In this document: positions 1 to 64,000 of the stretch, one piece after another
Layout of the letters: the number at the start of each line of letters is the position of its first letter
How positions within the stretch are numbered: position 1 is the stretch's first letter
IMG/VR virus record: IMGVR_UViG_3300031371_000002
Coordinates: 1 to 64,000 of that record
DNA from: a virus
Direction: 5' to 3' (one strand)
DNA: 64,000 bases
Position numbers and translations under genes: made by a program
Notes under the pieces: generated by a model
Databases searched by the model: none
Seen by the model: only the letters and a program-made list of their open reading frames with translations
What the model was told of the DNA's origin: nothing

Positions 1-18
1 ATATTAAGGTTCTATAAA

Positions 19-243
19 ATGAAAGAAACAGATGCAATCTATAAAGTAGAACTAATGCAGTTAAAGAAGCTAATAGACATGAATCAGTCATGGTTAGGTC
101 TTGTATATGCTTCTATATGGGGTCATCTTAGAGTGATCCCTTTATTGTGTTCAGAAGAAGTTGTTAATGAATATAGGGAATTCTACACTGAACTTGATGC
201 TATGATTACAGCAAGTGAAATTATTAAAGGGTTGAAGAAATGA
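19..243 (+). CDS. hypothetical protein, 74 aa
   Basis: I do not recognise this protein. It is mostly helical with a hydrophobic middle (around residues 23-42, WLGLVYASIWG). The frame stays open to the left edge, so the ATG at 19, which has AAGG 9 bases upstream, may not be the true start and the gene could be 5' truncated by the window. It overlaps the next gene by ATGA, so the two are translationally coupled. Confidence 0.6.
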   Translation: MKETDAIYKVELMQLKKLIDMNQSWLGLVYASIWGHLRVIPLLCSEEVVNEYREFYTELDAMITASEIIKGLKK

Positions 244-404
244 GAAAGATTGAACTGACAAACGAGGACGGGAAATACACCATTGAGATTGAAGAAGACA
301 TTGAATTTATCGGAGACTATATTGATTATCTAGTACGTCCTGTTCTTCTAGCAGCAGGGTTTCAACAAGATAATGTTAATGAGTTTCTTGGAGAAGGTCA
401 ATGA
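240..404 (+). CDS. small acidic hypothetical protein, 54 aa
   Basis: Starts with the ATGA overlap on the stop of the upstream gene and ends with an ATGA overlap into the Pth2-like gene, a strong sign of a real coupled gene. The product begins MRKIELTNEDGKYTIEIEED and looks like a short beta hairpin followed by one helix. No family recognised. Confidence 0.7.
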   Translation: MRKIELTNEDGKYTIEIEEDIEFIGDYIDYLVRPVLLAAGFQQDNVNEFLGEGQ

Positions 405-673
405 CAGTTAAGTGTTATTATAGGAAGAATCTTAATATGTCTCCTCCTAAGCTCGCTGCTCAGGTAGGACATGCTGTAACAAATCTTATTTTAAAAAGCA
501 TAGATGGAGCTCCACATAAGATTATTGTTTTAGAAGCAAGAGACGGTAAGTTTAGAAACATTAAAAAAGACCTTGAACAAAACAGTATTGTATTCCATGT
601 TCAGGTTGATTTAGGTTTTACAGAGGTTCCAGAAGGTACAGAAACAGTTATTGCATATTTTGAAGGAGAATAA
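401..673 (+). CDS. peptidyl-tRNA hydrolase type 2 (Pth2)-like protein
   Basis: The N-terminus (NMSPPKLAAQVGHA, residues 12-25) matches the Pth2 signature K-[IL]-A-A-Q-x-x-H-A, in which the lysine, glutamine and histidine lie in the active site. Bacterial and archaeal Pth2 proteins are about 115 residues; at 90 residues this one is short and lacks part of the middle. Known Pth2 enzymes release peptides from drop-off peptidyl-tRNA. A phage copy could rescue tRNAs during infection, or the fold may serve another role. It is coupled to its upstream neighbour and abuts the MazG-like gene. Confidence 0.7.
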   Translation: MTVKCYYRKNLNMSPPKLAAQVGHAVTNLILKSIDGAPHKIIVLEARDGKFRNIKKDLEQNSIVFHVQVDLGFTEVPEGTETVIAYFEGE

Positions 674-1318
674 ATGTCAATATTTGAAAAGATTCGTGGG
701 TGGGCTATGGAACGTGGTCTTTATAATGGAGAGTATAAAGCAGAGACTCATGTGAGATTTGCTTTTGAGGAAGGTCTAGAGAGCATTGGGTATGTTCACG
801 CAGAAGGATTCTCAGAATGGCTTATGTATAAAATGCCTGATTTATACGTTAAATACTGTGATTACCATAAGGTTAGTCCTGATATGAAAGAGACCGATGA
901 TTATGATCACCTTGATAGCAGCGGAGATACAGTAGTTTTCAAAGTGAACGAGATGTATCATCTTGGTTATGATCCTGAGAAATGTCTTGGAGAGATTTAC
1001 AAAGAGATCAATAGTCGTACAGGAACTATGGTTAATGGTAAATTCAAGAAAGATAAATCACCGGAAGCAAAAGCTAAATGGTACAAAGCTGACTTCAGTA
1101 AATGTAAATATGAAGAACCAGTTAAAGAATCGGTAACAACGCAACACCCAAACGGACTTCTTGAAAATGATGAAGCTTTCTATCATCCTTCATGGAATGC
1201 AAAGAAAGTGTTAAAAGCATATCAAGAGATTGATAAAGAGTCTTATCCTGTTGTCACTGATATTGTTAAGTTAAATATTGATGGTGTTATGGTATGGGCT
1301 TTTCCTAAAGCATTTTGA
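674..1318 (+). CDS. MazG-like nucleotide pyrophosphohydrolase-related protein
   Basis: The segment at about residues 88-128 (SGDTVVFKVNEMYHLGYD, then CLGEIYKEINSRTGTMVNG) resembles the end of phage MazG-like all-alpha NTP pyrophosphohydrolases, whose last helix reads CLxxAYxEIKxRKGxMVNG. The upstream AFEEGLESIGY (30-40) sits where the metal-binding EExxE helix would be but is not a perfect EExxE, so activity is uncertain. An extra C-terminal part of about 85 residues has no recognised domain. Phage MazG proteins hydrolyse non-canonical NTPs or alarmone-related nucleotides. Confidence 0.55.
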   Translation: MSIFEKIRGWAMERGLYNGEYKAETHVRFAFEEGLESIGYVHAEGFSEWLMYKMPDLYVKYCDYHKVSPDMKETDDYDHLDSSGDTVVFKVNEMYHLGYDPEKCLGEIYKEINSRTGTMVNGKFKKDKSPEAKAKWYKADFSKCKYEEPVKESVTTQHPNGLLENDEAFYHPSWNAKKVLKAYQEIDKESYPVVTDIVKLNIDGVMVWAFPKAF

Positions 1319-1362
1319 TTTATCATTCTCCTAAGCTAAAGAAAATTTAAAAGGAAAAAGTT

Positions 1363-1455
1363 ATGGATGAAATTGCCCCATATGTAGCATCAGGATTTAT
1401 GATTATATTCTTGATCCTGTTAGTTACAGCTTTGATAAAAGACTGTATGAGATAA
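1363..1455 (+). CDS. 30-aa single-span membrane microprotein
   Basis: A short ORF with an AAAAGGAAAAAG ribosome site just before ATG. After an acidic N-terminus (MDEIAPYVASG) there is one hydrophobic span (residues 12-24, rich in I, L, F, V) and a basic end KDCMR. The gap between neighbours fits one small gene. Function unknown; such phage microproteins often sit in the inner membrane. Confidence 0.5.
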   Translation: MDEIAPYVASGFMIIFLILLVTALIKDCMR

Positions 1456-1472
1456 AACACCCCATTAATAAA

Positions 1473-1527
1473 GCTATCTAGGAAGCCCGTGAATCAACGA
1501 TCTCACATAAGGTAATACCTAGATAGC
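1473..1527 (-). repeat. GATCGTTGA-family element, copy E
   Basis: Read on the minus strand, this copy carries the core GAGATCGTTGA (1494-1504) inside a perfect 10-bp stem, GCTATCTAGG (1473-1482 as read on plus) pairing with CCTAGATAGC (1518-1527). It lies between genes and points against them. It is the best-formed of nine copies in the window. Confidence 0.75.
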
Positions 1528-1621
1528 ACCTCTCATATAAAACATCTCTAATAATTAACCAGTATAATAGTCATTTCTATTTGTATATGTATAAGATGAT
1601 TATTATAGTAGTTATTTATTG

Positions 1622-1655
1622 TTTAATATTCTTCTAAGCTTTCTAATGTTATACT
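1622..1655 (+). promoter_or_regulatory. host-type promoter (TTTAAG periodic class)
   Basis: TTTAAT (1622-1627), 5 bases, TCTAAG (1633-1638), 11 bases, then -10 TATACT (1650-1655). The spacing equals that of the other promoters of this class in the window. It lies 30 bp upstream of the ATG at 1685. Confidence 0.6.
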
Positions 1656-1684
1656 TCTCTCATAAAAGTTTTAAAGGATAAGAA

Positions 1685-1885
1685 ATGTACATTGAAGAAA
1701 ATAAAACACAACTCACTCTATCATGTATCTATAATATGTTGGAATATGGTCACTTAGATATTGCTATTCAATTTATTAAAGAGGGAAATGAGAAGATGCT
1801 TATTTATGGAAAGAGAGCATTTTATGAATTAGAATTTAAGGAAACATATGATGATCTAGCAAATAGAGGATATTGTCATAACTAA
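1685..1885 (+). CDS. hypothetical protein, 66 aa
   Basis: Preceded by AAAGGATAAGAA and by a host-type promoter. Predicted helical: MYIEENKTQLTLSCIYNMLE then HLDIAIQFIKEG, resembling a single helical repeat. No family recognised. Confidence 0.65.
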   Translation: MYIEENKTQLTLSCIYNMLEYGHLDIAIQFIKEGNEKMLIYGKRAFYELEFKETYDDLANRGYCHN

Positions 1886-1922
1886 TTCCCTAAGCTGAAT
1901 AAAATTATATTGGATATTTACT

Positions 1923-2144
1923 ATGACAGGCATATTTTACTATAAAGATGAAAGATATTTAATTTCAAATGAACATGGTCATGGTAAAATGTGGTGGGCT
2001 TGGAAAATAGAAAGTGAAGTTAAAACTAAGACTTATACTTTCAAATGGAAGAAGATACCTAAAGGTGGATATATTGAGGAGTTTGACTTTGAAAATATAC
2101 CATCTACAGTTTCTTTTCTTCCTCTTCTAAGTGAACCACTATAA
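1923..2144 (+). CDS. hypothetical protein, 73 aa
   Basis: Begins MTGIFYYKDERYLISNEHGH and is rich in Trp, Tyr and Lys, suggesting a small beta-rich protein. Upstream ATTGGATATTTACT gives only a weak ribosome site. A CCTAAGC motif lies in the gap before it. The next gene has its own AAAGGATAAAAA site. Function unknown. Confidence 0.55.
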   Translation: MTGIFYYKDERYLISNEHGHGKMWWAWKIESEVKTKTYTFKWKKIPKGGYIEEFDFENIPSTVSFLPLLSEPL

Positions 2145-2162
2145 AAAATTAAAGGATAAAAA

Positions 2163-2333
2163 ATGGAAAATAAAATATCATTTAAATGTCCTAATTGTGG
2201 TACTATCAGAGAATTCTCAAAAGGAGTACGTGAAAATGTATGGACTTGTATAACAGAAGATTGGATAGATATAAGATGTGCAAATTGTAAAAAATCAATC
2301 CATAAAGAAAAACTCAGCACATCCTCACTATGA
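2163..2333 (+). CDS. zinc-ribbon microprotein, 56 aa
   Basis: Two knuckles, CPNC near residue 9 and CANC near residue 39, form a four-cysteine zinc ribbon. The start has AAAGGATAAAAA directly upstream. Small zinc ribbons in phages commonly bind nucleic acid or RNA polymerase, but no specific role can be assigned. Confidence 0.65.
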   Translation: MENKISFKCPNCGTIREFSKGVRENVWTCITEDWIDIRCANCKKSIHKEKLSTSSL

Positions 2334-2349
2334 AACACCCCCATAAAAC

Positions 2350-2412
2350 ACTCTAGAATAGCTCTCATTAAACGATCTCACTCTAAGGAGGGGTAACATA
2401 CTACTTCCCCTC
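2350..2412 (-). repeat. GATCGTTGA-family element, copy F
   Basis: On the minus strand the core reads GAGATCGTTTA (2369-2379). It is preceded by a small hairpin, CTC-CTTA-GAG. The copy is intergenic and opposite to the flanking genes. One core base differs from the majority (GTTTA instead of GTTGA), as in copy I. Confidence 0.65.
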
Positions 2413-2469
2413 TAAAAGCTCTTAAAATCAATCCTACGTTAAATACTCTCCTAAGCTCTATAATCGAAT

Positions 2470-2524
2470 AAAACTCCATATATTACATTTTATAAGATAA
2501 AAATAAGGTTAAAACTCCATATAT
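2470..2524. repeat. 14-bp direct repeat in intergenic region
   Basis: AAAACTCCATATAT occurs at 2470-2483 and again at 2511-2524, 41 bp apart, in an otherwise gene-free stretch that also holds repeat copy F, a CCTAAGC motif (2449) and a promoter (2617-2650). It could be a paired operator or a remnant of a short duplication. Confidence 0.55.
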
Positions 2525-2616
2525 GAAATCTTATCCCATGACTTGTATAAAAACAACATCCGCAAAATGATCCGCAATATTGACCTATAAAATAGGCTAT
2601 ATGACCTCTAAATGAG

Positions 2617-2650
2617 ATTAATTATTCTTTAAGTTTTGTTGTGATAGAAT
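2617..2650 (+). promoter_or_regulatory. host-type promoter (TTTAAG periodic class)
   Basis: ATTAAT (2617-2622), 5 bases, TTTAAG (2628-2633, continuing TTTAAGTTTT), 11 bases, -10 TAGAAT (2645-2650). Same geometry as the other members. It favours the downstream start at 2670 for the next gene, because the ATG at 2649 would lie inside the -10. Confidence 0.65.
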
Positions 2651-2669
2651 GCTCGTAAAGGATTTAAAA

Positions 2670-2951
2670 ATGAAAATATACAGAGCAATGGGTACAGATG
2701 AATTGAATAAAACCATACATTTAGGAAGACCAGACTTTCTAAAAAGATTTAAATGGTTCAGCCCTAATCTACAATGGATTCATACCAGAGTTAGAGATGG
2801 AAAGTTTAATAATTCTAAATTTAAACAAGATAGGTATGAACATATCTGTGAATTTGAATGGGACGGAAATAATATGGACTTTATTTCAACAAATGAGATT
2901 CAATTTGACCGTAGAAAAAACCCTACAATTAAGCTCGTCAAAGTGCTCTAA
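2670..2951 (+). CDS. hypothetical protein, 93 aa
   Basis: I chose the ATG at 2670 because AAAGGATTTAAAA lies just upstream; an in-frame ATG at 2649 overlaps the promoter. The product begins MKIYRAMGTDELNKTIHLGR and later has FISTNEIQF. An aromatic-Arg start and a later STxE-like string loosely recall ADP-ribosyltransferase folds, but similarity this weak is not a functional call. The role is unknown. Confidence 0.6.
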   Translation: MKIYRAMGTDELNKTIHLGRPDFLKRFKWFSPNLQWIHTRVRDGKFNNSKFKQDRYEHICEFEWDGNNMDFISTNEIQFDRRKNPTIKLVKVL

Positions 2952-3106
2952 ATACCCACTTTTTCAAAGGCACTTTCTGGAAAGATTTCGTTGAAATTTA
3001 TTTGAAGCTATCACTGACTTCATTAAGGAAAAAGAAGAATTTAGGGGGGTAAAAACTTTACACATATAAGGGGAATCTTAATACCGATAAAAAGAGAAGG
3101 GAATAT

Positions 3107-4495
3107 ATGCTAGATAATAACAACATAAATAGGGGAATATATAAAACTCTATTGAGATTAAATATTCATAACAATGTTAATGACTTATATGCTACATGTG
3201 TAGTTGTAAATACATTGTTAAATATGAAAGAACTGAGACTATGTAGAACTAAAAAGAAAGAGCTTTTAGGAAATATTACTTTCAATACTGGAGAGTATGG
3301 TTTATTCAGAACAGTATTAATTCAACAAGATGATTTTGATAAGATGTTGGAGTTATGTAATTCAATTATAATTAATCCAATATATCTTCCAAGTTTAATG
3401 AATGCAATGATCCACGATAAAGAAACATTACATATCTCTAGGAAGCAGAAAGAAATAAAATTGATCAGGCTCAATGGTGAAGTATATGAAACAATTAAAG
3501 ATTGTATAAAGGAAACAGGAATGACAGATTATCAAATTAGGAAGAAGGCTGTAAAAGAGGTTATTGTTGGATTGATGTATAAGAATTCATATAAGCAGAC
3601 TTTCCTAAGCGGAAAAATTCCAGCAGCATGTGATTATAGAGATGACATTATTAAGAAGTTCTATGAAGATAATCTTGAAAACATTGATATCTGGTTGAAG
3701 ATGTATGAGATGGATTCTTTTGGAAATATGCTTGTATACCAACATGGTATCGGAGCAAAAGATAAACAGATCACCTACAGCATGGCTGATTCTGGAAGAC
3801 TCTTTATAAAAGACAGCCCAAGTTTACAAGGAATGAAAAGCATCTTTAGAGAACTCTTTTTCCATGAATATTATGAGATTGATATTGACACATGTGCTCC
3901 GACTGTTCTTCTTCAAATGTCTGATGGTAAATATCCTACTATTGAAGATTATATCAAAAATAAGAATAAATACAGAGGAAGACTGATTGAACATTGTCTA
4001 ACAAAAGCACAGGCTAAGGAATTGCTAACATCATTATTCTTTGGTGCAAAACCACTTCAATATGGAAGTTCATTTAGGAAAGACAATCCAGAGATTGATG
4101 TTGATGATATTGCAAGTGATGATCTTATCTTCAACTTGATGAATGAGACATTGGAACTTTTTAAAGAGCTTGGAGATAAATTCAAGAAAGAAGCTGTCAG
4201 AGATAAGAAGAGATGGAAGATTAGAAATAAAGCAGGATATTTAAAATCATTTGACAGATGGAATAAATCACAAGTTATTGCTCATATGTATCAAGGGGTT
4301 GAAAGACTTATGTTAGATGTCATGAAAGATAGCAGTCAATCAGTTCTTCTCCTACATGATGCAGTTGTTTCTAAAAATTTACCAGACTTAGAAGATATTG
4401 TAAGGAAGATTAAAGGAAAAACAGGATATGATGTTACTCTAAGCTGGAAAAAATACGATAAAGAAAACTTTTATAAGGAGTTGAAAGATGAATAG
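3107..4495 (+). CDS. putative polymerase with family-A-like palm motifs
   Basis: A 462-aa protein whose C-terminal half resembles a reduced family A polymerase. SGRLFIKDSPSLQG (229-242) fits the approach to motif A; YEIDIDTCAPTVL (256-268) fits motif A with a catalytic-type Asp; AKELLTSLFFGAKPLQYG (303-320) resembles the O-helix (K...YG); LLLHDAVVS (415-423) resembles motif C (HD). The N-terminal 200 residues show no 3'-5' exonuclease motifs. Family A DNA polymerases normally have HDE; here it is HDA, so this may be a divergent DNA or RNA polymerase or a primase-like enzyme. No other polymerase is visible in the window. It overlaps the next gene by 8 bp. Confidence 0.5.
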   Translation: MLDNNNINRGIYKTLLRLNIHNNVNDLYATCVVVNTLLNMKELRLCRTKKKELLGNITFNTGEYGLFRTVLIQQDDFDKMLELCNSIIINPIYLPSLMNAMIHDKETLHISRKQKEIKLIRLNGEVYETIKDCIKETGMTDYQIRKKAVKEVIVGLMYKNSYKQTFLSGKIPAACDYRDDIIKKFYEDNLENIDIWLKMYEMDSFGNMLVYQHGIGAKDKQITYSMADSGRLFIKDSPSLQGMKSIFRELFFHEYYEIDIDTCAPTVLLQMSDGKYPTIEDYIKNKNKYRGRLIEHCLTKAQAKELLTSLFFGAKPLQYGSSFRKDNPEIDVDDIASDDLIFNLMNETLELFKELGDKFKKEAVRDKKRWKIRNKAGYLKSFDRWNKSQVIAHMYQGVERLMLDVMKDSSQSVLLLHDAVVSKNLPDLEDIVRKIKGKTGYDVTLSWKKYDKENFYKELKDE

Positions 4496-4820
4496 TGAAA
4501 TAACTTGCAGAGGTTCAATGAGACTAGGAACTGGTTGTGGAAAATGTAAAAAGTGTAAGTCAGAGCTTGCAACTATGGAAAATGCTTTACCGGAACAAGA
4601 CCAACCACAAACACGAATATTCTCAACAAAGAAAGAGCTTGCAGAGGCTTTGATGCGCGGGGAGAAGTGGGAAGCTCCCGGATATAGTGGGCATTGTTTA
4701 TTTGAAGAAGATTATGCTTTTCAATTTATTTATCCAGATGGAAAATCAACTACACTTGATTATGTATTTGAAAATGATGATTTATTTGATGGAAAAACAC
4801 TATGGACAAAAGTAAAATGA
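4488..4820 (+). CDS. hypothetical protein with N-terminal Cys cluster, 110 aa
   Basis: Starts inside the end of the polymerase-like gene (AAGGAGTTGAAAGATG ribosome site). The N-terminus carries four closely spaced cysteines (GTGCGKCKKCKS), likely a metal site. The middle (IFSTKKELAEALMRGEKWE) is helical. Role unknown; its position suggests a replication accessory. Confidence 0.65.
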   Translation: MNSEITCRGSMRLGTGCGKCKKCKSELATMENALPEQDQPQTRIFSTKKELAEALMRGEKWEAPGYSGHCLFEEDYAFQFIYPDGKSTTLDYVFENDDLFDGKTLWTKVK

Positions 4821-5038
4821 AATCAAACATCAAAATAAAAACAACTCCTAAAGAGAAAGAAAAGATAGTAGATATTATTTTAAAAAATGGTTGGGATGAT
4901 CTGACCTTAACTGATGAGTATTATCTCTTTCTTTGGGGCAGTAAGGTTTTGACAGGAGTTCATTGTGAAGATAAGTTTGATAGCATAAAAGAATGTGAAG
5001 AAATCTCTTTTGAAGAGTTTTTAAAGGAATTGAAGTGA
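4817..5038 (+). CDS. hypothetical protein, 73 aa
   Basis: I favour the ATGA overlap start at 4817; an in-frame ATG at 4802 would overlap 19 bp. The C-terminus ISFEEFLKELK is a tail often seen in small phage hypotheticals. The next gene starts with GTG over its stop. Confidence 0.6.
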   Translation: MKSNIKIKTTPKEKEKIVDIILKNGWDDLTLTDEYYLFLWGSKVLTGVHCEDKFDSIKECEEISFEEFLKELK

Positions 5039-5412
5039 AAAAGATGAAAGCTATTGTAGATATAAAAACTATAGAGGTGGATAGAGAATACTTTTATAAG
5101 GAGACATTCAACGGAGCTTTTCCAATGAGAGTATCTATTGATAAGCATCCACATGAAACATATGAAGTAACTAGAGAGATAATTGAAGGTAAAAGGTATA
5201 TACTCCCAACTGGATACGAAGTGACTATTGGTGTAAGTGACGATGTTTTTAGATCATTGGAGATTCCTCTTGAGGCATTAAAATCTGATAGAGATATGTT
5301 GGAAGATTTCAGTAAGTCAAATTCGAGGCTGAGAAATGAGCTTAGTAGTTATAAAAATATGAAGTTTATGGACAGGTTGAAATTCTTGTTTACTGGAAAG
5401 TTTACGAAATAA
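5035..5412 (+). CDS. hypothetical protein, 125 aa
   Basis: GTG start overlapping the previous stop; AAAGGA lies 7 bases upstream, which favours it over the ATG at 5044. Beta-rich N-terminal part followed by a coiled-coil-like segment (about 78-110, DMLEDFSKSNSRLRNELSSY) and a basic end. No family recognised. Confidence 0.6.
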   Translation: MKKMKAIVDIKTIEVDREYFYKETFNGAFPMRVSIDKHPHETYEVTREIIEGKRYILPTGYEVTIGVSDDVFRSLEIPLEALKSDRDMLEDFSKSNSRLRNELSSYKNMKFMDRLKFLFTGKFTK

Positions 5413-5422
5413 ACATTTCTGA

Positions 5423-5484
5423 GCACTTTTATATGCCAGTAGTATGTTGGTATTCCCTAATAGGAGATCGTTGAAATAAAGTGC
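5423..5484 (+). repeat. GATCGTTGA-family element, copy A
   Basis: Core GAGATCGTTGA at 5464-5474, preceded by GGTATTCC-CTAATA-GG. An outer stem pairs GCACTTT (5423-5429) with AAAGTGC (5478-5484). Intergenic, same strand as the flanking genes. Confidence 0.75.
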
Positions 5485-5530
5485 CCTCAGAGGCTTTTAA
5501 ATGCTATATATGAAATTGAAAAGGAAAAAT

Positions 5531-5992
5531 ATGTTTGATTGGATTAAGAAAATTGTTGATTGGTTTATAAGTGAACCAAATCTTAGGGCTGAGACTCCTA
5601 AGGTAGTAGTTGAAGAAGTTGTAAAGGAAAAGACAAAAGAAGAAATACTAATTGAAAATATTATTCAGAAGTATGATCAATGTAGAAACACTACTCTTTT
5701 GAAAAAGGTATTTAAGATTAGAGGACATGGGAACTATTACTATATCTATAGAGGTTCCTATGTCTGCCTTAGTGAAAGTCTAATCTGTAGTAAGATACGT
5801 AGTAGTTATGCTCTAAAAAAAGACTACGAATATGCAGAAACTTTCTACCAATATCTCTGTAAAGCAGTTGATAAGATCAATGCTCATGTTGAAAAGAAAG
5901 AGCTTAGAAGAAAAACAAAAGAAATGGAATGCATGCAAAAGTTCATTGGGGAAGCCTCTCTATACGATAATCCTCAAGCACTTCATATGTAA
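5531..5992 (+). CDS. hypothetical protein, 153 aa
   Basis: Start placed at 5531 because AAAAGGAAAAAT precedes that ATG; the longer frame from 5501 lacks a ribosome site. MFDWIKKIVDWFISEP forms an amphipathic, membrane-proximal helix; the rest is a charged, helical protein with a Tyr-rich centre (YYYIYRGSYVCLS). Function unknown. Confidence 0.65.
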   Translation: MFDWIKKIVDWFISEPNLRAETPKVVVEEVVKEKTKEEILIENIIQKYDQCRNTTLLKKVFKIRGHGNYYYIYRGSYVCLSESLICSKIRSSYALKKDYEYAETFYQYLCKAVDKINAHVEKKELRRKTKEMECMQKFIGEASLYDNPQALHM

Positions 5993-6001
5993 AGGAATGG
6001 A

Positions 6002-6628
6002 ATGAAACTAGTATGCATATCGGACACTCATCAAAGGGAGCAATTTAATAATATTGATGTTCCAGATGGAGATGTTCTGATTCACTGTGGAGATTTCCAT
6101 GGAAGTGGAGATTGGAGTATTAACCTTTATTATTTTATTGAATGGGTTAAAGAACTCCCCCATAAACATAAGATTTTAGTTCCGGGAAATCATGATTGGA
6201 TATTTGAAAAAGAATATGATAGAGCAATGAAGATTGTTGACGGTTCTATGGAAGTGTTGCTTGATAGTGGAATAGAGATTGATGGAGTAAAGTTCTACGG
6301 AACACCTTCTCAGCCAATATTTTTCAATTGGGCTTTTAATCATTCTTCTATGAAACGTAAGCAACATTATGATATGATTCCACAAGATACGGATGTATTG
6401 ATCACCCATACGCCGCTATATGGTTATTGTGATGAGGTTGATAGAGGACATGTTGGCTGTGAGTTGTTATTGAATAGGGTATTGCAAGTTTCTCCCAAGC
6501 TTCATATTTTTGGACATATTCACGAAGGATATGGAATTATGGAAAATGAAAATACTAAATTCATTAATTGTTCTATTTGTGACGGAGGATACAGTCCTTC
6601 AAATAAACCTATTGTATTGGAGTTGTAA
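6002..6628 (+). CDS. calcineurin-like metallophosphoesterase
   Basis: All metallophosphatase signatures are present in order: SDTH (7-10), GDFHG (31-35), GNHDW (62-66), THTPLYGYCD (about 135-144) and FGHIHEGYG (about 172-180). These residues bind two divalent metals. The layout is closest to the compact MPPED/YfcE-like class that cleaves phosphodiesters, including cyclic nucleotides. In a phage this could degrade cyclic nucleotide second messengers, as in counter-defence, or act in nucleic acid processing; the substrate cannot be read from sequence. Confidence 0.85.
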   Translation: MKLVCISDTHQREQFNNIDVPDGDVLIHCGDFHGSGDWSINLYYFIEWVKELPHKHKILVPGNHDWIFEKEYDRAMKIVDGSMEVLLDSGIEIDGVKFYGTPSQPIFFNWAFNHSSMKRKQHYDMIPQDTDVLITHTPLYGYCDEVDRGHVGCELLLNRVLQVSPKLHIFGHIHEGYGIMENENTKFINCSICDGGYSPSNKPIVLEL

Positions 6629-6629
6629 A

Positions 6630-6941
6630 ATGATCACATCAATAAGAGATACGAAAGAGTTCAGGAATATCGCAAAATTACATGCAAGTTTAGATAGGGT
6701 TTATGAAGAAGGTAAGTTAGTATGTTATAGTACAATAGACTCATTCAACTATGATGAGGAAACTGTTATCTTGAATGTGCATCCTTATAATGATAAATAT
6801 GTGCTTGGAATTGACCAGCTTCTACAATCTATTCAATCAGCAGGAATGCTTAAAGATTATTCCATTGATAGGACAACACATATCAGTAGAAATAATATTG
6901 AAAGATTATTTTATAGAACAACAATTGCAGAGGAGATTTAA
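6630..6941 (+). CDS. hypothetical protein, 103 aa
   Basis: The open frame reaches back to 6510 inside the phosphoesterase gene, but MITSIRDTKEF at 6630, directly after that gene's stop, is the sensible start. Looks mixed alpha/beta (ETVILNVHPYNDKYVLGIDQLL). No family recognised. Confidence 0.6.
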   Translation: MITSIRDTKEFRNIAKLHASLDRVYEEGKLVCYSTIDSFNYDEETVILNVHPYNDKYVLGIDQLLQSIQSAGMLKDYSIDRTTHISRNNIERLFYRTTIAEEI

Positions 6942-6943
6942 AA

Positions 6944-7165
6944 ATGGAAAAACTGACAGAAGAGTTTATCGTAAAATGGTTGGACGATAATAAAGAAGTT
7001 TTAACAAGACTACATGTTTCCGATGAGAAAAATAGATTGATGACTTTTGTAAAAGAGAATCATCCACATTGCACTTCATGTAAACATTATGATAACTGTC
7101 TCACTTTGAAGATATGCCATAATTATAATAAACTGACATATTGTTCAGCACATGAGGAGATTTAA
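6944..7165 (+). CDS. small Cys-rich hypothetical protein, 73 aa
   Basis: The C-terminal half has CTSCKHYDNC near residue 43, then further cysteines (KICHNY, YCSAHEEI), giving a plausible zinc-binding module. GAGGAGATTTAAAA precedes ATG. Role unknown. Confidence 0.6.
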   Translation: MEKLTEEFIVKWLDDNKEVLTRLHVSDEKNRLMTFVKENHPHCTSCKHYDNCLTLKICHNYNKLTYCSAHEEI

Positions 7166-7330
7166 ATGACAGGTATTTTTGTAGCAATAATTATTTTCGT
7201 AATTTTTCTAAGCTTAGGATACTTTTGGTATGAATTTTATTCAACAAAAACAATCAATGAAGAAGATGAACATATTGAATATAACAATAGTGAGTTCAAT
7301 CCAGAAATCTTTAAGGATATTAAACTATGA
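7166..7330 (+). CDS. single-span membrane protein, 54 aa
   Basis: Begins MTGIFVAIIIFVIFLSLGYF, an N-terminal transmembrane helix, followed by an acidic soluble tail ending KDIKL. GAGGAGATTTAA lies upstream. The palindromic motif CTAAGCTTAGG falls inside the membrane segment. It overlaps the next microprotein by ATGA. Confidence 0.55.
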   Translation: MTGIFVAIIIFVIFLSLGYFWYEFYSTKTINEEDEHIEYNNSEFNPEIFKDIKL

Positions 7331-7416
7331 CTAAGCTTATTATTTTAGGAGGCATATGTCTAATTTTGATGTTTGGAATATATGTAATAGCAGATTCTAT
7401 TGATGAGCACAGTTAA
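7327..7416 (+). CDS. 29-aa membrane microprotein
   Basis: ATGA-coupled to the preceding gene. A single hydrophobic span (LIILGGICLILMFGIYVIA) with a short tail DSIDEHS. Likely co-inserted with its neighbour; function unknown. Confidence 0.5.
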   Translation: MTKLIILGGICLILMFGIYVIADSIDEHS

Positions 7417-7435
7417 AAAATAAGAGCTTTTAACT

Positions 7436-7515
7436 CTCAGGAAGGGTAAGGTATTGGTTAAGGTGAGATCGTGGCGAGAAATCAATGCTAGAGGTCTTAA
7501 ATGAGAGGTTTTGAA
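7436..7515 (+). repeat. GATCGTTGA-family element, copy G
   Basis: Divergent copy: GGTATTGGTTAAGG then GAGATCGTGGC (7465-7475). Outer bases CTCTCA and TGAGAG can pair. Intergenic, plus strand, upstream of the gene at 7531. Confidence 0.6.
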
Positions 7516-7530
7516 AGGAAAGTAGATTAA

Positions 7531-7698
7531 ATGATAACAGAAGAATTAGAAAAATACTTTAAAATGGTAGAGTTTATTATATTACAAGAAATGGAGCTAT
7601 TTGGGTATTCCTCTTTTGAAGGAGCTGATAAGGAAATTACAAAAGAGCTTATAGCACGAAGATTTAAGGATTATGTAGAAGAATTAAACCAAAAATAA
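7531..7698 (+). CDS. hypothetical protein, 55 aa
   Basis: Helical, acidic: MITEELEKYFKMVEFIILQE and later KELIARRFKDYVEEL. A ribosome site GAAAGGAAAGTAGATTAA lies upstream. It is the last convincing rightward gene before the convergent terminator. Confidence 0.6.
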   Translation: MITEELEKYFKMVEFIILQEMELFGYSSFEGADKEITKELIARRFKDYVEELNQK

Positions 7699-7886
7699 GG
7701 AGGTCTATATGGTAGCATTTTAAAAATAACTGAGAAAATAAACAACAAAGGTAAAAATATGTATCTAGTCTGGCAAGATCAAGATTGGTCTGAAAAGTTA
7801 TCGAAGGATTTAATGTGAGAGTACCCGTAATTGGAAGTTGATGAAGGAGGTGACATTTGAAAGGATGGCCTGATCTATAAATAAAA
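7699..7886. other. short gap without a convincing gene
   Basis: Contains only tiny frames: a 19-codon frame beginning MYLVWQDQDWSEK near 7759 and a 4-codon frame after an AGGAGG-like site at 7699. Two strong SD-like strings (GGAGG at 7699 and AAGGAGGTGA near 7844) lack proper ORFs behind them, suggesting decayed genes. Confidence 0.4.
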
Positions 7887-7914
7887 GAGGAGATTAAGTT
7901 CTCCTCACTTTTTC
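7887..7914. terminator. bidirectional intrinsic terminator between convergent operons
   Basis: GAGGAG (7887-7892), 8-base loop, CTCCTC (7901-7906), followed on plus by TTTTT. Read on minus, the stem is followed by TTTTATTTAT. It sits exactly where the rightward and leftward operons meet. The coding sequence of the 13-aa peptide overlaps it. Confidence 0.75.
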
Positions 7915-7946
7915 TTTGGGGGTTTCTTCTTAGGTTTGCAAGCCAT
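7905..7946 (-). CDS. possible 13-aa lysine-rich micropeptide
   Basis: ATG overlaps the TAA of the HNH gene by one base and encodes MACKPKKKPPKKK, ending within the terminator stem. Very basic tiny peptides at operon ends do occur in phages, but a 14-codon frame can arise by chance. Confidence 0.3.
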   Translation of the reverse strand: MACKPKKKPPKKK

Positions 7947-8263
7947 TAACTATCCTCTCTATTCTCTAACCAAATATAAAAATCATGCTCATTAAAATTA
8001 TCATAGCTGTAGATATGATGAAACTTCTTATGGCATTCCTTACAAAGGGTTGCACCTTTAGCATCCATGCTTTTAGCAGTTTCATCTTTTGTGTAGCTAT
8101 TTAGATGATGAGCAACAAGACCTTTTCCACTTGGAGAAAACTTATCACAATAAGCACATGTATATGCATCTTGCATTAAGACTCGTTTTCTCCAAAATAG
8201 ATATTCTTTGCTACGTCTTCCGTCCATAACCTCTTCATAAGTTCTTCTTTGCCGTATCTTCAT
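7946..8263 (-). CDS. HNH endonuclease
   Basis: 105 aa with the HNH layout: zinc cysteines CAYCDKF (about 35-41), catalytic-type AHHLNSY (about 51-57), then LCKECHKKFHH (about 73-83). HNH nucleases nick or cleave DNA with one metal. Phage copies near terminase help packaging, but this one lies at the far end of the late operon behind fibre genes. A homing-type or packaging role are both possible. Its ribosome site is weak (ACAGGTCC). Confidence 0.8.
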   Translation of the reverse strand: MKIRQRRTYEEVMDGRRSKEYLFWRKRVLMQDAYTCAYCDKFSPSGKGLVAHHLNSYTKDETAKSMDAKGATLCKECHKKFHHIYSYDNFNEHDFYIWLENREDS

Positions 8264-8267
8264 TTTA

Positions 8268-9866
8268 TTATGGACCTGTTATTTCAAATTGTGACACCCA
8301 AGAACCTGAAACTCTTTTTTGTATTGTGAATGCCCCGGACAAAAGCAATATCCTCCAAGAACCGTCAACAGAAGAATTTCCTAAGCTCAGAGTTCCATCA
8401 GCTTGTATTGATAATGTTTCTGTTCCAGCATTATTGCTTATCACAAAGTTTTTATCTGTATTTGTCCCTGTACCACCTTGGATAGAGACGGCCTGACGGG
8501 TTGAATCTGTCACGATCTCAGGCTCAGAACTGTTTTGATATGCTTGTTGTAAACTTACCGTAGTAAGACCTACTCCCCCACTAGCAGATGATGTATCTCC
8601 AAACTTATTAGCTTTTATAAATCTAGCATCACTAGTATCCGACAAGTCGGTACAACTTCCTTTAACAACTATCCACCCTCTAAAGATAAGATTTTCTAGT
8701 ACAGGATTTATTTCAACTGGATCTACATCAAGACCATCTAAAGCCAGTGACTCATTATTATACTCGTATTGCCCTTCTTGGATATAAACTGTATTACTCC
8801 CTGAAGCATAGTATATTCTCTTAATAGACCAATTTGACCCATTTACAGTATCAAGTGTGCCAGTACCATTATCCCATGTAGTAGGATCAATATCTGTTTG
8901 ACCTCCTACTGTAGTCCATCCTCCAGAGCCATTTCTATAGGTATAGATAAATGTCACAGGATCAATTTCAGGAGTATCTAAGTAGTTAGGATTCTTTGGG
9001 TCTGCTTTCAAATTAGAGGCAATACCAAACACCTGACCTGCACTCTTTTTAATAGTTAGGTCTGTGCCAGCAGGACTGAATATATTACCATAAGCTATCC
9101 TACCCACGGCTTGTCCAAATTCAGAAAGGGTAAACCCAATCCCTGAAAAGGTACTATTTGTGGAATTTGATACACTTATAATGGTTGTACCGCTTGGATG
9201 GACTAAGGCACCTAATGCTAGGTAATCTCTTATGTCTTCCTGATCTACTGGAAAATAGCCTAATTGGACAATATCACCGTTTACATCAAAAGCGATATAT
9301 GAAGATGGTTGGCTTCCGGCATATGTTGGAGTTAATCCAGTAGCCCCAGCAAATTCGTATTTTACATATACAGGATTCAAAGGGTCTGTATAGTTGTCCA
9401 CCATGTAAAATACACCGGAGCTGATATCAAACTTAGTTGTATCTGTATTTATACTTAATTGGCAACCAGTGACTATGATGTTATTGCCAATCAGTTTGAC
9501 CCCTAGAGCTATCTGTCCGCTATCTGTCAGCAGAGTTCCATCTTCAGGAGGGACTTTTACAGCTCTTACCGTTGCTGTTGGGACTTCAGAAACATCTATC
9601 TGGAATTGTTTAGAATTGTCATCCACATTCTTGATTGCAAACTTATCGTCATAGAAGAAGTTTTGAGCATTTCCTAAGCGACTCCAAGTTGAACCATTGC
9701 TGTAATAAAGACCTGCTCTTTTTAAAGTTCCTAAAATCCATGTTCCAGTTTCTTGCAAAACCAACATAGTAATCCCGGCAGTTAAGGAGGCAGCCGGAAG
9801 ATCAGCATAAGTATTAACTTCTGAATATAGGGAGGTTCCTGCTACCTTCATAAAAGAAATAGGCAT
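8268..9866 (-). CDS. tail fibre or receptor-binding protein, 532 aa
   Basis: The N-terminus MPISFMKVAGTSLYSEVNTY resembles virion-attachment starts. The middle is rich in Gly, Ser, Thr and Asn with many short beta stretches, typical of trimeric fibres. The C-terminal part (RQAVSIQGGTGTNTDKNFVIS, later SLGNSSVDGSWRI) resembles shaft-tip repeats. No catalytic motif seen. An AAAAAGGAGG site precedes ATG. Placed among fibre genes, it is probably the adsorption protein or a fibre segment. Confidence 0.6.
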   Translation of the reverse strand: MPISFMKVAGTSLYSEVNTYADLPAASLTAGITMLVLQETGTWILGTLKRAGLYYSNGSTWSRLGNAQNFFYDDKFAIKNVDDNSKQFQIDVSEVPTATVRAVKVPPEDGTLLTDSGQIALGVKLIGNNIIVTGCQLSINTDTTKFDISSGVFYMVDNYTDPLNPVYVKYEFAGATGLTPTYAGSQPSSYIAFDVNGDIVQLGYFPVDQEDIRDYLALGALVHPSGTTIISVSNSTNSTFSGIGFTLSEFGQAVGRIAYGNIFSPAGTDLTIKKSAGQVFGIASNLKADPKNPNYLDTPEIDPVTFIYTYRNGSGGWTTVGGQTDIDPTTWDNGTGTLDTVNGSNWSIKRIYYASGSNTVYIQEGQYEYNNESLALDGLDVDPVEINPVLENLIFRGWIVVKGSCTDLSDTSDARFIKANKFGDTSSASGGVGLTTVSLQQAYQNSSEPEIVTDSTRQAVSIQGGTGTNTDKNFVISNNAGTETLSIQADGTLSLGNSSVDGSWRILLLSGAFTIQKRVSGSWVSQFEITGP

Positions 9867-10280
9867 TTAATCCTCCTTTTTAACAGAATAAGTTAAAGTC
9901 GCTGTCCCACTTACTGTTTTGATGATAATCTCATTTGCTGTATTATCAGTATTATTGATTAGAAATAGTCCTGCTGGTCTGTATTCGGGAACTGTGGTTG
10001 TTGAATTGTACCAAATCTTAGTTGGGCCATTACAATCACATTCAATCCACTCAAATGTATTACAAGTCAATGTGATTCCTGTTGTTGAATCAATTGTCTC
10101 TCTTCCTGAGCTTCCAATAAATTCTTCATATGGAGTATGACTGTCTAAATTAAGATTAGGGAAATTATAATAAGCTCTTGTTGTCTTAGTCTCTCCCGGC
10201 TTAATTATTGTCTTATTTGCACCAGTCTCATTATTAAGCATATAGGTTGTATTTGTTGAATTATTTGTGTATGTAGGCAT
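9867..10280 (-). CDS. hypothetical beta-rich virion-associated protein, 137 aa
   Basis: Thr/Asn-rich, predicted all-beta (TNNSTNTTYMLNNETGANK, WIECDCNGPTKIWYNS). Directly abuts the fibre gene and follows the lysozyme gene. The ending GTATLTYSVKKED suggests a jelly-roll or Ig-like fold. Probably a small structural or fibre-associated protein. Confidence 0.5.
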   Translation of the reverse strand: MPTYTNNSTNTTYMLNNETGANKTIIKPGETKTTRAYYNFPNLNLDSHTPYEEFIGSSGRETIDSTTGITLTCNTFEWIECDCNGPTKIWYNSTTTVPEYRPAGLFLINNTDNTANEIIIKTVSGTATLTYSVKKED

Positions 10281-10292
10281 ACCTCCTCCTTA

Positions 10293-10931
10293 TTAGATGC
10301 ACACAGGCATTCTATTTTTAAAGCTCTCCAGTATTCGTTTGTACTGTTTCATATTTCTACCAGACCACCCTAAAAAGAACTTTCTATTATCAGCATTCTG
10401 ATATGTGATATATGTTAGATACTCCTGAACTTCCAATAGGAATTGAAAGCAGAATTGTTTATCAGGTGTATTATTGGTAGCAGCTATTGTCATGGGTCCA
10501 ATGATCTTATCTACTTTTGTATCTGCACAAATCTGTTGATACTTAGCAGAAGTATTCTTCCCGCTCATAACACCTGTTGTGAAGATCAATAGACATTTCT
10601 CATATGAATTAATCTTATCAAGATGCATAGGCATCCAGAAGAAAGTATAATAGAAGTCTCTAAGAGCATGTTGCAATTCTAAATCACCATTAAGAACTTT
10701 ATCTAGCTCTTCTACACTAGCAGGAGCTATCTCATATGGAAGCCTAAGCTCTTCAAAATTCTCAAGATGCTTATAGACGATATTCCAACCTTCCCACTTT
10801 GGGAAATATCTTTCAGCAACTCCTGCATAAGTCATTCCTCCACGATCTGCTTTATAATTAGCAAATCCTGCTTCATCACTTAATAGAACCTCAATAGCCA
10901 TACAATAGTTAATATCTTTTTCCCACATCAT
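10293..10931 (-). CDS. endolysin, GH108-type lysozyme
   Basis: The N-terminal region (about 14-45, with LLSDEAGFANYKADRGG then TYAGV) matches the glycosyl hydrolase 108 pattern ExGxxNxxxDxGGxTxxG; Glu20 is the likely catalytic residue. The C-terminal part (around 140-155, DKIIGPMTIAATNN) fits the peptidoglycan-binding domain that usually follows. It cleaves peptidoglycan glycan strands for host lysis. No signal peptide, so it needs a holin. It overlaps the methyltransferase gene by 4 bp. Confidence 0.8.
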   Translation of the reverse strand: MMWEKDINYCMAIEVLLSDEAGFANYKADRGGMTYAGVAERYFPKWEGWNIVYKHLENFEELRLPYEIAPASVEELDKVLNGDLELQHALRDFYYTFFWMPMHLDKINSYEKCLLIFTTGVMSGKNTSAKYQQICADTKVDKIIGPMTIAATNNTPDKQFCFQFLLEVQEYLTYITYQNADNRKFFLGWSGRNMKQYKRILESFKNRMPVCI

Positions 10932-11560
10932 TTAAACCTTTTAAAAACATATGTTCCAATGTCTTCTCTTCCAATTTCCTCTTCCATACGATTCATCTCA
11001 ACAAGCTCAAACCCCTTATCATACATCCAATTGATAAAACCTTCTTCTGTAAAATACCAACGATGTTCTGATGTCTTGAAATGTTTTGATTTGAGAAGAT
11101 GATAACAGTTATCAAAAATAGGAATTGATACAAAAACATAATCTGTGATCTTGCTTAGAATATCATCTGGGTTTGGAAGATGTTCTAAAGAATCCCAAAA
11201 TGTTGCACCTTGAATATCACATCCATCCCATAAGCTATCTATATTTTTTAGCCATTTAATCCCTACTGAATTGACATCTGTTCCAATAGCATTTCCATGA
11301 GTCTCAATGAATGTTCCTGCACCAATTCCTACATCAAGAACTGTTCCATCAAAGTGCTTCTTTACAAGATCAACCCTTGCCTTATTTAATGCGATTCCTA
11401 TAGGAGTCTCAGCAAGCCTTTGGTAATTAGCAAAATACTTTTCATCATAGGGTTCATCAATATCCTTTACCGGATAATATCCAATTCCTTTTTTCGGCAT
11501 CCACACCAACCCGTCTTCTAGCCATTTATTTATTGTAGAATCTTTCATTCCGTTATCCAT
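10928..11560 (-). CDS. SAM-dependent methyltransferase (class I)
   Basis: Motif I VLDVGIGAGTFIE (about 75-87), then an acidic residue after the second strand (AIGTDVNSVG) and the post-motif DSLEHLPNPDDIL (about 125-137), as in type 11 methyltransferases. Substrate unknown. It overlaps the glycosyltransferase gene upstream by 16 bp, so together they may modify a sugar or a surface polymer. Confidence 0.75.
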   Translation of the reverse strand: MDNGMKDSTINKWLEDGLVWMPKKGIGYYPVKDIDEPYDEKYFANYQRLAETPIGIALNKARVDLVKKHFDGTVLDVGIGAGTFIETHGNAIGTDVNSVGIKWLKNIDSLWDGCDIQGATFWDSLEHLPNPDDILSKITDYVFVSIPIFDNCYHLLKSKHFKTSEHRWYFTEEGFINWMYDKGFELVEMNRMEEEIGREDIGTYVFKRFK

Positions 11561-12414
11561 TTTAATTCCTCTTCAAATATGTTGTCAAAATTAGAAATTG
11601 TCTTATTACAGTCATGTCTCATATCTACGCATTTGCAAAAATTATCAGGTTCGATCCATGATACTTTATTGCTTGCAGGGAGAAGATCATGTGTTATTTT
11701 TTCAGGAGCATTATGTCCACCTATTCCACCTAAAATGCATATGAAAGGAGTCCCTAATGCCATTGTCATTGGAACCATAAACCCGACGGATGCAACAACT
11801 AATGAGGCATTTGCCACAAGAGCAATAATCTCTTTGGCATTAAGTTCTCCATGGTGAAACTTTACATCAGCATATGGGTCTACTCCAGCCAGCCATTCTT
11901 TTCCTTCTTCTAAGTCTGCTATAGATACAACTGTATATCCATGCTCTTTTAGCAAGTTGGATGCTCTAGCCATATATTCAGAATGACAATTTCTTGCAGA
12001 ATTAAACCATTCTGTTCTAACAGTAGGAGGTCTTATGACGGCATACTTTCCTTGTACGGGGGATTTTGTAACTACAGGTAAATCCCAGCTATCAGGCATC
12101 ACCCTAAAGTGACTATACATTGCTTCTGGGATTGACATAGTTCTCATTTCTTTATGGCCATATCTTATCTGTATTGTAGGCATATGAGGAGGAGGTACAA
12201 ACCATCTACTTTCCCCATGCTTAGAGATATTCTTTGACTGAGTTCTTAATCGCGTGCCACTTTTCACAGGATATACATTATTCAAATCTTCAAAAAACTC
12301 AGGCCAAGATGTTTCTAGATATACTTTATCATGTTTTTTTGCTAAAGCCTTTATGAAAGGTCTTTGATAGATAGTATCCCCTAAGCCTTGCATCCCCCTT
12401 ACAAGTATTGCCAT
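11545..12414 (-). CDS. glycosyltransferase family 9-like (heptosyltransferase-like)
   Basis: Starts MAILVRGMQGLGDTIYQRPF; the Gly-rich GLGD loop and PFIKAL fit the N-terminal Rossmann half of GT9. The C-terminal half has VVASVGFMVPMTMALGTPFICILGG, close to the GT9 donor-site pattern GSxxH/P...ALGxP. A Cys cluster (CKCVDMRHDC) is near the end. Heptosyltransferases build LPS inner core; a phage copy could glycosylate its own virion proteins or host LPS. It lies in the late operon and so is probably expressed late. Confidence 0.65.
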   Translation of the reverse strand: MAILVRGMQGLGDTIYQRPFIKALAKKHDKVYLETSWPEFFEDLNNVYPVKSGTRLRTQSKNISKHGESRWFVPPPHMPTIQIRYGHKEMRTMSIPEAMYSHFRVMPDSWDLPVVTKSPVQGKYAVIRPPTVRTEWFNSARNCHSEYMARASNLLKEHGYTVVSIADLEEGKEWLAGVDPYADVKFHHGELNAKEIIALVANASLVVASVGFMVPMTMALGTPFICILGGIGGHNAPEKITHDLLPASNKVSWIEPDNFCKCVDMRHDCNKTISNFDNIFEEELKWITE

Positions 12415-12426
12415 TTTTAAAACCTT

Positions 12427-12825
12427 TTATTTTAATTCACAATGATGTGAGCCTTGTTTAATATAGTGTTCTATAGCAACAAGTTTCTCATAAAATTTAT
12501 CTTTACATTGTTCATGATTCTTACGTTCATGTTCAACAGTATCTTTGATAAAGTCCATTGTATTTTCTTGAACATCTGCAAGTCTGGATAGAGTATCTTT
12601 AAGCTCTCTAAGAAGACCCTCATGCTCTTTTCCTTGCACTTCTCTTCGTCTATCGGCATCTTTACGAGCCTCTTCAGAAGAATGCAATTGTTTATTTGAT
12701 ATATAGATGTACCACCCTAACCCGACAAAGATAGCGAAAAATAAAAGAACTATAACCGCACCTAAATCACCAGAACTGCTTAACTGACTGATAGCAGGGG
12801 ATACATCTGGAAGTTCAGCTTGCAT
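12427..12825 (-). CDS. membrane-anchored coiled-coil protein (holin or i-spanin candidate)
   Basis: A periplasmic-type N-terminus (MQAELPDVSPAISQLSSSGD), one transmembrane helix at about 22-42 (AVIVLLFFAIFVGLGWYIYI), then a long charged coiled coil to the C-terminus. The layout resembles small phage holins and inner-membrane spanin subunits. It is paired with another membrane coiled-coil protein and lies two genes upstream of the endolysin. Confidence 0.55.
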   Translation of the reverse strand: MQAELPDVSPAISQLSSSGDLGAVIVLLFFAIFVGLGWYIYISNKQLHSSEEARKDADRRREVQGKEHEGLLRELKDTLSRLADVQENTMDFIKDTVEHERKNHEQCKDKFYEKLVAIEHYIKQGSHHCELK

Positions 12826-12833
12826 AATTCCTC

Positions 12834-13133
12834 CTATTTAGCATAGTCTAAATATTTAGACAATGTTTCCTGAAGTTCTTTTGCTTGCTCTGTTTGAAGT
12901 TTATTCTTTGTGTCTTTTGCCAGAACATCAATTGCTTTAAGAGCTGTCTTTTCAAGAAGCTCAATCTTATCATTCTTTTCAGCAGCCTCGAGAAGCATAT
13001 CATCAATAGTATTCTCACTATTCTTAACCTGCTTCTCAATCTCTTTCTTGATGATTCCTTCTTTAACTTTTTGTGTCAGGAAAAAGGCAATGATCTCAAC
13101 CACTGCCTGTCCTATAATTTGTAGAAATGCCAT
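12834..13133 (-). CDS. membrane/coiled-coil lysis-cassette protein, 99 aa
   Basis: The start is taken at 13133 (AAAGGATTTAGT just upstream) rather than 13151. MAFLQIIGQAVVEIIAFFL forms an N-terminal membrane helix, followed by KVKEGIIKKEIEKQVKNSE and a long coiled coil. Possibly a holin or the partner of the neighbouring membrane protein. No diagnostic motif. Confidence 0.5.
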   Translation of the reverse strand: MAFLQIIGQAVVEIIAFFLTQKVKEGIIKKEIEKQVKNSENTIDDMLLEAAEKNDKIELLEKTALKAIDVLAKDTKNKLQTEQAKELQETLSKYLDYAK

Positions 13134-13143
13134 ACTAAATCCT

Positions 13144-13461
13144 TTAGGCAATTGTATTCATTAGATCAATAAGGGCTTCTTTTGTCCCACCTACATATGA
13201 AGATTTCTTGATTGTGTATCCATATTCAAGCGTTACAGCATTTGTAGAATCTACAACCTTGATAATCTCGATATCCCAATAATCAGACGATGCTGTATTC
13301 TCACTGTAAAGCATAAAAGCAATATCAGTTGCATTTGTATTTGCTCTTACTAGGTATTTACTTACCATCCACGCTTGCATAGCTGTTTGTGTTCCAGCAG
13401 CATATGCTGAAATTCCATACTGAGTTAAAACGTCAGCAAAATTTGTTGTTGTTACTTGCAT
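13144..13461 (-). CDS. hypothetical tail-associated protein, 105 aa
   Basis: Begins MQVTTTNFADVLTQYGISAY and is Ala/Thr rich with beta stretches. Good AAAGGAAAATAA site. Sits between the fibre-accessory gene and the lysis genes; likely a minor structural protein. No family recognised. Confidence 0.5.
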   Translation of the reverse strand: MQVTTTNFADVLTQYGISAYAAGTQTAMQAWMVSKYLVRANTNATDIAFMLYSENTASSDYWDIEIIKVVDSTNAVTLEYGYTIKKSSYVGGTKEALIDLMNTIA

Positions 13462-13475
13462 TTATTTTCCTTTAT

Positions 13476-14009
13476 TTATATAAAAAATTGATTACGTTGA
13501 CTAACGAACCACAAAGCAAAAGTAGGGAACTCTGCTGCTGAGATAGGCATCTTTGTACCATTTTCAAAGTGGATAGTTGTATCAGTCAATCCTAATTCAA
13601 AGCCATTCTTGACTTGCACCATGCCGTCCCCATCATCTTTTGTAAACGACACCGTGTAGTCAACTCCGTTTAGTGTATATACTGAACCTGCAAGCATGGC
13701 TTCGTCCCTGGCGATGTTAGCTTGTGCATCCAGTGATGCTTGTGTATCAGCATCAATCTTTTCTATATCAGGCTGATAGACCCCATCAGCATCAGGAGTA
13801 TCAAAATAATGGCTATACCGTGTACCATCTGCTTGCATAGCGTATGTTTTTACATAAGGAAATCCATTATCATCAAAAGCCAAATCCTCATTTGGTGCTT
13901 TAGGCTCCCAAAAGGTTTTAACTCTTGGGTCTGTGCTTATGATTGTCTCATCTTCATTTCTAAAGATACCTGTTTGTTTTTGGTTTATTCTGTCATAGTA
14001 AAGTGTCAT
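13476..14009 (-). CDS. tail fibre accessory protein with DUF4376-like C-terminus
   Basis: The C-terminal portion (YTLNGVDYTVSFTKDDGDGM, later AAEFPTFALWFV) resembles DUF4376-type segments found in phage tail-fibre and fibre-assembly proteins. The N-terminus (YYDRINQKQTGIFRNEDETI) is unique. Probably helps fibre assembly or forms a fibre tip. GTG-free start with AAGGGGAATACAA upstream; 4-bp overlap with the preceding fibre gene. Confidence 0.5.
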   Translation of the reverse strand: MTLYYDRINQKQTGIFRNEDETIISTDPRVKTFWEPKAPNEDLAFDDNGFPYVKTYAMQADGTRYSHYFDTPDADGVYQPDIEKIDADTQASLDAQANIARDEAMLAGSVYTLNGVDYTVSFTKDDGDGMVQVKNGFELGLTDTTIHFENGTKMPISAAEFPTFALWFVSQRNQFFI

Positions 14010-14818
14010 TTGTATTCCCCTTCAATTATAATATCAACTCCAGCAAGATCACCGGATACAAAAATTGAAGATTTTGAAGTATACCTAACAGATACAGAGC
14101 TTGTTGTTTTTGCAATTGTGAAGAATTCACAATCTGATATATCTGTCGCGGTTAGATTTCCGTCATCTGATACTATTGCATAGGATACTTTAAATGCAGC
14201 AGAAGAAAGCGTACAGGGTAGTGTTGCGTTATAAAACAATTGAGAACCAGCAAGATACGCCATTGTATACGCTGTGATTATTTTAACATTACCCTTGCTA
14301 TCCTTAATATATTTGCTTCCATCAGTACATTTTCCTATAATAGTTCCATCTGGGTAAATCCTTGCCCCTGTAGAACTAAAACCAGTATCAGGTGAAAGAA
14401 GTAACCCCTCGTCAACGTACTCTTGATACTCTGATACGTTAGTACCATCAGATTCAATAAATGTGATCGTATTTGCTGAAACAGTAACCGCAGTACCAAC
14501 ATCACCTACAACACGCACATCAATATCCTGTGCTGTGTCATTCTGGATAAATTTACTTGAAAAAGCAACTGTATCCAGATATCCAGTTCGTGAAGTAGTA
14601 AGAACTACTCCACTATCAGTTAAAGTGACTTTCCCATATCTGTTTTGAGTGGAATCAAAAGTTACATTGGCATCGCTTGAAAAGTCATAAGTCAATGTCT
14701 GCCCCTCAAATGTACCTTTTGTAAATATTGGTGCCCCCGTTCCAGCCCCATTTGTAATATAATTAATTTGGAGTTGATGATCTGATAGTCCAGAACTCCA
14801 TATAATTCCTTTTGCCAT
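14006..14818 (-). CDS. tail fibre/tail-tip protein, 270 aa
   Basis: Ser/Thr/Asp-rich beta protein (VRVVGDVGTAVTVSANTITF) with repeated short strands and no catalytic motifs. It starts MAKGIIWSSGLSDHQLQINY. Abuts the neighbouring tail genes at both ends. Assigned by composition and position only. Confidence 0.5.
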   Translation of the reverse strand: MAKGIIWSSGLSDHQLQINYITNGAGTGAPIFTKGTFEGQTLTYDFSSDANVTFDSTQNRYGKVTLTDSGVVLTTSRTGYLDTVAFSSKFIQNDTAQDIDVRVVGDVGTAVTVSANTITFIESDGTNVSEYQEYVDEGLLLSPDTGFSSTGARIYPDGTIIGKCTDGSKYIKDSKGNVKIITAYTMAYLAGSQLFYNATLPCTLSSAAFKVSYAIVSDDGNLTATDISDCEFFTIAKTTSSVSVRYTSKSSIFVSGDLAGVDIIIEGEYK

Positions 14819-15616
14819 TTATTCTCCTTGTATTTTTATGGGAACGTCATAAAAACGCCCCCTACTTTCTGTTCCCTGAACTAAATCGAGGAAACCGTAT
14901 TTCACATAATACTCTTCAGTTACATTATCACTAACATAACATAGGACGTTATTCCTATTAGCTCTTTGAGTTGTTCTCAATGCTTGGTATTCATCAAATG
15001 TACAGAACATATTAAATGACATATCGTTACTGATATAGTTAGATGTGTATAGATTTGTACCGTTGATTGTTCTTTTTTGAAAACCAAAATCCTGTTGATC
15101 ATCTTTTAGGGGATACTCAGCTTCACCATATTCTGTTAAAGTTCCACCAAATACCATTCCCAAATAAGATACTGTTGGGAAAGTAACTACTGCCGTGGCA
15201 CCTGTTTGATCTGAGAATGTAAATAGTTTTTGATCGGTAATGCTTACATCTCCGCTATCATAAACAGCTGCGCCGTCCAACATATAAATACTATAACCAT
15301 CTGCTATAGCTAAACTATATGAATCAGAAACAGCTACCGAATTACCATAATAAGTATCTTCTGTAAGAGTTGTATCAGTAGAGATTGTTGTAGTAGAGCC
15401 TGACCCATCTGAAACTACAACTCTAGTTGTTGTTGCATCAGTATTTGCTATAAAAATACAGTTTCCATCAAAAGATACTGTGTAGTACCCATATCCTGAA
15501 GATTGCTCTGCTAGTTGTTTCTTATATTCTGTAATTGCATATGTAGGATTTGTAGTAAACCCACTAGATACATATGTTGCTGTATTAGACCATGCTATCT
15601 TTGTATTACAAGACAT
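14819..15616 (-). CDS. tail-tip structural protein, 265 aa
   Basis: Begins MSCNTKIAWSNTATYVSSGF; the C-terminal part (YVKYGFLDLVQGTESRGRFYD) has a strand-rich look of tail-tip hub or distal-tail proteins. AAGGAGGTAGTAA ribosome site. It lies in the fibre cluster downstream of the tape measure. Specific role not resolved. Confidence 0.5.
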   Translation of the reverse strand: MSCNTKIAWSNTATYVSSGFTTNPTYAITEYKKQLAEQSSGYGYYTVSFDGNCIFIANTDATTTRVVVSDGSGSTTTISTDTTLTEDTYYGNSVAVSDSYSLAIADGYSIYMLDGAAVYDSGDVSITDQKLFTFSDQTGATAVVTFPTVSYLGMVFGGTLTEYGEAEYPLKDDQQDFGFQKRTINGTNLYTSNYISNDMSFNMFCTFDEYQALRTTQRANRNNVLCYVSDNVTEEYYVKYGFLDLVQGTESRGRFYDVPIKIQGE

Positions 15617-15627
15617 TTACTACCTCC

Positions 15628-16260
15628 TTATACATAGGTTATTGTTCCTAAGCCTGATAAAATTTCATCACCTTCCTTAGTTAATTTCTTTTCTGTCACA
15701 ACAAAACTTCCTGTAGCATAATCACTTGAAAGAGTCACCTCTGTACCAATTTGAATATGTCTTACAGTTCCCAACTTGATGCTGATAGAATCCCTAAGAT
15801 ATAAAGTCTTCTTACGATTTAACATTGTAAGAACTTCACTATTTATATAGTTCTTAGGAGATATCTCATCAGTTGTTCCTGTTGAAAGTCCCGTATAAAC
15901 ATCCTCTGATTGATTTGCTTGAGTCAGTTGATATATTTTATTATCATATGCTTCTGTATTCCATTTCGCTGATATCTTTGAAACGATATTATCAGGTGCT
16001 GATGACTCTAAACCATCTTCAAGAATCTCAAAGTCAGTAATCGTTTCAGATGTTGATCCAGTGAGTTTATCTACAAAGTAGAAAGTTGTTCCATCTAAAT
16101 AGAAAAGGTGGTCTGTATATTCACATAGACCTATTAGATATTCTATTCCATATTGTTGACTTGCTGGATACTCTCTTACTGAGACATCTGTTGCATAGGT
16201 TGTATCATAGGAGTAACCAGAAAATACTTTTGTTATTACTTTATCTATTGTGTTGAACAC
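15628..16260 (-). CDS. tail protein, possible hub component, 210 aa
   Basis: GTG start at 16260 with AAAGGATTTAAAT upstream. The sequence (EYLIGLCEYTDHLFYLDGTTFYFVDKL) and C-terminal strand-rich domain (SIKLGTVRHIQIGTEVTLSS) resemble baseplate-hub-like tail proteins that contain a beta-barrel insertion. No enzyme motif. Inferred from position after the tape measure. Confidence 0.5.
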   Translation of the reverse strand: MFNTIDKVITKVFSGYSYDTTYATDVSVREYPASQQYGIEYLIGLCEYTDHLFYLDGTTFYFVDKLTGSTSETITDFEILEDGLESSAPDNIVSKISAKWNTEAYDNKIYQLTQANQSEDVYTGLSTGTTDEISPKNYINSEVLTMLNRKKTLYLRDSISIKLGTVRHIQIGTEVTLSSDYATGSFVVTEKKLTKEGDEILSGLGTITYV

Positions 16261-16312
16261 ATTTAAATCCTTTTATGCTATATGCGGCCAATGATGCTAT
16301 TGTGTTGCTCAT

Positions 16313-18379
16313 TTAGTTATCCAACTGCTTCCATGTTGTTCCATTATATCCATAGAAATGTCCGTCTGAAGTGTTAAAATATATTACCCCGTTGCCTGGA
16401 TTAGATGGGGCTGAACTGGAGCCTATTAATTGTATGTCACCGCCTGTCCCACCTTGAAATACACCCCCTACTCCACCATTTGTACCATATGATCCACCTA
16501 TTGCCCATATCCCAGACGATCCACCGCTTGTGAATACACCTGTTGAGGCACTCTCTGATAATATACCGTATCCAGAACCAGATGAGATAGCCTCTACTGA
16601 ATTACAAAAATTAGACTCTGCCCTAATTGCAGCCCCTGATTTTATTGTACCACTTGTTTTAGTATGTTTTGCGAATATGCCAGTATTTGAAATACCAGCA
16701 TCTACATAAATAAATGACTCGTAAGATGTTGATGTTGTGCTATCCCCTATTTCTACTACAGGGACCCACCCATACGTACCACTACCAGAATCATATAAAA
16801 ACTTATAAAAATATGTCTTACCATCTTGGGTAGGCGTAAAATCAAGCCTTGTTGATGCTGTAAGCCCTGTTGATGGTGCAGTTCCACCTACTATTGTTAG
16901 GCGGGTTGCAGTTGAGTTTGTACCGTTTGGTATCATTTGGATACCATTAGTTAATAGGGTTGACCCATCCCAACTTATATAGTGTTCAGCATCCCCACCA
17001 AAGTAAAAATCCCCATCATTCTTAATATATACTGTCCAAGTCGATCCAGAATAATATCCTAGATAGTCCTGAGATATATTCAACCCAGTATCGGGAGCAC
17101 CATATTCAATAGAAGACCCTTTGATAACTTTCTTGACTTCCTCTATAATGATATCCCAAGCTTGACCATTCCATTTATATTGAATATCCGTAGAAGTGTC
17201 ATACCAAATATCACCAAGAATAAGATCATAGTCATTAGGACTTGGTTCAGTGTCTTGATGGTATGTCGTTGTCTGGAGTTTTCTTGCTTTTCCTGTAATA
17301 ATCTCTTCAACAATAGTTGTTGTCCCGTCAATATACATAGATATATCGCCAACAGGTCTTTGATCTAATTGAAAAGTTCCATCAGCAAGCTTATTGAAAG
17401 TTACTTCTACGCCATCATCAAACACTTTTTGTGGATCACCATACGCTGACCAATACAAATACTTTGTCTGATTCATCAATAAAGGTCTTGCAAAGAAACC
17501 CTGTGTTAATGTATAATTTCCATTGATATCACATAATTCACCAAAAGCTATCGGGTAGACTCTCCCATCGGAAAACACCGTAGAAGAAGAGATCGCAGAC
17601 CAAGGAGATGTTGGAGGGGAAACACTATGACCCCCATCTGTTTTAGTATTCTGATAATATACACCACTTGAATACACAACTGCATTGGATAGATATTTTG
17701 AATAGTCATAATCTATGCTGAGAACATCTCCATCATCTACATCTGTTGTATCACTTACTGTAATAACACCGGAAGCATAATCTAATGTAAAGTCAGTATC
17801 CTCAACTAATGAAACAGACTTTGTTGTATTGGTAATGCTTACAGTTGTATCTATAATTGATTGATTATGTAGAGGAGCTAAGAAAGTAGAACCTAATGCA
17901 AAAGATACCCTAAGCTCTTCACCAGTGACACTTATTGCAGTATTATCTACAAAAGTACCTTGATACTCCCCACCATTGATAATAAGGTTTGGAGCAGGAG
18001 TTAGTAGGTTATAATTTTCATTGCGGAAATCTTCCGTCTTAAACTTCAACTCAAATGTAAATTGATTTTTATCTCTCAATATAGCAACACCTGTAAAGAT
18101 GTCTGTAACAGTTGTTAAGTCATAGTCAGTCCACTTGAGAGTAACATCCCACTCTATATATGATTGGATATCTTTTAAAGAATCCCCATTATCATTAGTC
18201 TTTCCTGTGATTAAAGATACAGACCCAAGTTGAAGAGACGCAAAAGCACCTCCTCCCCATGAGATATCAGTTGTATCCAGTATCCAAGGATCATACCACT
18301 GACCATTGTATGTGACACCGTTTGCTATATCTGTAACATAAAATGTTGTTCCACCTGCTGTTATTGACATTAATATCAT
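16313..18379 (-). CDS. distal tail/fibre protein, 688 aa
   Basis: The N-terminal 150 residues (starting MILMSITAGGTTFYVTDIAN) look like a tail-tip attachment domain that follows the tape measure in many siphoviruses. The C-terminal third is Gly/Ser-rich (GSGYGILSESASTGVFTSGG) and ends in a short trimerisation-type unit, FNTSDGHFYGYNGTTWKQL. This suggests a fusion of a distal tail domain with a fibre. It overlaps the tape measure gene by 4 bp (ATGA). Confidence 0.6.
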   Translation of the reverse strand: MILMSITAGGTTFYVTDIANGVTYNGQWYDPWILDTTDISWGGGAFASLQLGSVSLITGKTNDNGDSLKDIQSYIEWDVTLKWTDYDLTTVTDIFTGVAILRDKNQFTFELKFKTEDFRNENYNLLTPAPNLIINGGEYQGTFVDNTAISVTGEELRVSFALGSTFLAPLHNQSIIDTTVSITNTTKSVSLVEDTDFTLDYASGVITVSDTTDVDDGDVLSIDYDYSKYLSNAVVYSSGVYYQNTKTDGGHSVSPPTSPWSAISSSTVFSDGRVYPIAFGELCDINGNYTLTQGFFARPLLMNQTKYLYWSAYGDPQKVFDDGVEVTFNKLADGTFQLDQRPVGDISMYIDGTTTIVEEIITGKARKLQTTTYHQDTEPSPNDYDLILGDIWYDTSTDIQYKWNGQAWDIIIEEVKKVIKGSSIEYGAPDTGLNISQDYLGYYSGSTWTVYIKNDGDFYFGGDAEHYISWDGSTLLTNGIQMIPNGTNSTATRLTIVGGTAPSTGLTASTRLDFTPTQDGKTYFYKFLYDSGSGTYGWVPVVEIGDSTTSTSYESFIYVDAGISNTGIFAKHTKTSGTIKSGAAIRAESNFCNSVEAISSGSGYGILSESASTGVFTSGGSSGIWAIGGSYGTNGGVGGVFQGGTGGDIQLIGSSSAPSNPGNGVIYFNTSDGHFYGYNGTTWKQLDN

Positions 18380-21300
18380 GCCATAGCTCCTTCATACCTA
18401 TTCAATGTTCTTTTTAAACCGCTTGATGTTAGAGGATTTTCTGCTGTTGTTTTTGTGTAAGATGCTGTTGCCGCATTAGTTGCTTCTATATTACTTAGCT
18501 TATCATTCATTCTTCTATTCTCTTCCCTAAGCGCACGAATTTCAGCAATTAAAGCACCTGAACCATAGTCCATGTTGTTTGAAATAGGGAATACTGGCAT
18601 TGTTCCACCGCCATTAGCATAGCCTTTTCTGATTCCTTCTAAAGAAGGGAATAGATATGACATGCTTTGTGGGACAACATATTCACCTTTATGGACTATT
18701 CCAGCAGGTTGATATTTATTACCCTCTCCCGTGTATCCACCAGATGCAAACATTCCATGATGATGGCTCTTTTTGGTGGGGGTTGAAAATGGTGTGGGAG
18801 TGGTCGTGGTATCAGGAATAGTAGCTACTAAGGCAGTTGTGTTAGCTGCAATTATTTCAAGTTGTGCTAACATCAGATCATCAATAGTCATTAACTGACC
18901 TTGAAACTGTTCAGTGGTATTTGCTATCATTTCTTGAATCTTAATTGCTTCAGGTGATGATTTAAGAACATCTAATGTGGTTTGACTATACTGACCTGCA
19001 ATATCCATATATCTACCAAAAGCTCTTTGTAAGGCAGATAAGTTTTCAGAAGTTTGATCACCTTGAAATGCAGATAATGCAGAACTTAAAGTAGCTTGCT
19101 CTTGTGAAAATCTTCCTTGATAGTATTCTAACCCTTGTCCCGGCAATCCACGTTGACCACGAATCTGATCTATTAAGGATTGTGCTTGATCTACCATTCC
19201 TTTTAAGGAATCTGAGAATGATTTTAGTTTATCAGCAGCATCTCCTGCTGAGTCTCCTACATCATACATTCCTTGCAGTAGGGTAGATACTGTATCCTCA
19301 GAACTTACTGCAACTGATAGTATTGCATCTGCTGTCTCTTGGGATATCCCTAAAGTATCAAGAAGCGCTTGATTTGCATCTTCTTCAGTCATTAACCCTT
19401 GTTCAATTAGGATATTATTTTTTGCTTGTACTTTCGCAACATCAGAAAGGAGACTTAAGAAACTTTCAGTAGAAGTAACATTTGCGTCCTGTAACGCTGT
19501 ATTTTTTTGTATTGCTTGACCTAAGGCATCTGATGCAATTACAGCTTCATCCTCAGAACTTACAAAACCAGCAAGAGAATCAATTGACTGATTTCTCATA
19601 TTTGCCAATTCTACTTCCAAATCAGATAAAGTATTAATACTTGCTATATACTGACCTGCGTACCTACCCTTGTACCCAAATTCCTGTAATGCTTTATATA
19701 GTTCAGTCTGGGCTGCTGTTGCAGTCTGTGCATCATACCCTTGATAAAAGGATCTTAATTTTGTTCTACTCTTTGTGACCCCCGCTTCAGAAAATAAGGT
19801 ATTTAACTCTTTCCTGACTGCTATGTCCTGTGATAGCTTTCCTATTTTTCTAACCTGCTCATATCCTGTTTGACCTCTAGCCTGTGCAAGCTGTGCATCG
19901 GTATTATTATTTAGTGCATCAATTAGATTATTGAAAGCAGATCGTGTTTTTGCCTCTAAATCAAACTTTTCTTTTTGTCCACTAAGAGCCTGACCTGCTA
20001 CCATAAGACCAGCTCCAGTTGCTATAGCAGCATAAGGATTTGCAGCAAAAGAGGTTGCTACAACGGCACTTGTTCCAGCACTTATTAACCCAGAACCAAT
20101 TGAAGTAGCACCACTAGATACTGCTTTTTGAATATCTACAGAACCTGTTTTAATCGCTTCTATTATTACACTAGACAAGGTATTAGCTATTCCTTCTGAT
20201 ATGATTTTACCCATATCGACTGAACCCCTAAGTAACGCTTGTACAAAATCTTTTTGTGACTTATCCAATGCCTGTACCATATCTGATAATCTAGCTGCTT
20301 CTGTTCCTGCTGTAGTGCCCTGTCTTGTAGCAGCTATATTTTTTAATGCAATAGTTGCTTGAGTTAATTTTCCACCCTTTACTAAAGAGCTGATATTAGA
20401 AAAGTCAATCCCATCAATAGAATCACCAACTGATTTAATATACTTAGCCGTTTGTATCAGTTCATCATTCAAAGATGATCTTATTACATTTGCAAATTTA
20501 TCATACTGATCTGTATTCTTCTGACCTAAATCATACAAAGTATTTAGGTTAGATATCATCAATCCTATTGATTGTGCATCCTCTTTTGTAAACCTTTCAA
20601 AGAATGGTTGAGTGCCTGTAACTTCAGTAGGAGTGGTAGACTTTGTTAGTTTTTCTTTCTCAGCGTTTGCAACTGTAAGCTTCCCCTTTAGTCTATCTAT
20701 TTGCTGTTCAAATAGTTTTATTGTTGCATCTTCACCTTTTGTAGTTCCACCCTCTTTCAGCTTTGCAATTTGGGTAGTATAGTAATCAATACTTTTTTGT
20801 AGCTTTTCAGTAGGAGTAGCTTCTAAGGTTTTGTAGAACGGCTCTGCCTGCTTTCTAACTTCTTTCAGAGCACTGGCAAACTCTTTTGCACTCACTGTGC
20901 TATCATCTAACCAAGTCAACATCTTATTAGAAACATCTAGAATAGAATCACCTAAAGGGGTTAGAACATCTTTCGCCAAATCTCCAAGAACATTTTTGAC
21001 ACGTTCCCAAGTTTTAGCATACGTGTTTACCACCTTTGCTGAATCATCTAACGCACCCGCTGAATCTTTTATCTGATCAAGGCCACTTACTACCGATCCA
21101 ATAGATGTCCGTAAGTTGGTTAGTGATTGTCCATATAATTTATCTACACTTTGAATGAGTTTATTAAAATCGTTATCACTTAATGCCTGTAACCTCCTAC
21201 CGAAACTTACTAATGCATCCTCACCTTCTTTACCGCCTTTATATAGTTTCTCTAAGAACGCAGCTTGAGATATTCCTAAACCACCAAATATAGCCTGACT

Positions 21301-22587
21301 ATCCGCACTGTCTTCTCTTAATCCTGAGAATAAAGTACGAATTTGTGTACCAATTGTAGAGGCATTCAAACCAAGTCTACTAAAAGCAGAGGCCAAAGCA
21401 CCAATTGTATCTACCGTAGCCCCAACACTTTCTGCGGCTGTCAATGCGTAATTTGAAAAGGTAGCAATATCCTGAGTTGTCAACTTAGAACTATTTGCAA
21501 CCCATGCAAGTTTATCTCCGAGCTGTTGAGCAGAGTATCCTGCTTTTCCAGCTCCATCTCCAAATACCGTAAAGAAGGTTACAATCGCACCAGCAGATGT
21601 CTCTACCGTATCCCCTGTAAGCAAGGCCATCTTAACAACAACTTCGGTAGCATCAGCAAGATTCTCTGCTTCTACTCCTGCTCTAGCAAGTTCTAGAGCC
21701 GCCTGATTTAATCCTTCAACTGTACCACCTAATGATATACCAAGATCAACTATTTGCTGTTCTAGATTTCTAGCTGAATCTCTATTTAAATTAAGGACAG
21801 CATCCAATGTTGCGGCAGCCTTATCAAATTCTACTAAGAACTCAACACTATTTCTTAGAGCATTTGTAACAGCATACAATCCTCCAAAAGCAGCAGCATA
21901 CATAGCAGCACGTTTAGTGATTTCTACAAACCAAGCACCTCTATGGAGTTTCTCCAAAGCAACAGTATGATCATGAATCTTTTTAGAGCCATCATCAATA
22001 TTGCTTTTATATTTTTCAACTTTTTTGGAATATTGATCTAGGGTCATCTTTCCAGATTCATATTGCTTTGTAAGATTATCAACTTCCATAGCCAATTTAT
22101 TTTGAGCTTTAGAATCTTCTCTAACTCTTGCAATATCTTTCTTTGCAAAGACACCTGCTGATTCTTTTCTAGCAGCCATCTTTTCTAGTTCTCTTGATTG
22201 ACCTATCAATTTATCCCGAAGCCTTATTGCTTCATTAATAGAGGAGGATTCTTTTTTTACAGTATTGGCATTTGCACTTATCTGGGTATTCAAACCTTTA
22301 TAAGCAGATTCAATGTTCTTTACATTAGCGGTATATTTAGCTAACGCCTGTCCTTGAAGATCGGTATTTCCTTTAGCATTTTTAACAGCTTGATTAAACA
22401 CCTGAGTCTCATTTGTAAGAGCTTCAAGTTGTTTTTTAGTTGCCTGTGCTGATTTATCAAGACCCATTACAGAAGCTCTATTAGAAACCCTGATGATACT
22501 ATCTTCAAGCTTTCCTACTTCTTTATTTATCTTATCAAGATTCTCTGCGGTAAATCTTATGTTATATAATTCTTGTGATTCTGCCAT
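18376..22587 (-). CDS. tail tape measure protein, 1403 aa
   Basis: The longest gene in the window. Long helical segments near the N-terminus (residues 1-200, coiled coil) are followed by a hydrophobic region near 225-245 and a second around 830-880. The C-terminus has the typical tape-measure tail motif, with SGGYTGEGNKYQPAGIVHKG then EYVVPQ. It follows frameshifted tail chaperones, as expected. At roughly 1.5 angstrom per residue its length would set a tail of about 200 nm. Strong AAGGAGGACAT site. Confidence 0.9.
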   Translation of the reverse strand: MAESQELYNIRFTAENLDKINKEVGKLEDSIIRVSNRASVMGLDKSAQATKKQLEALTNETQVFNQAVKNAKGNTDLQGQALAKYTANVKNIESAYKGLNTQISANANTVKKESSSINEAIRLRDKLIGQSRELEKMAARKESAGVFAKKDIARVREDSKAQNKLAMEVDNLTKQYESGKMTLDQYSKKVEKYKSNIDDGSKKIHDHTVALEKLHRGAWFVEITKRAAMYAAAFGGLYAVTNALRNSVEFLVEFDKAAATLDAVLNLNRDSARNLEQQIVDLGISLGGTVEGLNQAALELARAGVEAENLADATEVVVKMALLTGDTVETSAGAIVTFFTVFGDGAGKAGYSAQQLGDKLAWVANSSKLTTQDIATFSNYALTAAESVGATVDTIGALASAFSRLGLNASTIGTQIRTLFSGLREDSADSQAIFGGLGISQAAFLEKLYKGGKEGEDALVSFGRRLQALSDNDFNKLIQSVDKLYGQSLTNLRTSIGSVVSGLDQIKDSAGALDDSAKVVNTYAKTWERVKNVLGDLAKDVLTPLGDSILDVSNKMLTWLDDSTVSAKEFASALKEVRKQAEPFYKTLEATPTEKLQKSIDYYTTQIAKLKEGGTTKGEDATIKLFEQQIDRLKGKLTVANAEKEKLTKSTTPTEVTGTQPFFERFTKEDAQSIGLMISNLNTLYDLGQKNTDQYDKFANVIRSSLNDELIQTAKYIKSVGDSIDGIDFSNISSLVKGGKLTQATIALKNIAATRQGTTAGTEAARLSDMVQALDKSQKDFVQALLRGSVDMGKIISEGIANTLSSVIIEAIKTGSVDIQKAVSSGATSIGSGLISAGTSAVVATSFAANPYAAIATGAGLMVAGQALSGQKEKFDLEAKTRSAFNNLIDALNNNTDAQLAQARGQTGYEQVRKIGKLSQDIAVRKELNTLFSEAGVTKSRTKLRSFYQGYDAQTATAAQTELYKALQEFGYKGRYAGQYIASINTLSDLEVELANMRNQSIDSLAGFVSSEDEAVIASDALGQAIQKNTALQDANVTSTESFLSLLSDVAKVQAKNNILIEQGLMTEEDANQALLDTLGISQETADAILSVAVSSEDTVSTLLQGMYDVGDSAGDAADKLKSFSDSLKGMVDQAQSLIDQIRGQRGLPGQGLEYYQGRFSQEQATLSSALSAFQGDQTSENLSALQRAFGRYMDIAGQYSQTTLDVLKSSPEAIKIQEMIANTTEQFQGQLMTIDDLMLAQLEIIAANTTALVATIPDTTTTPTPFSTPTKKSHHHGMFASGGYTGEGNKYQPAGIVHKGEYVVPQSMSYLFPSLEGIRKGYANGGGTMPVFPISNNMDYGSGALIAEIRALREENRRMNDKLSNIEATNAATASYTKTTAENPLTSSGLKRTLNRYEGAMA

Positions 22588-22642
22588 ATGTCCTCCTTAT
22601 AGGTTTCCTTCAGACAATGCTTTCCCAAGCACTCTATGAAAG

Positions 22643-22665
22643 AGAAGGGGGTTATTTCCCCTTCT
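22643..22665 (-). terminator. hairpin after the tail chaperone, possible attenuator
   Basis: AGAAGGGG, 7-base loop, CCCCTTCT, with the chaperone stop codon inside the loop (22652-22654). There is no clear T-run on the minus strand, so it may reduce rather than stop read-through into the tape measure gene. Confidence 0.45.
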
Positions 22666-23460
22666 TTGGATTATCTAATAATTCTTTTTCGTATTTATTC
22701 AAAGCAGATTGAACCATTGAAGTGCATTTTCCGAAGAAATCTGTTTGATCTCCCCATGCACCTTCTTCAGGTAAATGTCCTGCTTGATTGATTGAATGTG
22801 ATTCCATTGCATCAGAGAACATATTCTTGATATCAATTCCTTCATGCTCATGTTTCATAAAGTAGGACATAGGACATTCGGTAATAACCTGATCTTTGAT
22901 TCTAAGCTTAAATGCAGATTTCCCTTTTATTTCATGAATAGGGCAGTTCCATGCAAGTTTTTCACTATCATTACAAGTGGTACAGTTTTTCTTACGTTTT
23001 ACTTTATCCTGATACCACTCATTGAAATAGATTATTAGAAGTTTCCCAAGTGTGCTTCTGCATCATCAGGGAATTTAGAAACATTAAGGATTACAGAACC
23101 AAACTCTGTGATTCCTTCATTTCCAATAAAGGTAAGCATATCATCATCAACACCAACTTTAGGATCATATTTGATCTCTTTGTCATTCTCATCAAAGATA
23201 TTATCCCAACCACAAATCTGACTCTTTACAACATCGACATTGACACTATTTTGACTGATTCTCATTGATTTGAATCCATCTTCATATGTGATAATGCTAT
23301 CTTGAATCTTTGCAAGTTGTTTCTGTGATAGAGGTTTGAACTTAAAGGTTGGAGGATTTTGTACTTTCTCTTTTTCACCTTCTTCATTATCTTCAAAACG
23401 ATCTTGAATCAGTACATACTCATATTCATGTTTATAATTCCGTGTAAACTTTCGTGCCAT
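22652..23460 (-). CDS. tail assembly chaperone, -1 frameshift product (G-T type)
   Basis: A -1 slip on GGGAAAC at 23041-23047 joins the chaperone to a second frame that reads on through LLIIYFNEWYQDKV, KKNCTTCNDSEKL, then the MSYFMKHEHEG region, stopping at 22652. The downstream frame has no start with a ribosome site of its own until an internal ATG at 22870, and its codons are open right across the join. Lambda G/GT uses the near-identical GGGAAAG. The extension has four cysteines (NCTTC, NCPIH, ECP), possibly a zinc site that recruits the tape measure. Confidence 0.8.
23035..23460 (-). CDS. tail assembly chaperone, unshifted form
   Basis: 141 aa, lying between the major tail protein and the tape measure gene, the usual place for the G-type chaperone. 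Contains FKPLSQKQLAKIQDSIITYE and ends DDAEAHLGNF. The last codons (TTG GGA AAC TTC TAA) contain the slippery heptamer. AAGGAAAAATA precedes ATG. Confidence 0.8.
   Translation of the reverse strand: MARKFTRNYKHEYEYVLIQDRFEDNEEGEKEKVQNPPTFKFKPLSQKQLAKIQDSIITYEDGFKSMRISQNSVNVDVVKSQICGWDNIFDENDKEIKYDPKVGVDDDMLTFIGNEGITEFGSVILNVSKFPDDAEAHLGNF
23041..23047 (-). other. programmed -1 ribosomal frameshift site GGGAAAC
   Basis: On the minus strand the heptamer G-GGA-AAC lies in the chaperone frame, two codons (TTC, TAA) before the stop at 23035-23037. After a -1 slip both tRNAs still pair at the first two positions. Confidence 0.85.
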
Positions 23461-23487
23461 TATTTTTCCTTTTCTAATGTACTTATG

Positions 23488-23509
23488 GGAGAGCTATTCT
23501 AAGCTCCCC
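23488..23509 (-). terminator. hairpin downstream of the major tail protein gene
   Basis: On minus: GGGGAGC, 8-base loop starting TTAGAATA, GCTCTCC. It follows the gene's stop after TAATTTT. A near-identical hairpin follows the capsid gene (26612-26629), so the pair may stabilise 3' ends or partially terminate. Confidence 0.6.
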
Positions 23510-23513
23510 AAAA

Positions 23514-24806
23514 TTAGGCTGCTTTAGTAGCCATATAGAATGCGTTGTTATTCGCATCCATAAATGCTTTGAATGTTGTATTTTGTACAATCACACCCGC
23601 ATCATCTGTTCGACCAATTTGAGTGATACGAATATTAGGGAAGTAGACAATAATCTCATCACCATCAGTATTTGTCAGCTCAAAGTAAATCTCAGCAGCA
23701 GTATTGTTCTTGAATGTTGAAACAAGAGCTGTATCAGCAATCTCAAAGTCAAAAGAACCTTCAAGCATCTTCTCTGTAATAGTCTTACGGTAGATACCAG
23801 CAGATGTAACAGAGTTAGAGTCTCTAAGGGTATTTGATGGATTGAATGCAAGATTTGTAACATCATAAGAAACATCATCAATCGTAAAGATTGCACGTTT
23901 ACCTACAAAGCTGCCGCCTCCACAAGATTGACCGCTAAGAACATGTGGATCACCGTATGTCTCAGAAACAGTTGTAAAATTAATACCCTGAAGAGGAATA
24001 TCAAATTTAACAAGGTCAGCGGTATTCATGTTCATTGTGATACCTTCAGCCATTACACCGAAGAAGTCCTCACAAGCTCCTGCCTCTGAACCAAGATACT
24101 GTCTAGCAGCAAGAGATGTAATAGACTCTCCAACAACTGCAAAACGGTAAAGGTCATAAGCACCTGCACCTGTATTTTCTGTAATAGTACCTGTAGTTTT
24201 ATTTACATCAGCACTGATTGCGGCATAATAACCAAGAGCATTCTTTACCATATCGTGATTCTGTAGCATTCCAACAGATGATCCCGGCTGAGTTGTCAGC
24301 ATTTTAAGGTCAAATGTGATAGATGCAGAAGAAGTTTCCTGACCAGCAAGTGATGGACAAGTGATATACTGACCATTCGCTGTATTTGGTGTGATCTCTG
24401 CAATATTGGAATCGAAATATCCACCGACATCAAATAGAATTGAGTCAGCATCTTCAAAGATACCGTAGATGATTACAACATCTTCTGTACCAGCCTGAGC
24501 ACCCCCAGAAAGGAATGTAACAGTTGTTTCAGTAGAAGTAGTTACAATTGTATAATCTGTACCATATGTCAGAAGAGTATCAGTAGAGTCAACACTACCA
24601 GAAGCAGTACCAACATCTAGATATACTTTGACTGTTGCTTCACTGACAACACCTGTAGGATTAGTACCTGTGTGTGAATCAAGAACAACTGAATCAGTAG
24701 CGGATACCAAAGTATCTGTTTTGGTAAAGTCTCTAGCTGGACCCTCACCATATACGCTCTCCTGCTCAATTGCAATGACAGTGGTTTTTGATAGCAAAGC
24801 TGCCAT
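23514..24806 (-). CDS. major tail (tube) protein, 430 aa
   Basis: Begins MAALLSKTTVIAIEQESVYG, a typical tail-tube start. Beta-rich with an inserted Ig-like repeat (about 30-110, EATVKVYLDVGTASGSVDS). The C-terminal half (IYRKTITEKMLEGSFDFEIA) fits tube-forming folds. Position before the frameshifted chaperones and the tape measure supports the call. At 430 residues it is long for a tube protein because of the added domain. Confidence 0.75.
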   Translation of the reverse strand: MAALLSKTTVIAIEQESVYGEGPARDFTKTDTLVSATDSVVLDSHTGTNPTGVVSEATVKVYLDVGTASGSVDSTDTLLTYGTDYTIVTTSTETTVTFLSGGAQAGTEDVVIIYGIFEDADSILFDVGGYFDSNIAEITPNTANGQYITCPSLAGQETSSASITFDLKMLTTQPGSSVGMLQNHDMVKNALGYYAAISADVNKTTGTITENTGAGAYDLYRFAVVGESITSLAARQYLGSEAGACEDFFGVMAEGITMNMNTADLVKFDIPLQGINFTTVSETYGDPHVLSGQSCGGGSFVGKRAIFTIDDVSYDVTNLAFNPSNTLRDSNSVTSAGIYRKTITEKMLEGSFDFEIADTALVSTFKNNTAAEIYFELTNTDGDEIIVYFPNIRITQIGRTDDAGVIVQNTTFKAFMDANNNAFYMATKAA

Positions 24807-24819
24807 GTTTTTCCTTTAT

Positions 24820-25245
24820 TTAACAATTTTCATCACAGAGTCTATGTTTAAACTCAAATGTGATCTGCCCCTCTTTGTTGGGGAACCTTTCATTGAAATC
24901 CCATGTTGCTAATTTGATATCCCTATCTAATACATATCTCCATATACCTGTGTCTCTAAGCACTGCCCTCATGAGCATATCCTGAACATCTAGATACTCA
25001 AGTTCAGCTTCCATATTTAGGTTTATGCAAAGAGTTATAAGAAGTGTTGAGTCATACCCGGTAGTACCCGTTGTGGATTTACCATTGAAGTCAAATGTAT
25101 TAGTATGGTTTACAATATAGCAAGATGGAAATACCTCCTCCTGATCTAGTGGGACTGTTTTATCAAAAGAAACTTTCTGAAAATAATCTTCAGCTTCTAT
25201 GATCTTTTTTAAATCCTCTAGTATGAATCTAGTTTGGTATGCCAT
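24820..25245 (-). CDS. tail terminator / head-tail joining protein
   Basis: 141 aa: a helix (RFILEDLKKIIEAEDYF), then strands (STLLITLCINLNMEAELEYL) and a long C-terminal strand ending FEFKHRLCDENC. This alpha/beta order matches tail-terminator (lambda U-like) proteins that cap the tube. It lies directly before the major tail gene. Confidence 0.55.
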   Translation of the reverse strand: MAYQTRFILEDLKKIIEAEDYFQKVSFDKTVPLDQEEVFPSCYIVNHTNTFDFNGKSTTGTTGYDSTLLITLCINLNMEAELEYLDVQDMLMRAVLRDTGIWRYVLDRDIKLATWDFNERFPNKEGQITFEFKHRLCDENC

Positions 25246-25246
25246 T

Positions 25247-25732
25247 TTATCTTCCTGTTATATTATTAAGACTCCGCTGTATGATAACCTCTAAGCTTTT
25301 GAAGGCATGAGTTCTATAGCCTTTTACAATAGTGTTCTTATCCAGATAATCAGAATAGTCAAAACCATTTTTTACTGCTGGACCTAATTGACCAATAATT
25401 TTAAAGTCATATTGATACTTATCTTTTGTAAAGGTATACCTTCCTTTAGGCTTCAACAGTTTTAAAGACTCACGAAGAGTTCTAGTTCTCATAAAAGGGT
25501 ATATAACTCCTCCTGCACTGTTTCTTCTTCCAGCGGAAGTATATTGAAGGCTAAGTCTTTTATAGACAGTATCATACCATTCTTTCTGAAGACTATTAAT
25601 CAAGCTATTACGAAGTCTTTTTGTAACCTTTATGAAAGCATCTCTTGTAAGAGCCCCTAACTTTTTAGTCAGTTTACCCAAGTTCAATAGCTCCCAACGG
25701 AGAATAATGTTCAAAGATACTTGTGATTTCAC
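25247..25732 (-). CDS. head-tail connector component (HK97 gp10-like)
   Basis: A basic N-terminus with RDAFIKVTKRLRNSLINSLQ and a later RTRTLRESLKLLKPKGRY resemble HK97 gp10-like joining proteins. The frame from 25732 overlaps its upstream neighbour by 59 bp. A TTG further on, with GGGAG about 9 bases ahead and near the stop of the neighbour, is a better-placed start, so the N-terminus is uncertain. Confidence 0.5.
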   Translation of the reverse strand: MKSQVSLNIILRWELLNLGKLTKKLGALTRDAFIKVTKRLRNSLINSLQKEWYDTVYKRLSLQYTSAGRRNSAGGVIYPFMRTRTLRESLKLLKPKGRYTFTKDKYQYDFKIIGQLGPAVKNGFDYSDYLDKNTIVKGYRTHAFKSLEVIIQRSLNNITGR

Positions 25733-26273
25733 GTGGTAACTTGAACGATCTATAGTTGGTTTTACTTCCTTCAGGAGATGTTATAGAAGATATCATATAG
25801 GTTTTAGCTTTTAGATTTTCATATCTCATTTGAGCAGAGGTATAAAAGGCCCATTTAAGATCAGGAGGAGGTTCTGTGTATTCTCTAAATGTTTTCGTAG
25901 GGAACAGTTCAGCAAGAGGAGTGTTAAATTCATTGAGGATAAGATAGTAGGTGTATTCGACAGTATAATCTGTGTCAGAGTTCATATTACCAGAAGTAAC
26001 GAGAGTAATAGTGCCATTGTCATAATCAACAGTATAATCACTACCCTCGGTATAATCTCCGATAGAAACACTGACCAGATTTTTGTAAGTAAGTGAGATT
26101 GCAGCATCGAAATCTCCATTGATAGTCTCTGAATATGATTCTATATCTTTAGTAATTGCAATCCCGTACTTTTCAAATAACTCTCTAATCAAACCTCTTA
26201 GAATAAACGCATACTCAGTTAAACTTGAATCATCTTTAATTCCTAACGAATATTGAAATTCAGTAAACTCCAT
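25674..26273 (-). CDS. head completion/connector protein, 199 aa
   Basis: Helical start (MEFTEFQYSLGIKDDSSLTE) followed by an inserted beta repeat (KNLVSVSIGDYTEGSDYTVD) of a type also seen in the major tail protein, i.e. an Ig-like add-on. Position after the capsid suggests an adaptor. AAGGAGAAATT site. Confidence 0.5.
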   Translation of the reverse strand: MEFTEFQYSLGIKDDSSLTEYAFILRGLIRELFEKYGIAITKDIESYSETINGDFDAAISLTYKNLVSVSIGDYTEGSDYTVDYDNGTITLVTSGNMNSDTDYTVEYTYYLILNEFNTPLAELFPTKTFREYTEPPPDLKWAFYTSAQMRYENLKAKTYMISSITSPEGSKTNYRSFKLPREITSIFEHYSPLGAIELG

Positions 26274-26294
26274 AATTTCTCCTTAAAGGAGTTG

Positions 26295-26591
26295 TCAACT
26301 TTCTTCAGGCTTTTTAGAAGTCTTTCTAGTTGTTCTAGGTTTTCTAGTTGTTTTCTTTGGTTCAGACCGTTTAGCCTGAGATTTTGTTACTGGGGTCGTT
26401 TCCGCTTCTACTTTAACTGGAACTTCTTTAGGGGGATTAAAGTCTACTTTCTCAAACTTCTTTGGGAATGTTTTAAGTAGGTACTCTCCATATTCATCTA
26501 CAACAGTCTGCTCTACAAGGGTTTCATCATTAGATGAAAACTTATAGCCACCACTTGTAAATGATCCAGTTTCAATAAATCTAAGTGTCAT
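26295..26591 (-). CDS. small capsid-associated protein with basic tail
   Basis: 98 aa. Residues 1-50 are mixed alpha/beta (MTLRFIETGSFTSGGYKFSS); the last 45 are Lys/Thr/Pro-rich (KRSEPKKTTRKPRTTRKTSK), a disordered cationic tail. Directly downstream of the capsid gene. Possibly a capsid decoration or a DNA-contacting head protein. Confidence 0.5.
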   Translation of the reverse strand: MTLRFIETGSFTSGGYKFSSNDETLVEQTVVDEYGEYLLKTFPKKFEKVDFNPPKEVPVKVEAETTPVTKSQAKRSEPKKTTRKPRTTRKTSKKPEES

Positions 26592-26611
26592 ATATTATCC
26601 TTTTCTAAGAA

Positions 26612-26629
26612 GGAGAGCCTAAGCTCCCC
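26612..26629 (-). terminator. hairpin downstream of the capsid gene
   Basis: On minus: GGGGAGC, loop TTAG, GCTCTCC, following TAATTTT at the capsid stop. It shares stem and upstream bases with the hairpin after the major tail gene; the loop includes the GCTTAGG motif. Confidence 0.6.
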
Positions 26630-26633
26630 AAAA

Positions 26634-27929
26634 TTATACTGTACGAGTAAGGTTGATGTTGATACCGGCAATTGCATACTTGTGGGAAGTATCAACTGTA
26701 CCAGCAGAATCAGGTCGGTCATACTTACCATTGAAGCCGAATCGTGCAGAAGTGTACCATTCGATTGTCTGATTAGAAGGCTCACGCTTCATTTCAGTAA
26801 TAATACTTCCAGATTTAGCGTAACTTATGAACATGGACTTGTTGAACATGATCATAGAACCAAGAGTATTTGCGCTACCAGATGTACCATCACCAACTGT
26901 ACCATCAGCTTGTACCAGAGAAGGCATATAGCTGGAAATAACAACAGGGATTCCACCGATTGTATTAACAGCGCCCATTCCAGCAAGAGTAGAAGGCATA
27001 CCAGATTTAGAAGCATCTGTATAGTCAGCCATCAGTCTGAGACGGTTGTAAAGGTTCTGAGTGACCATCAGGACAACATTACCTTGTGCAACTTGGTTAG
27101 CATCAAGATATTTACCACCAGCTTCTTGCATAGCAAGGATATAAGTGAACAGAGCAGCATCAGTCAGAGCAGCACCACCAAAGTCAACAGTATCTTTACT
27201 CAGTGCAATTCTACGAAGACCTTTCCAAGACTTCTGAGTTGAAGTTGTACCAGAGAATGCATCCCCATAGTAGTCAACATCATCCATATGTGTTGCAGTG
27301 TTATCACCACTGATGATGGCAAGCTCAGTACCAACAGCCATACCACGTCTAAGGTCAGCCATTTTCTCAGCAGCAACATCAATAAGACTGTCAGCAAGGG
27401 TTTCATAAGAAGCACCAGTTGTACCGAAAATCTTATCAAGCTCATATCTCATCAGAGTATAGCTAGAGTTACTTTGTGTACCAGTATCGCCTTCAGCAAC
27501 ACGATATACTTTCAGCTTGTCGTTTTCAAGGATATCATGAACTCCACCCTCTTGAACTTCTTTATAGTTGATTAGTCTGGAGACATTTGTTTCTTCCCAG
27601 ATATCACGCTCAACCATACCGGAGGTAGGTCCAGTTGCAAAAGTATCATCAAGAGCAGCATCAGTTGTAAGGCTTACCGCTTTCATACCTTTGATTTTTG
27701 CATCAATAGCATCACGGTCTGCACCAGTAAGCTCGTGACCTTTAGCAGCACGAAGCTGTTTCATCATACCAACAAGACCAAGTACTTCTCTCTCCTCTTT
27801 ACTTGCAAACTTAGGATTAAAATCTTTCTTATTCACTACAGGTTCCTTTGGAGCCTTTGTTTCAGGCATTTTTGCTTCTTTAGCTTTTTCGGCAACTTTC
27901 TGTGCCATTTCTTTGATTAGTTTACTCAT
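26634..27929 (-). CDS. major capsid protein (HK97 fold)
   Basis: 431 aa. An N-terminal helical, Lys/Glu-rich delta-like domain (residues 1-70) precedes the core, which contains YKEVQEGGVHDILEN, VAEGDTGTQSNSSY and the long spine helix ALTDAALFTYILAMQEAGG. The fold order and length (about 430 with delta domain) fit HK97-type capsids. It follows the prohead protease with an ATGA overlap and is followed by the downstream hairpin. It is the best-supported structural gene after the terminase. Confidence 0.85.
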   Translation of the reverse strand: MSKLIKEMAQKVAEKAKEAKMPETKAPKEPVVNKKDFNPKFASKEEREVLGLVGMMKQLRAAKGHELTGADRDAIDAKIKGMKAVSLTTDAALDDTFATGPTSGMVERDIWEETNVSRLINYKEVQEGGVHDILENDKLKVYRVAEGDTGTQSNSSYTLMRYELDKIFGTTGASYETLADSLIDVAAEKMADLRRGMAVGTELAIISGDNTATHMDDVDYYGDAFSGTTSTQKSWKGLRRIALSKDTVDFGGAALTDAALFTYILAMQEAGGKYLDANQVAQGNVVLMVTQNLYNRLRLMADYTDASKSGMPSTLAGMGAVNTIGGIPVVISSYMPSLVQADGTVGDGTSGSANTLGSMIMFNKSMFISYAKSGSIITEMKREPSNQTIEWYTSARFGFNGKYDRPDSAGTVDTSHKYAIAGININLTRTV

Positions 27930-29629
27930 TCATTTTCTCCAATAATTTGATTAGCTTGTTCTTCTACTTGTGAATAAAATTCATCAAGCTTTTCTCTAAG
28001 TTTTTCAACCTGATCTTCAATTGCTTCTAGCTCTTCTACTGAATCAATAGAATCAATTGAGAATGTACTTAGTTTTCCAATAAGTTCCTGAGCAGGATTT
28101 ACTAGTTCAGGTTCCTTTTCTGGAACAACCTCTTCTTCTTTTTGAGCTTCCTGTTTAGGTTCCTCTTTTGTAGGGACTTCCTCTTTCGGCTTCTCCTCAG
28201 CAGGTTTTTCTACCTCAGCAGTAACTTCTTCCTTGCTGTCTGTTTCTTCGTTAGAAGCAGGTTCTTCAACAGGAGGAGTTTCAGGAACAACTTCTTCAGT
28301 TGGTTGCTCTTCATTCGTCTGTTCCGTTTCAATATCTTTTATTTTCATATTTTCCATTTCCTTAATTACCATCCGTTTATTTTTATAATCAATTTCGATA
28401 TTGATTCCCTTTTTCAAATCCTCAAATTTAATAGGTTCGATATCAAAATCATCACGACTATGTTTTGCTAAATGATTATAAACACCTTTTCTCTCATCAT
28501 CTGGCATGTCTGTTTGATAAAGACGTTGGATTGCTGCCTGAACACCTTTTAATACAACATCATGTCCATCAGATGCTTTGTGGTGAGCAAGTTTATATCC
28601 ACCTTTAATATCTTCTTTACCTTCTTCAACATAGGCACACATGATTTTTAAATCATCTACAGTTGCAGCAGATACTTCAGCGGGTCCATCCCATTTTGTA
28701 TCGGGATCAGCCTTACCTGTACCATTTTTATGTGCTCTACCATAAGTGATTACAGTCTTTTCATGGTTAGATGATTTAACACCTTTGTTTACTGAAGAAA
28801 CTTGAACATCAAACTCTTCCATGAGCTTTTCTTCAAGCATCCTAAAGGCTTCCATGACATTTGCTTTGACTTCATCACCCGATAAGGCTTCATTCCACAT
28901 AACTTCAAACCAGTTATCATCTACTGTTTCAAAGAAAATGTTAAAGTATCTCCGAAGCATGTCGTAACGATTCCATTTGTCATTTTCAGTTTCATCCCAA
29001 GTAAGACCCTTTGAGATAATATCTTTAAGTTTTTTCACTTCAACCTCTTCTTTAGTTTCTTTTTCCATCTGGCAACCACAATCAGGATTCATTTCTTTCA
29101 ATGCTTTAACTGAACAAGAAAGTCCTGTACAGGAATGATCTTTAACAAGTGCTTTTATGGTATCAAATGTAGCAAGCCTGTTGGACGGTACGGAGATAAG
29201 CGAGGTCTCATAGATAGAGCCACGTGTCCATGTTAGGACATCCTCACCATTAACCTGTTTGAACTCATAGTCATAGGCTTGGAACCCGATAGAAACACTA
29301 TCAATGATCCCTTTCTCAACAGCAAAAAATACTTGCTTATCCATTGCTTCAAAGACTTCTGCTTCAAACCAAATCCCGTCCGGGCGTTTTGTTAATTGTA
29401 CTTTTCCAACAGGTCGATTCATATCGTGATAGGCAAGCAGGACTTTTGCTTCAAGATCAAATCCTGAAAAGTCTACTATTTCACCATCTCTGTCTACATT
29501 TACTTCACCAGTAACAGGATCAGTAATTCTCGTTGCCCATCCTGCAATCTTGATTGTTCTATTTCCAATGTCACCAGAGGTAGAAATCTCTTTTACTTTA
29601 GAGTAACTTTTAAATTTTAATTCTTTCAT
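27926..29629 (-). CDS. prohead protease fused to an inserted domain and scaffold-like tail
   Basis: Residues 1-160 form an S78 (HK97) maturation protease: His68 in LLAYHD, Ser113 in SVSIGF, and ETSLISVPSN (141-150). The middle (about 295-385) carries a domain with WDGPAEVSAATVDDLKIMCA then YKLAHHK and YNHLAKHS, often fused to prohead proteases. The last 130 residues are Glu/Pro-rich coiled coil (VVPETPPVEEPASNEETDSK) and likely act as scaffold. At 567 residues the protein is more than twice the size of a bare protease. Confidence 0.8.
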   Translation of the reverse strand: MKELKFKSYSKVKEISTSGDIGNRTIKIAGWATRITDPVTGEVNVDRDGEIVDFSGFDLEAKVLLAYHDMNRPVGKVQLTKRPDGIWFEAEVFEAMDKQVFFAVEKGIIDSVSIGFQAYDYEFKQVNGEDVLTWTRGSIYETSLISVPSNRLATFDTIKALVKDHSCTGLSCSVKALKEMNPDCGCQMEKETKEEVEVKKLKDIISKGLTWDETENDKWNRYDMLRRYFNIFFETVDDNWFEVMWNEALSGDEVKANVMEAFRMLEEKLMEEFDVQVSSVNKGVKSSNHEKTVITYGRAHKNGTGKADPDTKWDGPAEVSAATVDDLKIMCAYVEEGKEDIKGGYKLAHHKASDGHDVVLKGVQAAIQRLYQTDMPDDERKGVYNHLAKHSRDDFDIEPIKFEDLKKGINIEIDYKNKRMVIKEMENMKIKDIETEQTNEEQPTEEVVPETPPVEEPASNEETDSKEEVTAEVEKPAEEKPKEEVPTKEEPKQEAQKEEEVVPEKEPELVNPAQELIGKLSTFSIDSIDSVEELEAIEDQVEKLREKLDEFYSQVEEQANQIIGENE

Positions 29630-29662
29630 TTCATCTCCTTACCTCCCATCTATTAATAGCCT

Positions 29663-29702
29663 TTTCCTGTAGTTTCGGATATCGTTAGATGTCCTAAGCT
29701 TT
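29663..29702. repeat. 40-nt imperfect repeat, copy J
   Basis: The plus strand reads TTTCCTGTAGTTTCGG, then ATATCGTTAGATG and TCCTAAGCTT. It matches 60482-60521 at most positions. In both copies a hairpin GGATA...T(G/A)TCC can form, with a wobble replacing a pair, suggesting a conserved structure. Here it lies between the protease and endonuclease genes. Confidence 0.6.
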
Positions 29703-29718
29703 TCAAAATTCCGTTTTG

Positions 29719-30648
29719 TTAGGCTGCTTTATTTCGATCTAGTAGGTAATCATATGCATTCCTAGCATACCAATCTTCTATTGTCTCTTCTCCATTTTGC
29801 ACAGAAGATGCCGTTTTAGCATTATATAGTAGACCAGAACCGGCAGAATAATCACAGCCTATATACTTCGCAATATCTTTCCAACCTAAAATAGATACTT
29901 TCTCAGTCATCATTTTAATTTTCTTCATTTGACCGTTTTGAAAGTGATCCCCTAAATTACCTTTTAGTTCAATATAGAGATTAGCTTTGGGTAAGTAAAA
30001 ATCAGGAGTATATCTTATCCCTTTACCTAATTTAAAAGTTTTAGGTTCGTATTCAAAGGGAATTGCGAATTTATTTAAATAATTTGCAAATAAAACTTCA
30101 TATGAAGACCTACAATAAGTCTTTTCTTTAGTTACTGGATGCGAAAAGTACCATCTGTATTTAGAGAATTGTTTTTCTGGAGATATATTTGCTCCTAATT
30201 TACTAAACATCTCTTTCTTAACACACCCACAACTCTTCGCCTTACCTCTTATAAAGTTATCACTAAGTGGATAATAAATTTCCCCACAGTGACATCTACA
30301 TTTATATTTAGACTTTACGCCTGATTTGTTACTTTTAATAAATTCCAGCACTTCGACATTAAGAAATGTAGTGCCCACCAAAGCCTCATAATCATGTTTA
30401 TTTCTATGAGACTTTGTAAGCTTTAATGTTTCCAAATTTCCCATAGCATGCAGACAACCGCAGCTTTTTGTTGCTCCCCCTTTAATATTCCCAGCACTAG
30501 CTATATGCTCTTTCCCACAGTCACACATACACCTAAATTTAGCTATAGTTTTATTATTTTTATTTTTAAGACGAATAACCTCTAGTACAGTAAGCATATG
30601 AAACTTCTCGCCAATATGTTTTTCAAGAATTTTAGGAGCATTCGGCAT
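29719..30648 (-). CDS. putative free-standing homing-type PD-(D/E)XK endonuclease
   Basis: The N-terminal half repeats Cys-rich units twice (CMCDCGKEHIASAGNIKG...KSCGCL near 38-63; CRCHCGEIYYPLSDNFIRG...KSCGC near 115-142), likely zinc DNA-binding modules. The C-terminal half has YTPDFYLPKANLYIELKG (about 220-237), a PD-...-ExK nuclease core. Such genes commonly sit between structural genes and cut intronless or endonuclease-less relatives, spreading by homing. It separates portal from protease, an unusual place for anything needed for head assembly. Its ribosome site is weak. Confidence 0.7.
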   Translation of the reverse strand: MPNAPKILEKHIGEKFHMLTVLEVIRLKNKNNKTIAKFRCMCDCGKEHIASAGNIKGGATKSCGCLHAMGNLETLKLTKSHRNKHDYEALVGTTFLNVEVLEFIKSNKSGVKSKYKCRCHCGEIYYPLSDNFIRGKAKSCGCVKKEMFSKLGANISPEKQFSKYRWYFSHPVTKEKTYCRSSYEVLFANYLNKFAIPFEYEPKTFKLGKGIRYTPDFYLPKANLYIELKGNLGDHFQNGQMKKIKMMTEKVSILGWKDIAKYIGCDYSAGSGLLYNAKTASSVQNGEETIEDWYARNAYDYLLDRNKAA

Positions 30649-30650
30649 AT

Positions 30651-32000
30651 TTAAGTCCTGCCCTGCATTCCCGGATCATTACTACTTCCTCCCGGACCAC
30701 TAGGAATATCTGTAGAAGAATTATCATTGGAAGTATTTGTTGAATTCTGTTCACTAAGAGCCTCATATGATACAGCCCCCTGACCACCAATCAAGTACTG
30801 GGGTAGGTAGTGTCTATCAAATTCTTCACCTTCTAATGGGTCAAGCCCAATTGAAATACGGCTCTCATTTACGGAAGCCCAGCCTAGGCGGAACCTGCCC
30901 TCAGCAATGGTCTGTCGCTCTTCCTCACTCTCATCAAAGATTCTAATAGATTCTCTATCAAACTTAAAGACGATGTTTTTCAGACCCATCACTTCTTGCA
31001 TATAACGAGTAAAGTGAGCTTCTACTGCTGTGATTAATGGGCTGATATTTAACTCATAGCACATCCTAGCAGCAAGTCTCAATGATTTATCTTGGATTGA
31101 TCTTAAATCCTTACCAAGCAATTCAGGCGGAATTCTAAAGGACTCCATGATAGAATTATTTATGAAAGTCATAAGTTCAATGATTTTTCCTGAATCAAGC
31201 CCATCGGAGGTTGCATTCAGATTCAACTTTTCATTATCCAATAGAAGAACTTTTGCTTCAGTCGCACTCAAATAGTTATTTAATGCCTCTGTGATCTTTG
31301 AACGACTTGTTTCACTCAACCACTCACCTGTAGCAGCAATAATAGATTTCTTTCCACCCTGAGAAGTATAATTCTGCGCCCAAGCTGTTGTAGAAAGTTC
31401 CATTTGAATGATTCTATTAAGAGCAGTTATTTTAGGAATACCATAAAGAGGGTTTGTAACATCGTATGATCTTAGAAGGTAAATAATGTCTTCATACTTA
31501 TACTCAAGCTCAGTCCCATCAGTTGTTCTATAAATAAACCTATCAATAGTAGATTGTCCAGAACCAGCTTCCAAAAACCACTTATTATTATCAATAACAA
31601 AGAAGTCAACCATTCCTTTACGAGTTTTCTTTGAAGACTCTTCAGGAACAATTAAAGCTGCGTTATATCTGAATAAAGTGGAGAAAAGAGTTGTATTGAA
31701 CTCTACATAAGATTGGTAGTCATTTGTGAACTCATCACTGAACTGTTTTGGAGTTTTTACTTTTGTCAGCTTTCCATCAGAACCTTTTCTAAAAAAGCTA
31801 TGTCTTGCAGGAGATACAATATCTGTCAATGTTCTAATTGCTGTATCTAATCTCTCAATAGAGTTTTGATAGGTAGATAAGTTCTGAATAGCAGTTGGTT
31901 TTCCTGAACCTTGGATATAAGAAGTTTCATCTCCTTTTCCAAAGGTAGGGTGTTTATTATGTTTAGGGGGAGATTGTTTGGATAAATTAAGAAATCCCAT
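30651..32000 (-). CDS. portal protein (HK97 family)
   Basis: 449 aa. Contains TIDRFIYRTTDGTELEYKYE, the portal-typical IIYLLRSYDVTNPLYGIPKI and WAQNYTSQGGKKSIIAATGE, and SFRIPPELLGKDLRS further on. These match the clip-stem-wing arrangement of HK97-like portals. The C-terminus is a disordered Ser/Gly tail. It forms the dodecameric channel at one capsid vertex and docks the terminase. Confidence 0.85.
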   Translation of the reverse strand: MGFLNLSKQSPPKHNKHPTFGKGDETSYIQGSGKPTAIQNLSTYQNSIERLDTAIRTLTDIVSPARHSFFRKGSDGKLTKVKTPKQFSDEFTNDYQSYVEFNTTLFSTLFRYNAALIVPEESSKKTRKGMVDFFVIDNNKWFLEAGSGQSTIDRFIYRTTDGTELEYKYEDIIYLLRSYDVTNPLYGIPKITALNRIIQMELSTTAWAQNYTSQGGKKSIIAATGEWLSETSRSKITEALNNYLSATEAKVLLLDNEKLNLNATSDGLDSGKIIELMTFINNSIMESFRIPPELLGKDLRSIQDKSLRLAARMCYELNISPLITAVEAHFTRYMQEVMGLKNIVFKFDRESIRIFDESEEERQTIAEGRFRLGWASVNESRISIGLDPLEGEEFDRHYLPQYLIGGQGAVSYEALSEQNSTNTSNDNSSTDIPSGPGGSSNDPGMQGRT

Positions 32001-32002
32001 AT

Positions 32003-32281
32003 TTATCCTTTCAGATAGCCAAGTGCTTTGAGCTTTCTTTCTGCTGCTTCTATTCTATTACCCATTAGATTAGCTTTCTTTTCTTTAGGCATTTCCCTAA
32101 GCCCGAAATTTTCAAGATAGAATAGGACACCCATTTCAAAGATTGTCAAATGGTTTTCTTTTACTTTACCTATTGAGTTAGTTTTTGAAGATGATTTAAC
32201 AGGTTCTTCTTCAATAGGATATTCTTGAAATTCCTCTTTAGGCTCTTCAACCTTTTTTCTAGTGCTTCGTCTTACCGCCAT
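32003..32281 (-). CDS. small hypothetical protein near portal, 92 aa
   Basis: A basic, disordered N-terminus (MAVRRSTRKKVEEPKEEFQE), then a helix (NHLTIFEMGVLFYLENFGL) and a basic end. Sits between the portal and the upstream 114-aa gene. Role unknown. Confidence 0.5.
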   Translation of the reverse strand: MAVRRSTRKKVEEPKEEFQEYPIEEEPVKSSSKTNSIGKVKENHLTIFEMGVLFYLENFGLREMPKEKKANLMGNRIEAAERKLKALGYLKG

Positions 32282-32283
32282 TC

Positions 32284-32628
32284 TTAATCCTTCACTTCAA
32301 ATTTATACGATAGTGTTTCAGTCTGTGTCGAAGTATCATGATATGTAACTCTAATATCAATTCTTCCTTCTTCAGTTGAAGTCCAGTTATCGGGTTGTAG
32401 AATATATTTATAGATAGGCTCAAGTGTTGAATCCATCTCTGTCCAATCTAAAACTTCAACAGGATCATTACGACCTTGCTGTGTATAAAACTTAAATTCT
32501 ACCTTACTGATCTCTTTCCGACTGATGACATCTGAACAAAATATCTTGATTAGATTCTTTTGATTATTCTGAAATGTCATAGAATCGGAAAGATATTTGA
32601 TTTCCAATCTAATCTGGTCAAATGTCAT
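32284..32628 (-). CDS. hypothetical protein between terminase and portal, 114 aa
   Basis: Beta-rich C-terminal part (GRIDIRVTYHDTSTQTETLS) and an N-terminal helix. Its position suggests a packaging or head-completion accessory. No recognised family. GAGGAAAAGA site upstream. Confidence 0.5.
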   Translation of the reverse strand: MTFDQIRLEIKYLSDSMTFQNNQKNLIKIFCSDVISRKEISKVEFKFYTQQGRNDPVEVLDWTEMDSTLEPIYKYILQPDNWTSTEEGRIDIRVTYHDTSTQTETLSYKFEVKD

Positions 32629-32643
32629 TCTTTTCCTCTTTTC

Positions 32644-34077
32644 TTAAACCAATATTGGTTCTGATTTTTTAGTGAACCTCTTCATTGAAGCAACCCAGTA
32701 ACGTAATGTTTCAGCTAGGTCATAGTGAAGATGTTCTGTATCCCGTTTCAATACGTTTGTTTTTACACCTTGTGATTCTTTATATTCAGCAGCCATTACT
32801 TGTTGTATTGTCTTTTGGCAGCTTTCATCTATATAAAGGTCTGGTTCACGTTCTCCTAAGCTTTCTACAAATTTACCTTCAAACCAAGCATTTACTGTGT
32901 CATACCCTTCCATTCTGGCATTGACAGCTCTTTGCATTGGAAAGTCCAAATTAGCAGCTTGCATTCTTCCTTGCTTTTCAGCAGGGTCAGAGAAACGTAA
33001 TATATTTCCGTCAGGTATATCTAAAGACTTCTTCAACTCTTCTTCTGTTTTTTTCATCTGTTTGATAAAGTCTTCATTCAAAGTGTTGCTTGCAAAGAAC
33101 TCTCTGAGGATATACGCTTTATCTTTTCTACTATCATAAATACCAGTTACAGAAGCAGAGGCATCTGTTGAACCCCAGTCTGCTGAGGTAACTAGAAAGA
33201 AGTCATGTGGTCTTTCTTTGATCTCAGATAGATCAATTTTTATCACATTCTTCTCTTGAGAGAATCTTGGAAAAACACCAGTTGAATCAACAGCGAATTT
33301 ACATAAGAACTCCCGCTCAAACTGATCCGTAGGCATACTCTTTCTATAAGCTTCAATCATAGCTTCAGTCATAAAAGGAGAAGTGTAGGCATCATACTTA
33401 AACGATTTATACCCTTCATCATTATGATACATACCTTTTAAGTGCCTCTTCCCTGCCGTTGTAGCTGTTGGTCTATTACGTGGAGTAGATGCACAAACAA
33501 CTTTCATTACAAGTAGTCCAGTATCATAGATTCCATAGTTGGCACCTGCTGGTTGAAGAACGTGTAATGATTCTGTAAAGAAGCGATCTTCAATAAGAAA
33601 TGCTTCGTCGTAAATCAGTAATGAGAGTGCCTTACCTACAATACGATCTTCATATGTTGTCTCTGAAGCAATATAAAGATTTGATCCAGTTTCAGGTATG
33701 TGAATGTGGAGTTCAGAGATACTTGCTCTAAACTCTTTAATGTGCCCTTGCTGTTGAAGATGCTTCAAATATCTGTTTATAAAGTTGAAAAACTCTTTTG
33801 CAACAGAAATAGATGTGCCCACAATACCAACATTTGAAAATGGGGTCAATAATTCGGCACAACCGATAACGGTAAGCATCCTCGTCTTTCCCCATCTTCG
33901 TGAGTTTAGGATGGACATGTACTGCCATTCTTCTCTCTTTTTACCCATAAACCAAGAAGCTATTTCTTTTTGACCATCATGTAATGGGTTATCAATAATA
34001 TCAGCGACTTTTGGAATATCTATTGTTCCTGCATATTGTCTATATGCAAGCATTTCTTTTGATTGAAAATTATTCAC
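32644..34077 (-). CDS. terminase large subunit
   Basis: GTG start with AAAAGGAAATATCA upstream. The ATPase has Walker A LNSRRWGKTR (57-66) and Walker B LLIYDEA (153-159). The C-terminal nuclease starts LVTSADWGSTDAS (295-307) with the first catalytic Asp, and later has RFSDPAEKQGR. 477 aa is usual. It powers DNA translocation into the prohead and cuts the concatemer. Confidence 0.92.
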   Translation of the reverse strand: MNNFQSKEMLAYRQYAGTIDIPKVADIIDNPLHDGQKEIASWFMGKKREEWQYMSILNSRRWGKTRMLTVIGCAELLTPFSNVGIVGTSISVAKEFFNFINRYLKHLQQQGHIKEFRASISELHIHIPETGSNLYIASETTYEDRIVGKALSLLIYDEAFLIEDRFFTESLHVLQPAGANYGIYDTGLLVMKVVCASTPRNRPTATTAGKRHLKGMYHNDEGYKSFKYDAYTSPFMTEAMIEAYRKSMPTDQFEREFLCKFAVDSTGVFPRFSQEKNVIKIDLSEIKERPHDFFLVTSADWGSTDASASVTGIYDSRKDKAYILREFFASNTLNEDFIKQMKKTEEELKKSLDIPDGNILRFSDPAEKQGRMQAANLDFPMQRAVNARMEGYDTVNAWFEGKFVESLGEREPDLYIDESCQKTIQQVMAAEYKESQGVKTNVLKRDTEHLHYDLAETLRYWVASMKRFTKKSEPILV

Positions 34078-34109
34078 TGATATTTCCTTTTAAAACCATT
34101 TTAACCCTT

Positions 34110-34165
34110 TACCCTTATCAGACCCTTCCTAAGATTGAGATCGTTGAAAGAAATGAACGCTAGGC
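34110..34165 (+). repeat. GATCGTTGA-family element, copy H
   Basis: Core GAGATCGTTGA at 34137-34147, in the short gap between the terminase genes but on the opposite strand. Upstream conservation is weaker (CCCTTCCTAAGATT), so only the core is secure. Confidence 0.5.
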
Positions 34166-34669
34166 ATCTTTATTGATGGATATGTTTGCCAAAAATGCTT
34201 GAAAACCTGCATTTCCGTCATTTCTTTCATCTTTATCCATTTTTCCAAGCTTTTCGTAGACTTCCATAGCAGAGTTGGTTCCAAATAGGTTAAATAGTAT
34301 TTTTTCTACTGATTCGCCCTTATCAAGTTTGTCTTTTAGAAGCTCTACATATTTCTCAACACCCTCTTCTAATATTCCCCCTAAGCGAGCTTTCATCATT
34401 TTGTGTTTTTCTTCAGAAAGTTCATTAAGGAGTTTTTTAGATTCAGGCTTTCTCATGATTGTATTTAACTTGGCTTTAGTGAGTCCATATTTTGATATGA
34501 CTTCTTCTCTAGTCATTCTTGTGGACATATCACCAACAACAAGTCTTTCTACATCGGAAAGTGGATTTGAAGTTTGATCTTTAAAAGAAGCTAATTCATA
34601 AGAGTCTTCTAAAACTTCAACATCTTCTGAGGGTACAAGGTTTTGTAGTAATTTTTCCTTATCTGTCAT
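34160..34669 (-). CDS. terminase small subunit (probable)
   Basis: 169 aa, directly upstream of the large subunit. The middle has a helix-turn-helix-like stretch MTREEVISKYGLTKAKLNTI (about 51-70), the DNA-recognition fold of small terminases, followed by a helical oligomerisation part. CAGGAGTACAA site. It is the first gene of the late operon. Confidence 0.7.
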   Translation of the reverse strand: MTDKEKLLQNLVPSEDVEVLEDSYELASFKDQTSNPLSDVERLVVGDMSTRMTREEVISKYGLTKAKLNTIMRKPESKKLLNELSEEKHKMMKARLGGILEEGVEKYVELLKDKLDKGESVEKILFNLFGTNSAMEVYEKLGKMDKDERNDGNAGFQAFLANISINKDA

Positions 34670-34781
34670 TTGTACTCCTGTAGGGAATTATATGTCCCTC
34701 TATAATAATAAGTGACACTTTGACCCATTTTTGCCTAATTAAGTTGAAATTTGTTAAGAAAAGATTAAGAAAGTGCTTATA

Positions 34782-34809
34782 TTTAAGTTTAGTTTAAGAA
34801 AACTATGAT
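34782..34809 (+). promoter_or_regulatory. weak promoter-like TTTAAG pair
   Basis: TTTAAG at 34782-34787 and 34793-34798, then TATGAT at 34804-34809. The -10 is too close for the class geometry, so this is uncertain. It would drive a plus-strand RNA containing repeat copy C. Confidence 0.35.
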
Positions 34810-34887
34810 ATTTAAAGAAAATAGGGGTTTATTTAGGAATTTAATTGTAGGAGCCATTTTAAGACGTTTTATGGTGTCAGTGCTGTG

Positions 34888-34945
34888 TAGGTATTACTTA
34901 AGGGTAGATCGTTGATTGTAGCTTATTCTAGATAGCTTAAAAGAG
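34888..34945 (+). repeat. GATCGTTGA-family element, copy C
   Basis: GGTATTACTTAAGGGTAGATC then GTTGATTGTAG, with core TAGATCGTTGA at 34905-34915 and flanks CTGTGTAG / CTAGATAG that mostly pair. It lies in a noncoding region, so it is not part of a mRNA for any visible gene. Confidence 0.75.
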
Positions 34946-35095
34946 GTATTATAATTTTAGGTTGGGTAGGGGGAAGTAATATCCGAACTAATTAAAGCAA
35001 GGATATTACAGTTGAACCAAGTCCTGAAGAAATCTCGAATAAGTCTTCCCCAATTCTATTAACATTGAATTTTATATGTAGCTGTTTTCTTTCCA

Positions 35096-35698
35096 TTAAA
35101 ATAAATCTTTTAAGCATACTTTCAACATATGTATCAATTTCAACAGATTAGCTTCTGTTGACTTAAAATATTCCAACTTTGTGTCTAATTTATCATATTT
35201 CCCTGAATATTTAATGTAATAGTGAAGAAAATATTCAATAACCCATGCGTATTTTGAGTGATAAGACTTTATAATCTCTATCTCCTTAACTTCAGGGTAA
35301 GTTTTATCTAGAATAAACCCTCGTGATATAGTCTTCACTCTTTGTATTACATCTCTTGAAAATCCAACCTTATATAGTTGAGTAGAATCATCAAAGATAA
35401 TTTTAATTAAGTAGACAAAACCTTCCCCACTTCTACACGCTATTTTATAGTCTGTATTATTGGCACCAGTATTCACTTGAAAGTACATATCTAAAAGAAC
35501 TTTTTCAGCAATCTTCAGTTGATTAGAATTTAAATCAAGCTCACTTGTAAGTTTAAGCAGTGCCATTTCCCACTTCCTTAACTCAGTCCTAGGTGCAGCT
35601 AATCCTGTTAATTCGGTATAGTACTCTTTTAAATACGTTGAATATTTTTTCCAATTCTTTCCAGTAATCTTCTTAATTAATTCTTTTTCATTTTGCAT
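35096..35698 (-). CDS. T5orf172/GIY-YIG-like protein, 200 aa
   Basis: The start at 35698 has AGGGGATTTAAT upstream. The core GFVYLIKIIFDDSTQLYKVG then FSRDVIQRVKTISRG (about 92-130) resembles T5orf172-type GIY-YIG domains (VYLI..., YKVGxSxxxxxRxxxL). It lies alone in leftward orientation in the control region, and has its own promoter. Candidates are a nuclease or a regulator; the catalytic set cannot be confirmed. Confidence 0.6.
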   Translation of the reverse strand: MQNEKELIKKITGKNWKKYSTYLKEYYTELTGLAAPRTELRKWEMALLKLTSELDLNSNQLKIAEKVLLDMYFQVNTGANNTDYKIACRSGEGFVYLIKIIFDDSTQLYKVGFSRDVIQRVKTISRGFILDKTYPEVKEIEIIKSYHSKYAWVIEYFLHYYIKYSGKYDKLDTKLEYFKSTEANLLKLIHMLKVCLKDLF

Positions 35699-35721
35699 AT
35701 TAAATCCCCTTTTCAACCATA

Positions 35722-35755
35722 ACTATACCATAAGTTATCTTAAATATATCTTACA
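35722..35755 (-). promoter_or_regulatory. host-type promoter for the GIY-YIG-like gene
   Basis: On minus: TGTAAG, 5 bases, TTTAAG, 11 bases, -10 TATAGT (35722-35727). The exact class geometry, 24 bp upstream of the ATG. Confidence 0.75.
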
Positions 35756-35759
35756 AAAT

Positions 35760-36000
35760 AATTTCCATAAAAAACGTCCAAGAGCAATTGTGGGTATTCC
35801 GCTTGTTAAAGCGGGAGGCTGCAATTGCGTAAATAGAATATACTATTAAAGTAGTTTTCAGTAGTTATCCTATATAATGCTGTTCATAGTAGTTATTTCT
35901 AAGCTTTGTATTTTTAAATAGCTTATAAAATTAGTCTCTAATAGTGTTGCTGGGACAAGCCCAGCGAGTATAAATGAATTTACTTTTAAAAATACTTATT
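35760..36000. other. noncoding segment with two stable hairpins
   Basis: An outer stem GCAATTG/CAATTGC near 35788-35834 encloses CCGCTT-GTTA-AAGCGG. A second hairpin GCTGGG (35949-35954), loop ACAAG, CCCAGC (35960-35965) is GC-rich in very AT-rich surroundings. The copies lack an ORF or T-run, so they may be regulatory RNA structures or protein sites. Confidence 0.5.
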
Positions 36001-36002
36001 AT

Positions 36003-36034
36003 TTAAGTTTAGTTTAAGTTGAAATAAGTATAAT
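36003..36034 (+). promoter_or_regulatory. main rightward promoter of the early operon
   Basis: TTTAAG (36003-36008), TTTAAG (36013-36018), TATAAT (36029-36034). One base shorter per gap than the other class members but otherwise ideal. It lies about 170 bp before the first gene of the rightward operon. Confidence 0.8.
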
Positions 36035-36205
36035 GGAGTTAGTTGGGTTTGAGTTAGATTTTAGAAGTAGATTTTTAAAAAGTTATTCTATTTTTATCAA
36101 TAAAGGAATCTTTTTTAAAAAAAACCTAAACAAACATAGTTGTGGGCAGGTTTTATTGAGGATTTGCTAAAAGAAAATATTTTCCAAAAGAAAAAGGAGA
36201 AATAA

Positions 36206-36760
36206 TTGAGTATTGGAAATTTATATATAGAGTCATCCGGTGGAGAGCTTAGGAAGATTGAACGAAAGAAAAAAGGCTCTGATATTTATGTTATGGGAGG
36301 GGGTATTATAAATCTACCAGTAAGAACAAAATATGAGATGTACCTAAAGACTCCCGAATTTAGTGTTGGTAATTATTATAAATATTATTATTTATTGGTT
36401 AAACATCTATTACCTAAGTCAACTATTTTAGGTAGGGCAACTAGGACAAAGCCAAAAATTCTAAGATATAAAGATATTTTATCAATATTGAACACTTCTA
36501 ATAAGACTTGTAATAGTTTTTTAAAGGAGTGTTTTGAGAGGCAGTATTTACTTGATCTAAATCAAGGAGGATATTCAGTAAACCCCCTTTATTTTAGAAA
36601 TGGGGTCAAAATAGGATATACTGATTTTATGATATGGGTAAACGTCTCAAAAGAATATAGAGATAGTTTAGGGGATGATCTTAAGTATGTTATGAATATT
36701 CTAGATGAATATGGAGTAGCAGATTATTCAATTATTGAAAGATTCATGAAGGATAAATGA
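36206..36760 (+). CDS. winged-helix RepL-like protein 1, 184 aa
   Basis: TTG start with AAAAAGGAGAAATAA. The middle (YKDILSILNTSNKTCNSFLK, about 91-110) is a helix-turn-helix followed by a wing ending NQGGYSVNPLYFRNG. This resembles the winged-helix RepL/replication-initiation type. The next gene is a paralogue. Probably a replication or transcription regulator made at once after the main promoter. Confidence 0.6.
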   Translation: MSIGNLYIESSGGELRKIERKKKGSDIYVMGGGIINLPVRTKYEMYLKTPEFSVGNYYKYYYLLVKHLLPKSTILGRATRTKPKILRYKDILSILNTSNKTCNSFLKECFERQYLLDLNQGGYSVNPLYFRNGVKIGYTDFMIWVNVSKEYRDSLGDDLKYVMNILDEYGVADYSIIERFMKDK

Positions 36761-36761
36761 T

Positions 36762-37178
36762 ATGTTTGGAGAATTTGGAATAGAAATACCTTTTGGCGAG
36801 AATCAACCTTTTGTTTATATTATTGATCCTCCTGATTTTAGTAAAAGTGCTTACTATGCTTACTTCTATGATCTTACGAGATGTATTATTCATGGAAGCA
36901 CTATTATTGGTGAAGAAGTTGAAGGTAAAGTTAAATACTATGACCGTCACGATATTTGTGAAAAGCTTGATATTTCAAAATCTGCTTTCTATAGATTTAT
37001 TAATGAATGTTATGAAAAAGAATTTGTAGTAAAAACTAAAGACGGTAAATATCGTGTAAATCCTTCTTCAGTAATGAGTGATGTGTTCCCAAATCAAAAA
37101 GAAATAGAATTTTGGAGCAGTAGATTTCCAAAGTGCAAAAAATTCTTTGAAGAAGTTACCGAAGATACGTTTAAATGA
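36762..37178 (+). CDS. winged-helix RepL-like protein 2, 138 aa
   Basis: Aligns with its upstream neighbour: YYAYFYDLTRCIIHGSTIIG against YYKYYYLLVKHLLPKSTILG, then the HTH (ICEKLDISKSAFYRFINECY) and wing KDGKYRVNPSSV. It is shorter and lacks the first 50 residues. Tandem duplication is likely; the two may act as a heterodimer or have different sites. Confidence 0.6.
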   Translation: MFGEFGIEIPFGENQPFVYIIDPPDFSKSAYYAYFYDLTRCIIHGSTIIGEEVEGKVKYYDRHDICEKLDISKSAFYRFINECYEKEFVVKTKDGKYRVNPSSVMSDVFPNQKEIEFWSSRFPKCKKFFEEVTEDTFK

Positions 37179-37252
37179 ATTTGGAAAATTTTTGCCAATT
37201 TATGTCAAAAAATGGGAATCTAGTGGGAAAATTAAGATAAAAAGGGGATAAA

Positions 37253-37405
37253 ATGGAATTAGAAGTAGTAAAAATAATATTAGTAATATGGTTAATTATA
37301 TCAATGGTCAGCTCAATGGTGGCAGATTCGTTAATTATTGGTTTTGGTGCAACTACCTTTGCATTTTCTATAGCATATGTAGCTCTATACTTTGGATTTA
37401 TGTAA
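37253..37405 (+). CDS. two-span membrane protein, 50 aa
   Basis: Two hydrophobic spans (about 5-22 and 28-48). AAAAGGGGATAAA precedes ATG. Could be an antiholin-like or superinfection protein; no evidence beyond topology. Confidence 0.5.
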   Translation: MELEVVKIILVIWLIISMVSSMVADSLIIGFGATTFAFSIAYVALYFGFM

Positions 37406-37435
37406 AATTTAAAAAGCTTAGAAAAATAGCTAATA

Positions 37436-37469
37436 CTTAAGCTTATATTAAGCTAACTAAGTATATAAT
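37436..37469 (+). promoter_or_regulatory. host-type promoter
   Basis: CTTAAG (37436-37441), 5 bases, ATTAAG (37447-37452), 11 bases, TATAAT (37464-37469). Drives the sigma-like gene at 37512. Confidence 0.75.
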
Positions 37470-37511
37470 ACAGTTAAGAAAGAAAAATAAGGAATTATCA
37501 GGTGCTAGAAA

Positions 37512-38072
37512 ATGATTGAACAATATATGAAGATTATGAAAGACAATGTTGCTAAAAGTATTTCACATAGATTTAGAATCCCCTATGATGAAGCTTATAG
37601 TGAAGGTCTTGTTGTTATTGCAGAAAATAAAGATAAATATGCTATGATTACAGATGAGGCTATTTTGAAGAAAAAGATGTGGGGCCATCTACGTTCTAAT
37701 ATATGTGTAAGAAGAACTATTGAGATTAAAGTTCCTACAGATGATGGACCTAAGCTCAAGAAAAAAAGAGTATGGTTTTATCCAGATTCCCATTATATTG
37801 ATCCAACTGATGTTGAAGATATTATTGATGATGAAGACGGAACAGAACTTCTTAAAAATATCTTCTTCAAACACATTGATGATTTTGGATTGGATGAGGA
37901 AGAGACTTTATTTATTGATATGTGCTTTTCAGGGCTTGATCCAGAAGATGATTCTCATAGAGATCACTTTGAAGAAGCATTTCCTGATAAGAAAGTCAGT
38001 TATCTAAAGAAAGGTTATATGAATGCTCTTACCGAAAAAATTAAGGCAAACTCTCCTTTCATTAGAAGTTGA
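37512..38072 (+). CDS. putative sigma-like transcription factor, 186 aa
   Basis: The N-terminal half (RIPYDEAYSEGLVVIAENKD, then LKKKMWGHLRSNICVRRTIE) resembles sigma region 2, where a helix with Asp/Glu is followed by a basic DNA-binding helix. The C-terminal part (LDEEETLFIDMCFSGLD...HFEEAFPDKKVSYLK) may be a region 4-like HTH. If right, it could recognise late promoters that lack TTTAAG. No family match is certain; a helical regulator is the safe description. Confidence 0.4.
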   Translation: MIEQYMKIMKDNVAKSISHRFRIPYDEAYSEGLVVIAENKDKYAMITDEAILKKKMWGHLRSNICVRRTIEIKVPTDDGPKLKKKRVWFYPDSHYIDPTDVEDIIDDEDGTELLKNIFFKHIDDFGLDEEETLFIDMCFSGLDPEDDSHRDHFEEAFPDKKVSYLKKGYMNALTEKIKANSPFIRS

Positions 38073-38331
38073 TGAAGAGACAGGTGATTGGAAAGTTCCT
38101 TTTGGTGTTAAAGCTTTAGGGAGATCGTATAAACCAGAAGATATTGAATGGTTAAAACGTCACCATAGAGTTATTACCAGAGATTCTTTATTTCATTGGT
38201 GGAATGTAAGGACTAAAAGGAAATGGAGTTGGGATGGTTTTATGGATGTGATGGCTAGACATAGAGTTACTAAAGAGAAAGATAAAGGGAATATACCTCA
38301 TTTGATGATTTGTTTAAAGGATTTTATGTGA
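38023..38331 (+). CDS. HTH-like protein, 102 aa
   Basis: Overlaps the previous gene by 50 bp, but AAAGG lies 8 bases before this ATG. The core (SYKPEDIEWLKRHHRVITRD, then SWDGFMDVMARHRVTK) resembles the DNA-binding module found in front of phage HNH nucleases. A stand-alone DNA-binding protein; target unknown. Confidence 0.55.
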   Translation: MLLPKKLRQTLLSLEVDEETGDWKVPFGVKALGRSYKPEDIEWLKRHHRVITRDSLFHWWNVRTKRKWSWDGFMDVMARHRVTKEKDKGNIPHLMICLKDFM

Positions 38332-38603
38332 GAGTAAAAGTACATACAACAAGTTTTGGTGATGTTGAAGTAGAATTAATTCCTGAAGATGAATTTTATG
38401 ATATGGTAGAAGCTGGAGATAACCCTTATCGTTGGAATGAGACTACTATTGGGTATATTAACATATACGCTTATAAAACAAGAATTGTAGGTACAGAAAC
38501 TATGTATGATGTATATGAACTAGGTAAAAGATCATTGAATGAAATTTGTAAACAGTTAAATGGAGAACTAATTCATTATTCCCAATCTCCAATTAAAATT
38601 TAA
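38328..38603 (+). CDS. hypothetical protein, 91 aa
   Basis: GTG start overlapping the previous stop with AAAGGATTTTAT upstream. Beta-rich with a Trp/Tyr cluster (YRWNETTIGYINIYAYKTR). No family recognised. Confidence 0.6.
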   Translation: MRVKVHTTSFGDVEVELIPEDEFYDMVEAGDNPYRWNETTIGYINIYAYKTRIVGTETMYDVYELGKRSLNEICKQLNGELIHYSQSPIKI

Positions 38604-38625
38604 AAAGCTTAGGAAAGGATAACAA

Positions 38626-39165
38626 TTGACAATATTTACAGAATGGTTAAAAGAACAAGGTGCTTATGATGAGTATATGAAGTTTATAAATACTGGAGCA
38701 ATAAGAGAGGCTGAAGCAATTGACTACATTGCTTCAGCCTTTACTTGGGGGAATTCTAGTAGTGGACATAACTTTTGGGAGACTCTAAACTACGAATGGC
38801 AAGATATCTGTCGAGCTACATCAATAGATGAGATAGTCTTTTCATCAGAAAAAAAGAAAGAAGGTACTTCTCTCAAAGGTAGCTATATTTTATCAAGAGA
38901 AGAGATAGATGGAATCTTAGGAAATAAAGAGTCATCAGAGAATAATGGTGGATCAACAGACTATTATAAGTTTGATCCAGAATGGAAAGATTGTCAAGAT
39001 ATTATTGAAGATAGAAATATGAACTATGCTCAAGGTAATATTTTTAAATCAGCATTCACATTTAATATTGGAAGACATAGTGGTACAGATTATGAACGTG
39101 ATCTGAATAAAATTATCTGGTTTGCCCAGAGAGAACTTGAAAGGATTAAAAATGACCATAACTAA
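38626..39165 (+). CDS. DUF3310-type protein with N-terminal extension
   Basis: TTG start with AGGAAAGGATAACAA, itself part of a GCTTAGG motif. The C-terminal 55 residues (DCQDIIEDRNMNYAQGNIFK...NKIIWFAQRELERI) match DUF3310, a small helical domain common in phages, possibly nucleotide-kinase related. The N-terminal 110 residues are separate and helical. Near ThyX and RNR genes, it may belong to nucleotide metabolism. Confidence 0.65.
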   Translation: MTIFTEWLKEQGAYDEYMKFINTGAIREAEAIDYIASAFTWGNSSSGHNFWETLNYEWQDICRATSIDEIVFSSEKKKEGTSLKGSYILSREEIDGILGNKESSENNGGSTDYYKFDPEWKDCQDIIEDRNMNYAQGNIFKSAFTFNIGRHSGTDYERDLNKIIWFAQRELERIKNDHN

Positions 39166-39379
39166 ATTAAATAAAGCAACTATTCTATATGGGGAGCTTG
39201 AAGATGTTAAAATAAAATTGGAAGAGCTTGAAGCAATTGATATTGAATTAGGTATTTCATTTGAATACGATTATGATGAGGAAAAATATAGTCGATCAAG
39301 TTTCAAACTTTCTGGAAAAGAAGTGAAGGAGTACGTAGTAAAACACCTTATAGAATTTTACAAAGCAAAACGGGAATAA
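39152..39379 (+). CDS. hypothetical protein, 75 aa
   Basis: The start is the ATG at 39152 with AAAGGATTAAAA. Helical N-terminus (TILYGELEDVKIKLEELEAI) then a strand and a helical end KAKRE. Overlaps the previous gene by 14 bp. Unknown role. Confidence 0.6.
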   Translation: MTITKLNKATILYGELEDVKIKLEELEAIDIELGISFEYDYDEEKYSRSSFKLSGKEVKEYVVKHLIEFYKAKRE

Positions 39380-39422
39380 TTAGCAAAATCATTTGATGAA
39401 CTATAAATAAAAAGGATTAAAA

Positions 39423-39671
39423 ATGCAAACAACAATTAACACACAAGATAGAACAACAAAGAAACAAGAGAAACTAGCAAGACGTATTATTCGTGATAAT
39501 GATTTGTCTGATCTTAGAAGCTATTACGCAAAAGAAAAACATCTAAGTAGAAGTGGTAAAGAATATACTAACCTAGTAAAACGTGATAAAAATCATTGGA
39601 TTGATCGTTCCATTATTGCTTTTAAAGAAGAAGGAAATAAGACAATTCTTTGGCCTGTTGGAGTTAAGTGA
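39423..39671 (+). CDS. basic hypothetical protein, 82 aa
   Basis: Lys/Arg-rich (TKKQEKLARRIIRDNDLSDL), probably nucleic-acid binding. Strong AAAAGGATTAAAA site. It overlaps the following gene at its stop. Confidence 0.6.
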   Translation: MQTTINTQDRTTKKQEKLARRIIRDNDLSDLRSYYAKEKHLSRSGKEYTNLVKRDKNHWIDRSIIAFKEEGNKTILWPVGVK

Positions 39672-39928
39672 TGGAATATTCAGAAAGATTTAAAAAGACA
39701 ATTTTAAATGGGCATGATCTCTATACCAAGTGTAGAGACTATCTAATAAATAAAGGGCTAGAAAATGTGATTTCATCAAGTACTGCCGATGCTTGGACTA
39801 AGACTTACGTATTCGATACTGGTGTAGTTTTCAGAGAACATGTTAATGCACTTGATCCAGTAGAAGATATTGTAAGTGTTGTTGAAAAAGTTCTATTACT
39901 AGATGAAAATGGAATGTGGGAGGATTGA
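39671..39928 (+). CDS. hypothetical protein, 85 aa
   Basis: Start ATG at 39671 overlaps the previous stop (TGATG). Mixed alpha/beta with a long acidic C-terminal helix (DPVEDIVSVVEKVLLLDENG). The downstream ThyX start overlaps its stop by one base. Function unknown. Confidence 0.6.
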   Translation: MEYSERFKKTILNGHDLYTKCRDYLINKGLENVISSSTADAWTKTYVFDTGVVFREHVNALDPVEDIVSVVEKVLLLDENGMWED

Positions 39929-40644
39929 TGGAATATAAGAAACCAAAAGTAACCCTCCTTCACGCAACTCCTCTTTGGGTGTCTGAGGGGGCTGGAAGAG
40001 TTTGTTATAATTCTTTTGATATGTCTGAAAATGAACAAATGAAATCATTTCCAGAAGTTGAAGAAGATATTGAATCAAGTGAACTTTTAGAGAAACTATC
40101 ATGGGTTCATTTTCATGAAAGTGTTCTTGAGCATACTTCTCTAAGCTTTTATATTCAGAATGTTAGCCGTGAGATTGTCATGGAGTGGAATCGGCACAGA
40201 TTAGGAATGCCTACGAGTCAGAAATCGACCAGATACACTATTGAATGTCTGATTGATGATTGGATTGATTTGAATGCCAATTTCTTTTCACAAGATGCAC
40301 ATAATGCTTTTGAAAAAGTTGTAAAAGAAAATGTGGTACATGATGATTTTGAAATGATTCAGATTATTTCAGACTATCTATACAAAAGCCTTAAAAGATA
40401 TCACGAAGAAGAACCTCTTGTAAAAGGTTTGACTGGAAGCAAAAAGAAGAAACAAAATGACCGTGTAAAAAGATGCTTGCCTGAGAGTTGGATGACAGAA
40501 GGTGTGTGGACATTTAATCTGAGAGCTTTGAAGCATTTTATTTCGCTTAGGGAGTCAGGTGCAGCATATCCTTATATTAGAGAGCTTACACAGGAGATTA
40601 TTAAAGCAACTCCTGAAAAGTATCTCAGATTGGTAAAGAAATGA
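39928..40644 (+). CDS. thyX: FAD-dependent thymidylate synthase
   Basis: 238 aa with the ThyX hallmark RHRLGMPTSQKSTRY (89-103; RHRx7S) plus HESVLEH (63-69) and a conserved C-terminal FISLRESGAAYPYIRELTQE. ThyX makes dTMP from dUMP using FADH2 and methylene-tetrahydrofolate. It precedes the RNR genes, so the phage supplies dTTP for its AT-rich genome. The ATG sits at the overlap with the previous gene behind GGGAGG. Confidence 0.93.
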   Translation: MEYKKPKVTLLHATPLWVSEGAGRVCYNSFDMSENEQMKSFPEVEEDIESSELLEKLSWVHFHESVLEHTSLSFYIQNVSREIVMEWNRHRLGMPTSQKSTRYTIECLIDDWIDLNANFFSQDAHNAFEKVVKENVVHDDFEMIQIISDYLYKSLKRYHEEEPLVKGLTGSKKKKQNDRVKRCLPESWMTEGVWTFNLRALKHFISLRESGAAYPYIRELTQEIIKATPEKYLRLVKK

Positions 40645-40904
40645 GATATGTACTAAACTTTTTCTTCAACGGAGAGGAGTATTATCTTCCTATTGAAGAC
40701 AGACATATTCTAGATGCTGAAGACCCGGAAGGAAAGCATAAAGTAATTGACGTTTGTGATCCTTTCATTGGTCTTGAAGCAGATAGAAGTGTAGCACAGA
40801 TTAATAGAACAATGAATTGGTTTATAGAAAATGAACTTGATATTTCATTGGCAGAAGATTTTTTAGAAAATGTATTAGATATTGACACAGAAATAACATA
40901 TTAA
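40641..40904 (+). CDS. hypothetical protein in nucleotide operon, 87 aa
   Basis: ATGA-coupled to thyX and followed by nrdA, so it probably serves nucleotide metabolism. Acidic, no motif recognised. Begins MRYVLNFFFNGEEYYLPIED. Confidence 0.6.
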   Translation: MRYVLNFFFNGEEYYLPIEDRHILDAEDPEGKHKVIDVCDPFIGLEADRSVAQINRTMNWFIENELDISLAEDFLENVLDIDTEITY

Positions 40905-40916
40905 GGAGAATAGTAA

Positions 40917-43046
40917 GTGAGTATTCATGTAAAAAAGAAAAATGGCACATTTGAAGCCTTAGATATTAGTAAGATAAAGAAACAGACTATGAAATCTTGT
41001 GAAGGTCTTACTAACGTAAGTGCTGATGAGCTAGAGCTGGATTCAAATATTCAATTTACGGATGGAATGTCAACAGAGGATATTCAAAAGACTCTGATTG
41101 ATACAGCAGCATCTAAGATTGATATTGATAGACCTGATTGGTCTTTTGTAGCTGCAAGACTTTTTATGTATGATTTGTACAAGAGTATTTGTGCTCTTTA
41201 TGGAAAGGATTGTCAAGGAAATCCTTATGAAACTATTTCACTAAGGGAGTATATTCAATTTGGAGTTGATCAAGATAGATTTAGAAAAGAGCTTCTAGAC
41301 TTTGACCTAGAAAACATCCAAGAGAGTATTAATCCTGAAAACGATAAACTATTCAACTACCTTGGAGCAGTGACTCTTGTAGATAAATATTTGATCAGAG
41401 CTAGAAACTCAGATTATACTTTTGAATTGCCCCAATATATGCTTATGGCAAATGCTATGTCTTTTGCTTTGGTTGAGAAAGATAAAGAATATTGGGCAAA
41501 GGAGTTTTATCAGATTATGTCTGATCAAGAGTTCATTACGGGAACTCCATCAATCTCTAATGGAAGACTGAAAGACAAAAGCTGTTTCAGTTGTTTTGTT
41601 GGTACAACTCCAGATAGCCTTGATGGTATTTTTGATAGCTATAAAGAAATGGCTTTTATTAGTAAATTTGGAGGAGGCATCGGTTGGGATTGGTCTCGTA
41701 TTCGTGCTGGAGGGGGCCCTATTGATGGGCATAAAGGGGCAGCAGGAGGTAAAGTTCCATTCTTGAGAATTGTTAATGATATTGCTCTTGCAGTAGATCA
41801 ACTAGGTGTTAGAAAAGGAGCAATTAAAGTCTATATTGAATCTTGGGATTTAGAAGTCCTTGATTTTATTGATCTTAAAAAACAGTCTGGTGAGATTAGA
41901 CGAAGAGCACATGACTTATTTACTGCTGTATCATGTTCTGACCTATTTATGCAACGTGCAGAGAATGAGGAGATGTGGACATTATTTGATCCATATGATG
42001 TTGCTGACCTTTGCGAGACTTTTGGAGATGAGTTTGAATCTAAATATCTTGCATATGAAGAACTTGCCAATAAAGGTAAAATTAGAAGTACCAAAATCAA
42101 TGCTAAGGATTTGTGGAAAAAGATTATCCTGAGTTATTATGAAACAGGTTCTCCTGATCTGTTCTTTAAAGATCATACAAATAATGGTCATATGAATAAG
42201 CATCTTGGGATTATTCGCTCAGGAAATCTATGCAGTGAGTACATGGCTCCTACCGATGAAGAGCATACAGCGGTATGTAACTTAGGCAGTATTAATCTAG
42301 CAAAAGTTAATACTAGAAATGACCTTGCAAGAGTTGTTCCTATTGCGGTACGACTTCTTGATAATATTATTGATATTTCTGGCTACCCTTCAGAAAAAGC
42401 TAAAAGAACACAAATGGAAAGACGTTCTATTGGTTTGGGCATTATGGGTGAGGCTGAAATGATTGCAACTAAACTGATTAAGTTTGGAAGTGCTGAACAT
42501 GAATCTATGATTCACGAAGTGTATGGAGCACTTAGAGAAATTTCAGAAATAACTTCTATGTCTTTGGCAGATGAGAAGGGAACTTACCCAATGTGGGAAG
42601 GTTCTGAATGGGGGAAACAAGGTAAGAAAATGCGAAATGCGTATCTTCTTTGTATCGCACCTACTAGCTCTATTTCTATTTTGTTTGGGACAACTCAATC
42701 TATTGAGCCTGTTTACAAGAGGAAATGGTTTGAAGAGAATCTAAGTGGATTGATTCCTGTAGTTGCTCCAAATATTAATGCTGAAAATTACCAGTATTAT
42801 GAGAGTGTCTATGATGTGGATCAAATGAGAATGGTTGAGCTTACAGGTATTAGACAGAAATATATTGACATGGCAATTAGTCATAACATTTTCCTTGACC
42901 CTAAAACCGTTACAGGAAAACAGATTAATGATATTCTGATGTACTCTTGGAAGAAGGGTATGAAAAGCACTTACTATCTGAGAAGCAAGAGCTACGAAAA
43001 AGAAGAAGTCAACCAAGATAAAATCTTGTGTGAGGGCTGTCAATGA
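40917..43046 (+). CDS. nrdA: class I ribonucleotide reductase, alpha subunit
   Basis: 709 aa, GTG start with AAGGAGAATAGTA. An ATP-cone-like N-terminus (about 1-90) precedes the barrel. Conserved are SCFSC (about 220), FGGGIGWDWSRIR, NLCSEYM...CNLGSINLAKV and APTSSISILFGTTQSIEP. The C-terminal CEGCQ carries the swinging dithiol pair for re-reduction. It reduces ribonucleoside diphosphates to dNDPs with the NrdB radical subunit encoded next. Confidence 0.95.
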   Translation: MSIHVKKKNGTFEALDISKIKKQTMKSCEGLTNVSADELELDSNIQFTDGMSTEDIQKTLIDTAASKIDIDRPDWSFVAARLFMYDLYKSICALYGKDCQGNPYETISLREYIQFGVDQDRFRKELLDFDLENIQESINPENDKLFNYLGAVTLVDKYLIRARNSDYTFELPQYMLMANAMSFALVEKDKEYWAKEFYQIMSDQEFITGTPSISNGRLKDKSCFSCFVGTTPDSLDGIFDSYKEMAFISKFGGGIGWDWSRIRAGGGPIDGHKGAAGGKVPFLRIVNDIALAVDQLGVRKGAIKVYIESWDLEVLDFIDLKKQSGEIRRRAHDLFTAVSCSDLFMQRAENEEMWTLFDPYDVADLCETFGDEFESKYLAYEELANKGKIRSTKINAKDLWKKIILSYYETGSPDLFFKDHTNNGHMNKHLGIIRSGNLCSEYMAPTDEEHTAVCNLGSINLAKVNTRNDLARVVPIAVRLLDNIIDISGYPSEKAKRTQMERRSIGLGIMGEAEMIATKLIKFGSAEHESMIHEVYGALREISEITSMSLADEKGTYPMWEGSEWGKQGKKMRNAYLLCIAPTSSISILFGTTQSIEPVYKRKWFEENLSGLIPVVAPNINAENYQYYESVYDVDQMRMVELTGIRQKYIDMAISHNIFLDPKTVTGKQINDILMYSWKKGMKSTYYLRSKSYEKEEVNQDKILCEGCQ

Positions 43047-44062
43047 ACCGTAAAAAAGTATATAATCCTGAATCAACCGAAAAGATTGATCAGGCAATGG
43101 TGTTTGGGGGGAGTCCCTCCGGCATCATTAATTCAACAAAGCCTACAAACAAAAAAGCTTTAGAACTTTATATTGGAATGCTGAATAATACTTGGTTTCC
43201 TGAAGAGGCAGATACTAGTCGGGATAAAGTCCCATATGCCAGTCTGTCAGAATATGAAAAGAGAATGTTTGACTTAGCTCTGGCTCAACTTATCTTTAAT
43301 GATAGCGAGCAGACAAATAATCTTATGGATAATATCAATCCTTATGTTACTGATCCTATCTACAATGTATGTTTGGCTAGACAGGCATTTGAAGAAGGTC
43401 TGCATTCCTTCTCCTATGGGGTTATGGTAGAAGATTTATCCGTAAATACCGATGCTATTTATGAGATGTATAAAACTGATCCCGTACTTAGGGAGAAGAA
43501 TGATGCTATCGCTAATATGTATGCTGAACTTGCAGATGACCCCTCAGAGGAGGAGAAAGCACTAGCTCTTGTTGCAAATAATATACTTGAAGGAATTCCT
43601 TTCTTTGGGGGGTTTGCTGCTATCTGGTCACTTGGACATAAAATGCTTGGATCAGCAACGATGGTTAAGTTTATTGCAAGAGATGAAAATGGAACACACC
43701 TTCCTCTATTTGGTATGATGTTTCAGGATAATCTGAAACAAAGACCTTATCTAAATACTGAGCAATTGAGGTCTAAAATTTACGATAAGGTAGATAAATT
43801 TGTAAATCTTGAGATTAAGTGGACAAAGTATATTACAGGTGGTAATATTTTAGGGTTCTCAGATAGCTCAATTGAGAGATATATTCAGTATCGTGGAGAT
43901 GTTGTATTAGATAATCTAGGATATGAGAGGAGATATTTCCCCGAGTATAGTCCTCTGATTGACCTTGAAAAGAAATATATTGACTTTAATGCTCATAGAA
44001 CCAACTTCTTTGAGGGGAATGTGACTAATTACTCAAAAGGTGGATTAGATATGAGTTTTTAA
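43043..44062 (+). CDS. nrdB: class I ribonucleotide reductase, beta subunit
   Basis: 339 aa, ATGA overlap with nrdA. Iron ligands appear in the usual helices (FNDSEQTNNL; FEEGLHSFSYG; NILEGIPFFGGFAAIW). The C-terminus GGLDMSF supplies the tail that docks on NrdA. The gene's end holds a promoter for the next operon segment. Confidence 0.92.
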   Translation: MNRKKVYNPESTEKIDQAMVFGGSPSGIINSTKPTNKKALELYIGMLNNTWFPEEADTSRDKVPYASLSEYEKRMFDLALAQLIFNDSEQTNNLMDNINPYVTDPIYNVCLARQAFEEGLHSFSYGVMVEDLSVNTDAIYEMYKTDPVLREKNDAIANMYAELADDPSEEEKALALVANNILEGIPFFGGFAAIWSLGHKMLGSATMVKFIARDENGTHLPLFGMMFQDNLKQRPYLNTEQLRSKIYDKVDKFVNLEIKWTKYITGGNILGFSDSSIERYIQYRGDVVLDNLGYERRYFPEYSPLIDLEKKYIDFNAHRTNFFEGNVTNYSKGGLDMSF

Positions 44063-44091
44063 GTAAACTTTAAGCAAGTATGCTATATAAT
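44058..44091 (+). promoter_or_regulatory. host-type promoter
   Basis: TTTAAG (44058-44063), 5 bases, TTTAAG (44069-44074), 11 bases, TATAAT (44086-44091). Overlaps the last codons of nrdB and is 20 bp upstream of the sulfotransferase gene. Confidence 0.8.
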
Positions 44092-44111
44092 ACTATTACA
44101 AAAGGAGAAAT

Positions 44112-44801
44112 ATGAATAAACCTATTTTCTTTTTGCACATCACTAAAACAGGTGGGCAAACAATTGAGGAGCTTTTGAGGAGAAATTACTCTAAGGTTTT
44201 TCAATTTGGACATGATGAAGATTATAAAAGTCTTCCTCAAGGACATGAGGTGTATATGGGTCAGACAGCACCCTATACGAGGGACTTGATTGAAGGGGAT
44301 GTTTTCTCCTTTGCTTTTGTTCGTGATCCTGTTGAAAGGCTCGTTTCTTTTTATAACTATTATAAAGTTCATAAATTTAGACGAGTTAGATGGATTCATG
44401 CTGATGGAACTCATGAAGAGTATCCAATTGATTCAAGTCTTCCTTTGATTGAGTTCTTTGAACAAGAGCCTATTAAGAAAGTTTGTTTCAATCGTATGGC
44501 GAGGGATTTTGGAGCTGAGGAACCCCTATTCGATTTATCCAACAGCAACTTATCCTATGATAAATACGATTACTTTATGTCTAAAATAGATTCCTATGAT
44601 TTTATTGGTATCTTTGAGGAGTTTGATGAAAGCCTTTCTAGACTTGGAAAAATCTTAGGGAAAGATTTTGAAAAGATACATGTAAACAGGGTTAAGAAAG
44701 AAAAAGAAGTTGTTACAGAGGCAGAATATGAATATCTAGAGTATTATACAGCATATGATGAAGCTATATATGAATACTGTCTGAAGAAGTTTCACAAATG
44801 A
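44112..44801 (+). CDS. sulfotransferase (Sulfotransfer_2-like)
   Basis: FFLHITKTGGQTIEELL (6-22) is the 5'-phosphosulfate-binding loop, and FSFAFVRDPVERLVSFY (about 68-84) is the 3'-phosphate motif for PAPS. 229 aa fits. The enzyme would move sulfate from PAPS to a carbohydrate or protein. Phage sulfotransferases are uncommon; the target could be host surface glycans or a virion glycan. It has its own promoter and is coupled to the next gene. Confidence 0.8.
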   Translation: MNKPIFFLHITKTGGQTIEELLRRNYSKVFQFGHDEDYKSLPQGHEVYMGQTAPYTRDLIEGDVFSFAFVRDPVERLVSFYNYYKVHKFRRVRWIHADGTHEEYPIDSSLPLIEFFEQEPIKKVCFNRMARDFGAEEPLFDLSNSNLSYDKYDYFMSKIDSYDFIGIFEEFDESLSRLGKILGKDFEKIHVNRVKKEKEVVTEAEYEYLEYYTAYDEAIYEYCLKKFHK

Positions 44802-45355
44802 AAGACTTGTGTGTAGTCATAGGTGGAGCACAATGTTGGGAACAGGACTTTGAGAACTTTCTTGAACTTGTTCCTGATAATGCGGCTTTTGATATTGCTG
44901 TGATAAATGATCATATGGGAACATTTGATATGTTTCCTATTTCATGGATTTTCACATTGCATCCTGAAAAAATAGACAATTGGCTTTCAGCTAGAATTAA
45001 GCCAACATCTGCTAAAATTGTAACTATACAAAAGCCATCTAATGTAGAGTTATCTTCTGAGGTTTTTGAATATGTTCCCCATATTGGTTTATGCCAATCA
45101 GGTAGTTCAGGATTATATGCAGTTTGTAATCTATTGAATAGGTATGGATATAGAAAAGTTGTTGCTTGCGGTATTCCTATGACTTCTGAAAAGAATTATT
45201 TCAGAGATGAGAAGAAATGGCAACAATCTGATCTATATTATAAAGGTTGGAAAAAACCTGAGCTTAGGAAAATACTTCAACCAAGGTTCCGTAGTATGTC
45301 AGGATGGACTAAAGGAAGATTTTTAGCACCTGATAGAGAATGGTTAATGAAATAA
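44798..45355 (+). CDS. putative sugar-metabolism/glycosyltransferase-like protein, 185 aa
   Basis: ATGA-coupled to the sulfotransferase. Starts LCVVIGGAQCWEQDFENF (Rossmann-like) and has GSSGLYAVCNLLNRYGYRKV, then VVACGIPM, a pattern seen in DUF115-like and capsule glycosyltransferase proteins. With its partner it may synthesise or modify a sulfated sugar. No direct motif for the donor sugar. Confidence 0.5.
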   Translation: MKDLCVVIGGAQCWEQDFENFLELVPDNAAFDIAVINDHMGTFDMFPISWIFTLHPEKIDNWLSARIKPTSAKIVTIQKPSNVELSSEVFEYVPHIGLCQSGSSGLYAVCNLLNRYGYRKVVACGIPMTSEKNYFRDEKKWQQSDLYYKGWKKPELRKILQPRFRSMSGWTKGRFLAPDREWLMK

Positions 45356-45381
45356 ATTAAAAAAATAAAAGGAAAATATAA

Positions 45382-46362
45382 ATGAACGAAAAACAACAAG
45401 CACTGGTAAATGAATATGTAGAGATGTTTGGCTTCTCAGAAGAGCAAGCTATTGAAATGCTTAAAGAAGAAGGTAAACTTGGCGGAGGAGACTCTAACGT
45501 ATCTTTTAAACCAAATCTTCCAGAACTGAAGTTCTTCAATGGTGCTCTTGCAAGCCCTATGACTAAGCATAATAAAGCAGCCAAAAAAGAAAAGATTAAA
45601 TATACCTTTGAAGAAGACAATTTCTATCTTGGTGCTAAGACGGTAAAAGTTGGTGAGGGTGATGAGAAAAAGATTGACCCTAAGCAAACCGAGATTGGAA
45701 TACAAGTTGGAGAAGAAGCTGAGATCATTGTATGTTCTCAAGGTTTCTATGCTGGATATTACAATCCAAAGAATCCAAGCATTGCTGTAACGACAAATAT
45801 GGTTTCTCAACTGTTCGATGCTAAGAAAGTCCGAGACTTTAAAACAGGAAAGACAATTGAAGAACTATATGAAACTGGTAAATATGGTGAGAAGTCTGCA
45901 ACAGGCCAAGACAAGACTATCAAATGGAAACGTGTTGTGGGTCTTCTTGTTAAAACAGAAGATGGTTGGAAGAAAGCATTTACAGAAAAGAATATCGGTG
46001 CATTTGAAACAGATAGTTTCCATAGCTTCCTAGAGGCAACTGGAGATATGCCATTCAAATATCTTGGTAAAACTAAAATGGTTGAGTGGGAAATTGGTAA
46101 CTCATATAAAGTTGAGAAAGATCGTGCTCTGACTGATGATGAGTTTGCTGAAGTTCGTGATCTTGTTCTTGAAGTTAAACGAGAGATGCAAAATGTTATC
46201 AAAGAGCAAGCAGAGTTTGTGAATAACAAAAGCAATTCTACAGATGATGCTTCAGACGACACTTCTCCTAATAACCCTGTTGATGATGGCCTTGATCTAG
46301 ATAAAGAGTTCGGAGGAAGTGACAATCCAGATGATATTTTTGGGCCAGATAAGGTAGACTAA
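45382..46362 (+). CDS. single-stranded DNA-binding-like protein, 326 aa
   Basis: The N-terminal 25 residues are helical; the core is OB-fold-like beta (IKYTFEEDNFYLGAKTVKVG; KWKRVVGLLVKTEDGWKKAF). The last 45 residues are highly acidic and Asn/Ser-rich, ending DDIFGPDKVD, like an SSB C-terminal tip. Given its place in a replication operon, an SSB role is likely. Family T4 gp32 or T7 gp2.5 homology cannot be shown. Confidence 0.55.
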   Translation: MNEKQQALVNEYVEMFGFSEEQAIEMLKEEGKLGGGDSNVSFKPNLPELKFFNGALASPMTKHNKAAKKEKIKYTFEEDNFYLGAKTVKVGEGDEKKIDPKQTEIGIQVGEEAEIIVCSQGFYAGYYNPKNPSIAVTTNMVSQLFDAKKVRDFKTGKTIEELYETGKYGEKSATGQDKTIKWKRVVGLLVKTEDGWKKAFTEKNIGAFETDSFHSFLEATGDMPFKYLGKTKMVEWEIGNSYKVEKDRALTDDEFAEVRDLVLEVKREMQNVIKEQAEFVNNKSNSTDDASDDTSPNNPVDDGLDLDKEFGGSDNPDDIFGPDKVD

Positions 46363-46568
46363 TGTATATTGATTTTACCTTGGTAAAGACTTTTCTTAAA
46401 GCATACTTTGGTACAGCATTTAGTATTTTGATGGCTTCCTTTTTGGGGGCCTTCTTTGCGTATGCCACTTCTTTTCTACTAGATGCTGATCAAGGTAAAT
46501 GGATTGCAATGTGGTCTATGGCTTTTGCTCTTATCGGATTTGTATTGAAAGAAGGTTCTAGTGAGTAA
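46362..46568 (+). CDS. two-span membrane protein, 68 aa
   Basis: Starts at TAATG, overlapping the stop of the SSB-like gene. Two hydrophobic spans (about 15-37 and 48-62) with a short loop, a class II holin-like topology. It lies in the early operon, so another membrane role is equally possible. Confidence 0.5.
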   Translation: MYIDFTLVKTFLKAYFGTAFSILMASFLGAFFAYATSFLLDADQGKWIAMWSMAFALIGFVLKEGSSE

Positions 46569-47001
46569 GAAACAAGTTTGGATGGATATTGCAGAAAGAC
46601 TTGCAAAAGAATCTAAATGTGTTTCTCATTCTGTATCGTGTGTTATTGTGAAAGATAATCATATCCTTAGTACAGGGGTGAATGGAAGTCAATCAGGACA
46701 CACTAATTGCTGTGATGTCTTTCCAGATTATAATAAAGAAACTGATAGGGAGGCTCATCACCGATGGAGCAATATTCATGAAGTTCATGCTGAGAAGAAT
46801 GCCTTAAGATGGGTTGATAGAAGTGAATCATCAGATTCTACTTGTTATGTGACTCTTGAACCCTGTTTGGCTTGTTTTAAAGATATGCTTGCAGCAGGTA
46901 TTTCAGCGATCTACTTCAAAGATTATTATGATAAAAATGAATACAGAGAAGAAATGTTAGCAGAAGCTAAAAAAGCTGGTGTTACTTTTGAAAGGTTTTG
47001 A
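46561..47001 (+). CDS. dCMP deaminase
   Basis: 146 aa, GTG start. Zinc motif HAE (76-78) and PCLAC (101-105) match deoxycytidylate deaminases. It converts dCMP to dUMP for ThyX. It complements ThyX and RNR in the same operon. Confidence 0.9.
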   Translation: MSKKQVWMDIAERLAKESKCVSHSVSCVIVKDNHILSTGVNGSQSGHTNCCDVFPDYNKETDREAHHRWSNIHEVHAEKNALRWVDRSESSDSTCYVTLEPCLACFKDMLAAGISAIYFKDYYDKNEYREEMLAEAKKAGVTFERF

Positions 47002-47003
47002 TT

Positions 47004-47399
47004 ATGGCAGAAGTATCAAGCATCACTAAAAGCATGTTAAGGTATTATTGGGGAACCCTTATCAAAGGTCTTCTTGAATCTAAATGTGATAAGTGCTTAG
47101 GAGAAGGTTGCCCTCAATGTCATGATACAGGAAGAATGAAGTTTAGATTTGATATTGATGGAGAGCACTATGAAGTTCCTCTTTGGGTGTTTGATTCTAA
47201 AGGAATTCATGAGTTTCTAAAGAACATTTCAGAGAGATTTCCTAAGAAACACTCTGGAAAGCCCTTCTCAATGAGTCCAAATGGATCAGAGCCGCCTAAT
47301 ATGAGTGATATTTTGAACTATTTTGAAGAATTAGAGCTTTTAGCTCAATATAGCGGTATCTATTTGAATATTTCAGAGGATAAACGTGAGCAAAGTTAA
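47004..47399 (+). CDS. zinc-finger protein with CxxCxGxGC motif, 131 aa
   Basis: Start at ATG 47004 with AAAGG 8 bases upstream. CDKCLGEGCPQCHDTGRMKF (around 28-47) is a DnaJ-like Cys knuckle. The rest is helical. A GCTTAGG motif lies within the knuckle codons. A possible chaperone cofactor or nucleic acid-binding protein. Confidence 0.6.
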   Translation: MAEVSSITKSMLRYYWGTLIKGLLESKCDKCLGEGCPQCHDTGRMKFRFDIDGEHYEVPLWVFDSKGIHEFLKNISERFPKKHSGKPFSMSPNGSEPPNMSDILNYFEELELLAQYSGIYLNISEDKREQS

Positions 47400-47781
47400 A
47401 AATAAAGCAAATAAGCTTGAAAAGAACTTTTTTCATGTAGATAACCGTAAAAGTGACAAAAAGAACACTAAAACTAAGAAAAACAGGTCAGATGACGTTA
47501 TTGACGAAGAATACCTTGATTATGTGCGTAATTTGACCTGTTGTGTGAAGAATTGCACAGGAAATGCTGTTCCACATCATCTTATAGGAAGGAATCTTGG
47601 TAGAAATGATCATTTGGTGATTAATTTATGTGGTTTTCATCATAATTTAGGTGGAATTAATGAAGCTATTCACCAAATGGGAAAAGAATCTTGGCAAAAG
47701 AAGTTTAAAATAGATATTCAAGAAGGGGCTATAAAACTATATGAAAGATATAAGAAGGAGGTAAGTAGTGCCAAACAATGA
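47386..47781 (+). CDS. HNH/Ref-like nuclease (DUF968-type)
   Basis: 131 aa. LTCCVKNCTGNAVPHHLIG (about 50-68) and LVINLCGFHHNLGGINEAIH (about 78-97) match the Ref/HNH arrangement. Ref family proteins make RecA-dependent cuts; here it may resolve recombination intermediates. A basic N-terminus rich in Lys (KNKANKLEKNFFHVDNRKSD) suggests DNA contact. Confidence 0.65.
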   Translation: MSKVKNKANKLEKNFFHVDNRKSDKKNTKTKKNRSDDVIDEEYLDYVRNLTCCVKNCTGNAVPHHLIGRNLGRNDHLVINLCGFHHNLGGINEAIHQMGKESWQKKFKIDIQEGAIKLYERYKKEVSSAKQ

Positions 47782-47965
47782 AAATCACCCAAGAAAAAAG
47801 TTCATTACAGAACATTGGGAAGAGATGACTGATAAAGAGATGTATGAAGCAATGCTTGGAACAACTGCTGAAGCTCCTTCTGAAACTGCTGTAACAAGAT
47901 ATCGTCAAAGACTTGGGTTTTTAAGAGATAAAGAAATGATTTATAGAATGAGGGATAAGAAATGA
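47768..47965 (+). CDS. small HTH-like protein, 65 aa
   Basis: GTG start with AGGAGG upstream. The sequence (KFITEHWEEMTDKEMYEAML...ETAVTRYRQRLGF) resembles a phage HTH that begins WxxxTDxE. ATGA overlap with the next gene. Confidence 0.55.
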   Translation: MPNNENHPRKKFITEHWEEMTDKEMYEAMLGTTAEAPSETAVTRYRQRLGFLRDKEMIYRMRDKK

Positions 47966-48156
47966 TTGTAGAATTTAACGGATGGCATATTGATCTATCA
48001 AAAGTATCTGCTGTAAGCCCAGTTCAAGCTAACTACTCTTTCAATATCCATGAATCAGTAGTTATTACATTGGAGTTTGCTTCACAAGAAGAAGCAGATA
48101 CGGCTAGATCACAGTTTATTACTTTATGGCAAAGACCAAATAGGATGACTCAATGA
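47962..48156 (+). CDS. hypothetical protein, 64 aa
   Basis: ATGA-coupled at both ends. Two beta stretches (MIVEFNGWHIDLSKVSAVSP) and a helix (EEADTARSQFITLW). Looks like a small structured adaptor; no family recognised. Confidence 0.6.
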   Translation: MIVEFNGWHIDLSKVSAVSPVQANYSFNIHESVVITLEFASQEEADTARSQFITLWQRPNRMTQ

Positions 48157-48356
48157 TTATTCAATATCAAGACCCTTCCTTGGATATCCTAGAAGAAGGA
48201 GACATTGTTTATGATTTTTTAAATAAAAGGCAATTTACTATTTCAGGTAAAACTGCCCACTATGTTTCTCTAGAGGAAAGTAAATTTTGTAGACTTGCAA
48301 CTGATAATAAATTGGTAGGATGTGTACTCATCAGAAAAGTAGATATTGATATTTAG
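48153..48356 (+). CDS. hypothetical protein, 67 aa
   Basis: ATGA overlap with its neighbour. Beta-rich (LDILEEGDIVYDFLNKRQFT...KFCRLATDNKLVGCVLIRKV), like a small beta-barrel or KOW-like unit. It is the last gene before the structured RNA. Confidence 0.55.
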   Translation: MIIQYQDPSLDILEEGDIVYDFLNKRQFTISGKTAHYVSLEESKFCRLATDNKLVGCVLIRKVDIDI

Positions 48357-48382
48357 TGAATTTTGGTGAAATTGATACAACC

Positions 48383-48416
48383 TTTAAGAAAAAATTAAGT
48401 TATAAAAGGATATACT
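48383..48416 (+). promoter_or_regulatory. host-type promoter for the structured RNA
   Basis: TTTAAG (48383-48388), 5 bases, ATTAAG (48394-48399), 11 bases, TATACT (48411-48416). Exact class geometry and no ORF until 49107, so the product is expected to be an RNA starting near 48424. Confidence 0.8.
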
Positions 48417-48419
48417 TCT

Positions 48420-49080
48420 TATATAACTTCTCGCACATCTGCACGCAGACCGCCGAAAGGCAACATATATGGCTGGGTGTATTAAGGATGCAAAATGCGG
48501 GACATATCGTATGAATATACAAAAAGCAACAATTCGCTACAGAATGGGTATTTCTAGAGTACTTAATGTTGTAACAAAGATTCATACCAGTACGCCTCTG
48601 GCTTGTTTAATGTCAGAGGTCTACTTCCAATATCCTTCGGGACTACTCATATGAGGATATCGTGCCTAAGAGAATGAGCCAAAATCATTTCAGGTTTAAG
48701 CTGTTGTGCCTTTAAACAAGGTGTGGGTGGCTGGAAAGTCATAAGCCGTATCACCAAGACAGAGAGAAGAGCCTCACCTTCTCACATGAGGCGAAATTCC
48801 TTTTCATAAAATCCTATTGACGAATAGGTGCTCATTCCTCAGTATGCAGATAACGCTTAGGGAATGTTACACGGCTGGCCTCTCAATGTACGCTAGTCTT
48901 CTTTGAGTTGTGAAGTAGGATTACAGCACCTTCCTCCGGGAAACCCTTTATGGTTTAAAATGAGGCTACCCTACTTCCACTATCTATCCTCCTTGGTAGA
49001 ATATAGGTGAGCTTTTATAGCTTTGGTAAAGTTTGATTGATATGGTTGATTGGAGAATGTTTAGGGATAGGCATTCTCTT
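48420..49080 (+). ncRNA. large structured noncoding RNA (GOLLD/ROOL-like candidate)
   Basis: About 650 nt of unusually GC-rich sequence without a coding frame, with a promoter at its 5' end. Visible local hairpins: GCC-GAAA-GGC near 48450; CCTCTGGC with GTCAGAGG (48595-48621); UNCG loop TCC-TTCG-GGA within ATATCC/GGATAT (48630-48660); GTTTAA/TTAAAC (48693-48716); GCCTCA/TGAGGC (48771-48792); CCTATT-GACG-AATAGG (48813-48828); CATTCC/GGAATG (48833-48865); AAGTAGG/CCTACTT (48913-48976) with AAACC/GGTTT inside. Such length and ornate folding recall phage RNAs GOLLD and ROOL, but I cannot align it to either. It may be a multimeric RNA scaffold. Confidence 0.7.
49053..49078 (+). terminator. hairpin at the 3' end of the structured RNA
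   Basis: GAGAATG (49053-49059), 12-base loop, CATTCTC (49072-49078), then TTATGAG and TTATATTTTA. Not a clean U-tract, so it may be a 3' boundary or weak terminator rather than a strong one. Confidence 0.5.
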
Positions 49081-49106
49081 ATGAGTTATATTTTAAAAGG
49101 AAAGAT

Positions 49107-49328
49107 ATGTTTGATAAAGATTTTGATTTTATGGACTATTTTAATAACTTCATTGATGGAGAACTTGATAAGCGTTATCAAGAAGCAAAACGTAAAAGTA
49201 ACTTGACTTTATACAAAATGAAATCAGGTAGGTTTAAAATCATGGACTATTATAAGAATACTGTTTATGAATGTGATGATGTAGTTGTTGCAAAGAAGTA
49301 TTTTATTAAGATTACTATTGGAGAATAG
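49107..49328 (+). CDS. hypothetical protein, 73 aa
   Basis: First gene after the structured RNA; AAAGGAAAGAT site. MFDKDFDFMDYFNNFIDGEL is acidic and helical; KMKSGRFKIMDYY follows. No family recognised. Confidence 0.6.
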   Translation: MFDKDFDFMDYFNNFIDGELDKRYQEAKRKSNLTLYKMKSGRFKIMDYYKNTVYECDDVVVAKKYFIKITIGE

Positions 49329-49463
49329 ATGGAATTAGATTTCAAAAATGATTCATATTGTAAAATACTAATGTCTTTACTTATTATAGGTAAAATTGGA
49401 CCAAATGAATTTAGAGGTGATCTAGAAAAGTATGAGATATTTTTAAGAAGCTTAGGAAAATAA
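49329..49463 (+). CDS. hypothetical protein, 44 aa
   Basis: Starts directly after the previous stop and ends in the AGCTTAGGAAAATAA motif, so the GCTTAGG element codes its last residues (SLGK). A single hydrophobic patch (ILMSLLIIGKIG). Next gene overlaps its stop. Confidence 0.5.
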   Translation: MELDFKNDSYCKILMSLLIIGKIGPNEFRGDLEKYEIFLRSLGK

Positions 49464-49630
49464 TGAAAATAAAGATTCCACAAAATAGTGCTTATGATAT
49501 ATGTCTCTATAATGAAACACTACAAGTCTATGTTGATCTATATATTGTTAAAGCAAAGATCAAGAGAAGAGAACTATTGTGGGGATTAGACCCTAAAGAC
49601 ATTTTAGAATATTATATGGAGAACAAATGA
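49463..49630 (+). CDS. hypothetical protein, 55 aa
   Basis: TAATG overlap at its start, ATGA overlap into the next gene. Begins MKIKIPQNSAYDICLYNETL. Coupled on both sides, so it is probably translated. No family. Confidence 0.6.
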   Translation: MKIKIPQNSAYDICLYNETLQVYVDLYIVKAKIKRRELLWGLDPKDILEYYMENK

Positions 49631-50118
49631 ATAGAGAATACAAACTAACTTGGGATGTAAAGACAACTCCTTTTGCAAATGGAATCATTGAACAAGAAAC
49701 AACTGATATTTTCAATCAAACTATTAAAAAAGTTGTCAATACACAGGAAGAACAAATTAAACAAAGTCTTATCACTTTAGGTTGGCTTCCTCCAGAGTAT
49801 ATAAAGAACGTGCAAGATAGAGTAATTAAGAATAAGGATATTATGGAAGATAAAACTGTGGACGGCTCTTATGTAGTCCCTTTTGACAACAGGTTTGCAG
49901 TTCTTCATATTATTGAGGATGAAGCTAAAAAATTTAAAAGCTTAGGGAAAACTGCTAAACAGTATGATACTGAAATGAAAGATCATATTAAAGATATTCA
50001 AAATGAGTTGAAACCAAATACAGTTAATGAGTTTTACGGAATACGCTTAGAAGATTATACCAAAGAAGAACTTATTGTAATCATCAGTTGGATGGGAAAG
50101 AGAATGCGGCTTAAATGA
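49627..50118 (+). CDS. hypothetical protein, 163 aa
   Basis: ATGA-coupled. Mostly helical with a long middle coil (AKKFKSLGKTAKQYDTEMKD) whose codons include a GCTTAGG copy. The C-terminus EFYGIRLEDYTKEELIVII suggests a DNA- or protein-binding helical fold. Function unknown. Confidence 0.65.
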   Translation: MNREYKLTWDVKTTPFANGIIEQETTDIFNQTIKKVVNTQEEQIKQSLITLGWLPPEYIKNVQDRVIKNKDIMEDKTVDGSYVVPFDNRFAVLHIIEDEAKKFKSLGKTAKQYDTEMKDHIKDIQNELKPNTVNEFYGIRLEDYTKEELIVIISWMGKRMRLK

Positions 50119-50285
50119 AAAAAGTATATAAATCACTGATAACTTACTACGATAAAAAAGGTATTGCGGTATGCGAGTATTTTTACATCAAGATAACTTT
50201 CTTAGGGATCACTATTCATGAGGACACCTATGAGTTGTTTGATGAAGATAGAGATCATGAGTCTATTAGAGTTCATGAAATATAG
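50115..50285 (+). CDS. hypothetical protein, 56 aa
   Basis: ATGA overlap with the previous gene. Alternating strands (VYKSLITYYDKKGIAVCEYF then IKITFLGITIHEDTYE), likely a small beta sheet. Its stop overlaps the GTGAACATTT block of the next regulatory motif. Confidence 0.55.
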   Translation: MKKVYKSLITYYDKKGIAVCEYFYIKITFLGITIHEDTYELFDEDRDHESIRVHEI

Positions 50286-50308
50286 TGAACATTTGAAGAG
50301 AGCTTAGG
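50285..50308 (+). promoter_or_regulatory. composite GTGAACATTT-N7-GCTTAGG motif, copy 1
   Basis: GTGAACATTT at 50285-50294, 7 bases, GCTTAGG at 50302-50308, followed by AGATTAT. Two other copies have identical spacing (51496 and 51776). It may act as a promoter element or leader; the AGGAG inside it can also serve as the ribosome site of the gene at 50320. Confidence 0.55.
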
Positions 50309-50319
50309 AGATTATCACA

Positions 50320-50490
50320 ATGATACATACAGCTAAAGATGTAACATTACAAATTGCACAAGATACTAAAGTAACCATAAAGAATAGAAGTATCAAGAGT
50401 AAGGCTAGAAAGAAGAAAGTTATTAAACATGGTTATTTAAAGTTTAATGCTTCTAACTTCTCTATTGAGATTTGTAGTAAACATTTCTAG
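50320..50490 (+). CDS. basic hypothetical protein, 56 aa
   Basis: Rich in Lys and Arg (KVTIKNRSIKSKARKKKVIK), likely nucleic-acid binding. AGGAG from the GCTTAGGAG motif lies 9 bases upstream. The stop codon lies in a hairpin. Confidence 0.55.
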   Translation: MIHTAKDVTLQIAQDTKVTIKNRSIKSKARKKKVIKHGYLKFNASNFSIEICSKHF

Positions 50491-50512
50491 AAAAACTATA
50501 CTATTTTTCTAG
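50487..50512 (+). terminator. terminator-like hairpin with A/T stem
   Basis: CTAGAAAAA (50487-50495), loop, TTTTTCTAG (50504-50512). A second hairpin TTATATC/GATATAA follows near 50537-50560. The pair separates the upstream mini-operon from the gene at 50602. Confidence 0.5.
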
Positions 50513-50601
50513 ATTAAAAATGCTACATAGGTATCTTTATATCTAGTTTTATTGGATATAAGGGCTAAAAGAATACATACATATATTTTAAAGGAAAATA
50601 A

Positions 50602-50820
50602 ATGAATATAACTCTCATAAAAGATAATTTAGTTCTATATGGAGAAAGTGGGTATAGAGTTGTTCCAAAAGATAAGATTGTAGAATATGCGAAATCTGGA
50701 AAGATAACTTTTAAAGAAGCTCATGCTTTAAATCATTTTTTATGGAAGTTAAGTAATGATAAGTTTATGAGAGATATTGAAATGCTTAGTAATGGAACTT
50801 ATAAAAAGGAGAATGAATGA
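50602..50820 (+). CDS. hypothetical protein, 72 aa
   Basis: AAAGGAAAATAA site. MNITLIKDNLVLYGESGYRV then a helical part (EYAKSGKITFKEAHALNHFL). ATGA overlap with the next gene. Unknown role. Confidence 0.6.
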   Translation: MNITLIKDNLVLYGESGYRVVPKDKIVEYAKSGKITFKEAHALNHFLWKLSNDKFMRDIEMLSNGTYKKENE

Positions 50821-51011
50821 AAGCATATATAACAGAAGTAGAAATATATGATGACGATACAGATAGTAAAATGTTGATAGCAAAACTACAATCGTTTGAT
50901 GAAGAAGCATTCGTATTGACGATTAATGAGAGGATTGTTACTGGAGATGAGCTTCGTGAGATTGCTGATTTGTTAGATTCTGATATTTTGAGAAAACCTT
51001 TGGGGGTGTAA
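50817..51011 (+). CDS. hypothetical protein, 64 aa
   Basis: ATGA-coupled. Acidic: MKAYITEVEIYDDDTDSKML then a helical end (TGDELREIADLLDSDI). The layout resembles a small regulator; no family assigned. Confidence 0.6.
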   Translation: MKAYITEVEIYDDDTDSKMLIAKLQSFDEEAFVLTINERIVTGDELREIADLLDSDILRKPLGV

Positions 51012-51013
51012 CT

Positions 51014-51097
51014 ATGATCTGTACCGACCGTGTTATTTTGTTAGTTATATTTCTTGTACTTATTGGGTATATGTATTGGGTTTTTAGAAGATGGTGA
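51014..51097 (+). CDS. 27-aa membrane microprotein
   Basis: One hydrophobic span (VILLVIFLVLIGYMYWVF) ending FRRW. It starts two bases after the previous stop. A possible membrane-active peptide; the small size keeps confidence modest. Confidence 0.45.
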   Translation: MICTDRVILLVIFLVLIGYMYWVFRRW

Positions 51098-51181
51098 CTC
51101 CGAAGGAAGAATATTCTACTATAATTGGGTTATATAAATTTTATCTTGCTTAGGGAAATATTACAAAAAGGAATATCTATA

Positions 51182-51493
51182 ATGGAAAAACAAGAGTTAA
51201 CTAATAAGAACGTAATACATATATTTATACAAACTGAAAAGGGCTGTGATCCTATGGAAGGTGAATACTCACTATCTATTGGTAATATGAAATATCCTTT
51301 AGATATCTCTTCTCCTGGTGGAGTAGATGATGTATCTTTGATAAAGGATGCAATAGAAAATGAATTTGATCTAAGCGGCCTCCCTGAAGAAGGATTAACA
51401 GAAGTTGTTCTGATTGAATCTGGAGAATGGGAAGATGTATTCTGGCATAAATACTATAATGTATTTAGATATGAGATTCAATATTCTAGTTGA
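51182..51493 (+). CDS. hypothetical protein, 103 aa
   Basis: ATG at 51182 chosen because AAAAAGGAATATCTATA precedes it; the long frame from 51125 would overlap a GCTTAGG motif. Beta-rich with IHIFIQTEKGCDPMEGEYSL and an acidic patch. Unknown role. Confidence 0.6.
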   Translation: MEKQELTNKNVIHIFIQTEKGCDPMEGEYSLSIGNMKYPLDISSPGGVDDVSLIKDAIENEFDLSGLPEEGLTEVVLIESGEWEDVFWHKYYNVFRYEIQYSS

Positions 51494-51495
51494 TA

Positions 51496-51532
51496 GTGAA
51501 CATTTAGATTGAGCTTAGGGGAAGATTATAAA
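51496..51532 (+). promoter_or_regulatory. composite GTGAACATTT / GCTTAGG / TATAAA motif, copy 2
   Basis: GTGAACATTT (51496-51505), 7 bases, GCTTAGG (51513-51519), 7 bases, TATAAA (51527-51532). The spacing suggests one promoter-like unit immediately upstream of the gene at 51556. Confidence 0.6.
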
Positions 51533-51555
51533 AATAAGCATATAGGAGACAACAT

Positions 51556-51798
51556 ATGAAAGTAAAAGTAGGAGATATAATCCAAAATCCCTCTGTATCT
51601 GAAGATCACCCTAATTACAGATCACTTGTAATTAAAACTGGAAACACTCTAACTTCAGAAGCTATTGGTATTTATTCAAAAAGAAAAGTTAAATATTATA
51701 CATCAGACCTGAATGCAAATTTTAAAGTTGTAGGTAGAGGTCACGTTGAAATTATTGTAGATGGGTTATATAATAGTGAACATTTAGATTTAGCTTAG
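51556..51798 (+). CDS. hypothetical protein, 80 aa
   Basis: AGGAGACAACAT site. Strands and loops (MKVKVGDIIQNPSVSEDHPN; KVKYYTSDLNANFKVVGRGH). Its last codons and stop are built from the next composite motif (GATTTAGCTTAG), so coding and regulatory sequence overlap. Confidence 0.6.
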   Translation: MKVKVGDIIQNPSVSEDHPNYRSLVIKTGNTLTSEAIGIYSKRKVKYYTSDLNANFKVVGRGHVEIIVDGLYNSEHLDLA

Positions 51799-51811
51799 GA
51801 AAAGATTAACA
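51776..51811 (+). promoter_or_regulatory. composite motif, copy 3, overlapping a gene end
   Basis: GTGAACATTT (51776-51785), 7 bases, GCTTAGG (51793-51799), 7 bases, then TAACAT. It covers the stop codon of the upstream gene and lies 28 bp before the next ATG. Confidence 0.5.
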
Positions 51812-51838
51812 TATAGTAGTATAGAAGGAGAAAGATAT

Positions 51839-52021
51839 ATGAAACTTAGTTTAAAACTCCGTCCGGTAGAGATAGAACACCTCCTAACACTATTAGAAGA
51901 GCGTAAGAGAGAGGGTAGCTACTATGGAAGACGTGAGCATTATTATAAAAGAACAGATAAGTTAATTAACTTACTAGAAGAACAGTTGAAGCTATCTGGT
52001 GTTAGATTTTCTGAAGCTTAG
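51839..52021 (+). CDS. small helical hypothetical protein, 60 aa
   Basis: AGGAGAAAGATAT site. KLSLKLRPVEIEHLLTLLEE then KREGSYYGRREHYYKRTDKL and INLLEEQLK; a helical hairpin with basic residues. The stop TAG lies inside a GCTTAGGG motif. Confidence 0.55.
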   Translation: MKLSLKLRPVEIEHLLTLLEERKREGSYYGRREHYYKRTDKLINLLEEQLKLSGVRFSEA

Positions 52022-52034
52022 GGAAAGATTATAA

Positions 52035-52283
52035 ATGACATATATAGAGAAGAAGAGTATTCCAATAGCAAATGATAATGATGTAATAGAGGCTACGCTA
52101 TATGGAAAGAAAGTAGTAACAAAAGATACCTCAGATGATGGAACTTTTACATTAGTCTCATATCATTACAAAGATAATATATACATTGTAGATGAGTCTT
52201 TTAAACCTTTCTTTTTCAGAAAACTTTTTGTTAAGGTTAAGACAATGGTGAACACTTTAGTAAGTAAGATAAAATTTTCCTAA
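52035..52283 (+). CDS. hypothetical protein, 82 aa
   Basis: ATG immediately after GCTTAGGGAAAGATTATAA, with no separate ribosome site. The C-terminus (FFRKLFVKVKTMVNTLVSKI) is a basic amphipathic helix that could touch membrane. Ends inside the palindrome CCTAAGCTTAGG. Function unknown. Confidence 0.55.
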   Translation: MTYIEKKSIPIANDNDVIEATLYGKKVVTKDTSDDGTFTLVSYHYKDNIYIVDESFKPFFFRKLFVKVKTMVNTLVSKIKFS

Positions 52284-52329
52284 GCTTAGGATAATATTAC
52301 AAAAAAAGGTATATATAAAGGTAATAGGT

Positions 52330-52803
52330 ATGAAAGAAGAACATATATTTACTGAAGATACAGATGGGATAGACCATATCAATGCGTATTCTAAAGGTAA
52401 AACTGAGTTGGGTAGATTTCTAAGTAACTTTACTAAATGTAAGATAAAAACAGACGAGGGAATATTTAACAGTTTAGAGGGTTACTGGTATTGGCTTTTA
52501 ACAGAAGATGAATCTTTGAAGATACTGTATGGTTACAGAGCAAAACAGTTAGGAAAAAGTCTGGATAAAGTAAATGAAGATGTTGATAGAGATAAGTTTA
52601 AAAAAGCAATAGATTATAAACTACTTACAAATAGAAGACTCCTTATTTCACAGGACTTATGGCTTGACCTTGAAGTGCCTATTACTCACTACTATTCTTA
52701 CGGAGGAAAGCCTATAAGAACTAGACACTCTTGGATTATAGCTCATCTAGAGCTTCGTAGAAAATGGTTTGTTGCTAATAAGGGCAATAGTAAATACTTT
52801 TAA
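52330..52803 (+). CDS. NADAR-domain protein
   Basis: The N-terminal motif INAYSKGKTELGRFLSNFTK (18-37) plus FNSLEGYWYWLL match the NADAR (YbiA-like) fold, in which SxxxxxxFSNF lines the nucleotide pocket. Later AKQLGKS and HYYSYGGKPI also fit. NADAR enzymes hydrolyse ADP-ribosyl-guanine adducts or related ADP-ribose/riboflavin intermediates. In a phage a NADAR enzyme could undo DNA ADP-ribosylation by DarT-type defences. At 157 aa it is a standard length. Confidence 0.75.
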   Translation: MKEEHIFTEDTDGIDHINAYSKGKTELGRFLSNFTKCKIKTDEGIFNSLEGYWYWLLTEDESLKILYGYRAKQLGKSLDKVNEDVDRDKFKKAIDYKLLTNRRLLISQDLWLDLEVPITHYYSYGGKPIRTRHSWIIAHLELRRKWFVANKGNSKYF

Positions 52804-52813
52804 TTTTTGTCGA

Positions 52814-52833
52814 GCTTAGGGAAAGACTATAAT
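52814..52833 (+). promoter_or_regulatory. GCTTAGG-N7-TATAAT promoter-like motif
   Basis: GCTTAGG (52814-52820), 7 bases, perfect TATAAT (52828-52833), just upstream of the frameshifted GNAT gene. It is the clearest example linking the motif to a -10 element. Confidence 0.6.
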
Positions 52834-52844
52834 AAAGGACACAT

Positions 52845-53125
52845 ATGATATATACAGATAAGAGAGAGAGTATGGAGAGATAGAATACTCAATAGAGGGT
52901 AGCACCATATACATACACTCATTTACTACTTATGATACATACAGGAGACAAGGTTATGGCACTAAACTTTATATAGAGTTGATTAGTAAATACCTATCTG
53001 TAAATACTAGTTTTGTTGAAATATTTAAACATAATATTGAAGGGGCTTCTTTTTTTGAAAGTCTTGGTTTTGAGTATTGTGTACAGGATGACTCTGATCA
53101 TATATTTATGGTAGATACTTTTTAA
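52845..53125 (+). pseudogene. GNAT acetyltransferase, frame broken at an (AG)5 tract (phase-variable candidate)
   Basis: The ATG at 52845 reads MIYTDKRE and then hits a stop after an AG repeat at 52861-52870. Removing one AG unit restores one open frame to 53125: MIYTDKREYGEIEYSIEGST then IYIHSFTTYDTYRRQGYGT, KLYIELI and FFESLGFEYCVQDD. RRQGYGTKL is the GNAT acetyl-CoA motif (R/QxxGxG/A) and FFESLGF is the usual final motif. The intact frame encodes about 92 aa. This is either a phase-variable switch in the OFF state, a decayed gene or a sequencing error. Confidence 0.7.
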
Positions 53126-53339
53126 TAGATGTAGGGTGAACATTATATCATATATGATGGTTTTTCTGAGAATTTTGCTTGAGTTGGTCTAGTAAAGAAT
53201 ATGGTGAACATTTAATTCATTGAAATTAGTATTTATTGTACCAACTCAAAAAAGCACTCTCTTAAATAACAATAACCCCCCCCATCCCTTTCAAATAAAA
53301 CTAATCTAAATAACAAGCTTCATATAAGACTATCTTAAC

Positions 53340-53354
53340 TGATAACTATTATCA
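53340..53354. promoter_or_regulatory. Fur-box-like palindrome 1
   Basis: TGATAACTATTATCA, a 7-1-7 palindrome with one mismatch. It resembles Fur repressor sites. A second similar site is at 55230-55244. Confidence 0.4.
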
Positions 53355-53499
53355 ATAACTAACCCCGCCAAATTTACAAAAATAAAATCTAATCCCGCAA
53401 TTAACCTTACTATCAAAGCTTCACATAATAGATCAACACATAACTTATAAGTCAATAAAATCCTTTATAATAACTACTCCATTGTTACCTATTTACTCA

Positions 53500-53560
53500 A
53501 ATCGTCTATATTAAACGATCTACCATAAAGTAATACCATTGTAAGCCTAATCATATAAAG
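53500..53560 (-). repeat. GATCGTTGA-family element, copy I
   Basis: On minus: GGTATTACTTTATGG then TAGATCGTTTA (core 53512-53522) followed by ATATAGACGATTTGA. The small stem TAC/GTA matches copy C with different loops. Confidence 0.65.
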
Positions 53561-53759
53561 TGCCTTAAATCAAGCGCTAGCTATGTTAAATAGCCGATAT
53601 AACTATACGAAACAATATCAATAATAAAAAGCTTAGAAAACTACCCATTTAATAATACTTTAAGAAACATTACACTATACACACATATACATATTATATA
53701 GCCTCAACTAAATAAGATAATAATACTCTCATTCTGTAATAATTCTTTTTAAAAAACCC

Positions 53760-53787
53760 TTGACACATAATCTGAATGTGGTATACT
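53760..53787 (+). promoter_or_regulatory. canonical sigma-70 promoter TTGACA-N16-TATACT
   Basis: TTGACA (53760-53765), 16 bases, TATACT (53782-53787). Unlike the TTTAAG class, it has a true -35. It precedes the 48-aa gene by 30 bp. Confidence 0.75.
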
Positions 53788-53816
53788 AACTCTATAACTT
53801 GAATAAAGGATAACAG

Positions 53817-53963
53817 ATGAAAGACTTTCTAATCAAAGAAACTTTAAAAGCATTACAGCAAGCAGAACAAACAAAAGCCTTTTTAAAAGACATTGAAAGA
53901 AAAACAAAACATCTTTGCCCTGTTGAAAGAGAATTAAGAAAACTTAAAGCTTTAAATAGCTAG
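53817..53963 (+). CDS. helical hypothetical protein, 48 aa
   Basis: AAAGGATAACAG then ATG; canonical promoter upstream. KDFLIKETLKALQQAEQTKA then FLKDIERKTKHLCPVEREL: an all-helical, charged protein. A strong stand-alone promoter suggests an early regulator or inhibitor. No family recognised. Confidence 0.6.
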   Translation: MKDFLIKETLKALQQAEQTKAFLKDIERKTKHLCPVERELRKLKALNS

Positions 53964-54050
53964 ACTAATCGAATAACTTTTTAGGGGGCTTTATAGTAAG
54001 TCTCTTATAAAGGTTATCTTAACCTTACACTTCATCTAAAGGAACTTATC

Positions 54051-54752
54051 ATGGCTAACATGAAAGAAAACATCAAGAAGGCAGCAAGCAAGGCGGTAAC
54101 TCTTCCAATGACTAGAGGCAAAAGAAGTCCTCTCCAATATGTGGGCGGGTTAGCACTTAATCCAACACATAAGACTAAGAAAGTGTTTGACTATTCAAGC
54201 ATTCAATCTGGTAAAGAGGTTGCTAAGGGTAAAATGATTAACCTTACTCTTAAAAAGGTTCTTAAAAGTGTTGACACTCTAAGCGAGGCAAAAATAGCCT
54301 TTAGAAATATGATTGTAACAGAGTTTAAACTCAATAAAGACAAACTGGAAAGAACCCGTGTTATTACAGATAAGGTTAAAGAGATCAAAGCCCTTGAAAA
54401 GCACTACCAAAGAGAGCTTATGGAAGTATTGAACGGCTATAGCTTCCTTATTAAAAACTCTATCGTTATCACAGGGGATAACCTTGATCAATATCACAAA
54501 TGGATTGATCTTGTAAAGATGTCAAAAAGAGTTATTGGAGCTATCAAATACGGAGAGAAACACTCTCTTAAGATTAAGTCAACACGGTCAGCTTTGAAAA
54601 AAGCAGTCAAAGCGGGTTATCTGAACACTTATGATTATCTTGATAAAGTCAAAGAAGATTTTGCTATTGTAGCTAATCATAAGCAGGCTGTTAAACTGGA
54701 GCAGCTTAAAAATGTGTTCAATAATGAAAATAAAGTTGAAAAGGTAGCTTAA
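54051..54752 (+). CDS. basic hypothetical protein, 233 aa
   Basis: AAAGGAACTTATC site. Lys-rich, helical throughout (MKENIKKAASKAVTLPMTRG; MINLTLKKVLKSVDTLSEAK). The segment LTLKKVL...SEAKIAFRN is nearly repeated at the C-terminus of the gene at 57392, at DNA level as well. Its codons contain TAAGCGAGG rather than the full motif. Function unknown; nucleic acid binding is plausible. Confidence 0.6.
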   Translation: MANMKENIKKAASKAVTLPMTRGKRSPLQYVGGLALNPTHKTKKVFDYSSIQSGKEVAKGKMINLTLKKVLKSVDTLSEAKIAFRNMIVTEFKLNKDKLERTRVITDKVKEIKALEKHYQRELMEVLNGYSFLIKNSIVITGDNLDQYHKWIDLVKMSKRVIGAIKYGEKHSLKIKSTRSALKKAVKAGYLNTYDYLDKVKEDFAIVANHKQAVKLEQLKNVFNNENKVEKVA

Positions 54753-54759
54753 GTAGTTT

Positions 54760-54797
54760 ACCCCATAGAGTAACTTTTTATTAAGATTCTATGGGGT
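54760..54797 (+). terminator. 10-bp stem hairpin after the 233-aa gene
   Basis: ACCCCATAGA pairs with TCTATGGGGT across an 18-base loop. It lies 8 bp past the stop. There is no U-run, so it is a structured 3' end rather than a certain terminator. Confidence 0.5.
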
Positions 54798-55229
54798 TAT
54801 ACTTCCAAAGGGGTAAATAATATTATAGAGCTTCTTTATAGGGGTTCTTAGTGTTATTTGATTTTGAAATGTATTGTAATAAGTGTTAGAAACTATATAA
54901 GATACTCGCTTAGGGTATCCTCTTTATGGTATCACTTGAACGGCTTATGTGGTAGATAGTTAATGAAACTCCGCTTAGGGGAAGTAGTTAAAAGGAAACT
55001 TTATGAAAGGTTAGTAAAGTAGGACACGCTAAAAAGCATTACATAGAGAGTTATTTAACCTTATGTTCTTTTAAAATGATTGTTGTATAAAATGTTCATC
55101 ATTAACCCGCTTAGGGTATGATACTTATAATAGTTTATATGATAGATATTGTCATTCCTGTTTAGTCTCTTTACATGATCGCTTAGGTTATGTTTATTAT
55201 AGAGGCGTTATTCTAAGGTAGATATAAAA

Positions 55230-55244
55230 TGATAATCGTTATCA
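55230..55244. promoter_or_regulatory. Fur-box-like palindrome 2
   Basis: TGATAATCGTTATCA, 7-1-7 palindrome with one mismatch, followed by ATAATAACCAAC as in site 1 (ATAACTAACC). The shared flank supports a duplicated regulatory site. Confidence 0.4.
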
Positions 55245-55549
55245 ATAATAACCAACTTAGAATAAAACAGATTCCTATAAAATACAATTATAGGACACTC
55301 TCCAACCATTAACACGGTAATAAGTTTCGATTAACGCTTATTTTATGGGGGAACTGGATTAAAGTTATTTCGGCATATTGCAGTCGATGAAGGGGATTAG
55401 AAGAAACTTCCCTATGCAATTGAGGTTATGTGTATCTATACCAAGAAAAGTAAATTAGATAAATTACAGCTTTATAGCTTTTTTGGGGCATTTTTCGGAA
55501 TGTCCTATAAAGAGTTAATTCTCTTAAATTATGTTTAAAGGATATACAA

Positions 55550-55768
55550 ATGGCACTACTGGCAATTCTAAGATTTATTGGTACGGGTATGCTTTGGGTA
55601 ACTGTGGTAATGGTTATTCTTAAATTCATTGAGGTTTATGTTTTTCCATTTAAAGCACCTCTTCCATATGACTTTGGGGATATTGCTGCTATGGGTATTA
55701 TTACAGCGGTTATTTATATCTTGGTGTTTATTCTTATTAAAATTCAGCTTATTAAAGAAATTTCCTAA
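55550..55768 (+). CDS. two-span membrane protein, 72 aa
   Basis: AAAGGATATACAA site. Two spans (about 3-26 and 48-66) separated by a short loop (VFPFKAPLPYDFGD). Ends directly before a CCTAAGCTTAGG palindrome. Could be involved in superinfection exclusion or lysis; not determinable. Confidence 0.6.
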   Translation: MALLAILRFIGTGMLWVTVVMVILKFIEVYVFPFKAPLPYDFGDIAAMGIITAVIYILVFILIKIQLIKEIS

Positions 55769-55784
55769 GCTTAGGAAAACACAC

Positions 55785-56018
55785 ATGGAAATATTATCAT
55801 ATGAAGTTATTTCTATAATAACATTTGGTTTAGTAAGTTTAGCTTCAACATATAAATTGGCAGAATTAATCAATAAAGGATCAATCATGAATAACCTATG
55901 GAGAGTATACTGTAACGGAGTATTAGTTAATGTGTTTATTAAATTTGAGAAAGCTCATAAATATGCTGACTCTATAAGAACACCTTTAAATCAAGTTAAA
56001 CTTAAAAGGGGTTGTTAA
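55785..56018 (+). CDS. hypothetical membrane-anchored protein, 77 aa
   Basis: Starts 9 bases after the palindrome CCTAAGCTTAGG, whose AGGAAAA may be its ribosome site. An N-terminal hydrophobic span (SYEVISIITFGLVSLASTYK) precedes a soluble basic part (NNLWRVYCNGVLVNVFIKFE). No family recognised. Confidence 0.55.
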   Translation: MEILSYEVISIITFGLVSLASTYKLAELINKGSIMNNLWRVYCNGVLVNVFIKFEKAHKYADSIRTPLNQVKLKRGC

Positions 56019-56036
56019 TATAAGCTCTCCCTAAGC

Positions 56037-56195
56037 TCAAGATTTTTTAGGGAGATTCTCTTTCATAAAAAGTTCTGTAACATAACCAAGCCAAAGGACA
56101 TCAAACATATCTTTGTTATTATTACGAAGATCATATAAAGTAGATTCTCCCTTATTAACTCTTTTGGCAAGCTCTCTAATGGTAGGTTTTTTCAT
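56037..56195 (-). CDS. HTH repressor-like microprotein, 52 aa
   Basis: The only leftward gene in the right arm. KPTIRELAKRVNKGESTLYD (3-22) is a helix-turn-helix of Cro/phage repressor type; the next helix (LRNNNKDMFDVLWLGYVTEL) may dimerise. AAGGAATTGCT precedes ATG and a full promoter lies upstream. Divergent orientation and a palindrome in the leader suggest self-repression and control of the rightward genes. Confidence 0.7.
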   Translation of the reverse strand: MKKPTIRELAKRVNKGESTLYDLRNNNKDMFDVLWLGYVTELFMKENLPKKS

Positions 56196-56225
56196 AGCAA
56201 TTCCTTCTATATTTTGTTGTTTATT

Positions 56226-56235
56226 TGGTATACCG
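56226..56235. promoter_or_regulatory. palindromic operator candidate GGTATACC
   Basis: GGTATACC lies between the -10 of the leftward promoter and its gene start (on minus, TCCGGTATACCAAAT). The placement suits an autorepression operator for the HTH protein. Confidence 0.5.
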
Positions 56236-56239
56236 GATA

Positions 56240-56273
56240 ATTATAGCAAGATATCTCTTAAAAATAACTTAAT
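56240..56273 (-). promoter_or_regulatory. host-type promoter for the HTH regulator
   Basis: On minus: ATTAAG, 5 bases, TTTAAG, 11 bases, TATAAT (56240-56245). Exact class geometry. Confidence 0.8.
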
Positions 56274-56295
56274 TAAAAGAAATCTTTTCAAATAA

Positions 56296-56318
56296 ATTCA
56301 CAAAACAAGTGAATTTTG
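56296..56318. repeat. 8-bp perfect inverted repeat
   Basis: AAATTCAC (56296-56303), 7-base spacer, GTGAATTT (56311-56318), 25 bp before the ATG at 56343. It could be a repressor operator or an RNA hairpin. Confidence 0.5.
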
Positions 56319-56342
56319 AGAGAAAATTTCAAAGGAAAAATC

Positions 56343-56564
56343 ATGTATATGAGAACAAGTCTAATGGATAATATCAGAAGTAAACCTGCTTATGAAGCAT
56401 GGCAACTAGGTGACTACGCTAGTAATAGCAAGGATTTCTCCACAAAAGACAATGCTCTATCAGAGCTACGACACTTGTGGAAGCAACTTCAGTCAGTCAA
56501 TACAGTCGAAGAGTATGATAGAGTTTACAGTCGTATAGGTATACTATCTTCTTTAGTTATATAG
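56343..56564 (+). CDS. hypothetical protein, 73 aa
   Basis: ATG at 56343 with AAAGGAAAAATC. Helical: SLMDNIRSKPAYEAWQLGDY, later NALSELRHLWKQLQSVNT. First gene after the HTH regulator. Unknown function. Confidence 0.6.
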   Translation: MYMRTSLMDNIRSKPAYEAWQLGDYASNSKDFSTKDNALSELRHLWKQLQSVNTVEEYDRVYSRIGILSSLVI

Positions 56565-56643
56565 GGTTGATTCTTTAATAAGATTACCCTAAGCTTGAGA
56601 AAATTTTGAGAGGTGAGAAATTTTGCAAAAGAGTTTCTTATAA

Positions 56644-56669
56644 AAAATATGCAGAATAGTGCATATTTT
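56644..56669. repeat. 9-bp inverted repeat
   Basis: AAAATATGC (56644-56652), 8 bases, GCATATTTT (56661-56669), in the leader of the gene at 56712. Similar in type to the repeat at 56296. Confidence 0.5.
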
Positions 56670-56711
56670 GAGTGATAATTAAGTCACGGTTAATTGATAG
56701 GGAGTATCAAA

Positions 56712-56969
56712 ATGGCTAAAGTAATTACTTTTTATGCCTTATGTGAATGGGATGGTGGGGAAAGGCATATTCCTAGAAAATATATCTTCTCCAAAGAAGA
56801 TGCGGAGAAGTGGGACAAGGAACAGGATTATAAGGGAACCATAACAAAACATGAGTATATAGTTTATGATGATCTGGAAGATTTGGAGAATAACTCTAAA
56901 AAGAAAATCAAAGAAAGAGCCTTAGAGAAACTTACAGATGAAGAGAAGATTGTATTGGGTCTTAAGTAA
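56712..56969 (+). CDS. hypothetical protein with LTxEEKIxLG tail, 85 aa
   Basis: GGAGTATCAAA site. The N-terminus (VITFYALCEWDGGERHIPRK) is beta-rich. The C-terminus ERALEKLTDEEKIVLGLK matches the C-terminus of the gene at 60548 (DRLTLEEKIILGIRG), so the tails are paralogous. Such tails recur in small phage proteins. Confidence 0.6.
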   Translation: MAKVITFYALCEWDGGERHIPRKYIFSKEDAEKWDKEQDYKGTITKHEYIVYDDLEDLENNSKKKIKERALEKLTDEEKIVLGLK

Positions 56970-57026
56970 TGTATATGTCTATAATAATTTCCCAAGCTTT
57001 GGAAAATTTGGAGAAAAGGATTAAAA

Positions 57027-57255
57027 ATGAGTAAAACTTAGAAAAGGTCTGGAAGTAATTGTTGATTATCAAGCTACTAACAGAGCTGATATTATAGAGG
57101 TTTATGAAAGTGAGTCAAATCTGGAAGGGTTTGATACTATTGCAGCTTTCAATGATTCTTATGTAGATTTAGAGTCAGGAGTTACTGTACAGTTAGAATA
57201 CATCGCTGTATGGGATGAAGATAATTCTGATTATACGGAAGAGTTTGAGGTTTAA
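57027..57255 (+). pseudogene. small protein gene with a frame break in an A run
   Basis: AAAGGATTAAAA precedes ATG. The ATG frame stops after ATGAGTAAAACTTAG. Deleting one A restores a frame to 57255: MSKLRKGLEVIVDYQATNRA then DIIEVYESESNLEGFD, TIAAFNDSYVDLES and LEYIAVWDED. The strong ribosome site argues the gene was recently intact. Either real inactivation or a one-base sequencing error in AAAA. Confidence 0.6.
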
Positions 57256-57391
57256 GATTATATTCTTATTATAGAGTATTAGGGAGGATTATTTGTGTAT
57301 CTTTCCCTAAGCTTGAGAAAATTTAGGATTGCTTTAAAATTTTAGGGGAAGCTAAGTCCTGAATTTAACACTTTTAGAAAAAGGATTTAAA

Positions 57392-57670
57392 ATGACAGTC
57401 AGTGGAACATATGGAACAGGAACACCTTGTGATGTATTTGTATACGAAACAAGACAGGGTAATTGGTATTGTGTAGAAGGTTCAAAGAATGTAAATTGCA
57501 CATTTGATGAAATTTCAGATGGAGTTGATGTTGAATGTCTTTATACTGTGGATGTTTTCACATGGAATAAAGATATTGATTCTTATGAAGAGCTTGTTGA
57601 AGCTGTGGATTTTACTCTTAAAAAAGTATTGGCTAGTGAAGCAAAAATAGCCTTCAGAGATATTGGTTAA
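57392..57670 (+). CDS. hypothetical protein sharing a segment with the 54 kb gene, 92 aa
   Basis: AAAAAGGATTTAAA site. N-terminal half beta (GTPCDVFVYETRQGNWYCVE). The last 19 residues (FTLKKVLASEAKIAFRDIG) repeat a segment of the protein at 54051, and the DNA matches closely, so a fragment was duplicated between the genes. Confidence 0.6.
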   Translation: MTVSGTYGTGTPCDVFVYETRQGNWYCVEGSKNVNCTFDEISDGVDVECLYTVDVFTWNKDIDSYEELVEAVDFTLKKVLASEAKIAFRDIG

Positions 57671-57673
57671 GTA

Positions 57674-57919
57674 ATGAAACAAAACACAGTAGAAGCACTC
57701 TATAAAGATTTCCTGAATATGAAAGAATCTGGGGAACTTTTTGGAATGACAATCAAAGAAGATGAGTTTGGAGAAAAGTTTATGCATGTTCCTAATGATG
57801 TATGGTATTATTTAGATGATGACCAAAGAGATTCATTTGATAGTATTGTAGAAGAAGAGTTTTTAAGACGTTTTACACCTCTAGTGCTACCTAGGTATTC
57901 CTTAATAGGAGATCGTTGA
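57674..57919 (+). CDS. hypothetical protein ending inside repeat copy B, 81 aa
   Basis: Starts 3 bp after its neighbour. Helical, acidic (LYKDFLNMKESGELFGMTIK). The last residues (VLPRYSLIGDR) are coded by repeat copy B and its stop is the TGA of the repeat core. The C-terminus was thus probably replaced by the element. Confidence 0.6.
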   Translation: MKQNTVEALYKDFLNMKESGELFGMTIKEDEFGEKFMHVPNDVWYYLDDDQRDSFDSIVEEEFLRRFTPLVLPRYSLIGDR

Positions 57920-57950
57920 TTGTAGACGATTCTAGGTATGTTAAAAGGGG
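57886..57950 (+). repeat. GATCGTTGA-family element, copy B
   Basis: GGTATTCCTTAATAGG then GAGATCGTTGA (57909-57919) and TTGTAG. Inner stem TCCT/AGGA; outer ACCTAG/CTAGGT. It lies over the end of the gene before it and its stop. Confidence 0.75.
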
Positions 57951-58053
57951 TGTTTCATTCTAAGCTTGATAAAAATATTGAGCTTAGGTCTATAAATTAA
58001 TGAGTCTCTAATAATTTTGGAGATTCACAGTTTATATACAAAAGGAAAAACAA

Positions 58054-58437
58054 ATGAGTTACCTTAGACAAATAATGAAAGATATTGCCATTGATAACAT
58101 TGATGGTATGGACAGAGATGAGGCAAGATATTATCTTGAAAATGAGGCTATTCCTGTTTCAGGTTCAGTCAGTGGGTTGATTTATTATGCCGACACAGAA
58201 CCTTACGCACAGGAATTTCATGATGAAATCATTGAGTTGATGGAAGAGATTTATGATAAGGAGATTCCATCAGAGCTCCTGACTCTGAATGCAATGACAT
58301 GGTTTGCTTTTGAATATCTTCTATCAGGAATGGTTGATGAGATCATTGAAGAAGTTTACGGAGATGAAGAAGATTTGGAAGAAGAGGAAGAATGGGATAC
58401 TTCTTGGGTAGATGAGCAGCTAGAAGGAAAAGCTTAG
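58054..58437 (+). CDS. acidic hypothetical protein, 127 aa
   Basis: AAAAGGAAAAACAA site. Mostly helical (MSYLRQIMKDIAIDNIDGMD; EIIELMEEIYDKEIPSELLT) and ends in a run of Asp/Glu. The stop TAG lies in AAAGCTTAG. Net charge strongly negative; resembles DNA-mimic or protein-inhibitor types but no evidence beyond charge. Confidence 0.6.
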   Translation: MSYLRQIMKDIAIDNIDGMDRDEARYYLENEAIPVSGSVSGLIYYADTEPYAQEFHDEIIELMEEIYDKEIPSELLTLNAMTWFAFEYLLSGMVDEIIEEVYGDEEDLEEEEEWDTSWVDEQLEGKA

Positions 58438-58477
58438 AGGAATACCCTAAGCTGAATATAGTTTAAAGGGATAAATT

Positions 58478-58780
58478 ATGAGAAAACTATTTGAGAATAT
58501 TCCAGATAATCTTTCATCACATAAGATTTATATATGTGTTAAGAATGAGATAATCTATAAAATGTCTACTGCTGAAGCTGATAAAGATAAGTTCTTTCAG
58601 CTACATGATTTAAGTAATTCATATCATTGGGATTCTCATTTTGAGATTGGAAGATTTCATAACATGAAGGAGTGTTTGGAAAGTGTTCCAGATGACTATC
58701 AGATATATGAATTTGATAATCTAAAAGAATTTTCTGATTGGCTTTATAAACGATTCAATAAAGATTTTCTAAACAAATGA
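58478..58780 (+). CDS. hypothetical protein, 100 aa
   Basis: AAAGGGATAAATT site. Mixed strands and helices (KIYICVKNEIIYKMSTAEAD; FEIGRFHNMKECLES), ending DNLKEFSDWLYKRFNKDFL. Not recognised. Confidence 0.6.
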   Translation: MRKLFENIPDNLSSHKIYICVKNEIIYKMSTAEADKDKFFQLHDLSNSYHWDSHFEIGRFHNMKECLESVPDDYQIYEFDNLKEFSDWLYKRFNKDFLNK

Positions 58781-58798
58781 TTTTTAAAAGGACAGATT

Positions 58799-59029
58799 AT
58801 GAATAGAGATAATTTAGAAGAGTTCATTGAGGAACTTAGAGAAATTTGGGTAGGTTCTGGATACTCTATAAAGTCCCTATGCAGAAACTTAGAAAGTTCG
58901 GGGTTAGCTTCTGAGAAACCTTTTGAGGCCCAAATACCTAGAATCTTTTTTGGGAAAGTAGAGAATAAGTATATTGTTATTAATGTTACAATATCAGGAT
59001 ATGAACTATTAGTACCATTACAACCTTAA
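58799..59029 (+). CDS. hypothetical protein, 76 aa
   Basis: AAAGGACAGATT site. N-terminal helix (LEEFIEELREIWVGSGYSI), then a strand-rich end (VENKYIVINVTISGYELLVP). No family. Confidence 0.6.
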   Translation: MNRDNLEEFIEELREIWVGSGYSIKSLCRNLESSGLASEKPFEAQIPRIFFGKVENKYIVINVTISGYELLVPLQP

Positions 59030-59042
59030 TCAAGGATAAATT

Positions 59043-59306
59043 ATGATGTACCAATGGAAATCAGAATATTTGGAAGAATATGCACAAGGTTATATTATCG
59101 TTGAAGCAAACTCTGTAGCAGGAGCTAGAATTAAAGCTTTGAAATTCTTTGATGAGTATGACAGAGAATCGTATTCGTGGAATTATGGAAGGGATCAGGA
59201 TGAAGATGATAAGAAAGAGATACTAGAAAGATATGAAACTTTCACTAGAGATATTTCAGATGAACCTAAAGTTTCAGAAGTTATATTTATTAGAGGAAGT
59301 GAATAG
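59043..59306 (+). CDS. hypothetical protein, 87 aa
   Basis: AAGGATAAATT site before ATG ATG. Acidic and Tyr/Trp-rich (MMYQWKSEYLEEYAQGYIIV; SVAGARIKALKFFDEYDRES), like a helix-strand small domain. Unknown. Confidence 0.6.
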   Translation: MMYQWKSEYLEEYAQGYIIVEANSVAGARIKALKFFDEYDRESYSWNYGRDQDEDDKKEILERYETFTRDISDEPKVSEVIFIRGSE

Positions 59307-59345
59307 AATATTTACCTAAGCAAAACAAAAATAAAAGGATAACAC

Positions 59346-59744
59346 ATGAAAGAACTGATTAAAAAATACAAATTGTCTTACACTCTTGAAGATGTAAGCG
59401 CACCAAGTTGGTCTAAAGGTAATCATTTTCATTATATCATTGATGTTGATGGGGAAGAGTTTGATTATTGGACTTCTATTGCAGATTATGAAGATGGAAA
59501 AGATGAGCTATCGGATAAAGACTTACTTCTAGCTTTTCGTGAAATTGTGGATGATGCACTTTATCCTACTCAATATGATCAAGACGAATTTCTTAGAAGT
59601 TTTGGGTTTGATGAAAGTTTGGAAAGTGTAAGACGGGGAGAAGAAGTATATAGAGGCTGTCAAGAAAGTGCAGATAAATTAAATCTAAGTGAGTCTGAAC
59701 TTATTGATATTCTTGATGAATTAGAAGAGAGAGATGTCTGTTAA
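59346..59744 (+). CDS. acidic hypothetical protein, 132 aa
   Basis: AAAAGGATAACAC site. An N-terminal strand region (YTLEDVSAPSWSKGNHFHYI) and a long helical C-terminus (SLESVRRGEEVYRGCQESAD). Strongly negative. Unknown. Confidence 0.6.
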   Translation: MKELIKKYKLSYTLEDVSAPSWSKGNHFHYIIDVDGEEFDYWTSIADYEDGKDELSDKDLLLAFREIVDDALYPTQYDQDEFLRSFGFDESLESVRRGEEVYRGCQESADKLNLSESELIDILDELEERDVC

Positions 59745-59915
59745 ATCTTAATAGAGAGATACAATAGGATATACTATCCCCTATTAATGTGTTCATAGAA
59801 TAACGCTTTAAAATCTTCTTTTTCATGGATAAACCCAGTCATAGCTTCATTTAAGTTTCGACGATTTTTATCCAGAAATAGAGGTTAGAATAACGGTCAA
59901 AATAAGTAGAAAAAT

Positions 59916-60098
59916 ATGTCAGAATATGAGTACTATAAAAAAGAATTTGGAAGAGTAGAGTTTGGAGAGTTTCCACCTTTGGTTAAAGTTATAGGAGAAG
60001 ATGAATCAGAAACAAAATGGTTAAGTTTCAATATGGATTCAATTAAAGCCCTTCGTGAATTTCTGGATACTGTTGAAGAAAGGATTCAAAATGATTAG
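59916..60098 (+). CDS. hypothetical protein, 60 aa
   Basis: Weak ribosome site, but coding-like composition and coupling to the next gene. MSEYEYYKKEFGRVEFGEFP; ends IKALREFLDTVEERIQND. Confidence 0.5.
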   Translation: MSEYEYYKKEFGRVEFGEFPPLVKVIGEDESETKWLSFNMDSIKALREFLDTVEERIQND

Positions 60099-60294
60099 AG
60101 AAGGCGCTATTAGAAAAATAGTACAACAAGAAGTGAAGGAAATACTGCAAGATATAGATGAATTTGGGTATAGTTCCTATTTAAACCATTTACTGGCAGG
60201 TAGATATATAGAACATACAAACGAAGACCTAGAAGATGTTTATGAAATGTTCTTTGAAAGGTGTATCAAAATAGAAGAAAAGGATTCAAAATGA
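60091..60294 (+). CDS. hypothetical protein, 67 aa
   Basis: ATG at 60091 with AAAGGATTCAAA; overlaps the previous gene by 8 bp. Helical (IRKIVQQEVKEILQDIDEFG; EDLEDVYEMFFERCIKI). Its 3' end repeats the GAAGAAAAGGATTCAAA leader of its own start, so tandem leader duplication is visible. Confidence 0.55.
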   Translation: MIREGAIRKIVQQEVKEILQDIDEFGYSSYLNHLLAGRYIEHTNEDLEDVYEMFFERCIKIEEKDSK

Positions 60295-60476
60295 TCAATG
60301 CAATAATTGACAGAGCAAGAGAGCCTTATAGAGAGGCTAAATATTTGGTGAAGTTGTTTGGAAGAGTTGTATGCTCAGGAACTAAAGAGCAATGTGCTAA
60401 CTATTGTAAAGATAGAAAAGTAACATTGGTTGTTATTCCTGAGTCTGGTGCATATGCTTGGAGAGAGCTTGATTAG
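60291..60476 (+). CDS. hypothetical protein, 61 aa
   Basis: ATG at 60291 with AAAAGGATTCAAA. Starts NAIIDRAREPYREAKYLVKL, then a small Cys-containing strand region (VVCSGTKEQCANYCKDRKV). Probably a compact alpha/beta domain. Unknown. Confidence 0.55.
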   Translation: MINAIIDRAREPYREAKYLVKLFGRVVCSGTKEQCANYCKDRKVTLVVIPESGAYAWRELD

Positions 60477-60481
60477 GGCAG

Positions 60482-60521
60482 TTTCCTGTAATCTCGGATA
60501 TCGTAAGGTATCCTAAGCTTA
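60482..60521. repeat. 40-nt imperfect repeat, copy K
   Basis: TTTCCTGTAATCTCGG, then ATATCGTAAGGTA and TCCTAAGCTT. Partner of 29663-29702. Hairpin GGATA...TATCC is exact here. Confidence 0.6.
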
Positions 60522-60547
60522 GGAAAATTTGGAGAAAGGATGATAGA

Positions 60548-60820
60548 ATGGAAAGTAAAGAAACAGGACCCTTTGGATATATTAATATAGGAGGTAATAT
60601 CTACAAATCTAAAGACTGCAAAGGGGATTATTACATACTCAATCCGAAAAGCGGCCGGTTTTATTTTTTTGGAGGGATAGTAGACCCAAAAGTTCTAAGA
60701 GATATGGCCGATGAACTTGAGGAATACAGGGAACAAGAAAGAATTAAAAAAGAAGAAAAACAAAAAATTCTGGATCGACTAACTCTAGAAGAGAAAATTA
60801 TTCTGGGAATTAGAGGGTAA
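60548..60820 (+). CDS. hypothetical protein with LTxEEKIxLG tail, 90 aa
   Basis: GAAAGGATGATAGA site. Glycine and aromatic residues early (GPFGYINIGGNIYKSKDCKG) and a helical end with DRLTLEEKIILGIRG, paralogous with the gene at 56712. Preceded by repeat copy K and the GCTTAGG palindrome. Confidence 0.6.
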   Translation: MESKETGPFGYINIGGNIYKSKDCKGDYYILNPKSGRFYFFGGIVDPKVLRDMADELEEYREQERIKKEEKQKILDRLTLEEKIILGIRG

Positions 60821-60859
60821 TTTTCTAAGCTTAGAAAAATTTGTAGAAAAGGATTAAAG

Positions 60860-60961
60860 ATGGGAATGGAACAAAATAATGGGCATGTTAAATATGTTAA
60901 TCATCCGGGAGTAGATGCTACGGATTGTCCCTTGAGGATAACAGTTACAACAAGAGTTTAA
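60860..60961 (+). CDS. 33-aa microprotein
   Basis: AAAAGGATTAAAG precedes ATG; MGMEQNNGHVKYVNHPGVDA then TDCPLRITVTTRV. Good leader, very short. Could be the 5' end of a truncated gene. Confidence 0.4.
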   Translation: MGMEQNNGHVKYVNHPGVDATDCPLRITVTTRV

Positions 60962-60994
60962 ATTTCTCTTATCTTATATTGAAAAGGATAACCG

Positions 60995-61171
60995 ATGAAT
61001 CAAATCTATAAAGAAGCAGTAGAAGAACAGCTTAAGCTAATTGATCAAGAAATTGAGCTTCTTATGAAAATTCGTGAGAAAGCTGTTCAATGTTTGGAAG
61101 AGGTTGAAGGTGACTCCGATAAGGATTTTGTATTGAAGAATAATTTTGGATTGCAAAAGAAAGGAGATTGA
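60995..61171 (+). CDS. helical hypothetical protein, 58 aa
   Basis: AAAAGGATAACCG site. YKEAVEEQLKLIDQEIELLM then KIREKAVQCLEEVEGDSDKD: a coiled coil. Not recognised. Confidence 0.55.
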   Translation: MNQIYKEAVEEQLKLIDQEIELLMKIREKAVQCLEEVEGDSDKDFVLKNNFGLQKKGD

Positions 61172-61172
61172 T

Positions 61173-61490
61173 ATGGGATGTCATACGTGGTACTATAAAA
61201 GAACAAAGAGTAAAATAATCCCATTTAATAAAAAGTATAAATGGAAAGCTTTATATAACAAGATTGGAAATAAGCTTTATATTGAGAATAACGACTACCA
61301 TGATGGTATCAGAGTAGCGGGGTATCCTGAAGATAAACTGTTTAGTTATAGAGATTTTTTAAGATTCATTCAAAAGAATGTCAGGAAACTGCAATACAGA
61401 GGTCAAACCAAAAGAGTTACAATTAAACAGAAAGTTGATATGAAAGAGTACTTTCAGAAATTTCCAGATAGTATGATTGATTTTGGTTAG
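61173..61490 (+). CDS. MGCHTW-type phage protein, 105 aa
   Basis: Start at 61173 with AAAGGAGATTGAT. The N-terminus MGCHTWYYKRTKS belongs to a recurrent phage group of unknown function beginning MGCHTWF. The C-terminus is Lys-rich (KYKWKALYNKIGNKLYIENN; RKLQYRGQTKRVTIKQKV). Confidence 0.6.
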   Translation: MGCHTWYYKRTKSKIIPFNKKYKWKALYNKIGNKLYIENNDYHDGIRVAGYPEDKLFSYRDFLRFIQKNVRKLQYRGQTKRVTIKQKVDMKEYFQKFPDSMIDFG

Positions 61491-61524
61491 AAGTTAAGAG
61501 ATTAAAAAATAAAAGCTTTAAATA

Positions 61525-61600
61525 GCTAACCTATACCTTACCATTCCTAAGCCATAGATCGTTGATTGTAGTGAATCCTCATGCGTTTATGAGGCATATA
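61525..61600 (+). repeat. GATCGTTGA-family element, copy D
   Basis: CCATTCCTAAGCCA then TAGATCGTTGATTGTAG (core 61555-61565). A hairpin CCTCATG...TATGAGG follows. The CCTAAGC motif is embedded in the element. Confidence 0.65.
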
Positions 61601-61691
61601 TGAATCAAGATTTACTTGGCTTAGGGAAATATAAATTAAAGAGTTTCCTCTAAATTCAGGAAGTTCTGAGTTTATATTCAAGGAGAGTAGC

Positions 61692-61799
61692 ATGAGGTTT
61701 AACCATATGGATTTCCAAATTGAAGTGATAAAACTTATCCGAAGATTAAAAGCAAAGAAAAGACTTAGAAGAATGAAAGAGAAAGGATATTTCAAATGA
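61692..61799 (+). CDS. 35-aa basic microprotein
   Basis: AAGGAGAGTAGC then ATG; MRFNHMDFQIEVIKLIRRLK then AKKRLRRMKEKGYFK. It overlaps the exported-protein gene by ATGA. A strongly basic peptide; a leader or small nucleic acid-binding protein. Confidence 0.5.
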   Translation: MRFNHMDFQIEVIKLIRRLKAKKRLRRMKEKGYFK

Positions 61800-62275
61800 G
61801 ATACTTAACCATATTGTTTCTATTCAGTTCATTGTTTGCAGAGTTTAAAGTTATTGGATATGGAATATCATACCATCCTGACAAATATTATATTCTTGAA
61901 ACAAAATATGTTAATCCATACACAGGAAGAGTTTCAAGAATAGAGAAAGAGAAGATGGAGCATAATTCAGATCATAAATTGATTGGCTTAGAATATGAAT
62001 TTGGAGGTTACTCTATTACAGGGGTATCTTATAAGAATAGTTTTTATAATATTACTAATGCTGTATATGTTTCTAAGCTTTGGAAAATTTCTGGCTTAGA
62101 GTATAAACTAAGTGTGGGACTTGCAACAGGATATGGCACAGCATATGAAACAAGAGACAGCATAAAACTTATGGGGATGCCTTCCATTCAGAAAAAGATT
62201 GGAAATTTTGAAGTAGAAGTTGGCATCTTAGGAACAGCATTATTTACAATGCTTAAATATAATTTTGGAGAATAA
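61796..62275 (+). CDS. exported outer-membrane-like beta-barrel protein
   Basis: 159 aa. A clear signal peptide (MRYLTILFLFSSLFA, cut before EFK). The mature part alternates strands with Gly and aromatic residues (LIGLEYEFGGYSITGVSYKN; KLSVGLATGYGTAYET) and ends MLKYNFG, like a small outer-membrane barrel. Phage-made outer membrane proteins can block receptors or alter LPS. ATGA-coupled to a basic microprotein, and likely expressed early from the rightward operon. Confidence 0.65.
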   Translation: MRYLTILFLFSSLFAEFKVIGYGISYHPDKYYILETKYVNPYTGRVSRIEKEKMEHNSDHKLIGLEYEFGGYSITGVSYKNSFYNITNAVYVSKLWKISGLEYKLSVGLATGYGTAYETRDSIKLMGMPSIQKKIGNFEVEVGILGTALFTMLKYNFGE

Positions 62276-62276
62276 A

Positions 62277-62456
62277 ATGACACATAAAGAAAAGTATACA
62301 AACTATAAAATCCATGAAACTTTTGATGAAGGTATTATCTGGTTGACAAGAGGACTGTATTACAGAGCAATTAGAATTGATGGTGAAGAGAAAGTCTTCC
62401 ATAACTATGCGAAAGCTTATACATTTTTGATGGGGGTTGATGAAAGCAAACTCTAA
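62277..62456 (+). CDS. hypothetical protein, 59 aa
   Basis: ATG at 62277, with GGAGAATAAA. Strand-rich (KYTNYKIHETFDEGIIWLTR). Follows the exported protein gene. Unknown. Confidence 0.55.
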   Translation: MTHKEKYTNYKIHETFDEGIIWLTRGLYYRAIRIDGEEKVFHNYAKAYTFLMGVDESKL

Positions 62457-62494
62457 GAAGAAACTAGGTAGAATAAATCTATAAAGGAGAAACT

Positions 62495-62791
62495 ATGTGT
62501 GAACAATTTGAAGTGAATGTTAGAGGACATATTCTTTGGGTAGAGCTTTGTGTGAGTTCTGTTGTTTGGGGAGATTCTGGAATTGGTCACTATCAATATG
62601 GAGATAGAAATGAATATGATTCAAGACCTTTCATTGAAGAGTTTGATGGGGATATCTTTGTCTTCTCTGATCGTAAGAAGGAGTTTGTTAAAATTAGTGC
62701 TGGCTTAGAGAATGATTTGGTTGATATCATTTTAGAGAATGAAGATATCGTGGATAAAATGGAAAGAACATTTAAGGAGAGAGAAAGATGA
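62495..62791 (+). CDS. hypothetical protein, 98 aa
   Basis: AAAGGAGAAACT site. Beta-rich N-terminus (FEVNVRGHILWVELCVSSVV) and a helical, acidic end. ATGA overlap with the next gene. No family. Confidence 0.6.
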   Translation: MCEQFEVNVRGHILWVELCVSSVVWGDSGIGHYQYGDRNEYDSRPFIEEFDGDIFVFSDRKKEFVKISAGLENDLVDIILENEDIVDKMERTFKERER

Positions 62792-62961
62792 ATGAGAAAG
62801 AAAATAACCTAGATCCTAAAATTCTTGAAAATTTGATTTTAGAATTTATGAACGAGTGGGATAGGTGTGGTAAATATCCTGACACACCTGAGGAAATTAA
62901 AAGATTCAATTGGATATACGATAAAATGTATCAATATATTTTTGTAGGAGATATTGAATGA
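62788..62961 (+). CDS. hypothetical protein, 57 aa
   Basis: ATGA overlaps on both sides. Helical: LDPKILENLILEFMNEWDRC. Unknown. Confidence 0.6.
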   Translation: MNEKENNLDPKILENLILEFMNEWDRCGKYPDTPEEIKRFNWIYDKMYQYIFVGDIE

Positions 62962-63116
62962 CTGAACAAGAAATATATGAGTTAATAGTAGATAGTATTA
63001 GTGCTACATTATTTAACTCTGACCATGATAGAATTCGGGAAGTGGCTAAAGTTATTTATAAGGAATGTGATGAGAAAAATAAAAAGCTTAGGAGAGAGAA
63101 TAATGAACTATTATGA
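62958..63116 (+). CDS. hypothetical protein, 52 aa
   Basis: ATGA overlap. Helical (YELIVDSISATLFNSDHDRI; KVIYKECDEKNKKLRREN), ending in the GCTTAGG motif region. Looks like a partner of its neighbours. Confidence 0.55.
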   Translation: MTEQEIYELIVDSISATLFNSDHDRIREVAKVIYKECDEKNKKLRRENNELL

Positions 63117-63288
63117 AAATAAAGAAATGGATGAATTTTTTGCAGAAGAAAGAGCAAAAAGGGAAAGGGACCCTGAATATAAAAGAGTTCAACTTGAAAA
63201 AGAAGGAAGTATAGAATGCCGGAAATGTGGCACTATTCAAAATATTAAAAACACTTTCTGTTTTAGATGTGGCAATAAACTAAATTAA
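63103..63288 (+). CDS. zinc-ribbon protein, 61 aa
   Basis: ATG at 63103 with AGGAGAGAGAATA, taken from the GCTTAGGAG motif. CRKCGTIQNIKNTFCFRCGN (about 40-59) is a C-terminal zinc ribbon like those of RNA-polymerase-binding proteins. A charged N-terminal helix (EEFFAEERAKRERDPEYKR region). 14-bp overlap with the preceding gene. Confidence 0.6.
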   Translation: MNYYENKEMDEFFAEERAKRERDPEYKRVQLEKEGSIECRKCGTIQNIKNTFCFRCGNKLN

Positions 63289-63309
63289 AAAGCTTAGAGG
63301 AGAAAACAA

Positions 63310-63519
63310 ATGAAAGCATATATTAGAAGATTCTGTGATTATGGATACACAGTCAATACAGAAATTAAGACAATGGAAAAGTTTGCATGGATGATTGGTC
63401 AGATGCTTGGAATGGGAATTATGGAATACACACTCAATGGAATCAAATTTATTGAGAATGGGCAGGTGGATATTGACAAATGGAACAATAGAAAACAACT
63501 TTTGAATTTGGAGGATTGA
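63310..63519 (+). CDS. hypothetical protein, 69 aa
   Basis: Preceded by AGAGGAGAAAACAA, part of a GCTTAGAGG variant. MKAYIRRFCDYGYTVNTEIK; helical middle with MEKFAWMIGQMLGMG. Not recognised. Confidence 0.6.
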   Translation: MKAYIRRFCDYGYTVNTEIKTMEKFAWMIGQMLGMGIMEYTLNGIKFIENGQVDIDKWNNRKQLLNLED

Positions 63520-63521
63520 TT

Positions 63522-63857
63522 ATGGAACATCCAATTGTATTTCAATCATATGAAGAAGTCGAAGAAGCAATTAAGGTTAAGGCTATTAGACCTTCAAACG
63601 GTATTAATACCTTCAGTAGATACAAAGACGGAGAATATGCTTTCCCTGTGCTAGTATGGGTAGGGGGATGGGGACTTACACATCAGACAAATCAAGATGA
63701 AGCTTGGAATGAGGAAGAGTACCTTATAGAATTGCAGCAATCTAAACTATGGAAAAATATTAGAGAAGAGTTTATTTCCACCCCAATCCAAATGACAATT
63801 GAAGAGCTTGAAAATGTATTAGGGCATAAAATTGAAATTATCAAGGAAACAAAATGA
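63522..63857 (+). CDS. hypothetical protein, 111 aa
   Basis: ATG at 63522 with GGAGGATTGATT. Trp-rich centre (FPVLVWVGGWGLTHQTNQDE) and a helical C-terminus. ATGA overlap with the partial gene. Unknown. Confidence 0.6.
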   Translation: MEHPIVFQSYEEVEEAIKVKAIRPSNGINTFSRYKDGEYAFPVLVWVGGWGLTHQTNQDEAWNEEEYLIELQQSKLWKNIREEFISTPIQMTIEELENVLGHKIEIIKETK

Positions 63858-64000
63858 CAGATGGATATGATACACAAGATGTTGAATATGAAATTAGGAA
63901 AGCACAACTAGAACCATTTATCCTAGATGTTAAAAAAGCATTGGACTATTTGGATGTTGCTTGCGAAGATGTTGGTCTTGATTATTATAATCTTGTACAG
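63854..64000 (+). CDS. hypothetical protein, 3' truncated by the window
   Basis: ATGA-coupled start; 49 codons are visible (MTDGYDTQDVEYEIRKAQLE ... LDYYNLVQ) and the frame runs off the end. Helical, acidic. Function unknown. Confidence 0.6.
   Translation, partial: MTDGYDTQDVEYEIRKAQLEPFILDVKKALDYLDVACEDVGLDYYNLVQ

Follow-up and report, generated by a model that had tools for sequence, protein, structure and literature searches.

The 750 nt between the stop codon of the ORF at 48153-48356 and the ATG of the ORF at 49107-49328 (48357..49106, plus strand) may encode a large structured phage noncoding RNA of about 650-700 nt, a reading that is given somewhat better than even chances. The window, the whole stretch of DNA analysed, comprises 64,000 bases of an IMG/VR virus record that is 66,909 bases long. 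Its gene content is that of a tailed phage, with the genes for terminase, portal, head, tail and tape measure on the minus strand at ~8-34 kb; from ~36 kb on, the plus strand encodes ribonucleotide reductase, thymidylate synthase and dCMP deaminase, along with many small genes. A preliminary description had proposed a large noncoding RNA with its own promoter, either related to RNAs such as GOLLD and ROOL or a new class. For a gap that lacks a convincing gene and is GC-rich while its phage genome is AT-rich, an RNA is still the reading that fits best, with precedents detected by RNA-seq in phages ICP1 and K, but neither the promoter nor the family membership held up. What is observed is a gap in which no gene is convincing, an island of raised GC, a set of helices predicted with confidence, and a phage genome that contains no long antisense match to the region. 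Against the RNA reading stand the lack of any relative found, a weak fold signal from a single sequence, the absence of a consensus promoter and of a plus-strand terminator-like site, and a borderline small ORF.

The gap sits in a block of tightly packed plus-strand genes, the others of which abut or overlap. It had been called ORF-poor, and each of the six frames indeed contains 12-16 stops between 48357 and 49106. When codon usage is scored with 35 clear genes as the training set, the mean best-frame value is -0.147 in the gap, compared with +0.142 in the upstream gene and +0.199 in the downstream gene; the genome's other gaps score -0.22 to -0.02, equally low. The sole frame with a borderline codon signal is a 61-aa ORF in the 5' third (48469..48654, plus strand), which scores 0.000 against a mean of -0.22 and a 90th percentile of -0.02 for spurious ORFs, placing it at about the 90th-92nd percentile. 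Preceded by AAAGG before its ATG and exceeding ~90% of spurious ORFs, it could be a missed small protein gene with untranslated flanks. However, each of the ten small genes tested in its neighbourhood scores higher (0.08-0.29), it has no family match, and ~450 nt belonging to the most GC-rich part would still lack an explanation, so that a missed gene is considered quite unlikely. Searches of Pfam and PHROG returned no credible family match for any open segment of the gap, this ORF included. With the borderline ORF set aside, the region is a gene-free gap of 500-1000 nt in a phage genome, a feature of large phage lncRNAs of the loose kind.

GC content is the firmest signal of the candidate locus. 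The region had been described as GC-rich, which is true for its own genome: the best 400-nt window reaches 0.4425 at 48581, and the early genome half has a mean of 0.326 (sd 0.032) and a 400-nt maximum of 0.3925 outside the gap. Both the 300-nt and the 400-nt window with the highest GC in the early half fall in the gap (0.45 and 0.44), ~3.6 standard deviations up; over the whole window, the peak is equalled by a head-gene window at 26961. A GC island of orphan sequence to which no function can be assigned could also be decayed or captured DNA, that is, a dead gene or a higher-GC foreign insert. Its open segments are nevertheless without credible Pfam or PHROG matches, its codon score is as low as that of the other gaps, useless DNA tends to be purged by phages, and well-defined helices are predicted on the transcribed strand. 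Decayed or foreign DNA is thus regarded as an improbable source of the region.

At the level of secondary structure, the at least eight hairpins described earlier correspond to about a dozen well-defined helices in the predicted plus-strand fold, several with a mean pair probability of about 0.9 or higher. A predicted 5' boundary hairpin of 12 bp (48398-410/416-428, loop UAUAC, mean pair probability 0.88) is followed by domain I (48429-451/471-502), in which three stacked helices with pair probabilities of 0.94-1.0 are capped by a GCC-GAAA-GGC hairpin at 48453-48462; the GNRA tetraloop noticed earlier is therefore retained. The accompanying UNCG tetraloop is present as sequence (CC-UUCG-GG) but absent from the best-supported fold. 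Domain II (48509..48587) would consist of a long helix, 48509-516/48580-587, with inner helices (0.85-0.93), and is followed by a 13-bp hairpin at 48589-602/612-625 with the loop UUGUUUAAU. The 3' domain (48745..49046) is predicted to be closed by a long-range helix, 48745-753/49038-046 (0.92), with sub-hairpins inside. Helices at 48814-818/823-827 and 48873-879/892-898, and an 8-bp helix pairing GAAGUAGG with CCUACUUC (48912-919/970-977), each have a mean pair probability of about 0.9 or higher. CUACUUC of the helix at 48912-48977 recurs at 48621, within a 14-nt repeat, CTACTTCCA[A/C]TATC. The boundary hairpin proposed earlier is also recovered, as a predicted 12-bp stem with a GGGA loop at the 3' end (49052-063/068-079); this stem and that of the 13-bp hairpin also have mean pair probabilities of about 0.9 or higher. 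Eight loop bases of the 13-bp hairpin, 48603-48610, are complementary to 48712-48719, and a pseudoknot between them is possible in the model; it was set aside as support for the fold, being equalled in 5 of 60 shuffles.

How far this fold exceeds chance was assessed by shuffling. For the plus strand of 48383-49100, RNAfold gives -198 kcal/mol, with z of -4.4 (20 shuffles) and -3.4 (40 shuffles) as against -0.9 and -0.3 for the minus strand, and this strand specificity was counted in favour of the RNA reading. Two of 40 shuffles fold as well as the region, and z falls to -1.2 when the flanks are trimmed to the GC-rich 650 nt (48431-49080). The genome's other 718-nt windows have a mean z of -0.9 (sd 1.3); the candidate's value is high and not unique, because values of -3.2 to -4.0 are also seen for a few windows of mRNA near 57 kb. 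In a genome scan of 120-nt windows, those inside the candidate are no more stable than elsewhere. The 92 confident pairs compare with 54+-29 for shuffled sequences, 5 of 40 of which do as well, and 195 pairs have p>0.5, a number that 4 of 40 shuffles reach. The fold signal, drawn from a single sequence, thus appears to exceed chance only modestly. A weak z is no argument against an RNA, since phage lncRNAs supported by RNA-seq score similarly: the same method gave -1.46 for phage K lnc001, -4.87 for lnc002 and -1.85 for ICP1, the lnc002 and ICP1 slices being the central 650 nt of the annotated span or gap and not the mapped transcript. An element acting as DNA, such as a replication origin or a packaging-related site, would also be gene-free and contain inverted repeats. 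No iterons were found in the region, however, the fold signal is strand-specific, and two other gaps, 52804-54050 and 54753-55549, are more origin-like (AT-rich, with repeats); a DNA-level role is very unlikely.

Transcription of the region was considered from its signals. An exact-geometry promoter had been reported upstream, but no plus-strand -35/-10 pair matching at least 9/12 positions at 16-18 nt spacing occurs in 47949-49358. The best pairs near the start match 9/12 with a 15-nt spacer and 8/12 at 16-18 nt, and promoter-like matches in the neighbourhood equal the shuffle expectation. Two -10-like boxes, TATAAA (48401) and TATACT (48411), could serve in a host with -35-independent promoters. 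Both fall within the 5' hairpin at 48398-48428, which would therefore not form in a transcript starting from either box. Terminator-like sites were found in the region on the minus strand only, and the 3' boundary hairpin is not an obvious intrinsic terminator because no U-tract follows 49079. The absence of a plus-strand terminator-like site, together with a region end only 7-20 nt upstream of the AAAGGA-ATG of ORF 49107, is compatible with a long structured leader, that is, a cis-regulatory 5' UTR acting on translation or transcription of the small-gene cluster from 49107. On the other hand, a phage leader of 700 nt would be very long, nothing among the riboswitches and leaders of Rfam matches above threshold, and the ribosome-binding site is not covered by the 3' boundary hairpin; a leader is accordingly thought doubtful.

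For a noncoding RNA, transcription, processing, accumulation and function are inferred, with read-through transcription and trimming as the simplest route. The candidate would probably be made by read-through of the early/middle gene block, with its ends trimmed at the two boundary hairpins or close to them, or it would start from an unrecognised promoter. It could then accumulate during infection as a free-standing structured RNA, like GOLLD, ROOL and the lncRNAs of ICP1 and phage K. Its action would depend on its fold, through self-assembly or the binding of a partner from host or phage, as opposed to antisense pairing. No complement of the candidate of at least 14 nt was found elsewhere in the window on either strand, which speaks against antisense action on phage genes there.

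Among known large RNAs, no Rfam family exceeds its gathering threshold in the window, where only chance-level hits (E 0.5-7) were obtained. The families suggested earlier fared no better: at E<=10, neither the ROOL model RF03087 (gathering 99.1 bits; whole record searched), nor the GOLLD model RF02032 (416 positions, gathering 150 bits, conserved 3' region), nor the OLE model RF01071 has a match, and membership in these families is not borne out. RF03087 likewise gave no match in 14 control genomes, and the group II intron model RF01998 has none here. ROOL, an RNA-only octameric nanocage, is like the candidate in size (574 model positions; 659 nt in env-120), in its phage location and in its many hairpins; GOLLD shares the size class and phage location, and OLE the size class. 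Islands of tRNA genes are common neighbours of ROOL and GOLLD (PMC12286853), whereas no tRNA gene, a frequent but not obligatory neighbour of ROOL, was found in the candidate's 64-kb window.

Closer likenesses are found in phages whose large RNAs were detected by RNA-seq. In the lytic Vibrio phage ICP1, a noncoding transcript of ~800 nt between gp139 and gp140 is the phage's most abundant by RNA-seq (PMC7567579); its locus resembles the candidate in being a large orf-less gap with no tRNA gene, no Rfam match, slightly raised GC and a similar fold z. Staphylococcus phage K lnc001 and lnc002, lncRNAs supported by RNA-seq (PMC9241854), are also large, lie in gene-free gaps and have no Rfam match except the adjacent tRNAs, but unlike the candidate they adjoin tRNA genes. 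None of these RNAs has sequence similarity to the candidate, which is known from sequence alone, in contrast to their RNA-seq support. By analogy, the nearest known kind is the loose group of orphan phage lncRNAs in gene-free gaps, and the candidate may work alike.

Relatives were sought widely. Comparison of the region by blastn with 50,697 phages and 72,556 plasmids gave chance matches only, and the phage's portal and one early protein had no matches among the same 50,697 phages. Nothing relevant was found in 397 Campylobacterota-class genomes, for which the queries were the DNA of the region, a structure model and the phage's portal protein, and no relatives of the region were found in 15 whole viral records, in loci from pattern scans and NrdA-guided searches, or anywhere in the ~4.2 Mb of loci retrieved. 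Two single-sequence covariance models run on 53 sources recovered only the candidate itself and chance hits. An exact 16-mer around the GAAA hairpin has nine matches in IMG/VR with dissimilar flanks, and a doubled CTACTTCCA pattern has many, none of which resembles the candidate region. A neighbouring protein, NrdA alone and terminase led to no close kin, loci from NrdA profile searches share neither gene neighbourhood nor RNA similarity, and an intergenic motif used as a probe gave one unrelated coding match. The genome sets are samples from which near-identical records may be missing, and an empty result without a positive control shows little; because no relative was found in them, the reading as a large phage noncoding RNA stays at the level of the plausible.

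The host is probably a Campylobacterota bacterium, as judged from sequence similarity, because NrdA is nearest, one viral contig aside, to that of Campylobacterota, and the C-terminus of the tape-measure protein resembles those of their phages. NrdA is 54% identical in profile searches to one viral contig (L019) and 46-49% identical to chromosomal Campylobacterota NrdA, and the tape-measure C-terminus is similar to those of Nitratiruptor and Campylobacter phages. NrdAB of the Campylobacterota type is encoded at 40917-44062, and L019 shares no other genes with the phage. Adjoining the ribonucleotide reductase genes, 44112-44801 encodes a protein matching a PHROG annotated as galactose-3-O-sulfotransferase.

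It could further be speculated, with clearly less confidence than for the RNA itself, that the region represents a new class of ornate phage RNA in an uncharted phage group, probably on Campylobacterota, which would fold, and perhaps also self-assemble, in the manner of ROOL and GOLLD without shared sequence. If transcribed, it would add to the large phage RNAs that have no sequence relationship with GOLLD and ROOL, in a phage group for which no cultured member was found. It would suggest that big RNAs have evolved in phages repeatedly and independently, and would provide a molecule of 650-720 nt for asking in vitro whether self-assembly is general among them.

Other features of the genome concern a repeated motif and two further gaps. 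The motif GCTTAGGG (extended form AGCTTAGGGAAAGATTATAAA) occurs in 22 exact copies, 1.05 being expected, with sites including 51148, 51513, 52016, 52814, 54908, 54973 and 55109 on the plus strand and 56587, 57305 and 58445 on the minus strand; one copy lies inside the candidate RNA, at 48854. Behind several intergenic plus-strand copies at 51-53 kb, a TATAAT-like box begins 14 nt after the motif start, an arrangement reminiscent of a middle-promoter box of phages. The motif also takes palindromic forms, CCTAAGCTTAGG, at ~52280, 55765 and 60513. The long gap at 52804-54050, which has no called ORF, is AT-rich with C-rich runs; read by eye, its first 320 nt are GNAT acetyltransferase-like with no start that could be used, and at ~53761 there is a sigma70-like promoter (TTGACA ... 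TATACT). The second large gap without a called ORF, 54753-55549, contains four clustered GCTTAGG copies, and the lowest local fold z among the sampled 120-nt windows, -5.9 on the minus strand, was obtained at 55201-55320.
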